DNA of 20,848 nucleotides, taken from positions 1 through 20,848 of IMG/VR virus record IMGVR_UViG_3300033388_000898, one strand, 5' to 3'. The stretch is from a virus. Shown here in pieces: positions 1-20,848 of this stretch; position 1 is the stretch's first letter, and each line of letters begins with the position of its first letter. The notes beneath the pieces are model-generated. The model was not told where the DNA came from. It saw only the letters and a program-made list of their open reading frames with translations, and searched no databases. The position numbers were made by a program, and so were the translations under genes.

Positions 1-2
1 TT

Positions 3-119
3 GAGCAGGGTATTCAAATGTATGATCTAGCAGCGAAAGACCGCCAACAAACAAAGGATTTGATTAAGGCAAATGAGCAGTTGGAATTTATGTTGCACCA
101 GAAAAAGAGTTTTGGCTAA
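3..119 (+). CDS. C-terminal fragment of an unidentified protein
   Basis: An open frame enters from the left edge and stops at 117-119, giving 38 residues with no N-terminus visible. The stretch is strongly helical and charged (for example AAKDRQQTKDLIKANEQL) and looks like a coiled-coil tail. Tails of this kind are common at the ends of XRE-type regulators in Bacteroidota, but no DNA-binding domain lies in the window, so that identity is a guess. The next promoter overlaps its last codons. There are too few residues for a family call. Confidence 0.45.
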   Translation, partial: EQGIQMYDLAAKDRQQTKDLIKANEQLEFMLHQKKSFG

Positions 120-141
120 GTGGGTAAAGTTTTTATCTTTG
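111..141 (+). promoter_or_regulatory. Bacteroidota-type promoter (TTTG-N19-TATCTTTG)
   Basis: TTTG at 111-114 and TATCTTTG at 134-141 are separated by exactly 19 bases. This matches the known Bacteroidota primary sigma consensus TTTG-N19-TAnnTTTG at every defined position. Transcription should begin near 147-150. It is the best promoter in the window and can drive the structured leader or small RNA that follows and, with read-through, the primase gene. Confidence 0.8.
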
Positions 142-147
142 TGGTAA

Positions 148-244
148 TTGTACTGGAACTACAATTTTAGACGACATTATTAAAGGAGTAAAACCCTTAA
201 CTTAAAAGAGTCCTTCGCAGTTCCAGTGCTTAGGGCTTTTTTTT
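148..244 (+). ncRNA. Candidate structured small RNA or leader
   Basis: Just after the predicted start, ACTGGAACT (152-160) is perfectly complementary to AGTTCCAGT (219-227). Inside, AAGGA (183-187) can pair with TCCTT (211-215). The RNA would end in a run of eight T at 237-244. A further weak pairing, ACCCT (around 193-197) with AGGG (232-235), would cross the outer stem as a pseudoknot. No convincing reading frame occupies 120-285. It could be an independent small RNA of about 100 nt or an attenuator leader of the primase gene. I recognise no known RNA family. Confidence 0.4.
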
Positions 245-285
245 GGCTCAAAAATAAAATACTAACACTTTAAACAAAATACATT

Positions 286-2532
286 ATGCAAATAAACTTC
301 TTTTCAAACATTTACCAAAAACAACCAGAAAGCACGACCTCTATTTTAGAGTTTCTAAACAAAGTAAAATCCGGTACCTGGAAGAAATTAATAGAACCAA
401 TAAATGCCGAGGCCGATAAAACAAAGCGAGGTAAGTTAAGACACGACACTGGACCATACGTTTTAATTAGTGGTACTTTTGAAAAAAGAACCTCCTCAGC
501 ACTAATAAAGCACTCCGGTTTTATTTGTTTAGATATTGACGAGATCACAGACTTAGCCCAGGACTGGGATAAGGTAATTAACGACCCTTACACTTTTGGG
601 GCTTTTCGGTCTGCTTCGGGTAGAGGTATAGCGGTATTAGTTAAGATTAACCCTAATAAACACCTAGAGAGCTTTAAAAGTTTAGAGAGCTATTACCTAG
701 AAACTTATAATATTACATTAGACGAGAAATGTAAAGATGTAGCCCGCGCCCGTTTCGTGTCCTACGACCCTAGTACGTTTATTAACCAAAATTCCGAGGT
801 TTTTAAAAAGCTAATTAAAGTAAAAAAAGTAAAAGCCAAGCCGGTAAAATATAACTTTAACAATGTAATTACAGGGGCTAACGATATTGAGCATATAATA
901 ACGCAAGCAAAGGAGAGGAGGGTAGACCTCAGCAATGGAGATTACGATAAGTGGAGAAATATAGGTTTTTCACTAGCTGCGGAATTTGGAGAAAATGGCC
1001 GAGATTACTTTCACGCTATTAGCTCACTAGGGGAGGGTTACGACCCGAGTAAATCGGACGTGCAATACACTAAAGGGTTAAAGTCGGACGGGTCCGGCAT
1101 TAATATAGGGACGCTGTTTCAATACGCTAAAGACTATAATCTAACCCTTACGACCCCAAAAACACAAACTATACTCACTTATGCTATTCAACAAAAACAA
1201 GTTAATAACATAAGTGAGGAGGAGGTAAAAAGCGGGGTAGATAAATTATTTGGATTTAACGACGCGGACAGCGACGAAATAATTAAAAAGGTGTTCGAGT
1301 CCAACACAGACTTAAAACTAGCTAAGGACCTCCCTTTAATAGGTCAGATCAAAATATTTCTGCAAGGAGGTTATAATATTAAAAAGAATGAGGTCACAAG
1401 TAGGTTAGAAAATAATGGGGTGGTTATGAATGACACCGAAATAAATTCAATTTATATTAAAGCCTGTGAAATTGTAAGCGATAAAATACAAAAAGACCTT
1501 ATTAGAAATATAATTGACTCAGATTTTACAGAAACTTACAACCCTTTAAAAGACTACATAGAGAAAAATAGACATAAAAAACCTACAGGGTTAATAGAGC
1601 AGTTAGCTAACTCAATCGAAAGCAATACAGGGAGGGAGGACCCGAAAAACGTTAACCCTAACTATAAAAGTTACTTTCTTAAAAAGTGGCTAGTAGGTGT
1701 TATTTCCGGTATTTATGGTGAACATAGTCCTTTATTGTTAGTGTTGGCCGGAGGTCAAAACACAGGTAAAACCGAGTTTTTTAGGCGATTACTTCCTAAG
1801 TCCCTTAAAAAGTATTATGGTGAGAGTAAACTAGACGCGGGTAAAGACGACGAGCTTTTAATGACCCAAAAGCTTATATTAATGGACGACGAGCTAGGGG
1901 GTAAATCTAAAAAAGATCACGCTAGGTTAAAAGAGTTAACCAGTAAAGAAACTTTCTCTATTCGTAAGCCTTACGCAAGGGATAACGAAGACTTTAAAAG
2001 GCTTTCGTCCCTTTGTGGTACAACTAACGAAATGGAGTTTATTAGTGATTCTACAGGTAATAGACGGTTAATACCTATAGACGTTATTAGTATAAATCAT
2101 AAAATGTATAACGATATAGACAAAGACGACTTATTTATAGAAATATTTCATTTATACAATGGAGGGTTTAAGTGTGACTTAACACCCGAGGACGTAACTA
2201 GTTTAAATGATTGTAGCGGGCAATTTGAGCAGCAAAACGAGACCTCGGGCCTTATTGGGTTAATCTATAAAAAACCGGAATTTAAAAACGCTAACCAAAA
2301 CGTAGAGGAGAAAACAGCGACCGAGATAGCTATAGATATTGAGAGAATAACACATAAAAATGCTTATAAAGTTCCCGTAGGTAAAGAATTAAACGCGTTA
2401 GGGTTTGAGTTTACAACTAGAAAGATAAATGGTAACAAAGTAAAACTTTATAAAGTGGTCCCAATTTCTACCGGAGATAGAGAGGCCCAAATTTATAAAA
2501 AAGACGAGGACGAGGAGCCTTTACCGTTCTAA
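286..2532 (+). CDS. Primase-helicase (BT4734-like/PriCT-2/VirE)
   Basis: A 748-residue replication protein that likely makes primers and unwinds DNA for phage replication. Residues about 1-175 resemble the BT4734-like N-terminal domain, an archaeo-eukaryotic primase-like fold: LDID at 82-85 and SASGRG at 109-114 are the probable metal and nucleotide motifs, followed by ARARFVSYDP near 153-162. Residues about 200-285 resemble PriCT-2 (DKWRNIGFSL, then GINIGTLFQYA). Residues about 460-660 are a VirE-type P-loop ATPase with Walker A GGQNTGKT at 489-496, Walker B LILMDDE at 530-536 and the conserved TNEMEF...GNRR segment. The length is normal for such fusions. The ATG has an A/T-rich leader. The gene stands alone between the structured leader and a strong terminator, so it is probably transcribed separately from the late genes. 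Confidence 0.88.
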   Translation: MQINFFSNIYQKQPESTTSILEFLNKVKSGTWKKLIEPINAEADKTKRGKLRHDTGPYVLISGTFEKRTSSALIKHSGFICLDIDEITDLAQDWDKVINDPYTFGAFRSASGRGIAVLVKINPNKHLESFKSLESYYLETYNITLDEKCKDVARARFVSYDPSTFINQNSEVFKKLIKVKKVKAKPVKYNFNNVITGANDIEHIITQAKERRVDLSNGDYDKWRNIGFSLAAEFGENGRDYFHAISSLGEGYDPSKSDVQYTKGLKSDGSGINIGTLFQYAKDYNLTLTTPKTQTILTYAIQQKQVNNISEEEVKSGVDKLFGFNDADSDEIIKKVFESNTDLKLAKDLPLIGQIKIFLQGGYNIKKNEVTSRLENNGVVMNDTEINSIYIKACEIVSDKIQKDLIRNIIDSDFTETYNPLKDYIEKNRHKKPTGLIEQLANSIESNTGREDPKNVNPNYKSYFLKKWLVGVISGIYGEHSPLLLVLAGGQNTGKTEFFRRLLPKSLKKYYGESKLDAGKDDELLMTQKLILMDDELGGKSKKDHARLKELTSKETFSIRKPYARDNEDFKRLSSLCGTTNEMEFISDSTGNRRLIPIDVISINHKMYNDIDKDDLFIEIFHLYNGGFKCDLTPEDVTSLNDCSGQFEQQNETSGLIGLIYKKPEFKNANQNVEEKTATEIAIDIERITHKNAYKVPVGKELNALGFEFTTRKINGNKVKLYKVVPISTGDREAQIYKKDEDEEPLPF

Positions 2533-2556
2533 AAAAGGGGGTATAGTAGGTAGGGT

Positions 2557-2595
2557 AGGGGTGTAGTAACTGAAAAGTTAATGCACCCCTTTTTT
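2557..2595 (+). terminator. Rho-independent terminator after the primase gene
   Basis: AGGGGTG (2557-2563) pairs with CACCCCT (2584-2590). After a symmetric 3x3 internal loop, TAACT (2567-2571) pairs with AGTTA (2576-2580) around a GAAA tetraloop. TTTTT follows at 2591-2595. It begins 25 bases after the primase stop codon and should insulate the primase transcript from the late operon. Confidence 0.8.
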
Positions 2596-2675
2596 AATCA
2601 ATGAGAATAGGGGTTTTAACTAAAGGGTATAGTAGGTATAGTAACTTTATTATTAAAGAGTAGTATTATATAAAT

Positions 2676-2697
2676 ACACACACACACACACACACAC
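2676..2697. repeat. (AC)11 dinucleotide tract
   Basis: Eleven uninterrupted AC units lie in the non-coding region between the primase and the late operon, followed by TATA-type sequence and a T9 run. Such tracts can change length by slippage and can adopt Z-DNA. Long pure dinucleotide tracts are uncommon in phages. Confidence 0.9.
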
Positions 2698-2802
2698 ATA
2701 TTTTTTTTTATCGTTTCTATAGGGTTATGAAAAGTTAATATTACACCCTACCCTACTCTACCCCCTTTTACGTTATAGTTAATGGTAGTAAGGGTTTGAA
2801 GG

Positions 2803-2845
2803 GGGGGTGTGTAGATTTTATACACTACCCCCTACCCTCTTTTTT
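2803..2845 (+). terminator. Second terminator-like hairpin before the late operon
   Basis: GGGGGT plus GTGTA (2803-2813) pairs with TACAC, one bulged T, then ACCCCC (2821-2832), around a 7-base loop. Six T follow at 2840-2845, after a short interruption (TACCCTC). It lies directly before the operator copies and may block residual read-through. The seven-base gap before the T-run makes it weaker than the hairpin at 2557. Confidence 0.5.
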
Positions 2846-2894
2846 AGTCCAAACTAGACCAAATAAAAAGTTTTTTTAGTCCAAACTAGACCAA
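2844..2894 (+). promoter_or_regulatory. Two operator-like 19-bp sites, 32 bp apart
   Basis: TTAGTCCAAACTAGACCAA occurs identically at 2844-2862 and 2876-2894; with flanking bases the exact repeat is 24 nt. Each copy is two direct half-sites, TAGTCCAAAC and TAGACCAAA, one helical turn (10 bp) apart. A 17/19 match lies upstream of the RHH gene at 11349-11367 on the minus strand. Copy 2 ends 6 bases before a -7-like box (2901-2908) and overlaps the -33 area, a typical repressor position. The inferred ligand is the RHH protein encoded at 11185-11337. Confidence 0.65.
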
Positions 2895-2900
2895 AACCGC

Positions 2901-2908
2901 TATATTTA
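2901..2908 (+). promoter_or_regulatory. Probable -7 box of the late operon
   Basis: TATATTTA matches TAnnTTTG except for the last base. It ends three bases before the ATG at 2912, so the transcript would be leaderless or nearly so. No TTTG lies 19 bases upstream; operator copy 2 occupies that place. Confidence 0.4.
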
Positions 2909-2911
2909 CAC

Positions 2912-3286
2912 ATGGTAAAAAAGGAAAAAAAGGAAAAAAGCGAAGCAAAACACCAAGCCGAGGTTATAAAATGGTTTTGGAATGAGTTTAAAGAATTTAG
3001 AGGGCTTTTGTACCATAATTACAATAACCCAAGGAACGCAATAAACGGCGCTCAGTTGATCGCTTTAGGATTAATTAAAGGAAACCCTGACCTTACCCTA
3101 GCTTTACCCCGTGGAGACTTCGGAGCGCTTTATATTGAAATGAAGAAACCAGGAGAGAGGCCGAGAGAGTCCCAGGTTAAGCAAATGGATCGTTTAAAGG
3201 CTGCGGGTAATGCGGTGGAGTGGGCGGATAATTCGGAGGACGCTAAAGAGTTAATAATAAAATACTTATCTTTAATTAAAATCTAA
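2912..3286 (+). CDS. VRR-NUC domain nuclease
   Basis: A 124-residue single-domain nuclease of the VRR-NUC branch of the PD-(D/E)XK superfamily. The core is GNPD at 57-60, with catalytic Asp60, then YIEMKKPG with Glu76 and Lys78, and a conserved Gln88 in the following helix (RESQVKQMDRLKAAG). The N-terminal HQAEVIKWF helix is also typical. Stand-alone VRR-NUC proteins are common in phages and are thought to cut branched or single-stranded DNA during replication, recombination or packaging; the exact substrate here is unknown. It is the first gene of the late operon, directly ahead of the terminase genes, and its start lies just downstream of the operator and -7-like box. The N-terminus is Lys-rich (KKEKKEKSE). 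Confidence 0.88.
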   Translation: MVKKEKKEKSEAKHQAEVIKWFWNEFKEFRGLLYHNYNNPRNAINGAQLIALGLIKGNPDLTLALPRGDFGALYIEMKKPGERPRESQVKQMDRLKAAGNAVEWADNSEDAKELIIKYLSLIKI

Positions 3287-3289
3287 GGT

Positions 3290-3481
3290 ATGCCAATATT
3301 TGATTATTTCTGTAAATGTGGTACGATTAAAGGCGACGAGCTAGTTAAAAACAGCGACGAGGTGGTTATTTGTAACGACTGTAAAAAGAAAATGACTAGA
3401 GGGATAGGCGCACCCGCCCTTTTAGGATTTGATAGTAACGGGAGCAGTAAAAGCGGAAAGGATGGGAAAACTAACAGGTAA
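3290..3481 (+). CDS. FmdB-like zinc-ribbon small protein
   Basis: A 63-residue protein beginning MPIFDYFCKCG, with Cys8 and Cys10 (CxC) and Cys28 and Cys31 (CxxC) placed to hold one zinc ion. The start and spacing match FmdB-type putative regulatory zinc ribbons (usually MPIYEYxCxxCG...CPxC). The C-terminal 20 residues are Gly/Ser/Lys-rich and probably disordered. It starts three bases after the nuclease stop codon, and its end overlaps the terminase small subunit start by 20 nt. The role is unknown: it might bind DNA at packaging or act as a transcription cofactor. Confidence 0.7.
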   Translation: MPIFDYFCKCGTIKGDELVKNSDEVVICNDCKKKMTRGIGAPALLGFDSNGSSKSGKDGKTNR

Positions 3482-3848
3482 ACAACAAAGATTTTGTAAA
3501 GAGTACGTTATAGATTTTAACGCAAGTAGGGCAGCTATAGCCGCCGGGTACTCAAAAAATACAGCGGGAGAGACAGGATACGAGAACCTCAATAAACCTC
3601 AAATTAAAGCCGAAATCAAACGGCTACAAGCAAAAACAAACGAAAACCTTAAAGTTACAGCCGAGAGGGTAGTAGCTGAACTAGCTAAAATGGGGCTTAC
3701 TGATAAGGACCAGTTAGGGGACTTTCATTTAGACAGTGGCCATAAGTTAAAGGCTTTAGAAATGCTAGCGAGACATACGGGGACATTTAACGCGGACGAC
3801 TCAGGTAAGGCTGTTATTAATGTTACTGTAGGTAAAAAGAAGTCTTAA
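3462..3848 (+). CDS. Terminase small subunit
   Basis: A 128-residue protein with the pattern of Terminase_2 family small subunits: LTGKQQRFCKEYVIDFNASRAAIAAGYSK is the N-terminal DNA-binding helix-turn-helix, followed by a helical oligomerisation region and an acidic/basic C-terminal tail ending GKKKS that may contact the large subunit. It recognises phage DNA and hands it to the ATPase. The frame is open from 3429, but I chose the ATG at 3462 because family proteins normally begin a few residues before LTGKQQRF and the ATGG context matches other starts here. It overlaps the zinc-ribbon gene by 20 nt and precedes the large subunit by two bases. Confidence 0.88.
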   Translation: MGKLTGKQQRFCKEYVIDFNASRAAIAAGYSKNTAGETGYENLNKPQIKAEIKRLQAKTNENLKVTAERVVAELAKMGLTDKDQLGDFHLDSGHKLKALEMLARHTGTFNADDSGKAVINVTVGKKKS

Positions 3849-3850
3849 AC

Positions 3851-5317
3851 GTGGCAATAAACGTCAACTTCCCCGCCTGGGAGGAAATGGTAAACGAACC
3901 ATTCCACGACCTACTAGAAAACCACGACCGTTATATTTTACTATGGGGCGGCCGGGGGTCCGGTAAAACAGACAGTACACAAAAGAAAATTATAATTAGA
4001 CTACTTACAGCGCCTTATTTTAAGGGCGTTTTAGTGCGTAAGGTTTACGATACGATCAAGGAAAGCCAGTACGAGGGGATTAAAAACGAAATTTATAACA
4101 TGGGCCTAGAGTCCTTATTTAAGTTTACGGTTTCCCCTTTATCAATTAAATGTATTAACGGTAATAGAATACTAGCCAGGGGGTTAGATAAAGCCGAGAA
4201 AATAAAAGGGATAGATAACCCCTCGTTTGTATGGTATGAGGAGGGCAACGATATGACCGAGGACGATTTTAACACGGTTACAACTACGATAAGGAGTAAA
4301 AAAGCGGACTATTTACAAGAGATATTTAGCTTTAATCCCGAGACTGAGGAGCCTAATTTTACGGATTTTTGGATTTATAAGAAGTTTTTTAGCCATACTA
4401 ACGAAAAGACTTTTCGAAGCTCAACCGAGGTAGAGGTAGAGATAGGCGGGGAAATTCAATCTATTACTTATGCTTACACCTCAATACATTCCACGTATAA
4501 AGATAATCCACATTTACCCCCGGTAACAAAGGCAACATACGAGGACTTTAAGCGGACAAACCCCTACTATTACACGGTTTATACTTTAGGCTTATGGGGT
4601 AATAAAGAGGTCGGTAGCCGATTTTACAAGACTTTTACAATGGCTAGCGTAAAAAAGTTAAAGTATAACGACCGTTTGCCCCTTCACATTTCACTAGACG
4701 AGAACGTTAACCCATACCTAACGCTAACAATGCACCAAATACACCAGGACCACAACGGCGGATTCATAGCTAAGCAAATAGGCGAGATATGTTTACGAAG
4801 CCCTAACAACACGTTAAGAGCTACCTGTGAGGAGTTTAGTAGACAATACGCTAACCATACCGAGGGGTTATTTATCTATGGTGACAGGACTAGTAAAAAA
4901 CAGGATACTAAGCTTGAGAAAGGAGAAAACTTCTTTACATTAGTTAGGAATTACTTAATAAAATTCAATCCCAGTGAGCGCTTACCTGGTAGAAATCCAG
5001 GAGTGAAGAGTAGAGGCGAGTTTATTAACCAAGTGATAGCGGGTAAAATCGAGGGGGCAGCTATTGAGATAGGCGACACTTGTACAAATTCTATAGCGGA
5101 CTTTCTGTATTTAAAAGAGGCTGCGGACGGGTTAAAGTTCAAGGAAAAAACCACGGACAAGGTAAGTAAGGTAAGATACGAGAAGTACGGGCACTGCTCA
5201 GACGCTAACGACTACCTGTATTGTGAAATTTTTAAACCACAATTTAGCCGGTTTATAAGCGGGGGCATTATTAAAAAGCCTATATTTGGTAAAAGAAAAA
5301 CTAAAAGAAGTTATTAA
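3851..5317 (+). CDS. Terminase large subunit
   Basis: A 488-residue packaging motor. The N-terminal ATPase has Walker A GGRGSGKT at 33-40 and Walker B FVWYEE at 127-132 followed by a glycine/asparagine turn. The C-terminal RNase H-like nuclease begins near 280 with Asp283 (SLDENVNPY) and continues with Asp345 (YGDRTSKK) and Asp451/Asp454 (DANDYLYCE). This arrangement and length fit PBSX/Terminase_3-like large subunits, which translocate DNA into the prohead and cut it. The start is GTG, two bases after the small subunit stop. Presence of both subunits with no transposase argues against Mu-type packaging of host-flanked DNA. Confidence 0.92.
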   Translation: MAINVNFPAWEEMVNEPFHDLLENHDRYILLWGGRGSGKTDSTQKKIIIRLLTAPYFKGVLVRKVYDTIKESQYEGIKNEIYNMGLESLFKFTVSPLSIKCINGNRILARGLDKAEKIKGIDNPSFVWYEEGNDMTEDDFNTVTTTIRSKKADYLQEIFSFNPETEEPNFTDFWIYKKFFSHTNEKTFRSSTEVEVEIGGEIQSITYAYTSIHSTYKDNPHLPPVTKATYEDFKRTNPYYYTVYTLGLWGNKEVGSRFYKTFTMASVKKLKYNDRLPLHISLDENVNPYLTLTMHQIHQDHNGGFIAKQIGEICLRSPNNTLRATCEEFSRQYANHTEGLFIYGDRTSKKQDTKLEKGENFFTLVRNYLIKFNPSERLPGRNPGVKSRGEFINQVIAGKIEGAAIEIGDTCTNSIADFLYLKEAADGLKFKEKTTDKVSKVRYEKYGHCSDANDYLYCEIFKPQFSRFISGGIIKKPIFGKRKTKRSY

Positions 5318-5319
5318 TT

Positions 5320-5739
5320 ATGGCTTTTATTGTTAAAGCGGACCTTTTAAATTATATTGATGAGTCTACTATAGACCAATTAACGGATGCTACAGATACT
5401 TATGTAGTAGAGGCAATTAAGGACGCCGAAGAGAGAATTATAGAAAAAATTAGTCCACGTTACGACATGGATATTGAGTTAAATAGAGTAGGGACGGCTA
5501 GGCAACGCTCTTTATTAAAGCACTGTATTAGCCTTACTATTTTTTATTTATTCCAAAGGCTTTACACTGATATACTGCCCGAGGGTAGAGTAGAGGCTAA
5601 AGACGAGGCCGAGAAATGGCTAGACGACGTTTATAACGGTAATTTAAACGTTACCCTAGATAAAATAGACGAAACTAACGAGCAGGGTTGGCCGCTTAGG
5701 TGGGGGTCCGATACTAAAAAAGGAGATCAAACTTGGTAA
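5320..5739 (+). CDS. Head-tail connector, Mu gp36-like (DUF1320)
   Basis: A 139-residue protein of the Mu gp36/DUF1320 type: an N-terminal segment (FIVKADLLNYIDESTIDQLTD), then a helical section in which EAIKDAEERI and a later LLKHCISLTIFYLFQRL stand out, and a C-terminal WPLRWGSDTKK tail. Family members are adaptor or head-completion proteins next to portal genes. It starts two bases after the terminase and ends three bases before the portal, consistent with that role. Confidence 0.78.
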   Translation: MAFIVKADLLNYIDESTIDQLTDATDTYVVEAIKDAEERIIEKISPRYDMDIELNRVGTARQRSLLKHCISLTIFYLFQRLYTDILPEGRVEAKDEAEKWLDDVYNGNLNVTLDKIDETNEQGWPLRWGSDTKKGDQTW

Positions 5740-5742
5740 ATT

Positions 5743-7806
5743 ATGGGTATTTTTGACATTTTCAGTAACAAAAAGAACGACGAGCCAGTTAAGGAGAAAT
5801 CTAAACGTATAGGAAAGAAAGTTATTAAACAGCAACTTTTTAGGTTTAATAAGCAGATAGATAACTGGAAGCTAGGTATTAATTGCTTTGAGGACGTACA
5901 CCACCCGACAACGGAAACGATTATTTCAGTTTATAACGACGTAGTTATAGACGCTCACTTATCCGCAGCACTAGACAACAGGATTAGTAAAACTAGTAGT
6001 AAAGATTTTAAAATAGTCGATGAAAAAGGGGAAGAGTTGGACGAAACGGCAATTTTTCAAGCTCAATGGTTTAGAGACTTTATGCGTTATTCGTTAGAAT
6101 CAAAATTCTACGGTTATAGCCTTGTTCAGTTTGGGGATAGAGTAGCGGACGGTTTTAAGATGGTTAAATTAGTGCCGAGACAATACGTTTACCCACAAAA
6201 GCAAGCGGTAAGGACTAGCCCACAAAATACAGTCGATTTAATTTCATTTGATAAAGGACAATATAAACCTTGGACTATTGGAGTAGGCAGACCGGACGAC
6301 ATAGGCCTATTAATGAAAGCCTCACCACTTGTGATCTATAAAAAGACGGCTTTAGGCGCTTGGTCTGAATTTACCGAGTTATTCGGCTCGCCTTTTAGAT
6401 TTGGTAAGACAGATGTGAGGGACGAGGCTCTTAGAGATAATATGTACGATATGCTGGACAATATGGGGCGTAATGCTTTTGGTGTTTTTCATACAGAAGA
6501 CGAGCTAGAGTATATTAAAGACAATCAAACGGACGCGCACCACGTTTTTGACGAGTTAATAGAGCGAACTAATAGCGAGCTAAGTAAGTTAATATTAGGG
6601 TCCACTATGACAATGGACGACGGTTCTAGTAGGTCGCAAAGTGAAGTACATGAAAGAACTACGGGAGCTATTGAAAAAGAGGACGCTATATTTATGTCTG
6701 AGGTCGTTAATAAACAGCTTATTCCTTGGTTAAATACTTATCATGGGTTTAACATTCAGGGAAAATGGGTATTTGACGAGACCGAGAACATGGGTAAGGT
6801 GGAGCAGTTCAAAATTGATTTAGAGCTAGTAAAAGCCGGGTTTAATGTTCCAAAGGAGTACTTTACAGAAACCTACGGAACGCCTATTGATGAGAGTATT
6901 GAGCCGGTAGAAACTACTAAAGACTTAAACAACCTACTAGAAGGGTCAAAAAAAAAAGCCTTTTCGCTAACAGCTTACGAGAATTTCATAGGCTTAGATA
7001 GCTGCGATATTTGCAACACTATTGATTTAAGCGACACGCCGGAGCCTACTTGGTCCGACGCTTTTATTAATGAGATTATTACGGGCGTTCATACAGGCCT
7101 TTACACATTACAGAACTTACCAGAGAGTTTATATTTAGAGACAGCGGACCGCTTAGTTAAGTCTATGCTAGCGGGAGTAGCTGAGTCTAAAGTTATACCT
7201 ACAATAGCGGACCCGAATTTTATTAGAGCGCTTAGAGATAATGCCTACGTATTTAGTGGGGCTAAGACTTTCCAAGAAGTTAAAACAATGTCCGATTTTC
7301 TAATAGACGAAAACGGGGACTTTAGGAGCTTTGCAGACTTTAAGAAAAAAGCTGAGGCTACTTTCGACCAATTCAATAAACATTGGTTACGTACTGAAAT
7401 GACTCAGGCCCACAACACAGCCGAGGCGGCTAGTAAGTGGCAACAGTTCGAGGAAGAGAAAGAAGTATTTCCAATGCTACGATATGACACGGCGGGGGAT
7501 GAGCGGGTACGGTCTAGTCATAAAGCACTAGACGGGGTAATTAAACCGGTAGGGGATAAATTTTGGGACACTCACGCGGCGCCTAATGGTTGGAATTGTA
7601 GATGTGAATTACTACAGGAGAGCGAGGCGGTAGAGACACCGGACGGGGATATAGAGGCGCCTAAAGACATTCCGGAAAGTATGCAATTTAATCCAGGAAA
7701 GCAAAAGGTTTTATTTAGCCCTGAGCATCCTTATTTTGTGGTAGACGACCAATTTAGCGAGTTAAGGGATAATAATTTTAACTTACCTGAGCCGCCAAAT
7801 GAGTAA
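5743..7806 (+). CDS. Portal protein (DUF935/Mu gp29-like) fused to MuF head-morphogenesis domain
   Basis: A 687-residue protein combining two functions that Mu encodes separately (gp29 and gp30). Residues about 25-400 match a DUF935-type portal, the dodecameric DNA gate (AALDNRISKTSS near the start, then WSEFTELFGSPFRFGKTD, and LGSTMTMDDGSSRSQSEVHE). Residues about 530-640 are a MuF domain: RTEMTQAHNTAEA near 550, DERVRSSHKALDG at 586-598 and the signature PNGWNCRC at 614-621 with Cys619 and Cys621. MuF proteins sit in the prohead and assist assembly or are ejected with DNA. The tail after the motif is short, with no extra toxin domain. It overlaps the next gene by 8 nt. Confidence 0.9.
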   Translation: MGIFDIFSNKKNDEPVKEKSKRIGKKVIKQQLFRFNKQIDNWKLGINCFEDVHHPTTETIISVYNDVVIDAHLSAALDNRISKTSSKDFKIVDEKGEELDETAIFQAQWFRDFMRYSLESKFYGYSLVQFGDRVADGFKMVKLVPRQYVYPQKQAVRTSPQNTVDLISFDKGQYKPWTIGVGRPDDIGLLMKASPLVIYKKTALGAWSEFTELFGSPFRFGKTDVRDEALRDNMYDMLDNMGRNAFGVFHTEDELEYIKDNQTDAHHVFDELIERTNSELSKLILGSTMTMDDGSSRSQSEVHERTTGAIEKEDAIFMSEVVNKQLIPWLNTYHGFNIQGKWVFDETENMGKVEQFKIDLELVKAGFNVPKEYFTETYGTPIDESIEPVETTKDLNNLLEGSKKKAFSLTAYENFIGLDSCDICNTIDLSDTPEPTWSDAFINEIITGVHTGLYTLQNLPESLYLETADRLVKSMLAGVAESKVIPTIADPNFIRALRDNAYVFSGAKTFQEVKTMSDFLIDENGDFRSFADFKKKAEATFDQFNKHWLRTEMTQAHNTAEAASKWQQFEEEKEVFPMLRYDTAGDERVRSSHKALDGVIKPVGDKFWDTHAAPNGWNCRCELLQESEAVETPDGDIEAPKDIPESMQFNPGKQKVLFSPEHPYFVVDDQFSELRDNNFNLPEPPNE

Positions 7807-8236
7807 AAAACTATCCCCCCAACTAAAAAAAGCCCAGGCTAAAATGAAGCTGCAAACTAAAGCTATTCTAGCCGTAGCAGCTAACGAGGCGGTTAACCAC
7901 TTTAAAGCTAACTTTAAGGTAGGCGGGTTTGTAGATAGGTCAGTAGAGAAGTGGAAAAGGAGGAAAGGAAACAAGGACCCAGGGCGGGGGATTTTAATAG
8001 GTAAAGGCTCAGGACGGTTAAAGCGCTCTATTAAACGCTCAAGCCTAAGTGCTAAAAGGGCAGTGATAGGAGTAAGCGGTAGCCCTATTAAGTATGCAAG
8101 CGTTCACAACTTCGGGCTTAGGTCCGGTAGAGGTAGAGGCTTTACAATGCCACAACGGAAATTTATGGGGGAGAGTCATATGCTTAGTAAAAAAATAAGT
8201 AGACTAATCAAGCGACGTATAAAGAAAATACTTTAA
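7799..8236 (+). CDS. Virion morphogenesis/tail completion protein (Mu gpG-like)
   Basis: A 145-residue, very basic protein of the phage virion morphogenesis family (Mu gpG, P2 gpS-like). Recognisable parts are the N-terminal NEAVNHFKANFKVGGF with DRSVEKWKRRK, the central LIGKGSGRLKRSIK, and YASVHNFGLRSGRGRGFTMPQRKFMG near the end, where the xHNFG and MPxRxFMG motifs are characteristic. Such proteins act at the head-tail neck or in tail completion. Its ATG overlaps the portal stop region, suggesting translational coupling. Confidence 0.85.
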   Translation: MSKKLSPQLKKAQAKMKLQTKAILAVAANEAVNHFKANFKVGGFVDRSVEKWKRRKGNKDPGRGILIGKGSGRLKRSIKRSSLSAKRAVIGVSGSPIKYASVHNFGLRSGRGRGFTMPQRKFMGESHMLSKKISRLIKRRIKKIL

Positions 8237-8245
8237 TTTTAGGGA

Positions 8246-8794
8246 ATGTACAGGGCATTAATAGACGCGATAAAAGCACAAATAACGGCGGAATTACCGC
8301 AGTTTAAAACGGTAGCGCTATATAACGACCAGTTATTTAAGCAAGACGACGGCGTTATAGACTCCTTTAGGTTCCCTGCTTTGTTTATTTCATTTCCAGA
8401 CGGGGCTAATTATACAGACTATACGGCGGGAGTCCAAAAGGCGGCGGATATTACAGTACGTTTTTACATAGCCGACCAGTTAACTAAGTCTAGGCTATCA
8501 ATTAATAAAACGGAATTGGAAGTGTTCGACTTAAAGCAAACGGTTTTCGGCAAGTTTCAAGGGTTTAACGCTGCTAGTTTTACAGCTTTTAGCCGTATTC
8601 ATGAAGAAACGGACGAGGCTAGGACTAATTACTATGTATTTATACAAGACTACAAAACAACAGTAAACGACGCGGACAATTACGTAGATCAAGGAACCGA
8701 GGTTAATTTAACACTAGATTTAACTCCCGAGGTAATAATTAACCCTTTAACGGATGGTAACATTAGGACCGCAAGGGACGTAAACGATAATTAA
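8246..8794 (+). CDS. Probable neck or tail terminator protein
   Basis: A 182-residue protein without a motif I can name with certainty. It starts with a helix (YRALIDAIKAQITAEL) followed by alternating strands (FPALFISFPDGANY, AADITVRFYIADQ, ARTNYYVFIQDY). This helix-plus-beta-sheet layout, the size and the position directly after the gpG-like gene resemble tail terminator proteins (Mu gp37/DUF1834-like), which cap the tube and join it to the neck. The C-terminal 35 residues (TLDLTPEVIINPLTDGNIRT) look like a strand plus loop extension. The assignment rests mainly on context. Confidence 0.45.
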   Translation: MYRALIDAIKAQITAELPQFKTVALYNDQLFKQDDGVIDSFRFPALFISFPDGANYTDYTAGVQKAADITVRFYIADQLTKSRLSINKTELEVFDLKQTVFGKFQGFNAASFTAFSRIHEETDEARTNYYVFIQDYKTTVNDADNYVDQGTEVNLTLDLTPEVIINPLTDGNIRTARDVNDN

Positions 8795-8797
8795 ATT

Positions 8798-9667
8798 ATG
8801 GCTAGAGATATAAACGTAATACAAGCGGAAATAATAGCAGCGGTACAAGCGGACCCGAATTTAACCGGATTAACTAGCCCGTCCGCGGTAGCTCTTTGGA
8901 GGTTATGGACTAGAATAATAGCGGCTAGCTTAGAAACCGAGGAGCAGCTAAACGACTTATTCAGGTTAGAGCTAGAGCAGTTAGCGCGGGAGGCGGTACC
9001 AGGTACTGCGGACTGGTTACAAAAAAGAGTTTTAGAATTTCAATACGACGCTTTAAACCCTCAAATAGTTACGGTTATTGACGGAAAAGCGACCTACTCA
9101 ACGGTAGACCCATTACTTAGAATAGTTACACGGGTAGCGGTAAAAGAGCAATCGAATTTAAGGGTGTTAGTAAAAGCGGCAAAAGACGACGGCGCGGGAG
9201 GGCTAGACCCTTTAACAAACCCAGAGCTTATAGCTTTGACGGGTTATTTAGACGCTATTGGTTTCGTAGGTATTCCGATAGATACAATTTCAAGACCTGC
9301 GGACAGGGTAAGGCTAGCCTCTTTAGAGGTTTTCTACTTGAGACAACACGACGCTACAGTAGTACAAGCGGCGGTAATTTCAGCTATTGACGAATATTTA
9401 AAAAACCTTAGTGTGGATAATTTCGACGGTGTACTAGTTAGAACTGATTTTATTGATGCTATACAAGCGGTGGACGGGGTAGTTACATTAAATGACAACG
9501 GGCTAAACCCAATAGTTAGACCATTTAGCACACCGGCACCGGGCGGGGTAGCTATAACAATACAAAACGAAGTACAAGCGGGGTACGCGATTAGTGAGGA
9601 CACCCCAGGTTTTACTATAGCAGACGTTATAGTTATGACACCAGACGACCAAATACCGAATATTTAA
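8798..9667 (+). CDS. Baseplate J-like wedge protein
   Basis: A 289-residue protein resembling the baseplate J/Mu gp47/T4 gp6 group, which forms the wedges round the tail hub and couples baseplate opening to sheath contraction. The N-terminal half is helical (SPSAVALWRLWTRIIAASLETEEQL); the middle has VAVKEQSNLRVLVKAAKD; the C-terminal half has a DAIGFVGIPIDTISRPADRVRL segment and repeated DGVVTLNDNG-type strands, comparable to J proteins with their multi-strand core. It is shorter than many J proteins, so the call is from pattern and neighbours. It starts three bases after the previous gene. Confidence 0.6.
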   Translation: MARDINVIQAEIIAAVQADPNLTGLTSPSAVALWRLWTRIIAASLETEEQLNDLFRLELEQLAREAVPGTADWLQKRVLEFQYDALNPQIVTVIDGKATYSTVDPLLRIVTRVAVKEQSNLRVLVKAAKDDGAGGLDPLTNPELIALTGYLDAIGFVGIPIDTISRPADRVRLASLEVFYLRQHDATVVQAAVISAIDEYLKNLSVDNFDGVLVRTDFIDAIQAVDGVVTLNDNGLNPIVRPFSTPAPGGVAITIQNEVQAGYAISEDTPGFTIADVIVMTPDDQIPNI

Positions 9668-9670
9668 GAT

Positions 9671-10171
9671 ATGAGTATTTTTAACTTAAATTTTAACAAT
9701 GTAGTAGTTGAGTACCTACCACCGGACAAACGGAAGGACGTGGAAATTTCATGGCTTACAGCTTTGTTAGCTCCATTACAGACGCTACACGACGACACTT
9801 TTTTAGTGTACCGGCCGGACGTAACAGGTAGGGCCAAGCAAAACGGACAACGTATAGTTTTAGAAAGTATTTTAAATAATGCTTTTGGGGTGCTTACGCC
9901 TCCACTTATTTACATTGATAACAGCGGTAACAACATTCTACCAGAAATATTTTTTAATGAAAGCGAGGCTTTACCGCCTACATTCTTATCTAATGAAAGC
10001 GAGGCGCAACCGCCTTTTTTCCTTCATAACGAGGGAGAGATAACTAATAACCGTAACTTTGTTGTATTCGTACCTTTAGCGGTTTACACAGTGGTAGGTG
10101 AACCGGCTATACGTGAGGAGGTAGATAGACTACGGCCTTACGCAACTTTTTACACAATACAAACTTATTAA
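9671..10171 (+). CDS. Baseplate protein (Mu gp48/tail protein I-like) with short tandem repeats
   Basis: A 166-residue protein after the J-like gene, where contractile phages usually carry a gp48 or tail-protein-I homologue linking wedge to fibre. The N-terminal part (EYLPPDKRKDVEISWLTALLAPL) and NGQRIVLESILNNAFG fit such small baseplate proteins. Residues about 92-121 contain two good copies and one partial copy of a 12-residue unit, NESEAxPPxFLx, not expected in the family. The C-terminal VREEVDRLRPYATFYTIQ-like helix and strand is typical of wedge-linked proteins. It is followed by a fibre-like gene one base later. Confidence 0.45.
   Translation: MSIFNLNFNNVVVEYLPPDKRKDVEISWLTALLAPLQTLHDDTFLVYRPDVTGRAKQNGQRIVLESILNNAFGVLTPPLIYIDNSGNNILPEIFFNESEALPPTFLSNESEAQPPFFLHNEGEITNNRNFVVFVPLAVYTVVGEPAIREEVDRLRPYATFYTIQTY
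9955..10005 (+). repeat. 36-bp-period tandem repeat inside a baseplate gene
   Basis: TAATGAAAGCGAGGC occurs at 9955-9969 and 9991-10005, in frame, 36 bases (12 residues) apart. A third, diverged unit follows near 10027 (CATAACGAGGGAGAG, residues HNEGE). The near-identity at DNA level suggests recent duplication. Confidence 0.75.
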
Positions 10172-10172
10172 C

Positions 10173-11192
10173 ATGGTAAATTTAAAAACTAAAAGCTCGA
10201 AATTTATTTCCCTTAGTGGTGAAATGGAGCCGGGCGGCGCTCCGATATTTGCGGACGACATTATTAGAGTACAGGAAAACGACCAGGCGGACATATTAAA
10301 CTTTTTCGAGTCTAGTAGGCGTTTATTACCTGAGCTATTAACATGGAACGGTGCAGCACTTAGTAAACAATTTGAAAACGGTTTAATCCTTAGCGGGTTA
10401 GAGTATGACAATACCGACCCGGCTAACCCAGTAGTTAGCGAGGGTTATATACTTTCGGGGGGCGAGGTTTGCTATTATCCTGGGGGAGTTATAGCTACAG
10501 GCTTAATAAATAGGGGCTTACTTTATTTATTTAAAGGCGCCTCTGTTAATACTGCTAGAACTTTTAACGTAGGAGGCAGTAAGGACATTTTAGTTACTCA
10601 TAATATTACGGTAGAGGTGGGAGAAGTAACGGGTAATGGTTTAGAATTGCAAGCGGGTACAGCTATAACAGCAACGGACGAGGTAGTAGTTTTAGGCATT
10701 GGAATAGCGGGGGATTTTTTAGGGGAGGAGTATTTTACTACTAGAGCAGCGAACAAGATTAATGAGATAGGCAAAGAATTAGCTCACGGCCCATGGACTT
10801 CTATTACTTCCTCTTATCCTTTTGGGTCTGACTTAGGTTATTGTGTTTCCAGATTAAGAACGGACGGCACCACAGAAATAAGAGGCTCTTTGTCAATAGA
10901 CACCACTTTATTAAGTGCGGGCGTGGAAATAATAGGGAGTTTTGGCGCGGGGGCTAGTAATTTTACCGCTAACACAATCCCTTCCACTTCTCAACACACT
11001 ACTACGCTTAACCACTCTACTTTGAGGGCTATATTCACTTTCGGGGGTACTATTCGATTGTTGGAGCCTGCGGGAACGTGGAGCGTTTATAACAACGACA
11101 CGCTAGAGCTTGTTTTTAATGAGATTGTAAACGGGACAAAACTAGCGCCTTTAGAATATACTTACGACAAAGATTTTCTAAATATTACTTAA
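10173..11192 (+). CDS. Tail fibre-like or baseplate appendage protein
   Basis: A 339-residue protein with no enzymatic motif. Residues 1-75 (GGAPIFADDIIRVQEND, LPELLTWNGAALSKQFENG) look like a baseplate attachment region. The middle is Gly/Val-rich beta structure (SGGEVCYYPGGVIATG). The C-terminal 140 residues (GPWTSITSSYPF, LRTDGTTEIRGSLSID, FTFGGTIRLLEPAGTW) resemble the beta-rich tips of phage fibres that bind receptors. It follows the J-like and gp48-like genes, the usual place for a fibre, and ends this operon; its last 8 bases overlap the convergent RHH gene. Host-range function is inferred. Confidence 0.6.
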   Translation: MVNLKTKSSKFISLSGEMEPGGAPIFADDIIRVQENDQADILNFFESSRRLLPELLTWNGAALSKQFENGLILSGLEYDNTDPANPVVSEGYILSGGEVCYYPGGVIATGLINRGLLYLFKGASVNTARTFNVGGSKDILVTHNITVEVGEVTGNGLELQAGTAITATDEVVVLGIGIAGDFLGEEYFTTRAANKINEIGKELAHGPWTSITSSYPFGSDLGYCVSRLRTDGTTEIRGSLSIDTTLLSAGVEIIGSFGAGASNFTANTIPSTSQHTTTLNHSTLRAIFTFGGTIRLLEPAGTWSVYNNDTLELVFNEIVNGTKLAPLEYTYDKDFLNIT

Positions 11193-11337
11193 CTTTATCC
11201 GGGTTATGTTCAAAATAGAAATCTAGTATTTCACGTAAAAGGGAAGCGGTATTCGTTTCCTTTTTCTTTTTAAGGCGCTCGAATAACATTCTACGCCGTC
11301 CATGTACCCAGGTTTTAACTTCTATTTTTATGCTCAT
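11185..11337 (-). CDS. Ribbon-helix-helix (RHH) DNA-binding protein, probable repressor
   Basis: The only credible minus-strand gene, 50 residues, read from the ATG at 11337 to the stop at 11187-11185. The sequence fits the RHH (CopG/Arc/MetJ-like) fold: a short basic strand SIKIEVKTWVHG, helix 1 RRRMLFERLKKKK, a turn at ETNTA, helix 2 SLLREILDFYFEH, then a brief tail. The frame is open to 11514, but the extra N-terminus overlaps the protease gene and has no fold, so I chose the inner start. RHH dimers bind direct repeats about one turn apart, and exactly such a site lies just upstream (11349-11367) and twice before the operon at 2912. It overlaps the end of the fibre-like gene by 8 nt. Autoregulation and control of late genes are inferred. 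Confidence 0.72.
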   Translation of the reverse strand: MSIKIEVKTWVHGRRRMLFERLKKKKETNTASLLREILDFYFEHNPDKVK

Positions 11338-11348
11338 ATCTTTAAAAG

Positions 11349-11367
11349 TTGGTCTATTTTGGTCTAA
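11349..11367 (-). promoter_or_regulatory. Operator-like site upstream of the RHH gene
   Basis: On the minus strand this reads TTAGACCAAAATAGACCAA: two TAGACCAAA half-sites 10 bases apart, a 17/19 match to the two sites at 2844-2894. It ends 11 bases before the RHH start codon and overlaps an imperfect -7-like sequence TATCTTAG, so binding would block the gene's own promoter. Confidence 0.6.
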
Positions 11368-11451
11368 GATAATACAAAAACACCTAAAACACCCCCCAAA
11401 TACCCTTAATTTAGCTATTAAGTGGAAAATTTCGACTATATAACTAATTTT

Positions 11452-12438
11452 ATGGACGGCCGGAAAACGGCTAGAATGTCTATTCGTAGACCCATTAACC
11501 GCGACGGCGCCCAAGGTATTAACGGGGACGACTTTGCTAGGGAAATGGAGTTTTTAGCAGCTCAAGGAGTTGAGGAGGTTATTATAGATATTAATAGTGT
11601 AGGCGGCTCAATTAAAGAGGGGTTTAGCATTTTCTCAGCTATTAAAGACGCTCCATTTAAGACTGTTACCAGAGTAGTAGGGATAGCGGCTAGTATGGCC
11701 GGGATTATTTCACAGGCGGGCGACCACCGTATTATTTTAGATTATGGTATTTTCCACGCTCACGGACCACAAGTTCCAAAGGGTAAGAAGGTAGAGGCGA
11801 GTTTATTAAATACTATGCTAGGTAGTTTAAAGACTATGATAGCAACTAGAACAGCATTACCAGAGAATAAGATTACTGAAATGTTAAGCAAAGAGACCGT
11901 TTTAACAGCTTTAGAGGCTACGGAGATGGGTTTCTTTGATGAGATAGAACGAACAAAAGGCATAAAGCCCGCGTTAATAGTTTCTAATAGTGTAGACGCG
12001 CTTTTTGAAATGGCAAACGAGTATATAAATAATAACGATAAAATGGATAAATTAAACAAATTTTTAGAGTTAGAAAATGCAACCGAGGACGAGCTTTTAA
12101 CAAAGGTAACGGAGTTAAAAAACGAGTCTTTAAAAGTTGATGAGCTAACAAATGAGGCAGCGGAAAACGCTACTAAAATCGAAACCCTTAGTAATGAGGT
12201 AGGCGAGAAGGTTTTAGAATTAGAAGCAAACGCGACTAAATTAACCGAATTGGAAAACGAGGTTAAATCTTTAAAATCTTTAGCGGCTACGGAATTAGTA
12301 GAAAACGCTATTAAGGCGGGTAAAATTTCCGAGGAGTCTAAAGATACTTGGTTAACTCAAGCTACTAACGACATGGAAAACGCTAAGGTTTTGTTAAGCG
12401 GTATCACTAACACGGCTCGGAAGGGTTGGACAAGATGA
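11452..12438 (+). CDS. Prohead protease (ClpP-type) fused to scaffold domain
   Basis: A 328-residue head maturation protein. Residues about 1-170 are a ClpP-like serine protease: VIIDINSVGGSIKEG, GIAASMAG with nucleophile Ser81, IFHAHGP with the histidine at 102 or 104, and EMGFFDEI with a possible third residue Asp163. From about 195 to 328 the protein is an Asn/Glu/Leu-rich coiled coil (KIETLSNEVGEKVLELEANA, ELENEVKSLKSLAATEL) ending with AIKAGKISEESKDTWL, typical of a scaffold that shapes the prohead and is then cut away. I chose ATG 11452 because of the ATGG context and A/T-rich leader; a GTG at 11422, right after a stop codon, is the alternative and adds 10 residues. The stop overlaps an 18-codon frame (ATGA). 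Confidence 0.85.
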   Translation: MDGRKTARMSIRRPINRDGAQGINGDDFAREMEFLAAQGVEEVIIDINSVGGSIKEGFSIFSAIKDAPFKTVTRVVGIAASMAGIISQAGDHRIILDYGIFHAHGPQVPKGKKVEASLLNTMLGSLKTMIATRTALPENKITEMLSKETVLTALEATEMGFFDEIERTKGIKPALIVSNSVDALFEMANEYINNNDKMDKLNKFLELENATEDELLTKVTELKNESLKVDELTNEAAENATKIETLSNEVGEKVLELEANATKLTELENEVKSLKSLAATELVENAIKAGKISEESKDTWLTQATNDMENAKVLLSGITNTARKGWTR

Positions 12439-12491
12439 GAAATGAGAATCCGGAGAAATTCGAGGAGTTATTAAACGAGTACACTAAATAA
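12435..12491 (+). CDS. 18-residue coupled ORF, likely displaced scaffold C-terminus
   Basis: ATG at 12435 overlaps the protease/scaffold stop (ATGA) and encodes MRNENPEKFEELLNEYTK. It lies in the -1 frame of the upstream gene. An Asn-Pro-Glu-x-Phe helix of this sort is what I would expect at the end of a scaffold, where the capsid-contacting helix sits. It may be translated by re-initiation, joined by an unrecognised -1 slip, or mark a recent frameshift mutation. No clear slippery heptamer precedes the stop. It is very small and could be chance. Confidence 0.35.
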   Translation: MRNENPEKFEELLNEYTK

Positions 12492-12518
12492 TAATATTAA
12501 TATTTTAAATTTTACACA

Positions 12519-13421
12519 ATGGCAGAACAAATAATTAAGCTGTTTAGCAAAGAACTACAGGAAAACCTTTTTCCTAAAAACGCATACTATAAGCAGTCTA
12601 AAGTAGATGGTGGTATAGGCGCAAAATTTGGAAGCGTTGAGGTGCCTCAAGCAGGATCTACACCTTCAATAATCGTTAACCCTTCTTCTTTTCCTTTAAC
12701 TCCCTCTCAAAGAGTTGACGACGTTAAAAGTTACAATGTTGATTTATACGCTACTGACCCAATTCATATTGAGGACGTAAACGAGATAGTTACAAACTAC
12801 TCTAAAAGGTCGGATATTATCAAAGATCATGTAATGAGTCTTAACTCTAGGGTAGCGGACGAGATCGGCGTAGCGTGGGCACCAGTGGCAGCAAGTCAAA
12901 AAATATTCACTACAGGAGTAGCAGACGGTACGGCTTTAGCTCCAGGAGCTACAGGTACTAGAAACGCAATGGTTAGGAATGACTGGGCGGATTTAGCGAC
13001 TAGATTTGACATTGACGACGTAGCGGAAGGCTCGAAAAACGCATTAGTAGACGCTAGGCTTTACGCTCAGTTGTTGAAAATTGACTCTTTTGTAAATTTC
13101 GATTATGTTAACAGAAAGCCAACGGTAGACGGTCAAATAGGTGAGATTTTCGGAATTAAGATTTTTAAAAGAAGCCGCTCAGTTTATTACGATGGTTCAA
13201 ATGCTAAAAAAGCAGTAGGAGCAGCAACGGCGGTAACTGATAACTTGAGTGTTTTAGCTTGGGGGGATAGATACGTAAGACGTGCGGAAGGTACGGTTAA
13301 AGTTTATGCTAATATCGACGACCCACAGTTTTTAGGCTCAATCTTTAACGCGTCTGTTAGAGCGGGTGGAACTTCGGGAAGGACAGATGAAAAAGGAGTT
13401 TACGCTTTAATCCAAGCTTAA
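12519..13421 (+). CDS. Major capsid protein (HK97 fold)
   Basis: A 300-residue capsid protein lying right after the protease/scaffold gene. Features that fit an HK97-fold shell protein are the N-arm (MAEQIIKLFSKELQENLFPKN), a mid-region FDIDDVAEGSKNALVDARLYAQLLK helix (spine-like), GEIFGIKIFKRSRSV as a P-domain strand and the closing RVRAGGTSGRTDEKGVYALIQA-like strand. The charged YATDPIHIEDVNEIVTNY segment is typical of Bacteroidota phage capsids. The A/T-only leader (TAAATTTTA then CACA before ATGG) fits strong expression. It is immediately followed by a small GTG-start gene, two bases downstream. Confidence 0.85.
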   Translation: MAEQIIKLFSKELQENLFPKNAYYKQSKVDGGIGAKFGSVEVPQAGSTPSIIVNPSSFPLTPSQRVDDVKSYNVDLYATDPIHIEDVNEIVTNYSKRSDIIKDHVMSLNSRVADEIGVAWAPVAASQKIFTTGVADGTALAPGATGTRNAMVRNDWADLATRFDIDDVAEGSKNALVDARLYAQLLKIDSFVNFDYVNRKPTVDGQIGEIFGIKIFKRSRSVYYDGSNAKKAVGAATAVTDNLSVLAWGDRYVRRAEGTVKVYANIDDPQFLGSIFNASVRAGGTSGRTDEKGVYALIQA

Positions 13422-13423
13422 CA

Positions 13424-13591
13424 GTGGATAAGTTAGAGAAAATAGCTAAAAAGTATTTCAACAGGTCGGAGGTCGTTTTTATGACCTCCGACGGGTTGGC
13501 TTTTTTAGATATTAATTTCGCGAAACGCCACGCACTCAAAAACGGCTTAGTATTAAAAGAATATAAGAAACCTAAAAAAGCTAAAAAATAA
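13424..13591 (+). CDS. Small conserved-type protein between capsid and sheath genes
   Basis: A 55-residue protein read from the GTG at 13424, two bases after the capsid stop, with the stop overlapping the sheath ATG (TAATG). It reads KIAKKYFNRSEVVFMTSDGLAFLD...FAKRHALKNG and ends in a Lys-rich tail (KKPKKAKK). The TSDGxxF...AxxHA pattern is familiar from small proteins next to capsid genes in Bacteroidota phages, but I know no proven function. The basic tail suggests nucleic-acid or capsid-interior contact. The tight overlaps on both sides and the conserved-looking core support it as real. Codons 15-23 also form a strong RNA hairpin. Confidence 0.65.
   Translation: MDKLEKIAKKYFNRSEVVFMTSDGLAFLDINFAKRHALKNGLVLKEYKKPKKAKK
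13465..13492 (+). promoter_or_regulatory. Perfect 10-bp hairpin within a coding sequence
   Basis: GTCGGAGGTC (13465-13474) is the exact reverse complement of GACCTCCGAC (13483-13492), around an 8-base, T-rich loop. A T6 run follows at about 13501-13506, eight to nine bases after the stem, too far for a normal terminator. A GC-rich stem this long in an A/T-rich frame, 40 bases after the capsid gene, could slow transcription or protect the capsid mRNA 3' end. Confidence 0.6.
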
Positions 13592-14766
13592 TGGCACTAA
13601 ATAAGGTTATATTTAACGTAAACACGGCCGGCTTAGGCACTCCTTTACCGAGTAAGGACCATATAAGCGGAATTGTGTATTACAACAACACTCTACCGAG
13701 TGGTTTCGCGGTTTCCGACCGTATTAAAACTGTATTCAGTTTAGCAGGCGCGGAAGCTTTAGGAATTATAGAGGGTAGCGCGGCACATGGTACCGAATGG
13801 TACCACATTAGAGAATTTTTCGAGAAGCAACCAGACGGCGAGCTTTGGATAGGTTATTTTGCGGTACCAGTAGGAGCGCCGGACTTTTTAGAGGTTAAAA
13901 CTATGCAAGACACGGCCCTAGGAACTATTAGACAAGTAGGCGTTTATTTTGTAGCTGCGGCTTTTGTCGATGCTCAAGTAAGTGCATTACAAGCGGTAGC
14001 TACCACTTTAAAAGCTGAGTCTAAACCACTTCAATTATTGTACGGTCCAGACATTAGCGGAACTAGTGACTTATCTACTTTGTCAGATCAAACGCTTTTA
14101 ACAGCGCCTAATGTTTCGGTATGTATCGGACAGGATGGGGCGGGAAAAGGAGCGGCTTTGTTTATTTCAACAGGTGATTCGATTACAGATTTAGGGGCAA
14201 AACTTGGAGCGGTTTCCGCTGCAAACGTTAACGAGTCAATTAGTTATTACGAAAAGTTCCCAATGGTAACAGACGGGACCGAGTTTGACGTTGCTCATTT
14301 TGCAAACGGCGACGCTGTAGCATTAGCCGCCACAGCACTAGTTGAGGCAATCGACGACAAAGGTTATTTATTCATGGTTAAAGAGGTTGGATTTTCTAAC
14401 ACTTTTAACAATGACTCGTACACCTCGGTAGCGATTACTAACGACCTTTCGACTATTGAGAATAACAGAACAATTGATAAAGCTACTAGAAACCTGCGTA
14501 TATCTATTGTTCCTAAATTAGGTAGCCCTTTGAGGGTTAATGCAGACGGTACACTTAGAGAGGACACTATTAAGACTTTCAAAGCTTTAGCAGACCGAGA
14601 ACTTTCCAGTATGGAGGGCGCGGGAGAGTTAAGCGCTTACGAGGTTATTATTAACGCTAATCAAGACGTGGTTACTAGCGGGCAGTTAGAAATGACGGTT
14701 AAATTAGTACCGGTAGGAGTGGCTAGGGAAATTATTATTAACATTGGATTTGTTCCAAATATATAA
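13591..14766 (+). CDS. Tail sheath protein (DUF2586-like)
   Basis: A 391-residue sheath protein, the contractile outer tail tube. It begins MALNKVIFNVNTAGLGTPLPSKDHISGIVYY, and the C-terminal domain holds the most recognisable stretch: DATRNLRISIVPKLGSPLRVNADGTLRED-like strands, then FKALADRELSSMEGAGELSAYEVIINANQDVV and VPVGVAREIIINIGFV. The ending is characteristic of DUF2586 sheath proteins of Bacteroidota phages. It is followed eight bases later by the tube gene, the usual sheath-tube order. Shorter than T4 gp18 because the outer receptor-like domains are absent. Confidence 0.87.
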   Translation: MALNKVIFNVNTAGLGTPLPSKDHISGIVYYNNTLPSGFAVSDRIKTVFSLAGAEALGIIEGSAAHGTEWYHIREFFEKQPDGELWIGYFAVPVGAPDFLEVKTMQDTALGTIRQVGVYFVAAAFVDAQVSALQAVATTLKAESKPLQLLYGPDISGTSDLSTLSDQTLLTAPNVSVCIGQDGAGKGAALFISTGDSITDLGAKLGAVSAANVNESISYYEKFPMVTDGTEFDVAHFANGDAVALAATALVEAIDDKGYLFMVKEVGFSNTFNNDSYTSVAITNDLSTIENNRTIDKATRNLRISIVPKLGSPLRVNADGTLREDTIKTFKALADRELSSMEGAGELSAYEVIINANQDVVTSGQLEMTVKLVPVGVAREIIINIGFVPNI

Positions 14767-14774
14767 AATAAGAT

Positions 14775-15203
14775 ATGCCAGATAACACACCATTAGTAAA
14801 CGGACAAGCATACGCATACGCGGATATAGTTGTAACGGTTTTGGGTTCGCCCTTAGCCGGTATTACTTCTATTAAGTACTCAGACACGCAAGAAATTACA
14901 GAAAACTATGGACAGGGGAGGTTTCCAGTGTCTAGGGGTTTAGGTAAAATTGAAAGCGAGGCGACTATGACAATAGACCGGGCGGAATTAAACGCCTTAA
15001 TAGCAGCGTCAACAGGTAACAGGCTGCAAAATATCGGCGAGTTTGATATTACAGTAAGTTACGTACCTAGCGCGAGCGCTCCGGTAACGGACATAATTAG
15101 AAATTGTAGATTTAAGAACACGCCAAGCGGCGGCGACGAGGGTGATAGCTCAGTTATGGCCGAGCTAGAGCTAGCGGTATCCCATATTAATTGGGCGACA
15201 TAA
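14775..15203 (+). CDS. Tail tube protein
   Basis: A 142-residue inner tube protein. It starts with a Pro/Asp-rich arm, then VNGQAYAYADIVVTVLGSPLAGITSIKYSD, a tube-family beta sheet, and the GQGRFPVSRGLGKIESEATMTIDRAELNAL segment typical of contractile tail tubes, which expose a helix and beta strands to the DNA channel. The close follow-on to the sheath and the terminator at 15250 mark it as the last gene of the capsid-sheath-tube transcript. High confidence from order, length and pattern. Confidence 0.8.
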   Translation: MPDNTPLVNGQAYAYADIVVTVLGSPLAGITSIKYSDTQEITENYGQGRFPVSRGLGKIESEATMTIDRAELNALIAASTGNRLQNIGEFDITVSYVPSASAPVTDIIRNCRFKNTPSGGDEGDSSVMAELELAVSHINWAT

Positions 15204-15249
15204 AACTATTTTTTTTTCATACTTTAAATAGTATTTTGTTTTAAGGTTT

Positions 15250-15279
15250 AAACCCTGGGCTTAAAGTCCGGGGTTTTTT
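15250..15279 (+). terminator. Rho-independent terminator after the tube gene
   Basis: AAACCCTGG (15250-15258) pairs with CCGGGGTTT (15268-15276, one G-U pair), leaving a loop of about nine bases, and T continues to 15279. It ends the capsid-sheath-tube transcript and sits immediately before a -7 box for the next unit. Confidence 0.8.
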
Positions 15280-15281
15280 GC

Positions 15282-15289
15282 TATCTTTG
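15282..15289 (+). promoter_or_regulatory. -7 box TATCTTTG for the tail chaperone unit
   Basis: TATCTTTG is a full match to TAnnTTTG and the same octamer as at 134-141. No TTTG sits 19 bases upstream, since that spot is in the terminator hairpin. Transcription would start near 15295, which supports the ATG at 15314 rather than the earlier in-frame ATG at 15278. Confidence 0.5.
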
Positions 15290-15313
15290 GTTAAACTAAA
15301 AAACATTTATATT

Positions 15314-15613
15314 ATGGCAAAAGTAAACGAAAAAGAATTAAAAGAGAAGTACGGAAAAGTTTTTAAATTAGACATTCCAACGGATAACGGGGAAAAAGTT
15401 CTTTATTTAAGGAAAATCGACCGGTTAACCTATAAGGCGGCTATGTCAATGATGGAAAAGGACGAACTAGAGGCCTCGGCTATGATTCTAAGGGCTTTAA
15501 CAGTTCACGGAGATGCTGAGGAAATTATTAACGAATTTGACGACTTGAGAGTAGCGGGGTCTTTACTAGTTGAGGTAATCGGCACCAGGACGGGAAACGT
15601 AGCAGTGCTTTAA
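15314..15613 (+). CDS. Tail assembly chaperone, short form (G-like)
   Basis: A 99-residue protein. It begins MAKVNEKELKEKYGKVFKLDI and contains VLYLRKIDRLTYKAAMSMM and a helical DELEASAMILRALTVHGDAEEI section, the pattern of Bacteroidota phage tail chaperones. Such proteins coat the tape measure during tail assembly and are absent from the virion. I chose the ATG at 15314 because the frame's earlier ATG at 15278 lies upstream of the predicted transcript start. The last five codons overlap the -1 frame and contain the slippery sequence, so most ribosomes give this form. The gene is a separate transcription unit between two terminators, just before the tape measure. Confidence 0.7.
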   Translation: MAKVNEKELKEKYGKVFKLDIPTDNGEKVLYLRKIDRLTYKAAMSMMEKDELEASAMILRALTVHGDAEEIINEFDDLRVAGSLLVEVIGTRTGNVAVL

Positions 15614-15620
15614 GAGCACT
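15592..15620 (+). promoter_or_regulatory. Programmed -1 ribosomal frameshift site
   Basis: The heptamer GGGAAAC (15592-15598) sits in the zero frame as G GGA AAC, the canonical X XXY YYZ form (lambda uses GGGAAAG). After a 5-base spacer, AGTGCT (15604-15609) pairs with AGCACT (15615-15620); the 5-base loop carries most of the zero-frame TAA stop (15611-15613). The -1 frame is open from 15574 to 15852. Confidence 0.8.
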
Positions 15621-15855
15621 AGAAAAAACGGATTTATCAACAGCTAACAAGGTGGGCGGGTTAGATGTATCTAACTTTTATGACGCTAGCCTTAAAGAGT
15701 ATAGCATTGATAACGACGAGGGCGCCCAATGGGACGCGCTTATTAGGTACCATTTCAAGACCGACCCGACTAACCTAGAGGACGAGCCTTATTTTAAGCT
15801 TTGCGCTCAATTAGAGTGGGTTATTAGGCAGGAAAACGAGAAGTACAAAAACTAG
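15598..15855 (+). CDS. Tail assembly chaperone extension (GT-like), made by -1 frameshift
   Basis: Entered by slippage at 15592-15598, this frame adds 85 residues to the first 95 of the short form, giving a 180-residue fusion. The junction reads TGN then RSSALRALEKTDLSTANKV, a plausible continuous helix. The rest (FYDASLKEYSIDNDEGAQW, HFKTDPTNLEDEPYF, QLEWVIRQENEKYKN) matches what is expected of the T extension that recruits the tube protein. A GTG at 15652 could only start an incomplete 67-residue version, so frameshifting is the better explanation. In long-tailed phages this protein pair lies directly before the tape measure, as here. Confidence 0.72.
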   Translation, partial: RSSALRALEKTDLSTANKVGGLDVSNFYDASLKEYSIDNDEGAQWDALIRYHFKTDPTNLEDEPYFKLCAQLEWVIRQENEKYKN

Positions 15856-15859
15856 GACT

Positions 15860-15888
15860 AAAGGGGCTAATCTAAGCCCCTTTTTTTT
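15860..15888 (+). terminator. Rho-independent terminator after the chaperone unit
   Basis: AAAGGGGCT (15860-15868) is perfectly complementary to AGCCCCTTT (15875-15883) around a 6-base loop, and the T-run continues to 15888. It starts five bases after the chaperone stop codon, separating it from the tape measure. It overlaps a -7-like box (TATCTTTA, 15888-15895) that ends five bases before the tape measure ATG. Confidence 0.85.
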
Positions 15889-15900
15889 ATCTTTAAGGTT

Positions 15901-17541
15901 ATGGCAGAAAAGACCACCTATGTAATTGAGTTAAACGATAAACTCAGCCCAGGATTAAAAAAAGCCACGGCTAAGGCGTTAGGTCTAGATAAAGCTATGG
16001 GGGGCGTAGGTAAAAAGGCTAAAAAGTCTAGTGGTGGCATTAATACTCTAGGTACAAGCATAAAAGGGCTAGTAGGCCCGTTAGCTTTAGCGGCTGCGGG
16101 AATGAAAGCTTTCCAGTTTGCTAGCGAGTCTATAGCGGCGGCTAGAAAATTCGAGAGTTTAACTAATGCTATTAACTTTGCTAGTGGCTCCATTGAGGAG
16201 GGCGCTAAGACAATGGACTTTTTAAGGCAAAGGTCAAGACTATTAGGGACTGATTTACTAGCGAGTACAGAGGGGTTTAAAACTTTATCCGCTGCTATGT
16301 TAGGTAGTAGTTTAGAGGGGCAGGCGACTAAGGATATTTTCGACGGGGTACAGGTTGCAGCTAGCGCTATGGGGTTAAGTAGCGACCAAGCTAAAGGGAC
16401 ATTCTTAGCCCTCGGGCAAATAATGGGTAAAGGCAAGGTACAAGCGGAGGAGCTTAGGGGGCAAATTGGGGAGCGTATCCCTGGGGCGTTCAATATAGCA
16501 GCTAGGGCTATGGGTGTAACTACTCAAAAGCTCGATAAAATGTTAGAACAGGGCCAGTTATTAGCTGAGGACTTTTTACCTAAATTTTCTAACGAATTAA
16601 AAAAGACTTTCGGAAAAGCTTTACCAACAGCGGCGGAAAGCGCACAAGCTAAATTCAACAGGTTTAATAATACTATGTTAGAGTTAAAGCTCACGCTAGG
16701 AAACGCTTTAATGCCTGTTATAAATAGAACAATGACAGCTTTCAAGACCTTGATTAACTTCTTAAAAACTAACTCCGGCGTTATAATGTCGGAAATTATT
16801 AATCCAATAAAAAGCGCCTTTTTAGAGGTGCGAGATATTTATTTAGTAGTGTTTCAAGAACTAGCTAGCGCTTTAGGTTTCGCGGGAGACTCTACAGCCG
16901 CGTTTATCAAGACCATGCAAATACTAGGAAAAGTAGTTAAATTTACTTTAGGTGTTGTAAAACTACAAATCAAAGTAGTCGCTACTTTATTTAGGGTGTT
17001 AATTAAAGCTTTCTCGGGTATATTCCAATTTTTAACTAGTCCAATAGAGACAGCTAAAACAGCCCTTTTAAAGTTTGCAAATTTCTTTACTGGGATTTTC
17101 TCAGGAATAAAAGGAGTTGTGCAAGGCGTGTTAGATTTTGACATTAATAAAATAAAAGAGGGCTTAAAGACAATTAAAGAGGAGGGTTTAAAAGCAGCGG
17201 TAAAAATAAAGCAAAAAGTAGAAGGTTTTGTATTTAAAGCTCCGGAAACTTTAAGCGCGGGAGTTAAAAAAGATAGAGATTTTAGCGATGTATTAAAGCA
17301 ATCCACAGGAGGAGCGGCGGGAGGTAGTGCAGCGGCGGGAGCTTTAGCCGGTAAAAAATCCACCTCTTTAACAGGAGTTAAAAGCGGACGGCCTACACAT
17401 ATCAACATAGACATAGGTAAGTTAATAGAAAACTTTAACATAACTACGCAGAACATGGAGGAGACTACTAGCAAGGTAGGCGACAAAATTAGCCAAGTAC
17501 TACTTAGCGCGGTTAATAATGTAAATAACATAGCTCAATAA
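15901..17541 (+). CDS. Tail tape measure protein
   Basis: A 546-residue tape measure that fixes tail length and lies in the tube. Residues about 80-270 match the tape-measure N-terminal domain: AARKFESLTNAINFASGS, TDLLASTEGFKTLSAAMLG, GTFLALGQIMGKGKVQAEELRGQIGERIPGAF, and GNALMPVINR later. Hydrophobic stretches occur near 55-72 (LVGPLALAAAGMKAF) and 340-380 (LGKVVKFTLGVVKLQIKVVATLF), as expected for proteins that form a membrane channel during injection. Ala/Lys-rich helices fill the rest, and the C-terminus is Gly/Ala-rich then Asn-rich. At about 0.15 nm per residue the tail would be near 80 nm (inference). It begins just after the terminator and -7-like box; its stop overlaps the next ATG (TAATG). 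Confidence 0.88.
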   Translation: MAEKTTYVIELNDKLSPGLKKATAKALGLDKAMGGVGKKAKKSSGGINTLGTSIKGLVGPLALAAAGMKAFQFASESIAAARKFESLTNAINFASGSIEEGAKTMDFLRQRSRLLGTDLLASTEGFKTLSAAMLGSSLEGQATKDIFDGVQVAASAMGLSSDQAKGTFLALGQIMGKGKVQAEELRGQIGERIPGAFNIAARAMGVTTQKLDKMLEQGQLLAEDFLPKFSNELKKTFGKALPTAAESAQAKFNRFNNTMLELKLTLGNALMPVINRTMTAFKTLINFLKTNSGVIMSEIINPIKSAFLEVRDIYLVVFQELASALGFAGDSTAAFIKTMQILGKVVKFTLGVVKLQIKVVATLFRVLIKAFSGIFQFLTSPIETAKTALLKFANFFTGIFSGIKGVVQGVLDFDINKIKEGLKTIKEEGLKAAVKIKQKVEGFVFKAPETLSAGVKKDRDFSDVLKQSTGGAAGGSAAAGALAGKKSTSLTGVKSGRPTHINIDIGKLIENFNITTQNMEETTSKVGDKISQVLLSAVNNVNNIAQ

Positions 17542-18185
17542 TGCCAGCACACGAGAAAAAAATAACCGGTAAGTTTACGCCTATAGATTCCGAGATAGTT
17601 TTAAAAGGTTTCGGCTCTCAAGCTTTGAAGACTGTGTTTTACAGTACGGCACTTAGTAAAGAGAGTGAGGACGAAAACGCGGGACCGGAAACTAGTTACT
17701 TAGGTACTCCGGTATTTGCTAATATTGAGTTAATCCCTGGGGAATATACAGATAAAGACGGGGAAAAAATACCATACGGCGAGATACTAAAGAACTCAGA
17801 CAACGGGCAGACGTTTAGGATTGATACGGTTTTAATCGACGTAAGCGCAACAAAGCAAATAATTAAAACTAATATCCAAGGTGTTAGAGGGTCGGTTAAG
17901 GAGTATATTAGCCAGGGGGATTATCAATTGAAATTTAGAGGGGCTTTGGTGGATGAAAACGGCCGGCGTTATCCAGAGGAGCAGGCGCTACAGTTAAAAG
18001 AGTATTTAGAAGCTGAGACCACTATAGGGATAGCGTCTAGGTTTTTAAATGATATTTTTGATGTTAGCGAGATAGTAATAGAGGACTTTAACTTTCCGCA
18101 GGTGGAAGGTTTTCAAAATATGTGCTTTTTTGAGTTCACAGCGGTAAGCGACGACCCAATAGAATTAACTGTGATTAGTGGATAG
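17541..18185 (+). CDS. DUF6046-like tail/baseplate hub-associated protein
   Basis: A 214-residue protein after the tape measure. Its core, QIIKTNIQGVRGSVKEYIS, then GDYQLKFRGALVDENG and RRYPEEQALQLKEYLEAE, fits the DUF6046 pattern of Bacteroidota phages. Related roles in other contractile tails (T4 gp53 or the XkdP-like LysM protein) join the tube to the hub. The N-terminal half (ITGKFTPIDSEIVLKGFG, VFANIELIPGEYTDKDG) appears beta-rich. It overlaps the tape measure stop by one base and the hub gene start by 8 bases, so the three genes are probably co-translated. Confidence 0.62.
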   Translation: MPAHEKKITGKFTPIDSEIVLKGFGSQALKTVFYSTALSKESEDENAGPETSYLGTPVFANIELIPGEYTDKDGEKIPYGEILKNSDNGQTFRIDTVLIDVSATKQIIKTNIQGVRGSVKEYISQGDYQLKFRGALVDENGRRYPEEQALQLKEYLEAETTIGIASRFLNDIFDVSEIVIEDFNFPQVEGFQNMCFFEFTAVSDDPIELTVISG

Positions 18186-19197
18186 GCTAGACAGTAAAAT
18201 AGAACTAAGCGGGCAGGTGTTTACCTTCTCAACTGAGGTTTCAATAGATTCTAGTTATGACAACTTAACAGATAAAGCTCGCGTAGTAATACCTAAAAAA
18301 ATAAGGTATTCAAAAGAGGACGGCACCACGGTAGACAGTATTACCAGGGGCGACAATCCACTATTTAATATAGGTGACGAGGCTAAAATTTCGGTAGGTT
18401 ATAACGGTGGATTAGCTCAGGTTTTCCAGGGGTTTATTTCCGGTATAGGTCAAAAATTCCCCATTAGCTTTAAACTAGAGGACGAGATTTACAAGTTAAA
18501 AAAAGACAGTCTTACTTTAAGTTTTGAAAATCCAAAGTTAAGCGATTTACTAGCGGCTATTATGCCTACGGGTATAGTTTACGAAGTAACAGCCGAGCAA
18601 AATCTAGGACAATTTAGAATTAACAACAGTACAGCGGCGGCGGTTTTAGACGAACTAAGGAAAAAGCACGGTATATTTAGCTTTTTCCGCGACGGGGTTT
18701 TATATGTAGGGTTATCAATTAACCCGGATTTACAAAGCACTCATAAATTTGAGTTTAACACGCCTAACCTAATTAACGGGGATAGCCTTAGTTATATCGA
18801 CGCTACAGAACGTAAAATAAAAGTAGTAGCTAAGTCAATACAAAACGACAATTCAACACTAGAGGCAACGGCGGGGGATGTTTCGGGAGAGACTAGGACG
18901 CTATATTTTAATAACTACACATTACAAGCATTACAAGATACGGCGGACAGGTTGGTAGACGAGCTAAAATATAGCGGTTACGACGGCTCTTTTACTATCT
19001 TTGCTACTCCGGCGGTAAAGCATGGGGACGTAGTAGAGTTAATTAATAAGACAATCCCAGAGCAAAACGGCGGCTATTTAGTTACTAGAGTGGTTACGCG
19101 TTTCGGGTGGAGTATTGGAGGACGTCAAGACATTTATATTAAACAAAAGATTTACGATTTAGACGCGGATGGTAATCAAATACCTATAACTAGCTAA
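18178..19197 (+). CDS. Baseplate hub protein (gpD/gp27-like)
   Basis: A 339-residue hub protein of the late control D/T4 gp27 group, the ring the spike sits on. It starts with a beta-rich module (KIELSGQVFTFSTEVSIDSSYDNL), contains GFISGIGQKFPISFKLEDEIYKLK, then LSDLLAAIMP and AAAVLDELRKKHGIFSFFRDGVLYVG, which are characteristic of hub domains, and closes with KHGDVVELINKTIPEQNGGYLVTRVVTRFG. The start is GTG at 18178, overlapping the previous gene by 8 bases; no closer ATG would keep the N-terminal strand. The spike gene follows three bases later. Confidence 0.75.
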   Translation: MDRLDSKIELSGQVFTFSTEVSIDSSYDNLTDKARVVIPKKIRYSKEDGTTVDSITRGDNPLFNIGDEAKISVGYNGGLAQVFQGFISGIGQKFPISFKLEDEIYKLKKDSLTLSFENPKLSDLLAAIMPTGIVYEVTAEQNLGQFRINNSTAAAVLDELRKKHGIFSFFRDGVLYVGLSINPDLQSTHKFEFNTPNLINGDSLSYIDATERKIKVVAKSIQNDNSTLEATAGDVSGETRTLYFNNYTLQALQDTADRLVDELKYSGYDGSFTIFATPAVKHGDVVELINKTIPEQNGGYLVTRVVTRFGWSIGGRQDIYIKQKIYDLDADGNQIPITS

Positions 19198-19200
19198 AAA

Positions 19201-19722
19201 ATGGCAAAAGACACGCAAGACATAGGGGATTTAATACGTAAGTTAGTAGAGAATAACGAGGAGGTTTATAGCCTACCTTGTACAGTTGTTAAGGTTTCCG
19301 GCGAGGTGGCCGAGCTCGCGCCCTTGAATGGCGACGCGAATATTTTCGGGGTTAAGCTAATAGCGGGAACCTCAACAAGCCCTTTACTAATAACGCCTAC
19401 TAAAGACTCGGTAGTTATTGCTACCTTTTTATCTAAAGACACCGCTTACATAGCTTTATGCTCCGAAATTGACAGCGTAGCGATACGAGGGGACCAATAC
19501 GGCGGCTTAATTAAAGTAGAGGACTTAGTTAGTAAAATTAATGGGCTAGAGAATAAAGTAAATGCTTTAATAGCCAAATTTAATGCTCATACACACATAA
19601 CTACGGCTACCGTATTAGTCGGCTCTCCTGGGGTAATATCCCCGACCTTAACCCCTGAGACTCCCATAGCTCCAATAACTTTGAAGTCTGATTTAGAAAA
19701 TACTAAAGTAAAACACGGCTAG
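19201..19722 (+). CDS. Baseplate spike protein (gpV/gp45-like)
   Basis: A 173-residue spike. The N-terminal part has an OB-fold-like run (YSLPCTVVKVSGEVAELAPLNGDANIFGVKL). A helix (VSKINGLENKVNALIAKFNA) leads to HTH at 130-132. A beta-rich tip with PGVISPTLTPETPIAP follows. The HxH motif in P2/T4-type spikes binds an iron atom at the tip that pierces the cell envelope. Compact length and its place right after the hub support this. The gene ends its unit; a 57-base gap follows. Confidence 0.72.
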   Translation: MAKDTQDIGDLIRKLVENNEEVYSLPCTVVKVSGEVAELAPLNGDANIFGVKLIAGTSTSPLLITPTKDSVVIATFLSKDTAYIALCSEIDSVAIRGDQYGGLIKVEDLVSKINGLENKVNALIAKFNAHTHITTATVLVGSPGVISPTLTPETPIAPITLKSDLENTKVKHG

Positions 19723-19767
19723 CGTTAAATACTTGGTCTATTCCTAAAAGTACGCCCGTTAATTTAG

Positions 19768-19775
19768 TATTTTTA
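19768..19775 (+). promoter_or_regulatory. Possible -7 box before the wedge gene
   Basis: TATTTTTA fits TAnnTTTG except for its final base and ends four bases before the ATG at 19780, as at 2901 and 15888. It lies in the 57-base gap 19723-19779, which also holds one TTGGTCTATT (19733-19742), a single half of the RHH operator. No terminator hairpin is seen in this gap, so the upstream transcript may read through. Confidence 0.3.
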
Positions 19776-19779
19776 CTAC

Positions 19780-20088
19780 ATGGCAGCCCAGGACATAAAA
19801 CTAGAGGACAACGATTTATTTATAGACTCTAATACGGGGGATTTTGCTATAACTCAAAGCGATACACAGCACGTACAAGATATAATTAATTCCTGGGTAG
19901 GATGGTGGAAGGAATTTCCGACGTTAGGCGTGGGAATTTCCCAATACTTAGGGCGCTCGGGAGGTATTCAGTTAACTAAGCGGGCTATTATGGTACACTT
20001 AAAAAGCGACGGTTATAGAGCGGATAAAATAGCGGTAGACGGTAGTAATGTATATGTAACAGGGGATAGAATTAAAAGGGTGCCATGA
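19780..20088 (+). CDS. Baseplate wedge protein (gp25/gpW-like)
   Basis: A 102-residue wedge protein. It begins with DIKLEDNDLFIDSNTGDFAITQSDTQHVQDII, the typical opening of Bacteroidota gp25-like proteins, and continues with GWWKEFPTLGVGISQYLG (the conserved P-x-x-G-V-G-I segment). The C-terminal GYRADKIAVDGSNVYV strand completes the domain. Gp25-like wedges link the hub to the sheath at the first ring. The stop codon overlaps the next ATG (ATGA), so the two are translationally coupled. Confidence 0.83.
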   Translation: MAAQDIKLEDNDLFIDSNTGDFAITQSDTQHVQDIINSWVGWWKEFPTLGVGISQYLGRSGGIQLTKRAIMVHLKSDGYRADKIAVDGSNVYVTGDRIKRVP

Positions 20089-20366
20089 GTACATACATAA
20101 CCATACAAAGCCAGACTATTTGGGATTTAAGTATTCAGTTATACGGCGACACCTCAAACGCGGTTAAGATAATTAGCGACAACCCTAATTTAAGTAATTT
20201 AGGTAAGTTAATACCTCCGGGGACAGTTATAGAATTTACAGCCCCCACAGGTAACACAATTACCACTTTTTTAAGTGATAGGCAAACGGATACAACTACA
20301 GGAACGGGCAACCCTTTACAGGGTAGCGGATTTTCTGAGGGCTTTACAATAAACGGACATAATTAA
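20085..20366 (+). CDS. Tail protein X-like (LysM-like) small baseplate protein
   Basis: A 93-residue protein starting with YITIQSQTIWDLSIQLYGDTSNAVKIISDNPNLSNLGKLIPPGTVIEF. The motif Q-T-xWD-L-x-x-x-x-Y-G-D, then DNPNL and PPGTVIEF, is the LysM-type core of P2 gpX-like tail proteins, which sit in the baseplate centre and may touch peptidoglycan or the hub. The final 40 residues (Thr/Gly-rich) are a probably flexible tail. It overlaps the wedge gene by four bases. Confidence 0.78.
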   Translation: MSTYITIQSQTIWDLSIQLYGDTSNAVKIISDNPNLSNLGKLIPPGTVIEFTAPTGNTITTFLSDRQTDTTTGTGNPLQGSGFSEGFTINGHN

Positions 20367-20369
20367 GAT

Positions 20370-20848
20370 ATGGGAATTATAAAAAACACAGTAGATTTAG
20401 AGGCGCAAGCGGACTCAACTTTACCGGATAACACAACGCAATTAATTAGCCCACAAGACAGCCGGGAAATGGCTAAAAATAACGCGGTTAGTGCTTATAA
20501 TAAAATAACAGATTCAGCACTAGTCGGCTTAAAAGCTCATTCAGTCCTACCGACTTACGAAAGTGGACAAGGGACAGTTAACGCGGGAAACATTTATATT
20601 AGTAATAAAATCACAGGGCCGGGCGCTTTTACTCCGGCGGATTGGGATATTTACTCAGCTTTTCCGGAAGCTCCAAACGACGGGACTCAATACACGCGTA
20701 AAAATTTAGGTTGGGAGGCTGCTACAGGCGGAAACACGATCTTCACGGGTGGCACAATGGCAGCGGATAGCACTATTGCAATGGCTAATAAGAAAGTTAC
20801 TTTTTCAGGCGGCAACTTAGACCAAACGAACAGCGCGGTAATAAACAC
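20370..20848 (+). CDS. N-terminal part of a tail fibre-like protein (runs off the window)
   Basis: A frame starting three bases after the previous stop and open to the right edge, 159 complete codons. The N-terminus (LISPQDSREMAKNNAVSAYNKI) is of the kind that anchors fibres to the baseplate. Then come FTPADWDIYSAFP, NDGTQYTRKNLGWEAA and GGTMAADSTIAMANKK, patterns common in fibre shafts, with many Gly, Thr and Asn. Function beyond attachment cannot be seen because the C-terminal tip is missing. The A/T-rich GATATG start matches the baseplate genes before it. Confidence 0.65.
   Translation, partial: MGIIKNTVDLEAQADSTLPDNTTQLISPQDSREMAKNNAVSAYNKITDSALVGLKAHSVLPTYESGQGTVNAGNIYISNKITGPGAFTPADWDIYSAFPEAPNDGTQYTRKNLGWEAATGGNTIFTGGTMAADSTIAMANKKVTFSGGNLDQTNSAVIN

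Follow-up and report, generated by a model that had tools for sequence, protein, structure and literature searches.

The window discussed here, meaning the whole stretch of DNA that was analysed, is an IMG/VR record of 20,848 bases that carries head and tail genes of the contractile-tail type (Table 1). Judging from these genes, it comes from a phage with a contractile tail that is related to Winoviridae, and the host is probably a member of Bacteroidota, since the nearest isolates, as ranked by the tail sheath, are Winoviridae phages of Flavobacterium (40-43% identity). Between the probable tail tube gene and the tape measure gene lies a pair of overlapping open reading frames, G in the zero frame and T in the -1 frame, which are the subject of this analysis.

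Table 1. Features of the window and, in the last three lines, the corresponding sites in three isolate records.
Feature	Position	Strand	Details and basis
Terminase_3; Portal_Mu fused to Mu F; major head protein; baseplate hub proteins	within window		
Tail sheath (DUF2586)	13591-14766	+	profile matches
Tail protein, probable tube	14775-15203	+	phrog_4579
Terminator-like hairpin upstream of the chaperone cistron	15250-15276	+	terminator scan
TATCTTTG, fitting the Bacteroidota -7 promoter element TAHHTTTG at every position	15282-15289	+	consensus from PMC6847099
Zero-frame ORF, putative G-type tail assembly chaperone	15314-15613	+	99 aa; stop TAA 15611-15613
Predicted GT fusion via -1 shift	15314-15855	+	180 aa
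Slippery heptamer G_GGA_AAC	15592-15598	+	in phase; next two bases GT in all relatives
-1 frame extension (T-type domain)	15598-15855	+	85 aa; stop TAG 15853-15855
Hairpin, 6-7 bp, 5 nt past the heptamer	15604-15620	+	UAA in loop; stable form shared with relative L010 only
Terminator-like hairpin between T stop and tape measure gene	15860-15883	+	terminator scan
Tape measure protein (TMP_3)	15901-17541	+	PF20155, 6.8e-30
A_AAA_AAG site, pippi8-1 (L005)	7185-7191		
A_AAA_AAG site, FPSV-S1 (L006)	7185-7191		
A_AAA_AAG site, Peternella_1 (L007)	8010-8016		

A preliminary description of this DNA had pointed to a GGGAAAC heptamer in phase with a 99-codon reading frame, to a -1 frame that stays open for another 85 residues, and to predicted products of 99 and 180 residues, and all of this is borne out, coordinates included, by our check of the sequence and its translation. 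Namely, the zero frame, read from its ATG, ends in ACG GGA AAC GTA GCA GTG CTT TAA, which places the stop 12 nt past the heptamer, while the predicted fusion consists of 95 + 85 residues joined at TGN/RSS. The main ORFs of the window hold 67 in-phase heptamers of the X XXY YYZ type. GGGAAAC is the only one that lies within 30 nt of the stop of its own ORF, and it also has the longest -1 opening among the 67, 85 codons as compared with 58 for the runner-up.

The pair is flanked exactly by two of the three strongest terminator-like sites of the window, which are the top two on the list returned by the scan, and the TATCTTTG element, which matches the consensus of the Bacteroidota -7 promoter element (PMC6847099), is found 24 nt upstream of the chaperone ATG. 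Most relatives have counterparts of both terminators and, between the upstream one and the nearby ATG, an element resembling TAHHTTTG. This arrangement suggests that the chaperone cistron may be a transcription unit of its own inside the tail operon, in which case the tape measure gene would be transcribed separately or by read-through. Past the second terminator, at 15888-15895, a further element, TATCTTTA, ends 5 nt short of the tape measure ATG, and relatives repeatedly show TA-TTT elements of a similar kind at this place. If TATCTTTA were a promoter, the tape measure transcript would be nearly leaderless.

Searches of G against Pfam, PHROGs and NCBIfam, and of T against Pfam and, within the fusion, against PHROGs, returned no named chaperone family. 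In particular, Pfam and NCBIfam gave nothing above their cut-offs, and PHROGs gave phrog_19076 (function unknown) together with weaker matches to other families of unknown function, and nothing else. For fold prediction, the alignment rows were those of the window and of IMG/VR sequences. The predicted fold of G (pLDDT 82) is most similar, among solved structures, to the uncharacterised 3fgx (TM 0.70). At lower ranks, and with weak E-values, the fold search also listed the HK97 tail assembly chaperone 2ob9 (TM 0.41-0.44) and YqbN 3klu (TM 0.46), and the predicted fold may thus be called weakly chaperone-like. The model of the T domain is of low confidence (pLDDT 65), and the fold search with that model gave no match.

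Strong evidence on how the two frames are expressed comes from relatives. These were collected by protein similarity only, with the fusion and its alignments as query, which yielded 11 distinct loci; loci obtained from a scan for the GGGAAAC pattern were left out of the count because there the heptamer itself had been the query. Searching the phage record collection with the fusion by tblastn gave no relatives, and neither did a search of bacterial genomes. All 11 relatives carry GGGAAACGT, in all 11 the zero frame terminates exactly 12 nt past the heptamer (at TAA in 10 and at TAG in one), and all 11 have a -1 extension of 85-87 residues. What is more, the extension is protein-coding, with an identity of 44-73% across 15 relatives, and the GT directly after the heptamer (15599-15600 in the window) is invariant in the group, the zero-frame codon there being GTA or GTG. 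Codon usage was analysed in the window and the 11 relatives, i.e. 12 sequences with an effective number of 9, with M and W columns left out. Amino acids are invariant in 51 columns, and in only four of these is a single codon used throughout, namely GGA, AAC and CGT at the junction and one distant GAG. Synonymous identity, as a ratio of observed to expected, amounts to 2.58 for the heptamer codons, drops to 1.72 over the four codons that follow and that extend into the stop, and is 0.88, or background, at those of the 3' arm of the hairpin listed in Table 1; the selected signal therefore reaches from the heptamer to the stop but ends before that arm. Three features are under selection: the heptamer, its distance to the stop and the -1 reading frame. 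At its conserved core the signal consists of GGGAAACGT and a stop at +12. As a separate observation, a human-gut phage contig, MT835523 (L008), has at about 7170-7730 a G-like ORF ending in ..AAFISKA* and a T-like -1 frame (FYQQSIEEYSS..). Its junction has no X XXY YYZ heptamer, and the shift may be at T_TTT (GCT TTT ATC).

We believe, with a probability of roughly 93%, that the locus encodes the tail assembly chaperone pair of a contractile-tail phage, probably of Bacteroidota, made by means of programmed -1 ribosomal frameshifting. On comparative grounds, frameshifting of the lambda G/GT kind is strongly supported. In this reading, the majority of ribosomes would decode G_GGA_AAC in the zero frame and terminate 12 nt further on, yielding the 99-residue G, while a minority would slip back by one base at the heptamer, with the P-site tRNA re-pairing on GGG instead of GGA and the A-site tRNA on AAA instead of AAC, and would then bypass the stop in the -1 frame and produce the 180-residue GT fusion. 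That such slippage takes place, how efficient it is, and which roles G and GT have, we infer. In lambda, the tape measure protein is the binding partner of G and the tube subunit that of T (PMC5009743). By analogy, G would coat the tape measure protein here as well, with the T part of the fusion recruiting the tail tube subunit, and for this reason the ratio of G to GT would matter for assembly. The same binding roles in the window phage are suggested by the position of the genes and by the predicted fold of G.

What, if anything, stimulates the shift? The preliminary description had proposed a complete signal in which a 6-bp hairpin, following the heptamer after a 5-base spacer, acts as the stimulator. 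The hairpin itself is there and its arms are exact (AGTGCT 15604-15609, AGCACT 15615-15620). The description had also placed most of the zero-frame stop in the loop; the stop does lie there, but the loop TTAAG holds the whole of it, and in the minimum-energy fold (-7.6 kcal/mol) an additional U.G pair leaves a loop that is exactly UAA. For the 32-nt piece, 5 of 200 shuffles fold as well as the real one, but wider stretches give a z of only -0.3 to -0.7. We give somewhat less than even odds to the view that this hairpin is a genuine stimulator in the window phage and its nearest relative, with the stop in the loop coupling termination to unfolding. The 5-nt spacer lies inside the usual range of 5-9 nt between heptamer and structure (PMC5009743). 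In addition, L010, the closest relative, retains the hairpin with one compensatory change (U-A to C-G) and two extra pairs, reaching -12.4 kcal/mol. When codons are redrawn with the -1 protein and the stop kept fixed, 0.8% of the randomised sequences fold as stably as the real one in L010, but 18% do so in the window. Over 17 members, pairable positions are marginally in excess (79 of 102, as against 72.3 in the randomisation that preserves the -1 frame, p 0.023), whereas the total energy is not significant (p 0.13). In seven members, there are more cells with changes on both sides than in shuffles (1/500), but not more pairs of that kind (48/500).

That said, the stable hairpin does not extend to the group. 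Equivalent positions in the other members pair weakly or not at all. What is more, in the 26 nt after the heptamer no member besides the window and L010 folds below -3.2 kcal/mol, and all of them nonetheless retain the heptamer and the stop. RNAalifold found no consensus structure for seven members, and the 3' arm, as noted above, shows no synonymous constraint. A downstream structure conserved together with the heptamer was thus not found, and the proposal of a complete signal with a hairpin stimulator is not supported. As for the related suggestion, a ribosome terminating at the stop would, as a matter of geometry, indeed open the hairpin, the stop being in the loop, but this would be specific to two phages and lacks comparative support. 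On this evidence, the hairpin is no part of the conserved signal and at most a local enhancer. Upstream stimulation by a Shine-Dalgarno-like sequence was set aside, because the bases 5' of the heptamer differ among relatives.

Among the relatives, neither an upstream element nor a conserved stimulatory structure was identified. One could argue that the phages of this group shift frame with no help from a conserved RNA structure or a Shine-Dalgarno stimulator, and that the constant 12-nt gap between heptamer and stop, together with the invariant GT, belongs to the signal itself, the hairpin being a local elaboration in two phages. We consider this unlikely. Were it true, a signal based on stop distance would operate on ribosomes from a phylum in which mRNAs have no Shine-Dalgarno sequences.

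Other explanations of the two frames fare considerably worse than programmed frameshifting. Could the overlap be incidental and T be translated on its own, by ribosomes that reinitiate past the G stop? One GTG (15652) is available in the -1 frame of the window, but T has no conserved start codon, and two relatives (L011 and L002) have no ATG, GTG or TTG anywhere in T. Moreover, the -1 frame is conserved from the heptamer itself onwards, ahead of any start, and the codons of the heptamer do not vary, so that we regard reinitiation as highly improbable. Slippage of the transcribing polymerase, rather than of the ribosome, would likewise join both frames. However, runs of only three bases, be they G or A, fall short of what RNA polymerase slippage needs, and a conserved X XXY YYZ phasing bears the signature of a ribosomal event, which makes this alternative less probable still. 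Finally, in a single metagenomic contig an indel of one base would look just like the split ORF, but the frame breaks at the same codon in all relatives, which come from different samples and conserve both frames, and a sequencing error or a decaying gene can therefore be practically dismissed.

Programmed frameshifting in the tail chaperone genes of dsDNA phages forms a known family (Xu, Hendrix and Duda 2004, as cited in PMC5009743). As in lambda gpG/gpGT, whose heptamer is GGGAAAG, the window has two overlapping ORFs directly 5' of the tape measure gene, an X XXY YYZ heptamer in phase with G and close to its end, and a -1 extension that has no start of its own. The window differs from lambda in that its heptamer ends in AAC rather than AAG and in that its phage has a contractile tail, and the library searches gave no sequence link between its G and T proteins and those of lambda. 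The very same heptamer has been reported at the same gene pair in Burkholderia phage KL1 (PMC3483164), Caulobacter phage Colossus (PMC3556154) and the haloarchaeal virus HCTV-1 (PMC5009743), although the hosts differ and, in KL1, the heptamer lies immediately upstream of a TGA stop (PMC3483164) instead of 12 nt before it. The mechanism is consequently not of a new kind, GGGAAAC having been reported earlier for tail chaperones; the present case stands out by its likely host group, by a stop distance strictly fixed at 12 nt and by the lack of a conserved stimulator structure.

Closer at hand, the Winoviridae phages pippi8-1 and FPSV-S1 (Flavobacterium; sheath identity to the window 40-43%) and Peternella_1 (Winogradskyella; 25%) share the gene order of the window, and their -1 extension has a homologous, though shorter, T core, such as NALLRYHFKIDPETLSDEDW. 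Their G proteins show no similarity to that of the window detectable by tblastn, and no terminators were found around their chaperone cistron. In contrast to GGGAAAC with a stop at 12 nt, all three use A_AAA_AAG followed by one sense codon and then the stop, i.e. 3 nt later. The frameshift is unannotated in all three records: in that of pippi8-1, part of T appears as a separate hypothetical protein, while those of FPSV-S1 and Peternella_1 have nothing there. Two papers on Bacteroidota phages do not discuss this frameshift. The comparison thus allows an annotation gain, T not being recorded as part of a fusion in these three genomes, and it adds a well-supported tail-chaperone frameshift in Bacteroidota-type phages. 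What is more, it separates what selection keeps, namely the heptamer, the GT and the stop at +12, from what it does not, namely the hairpin.
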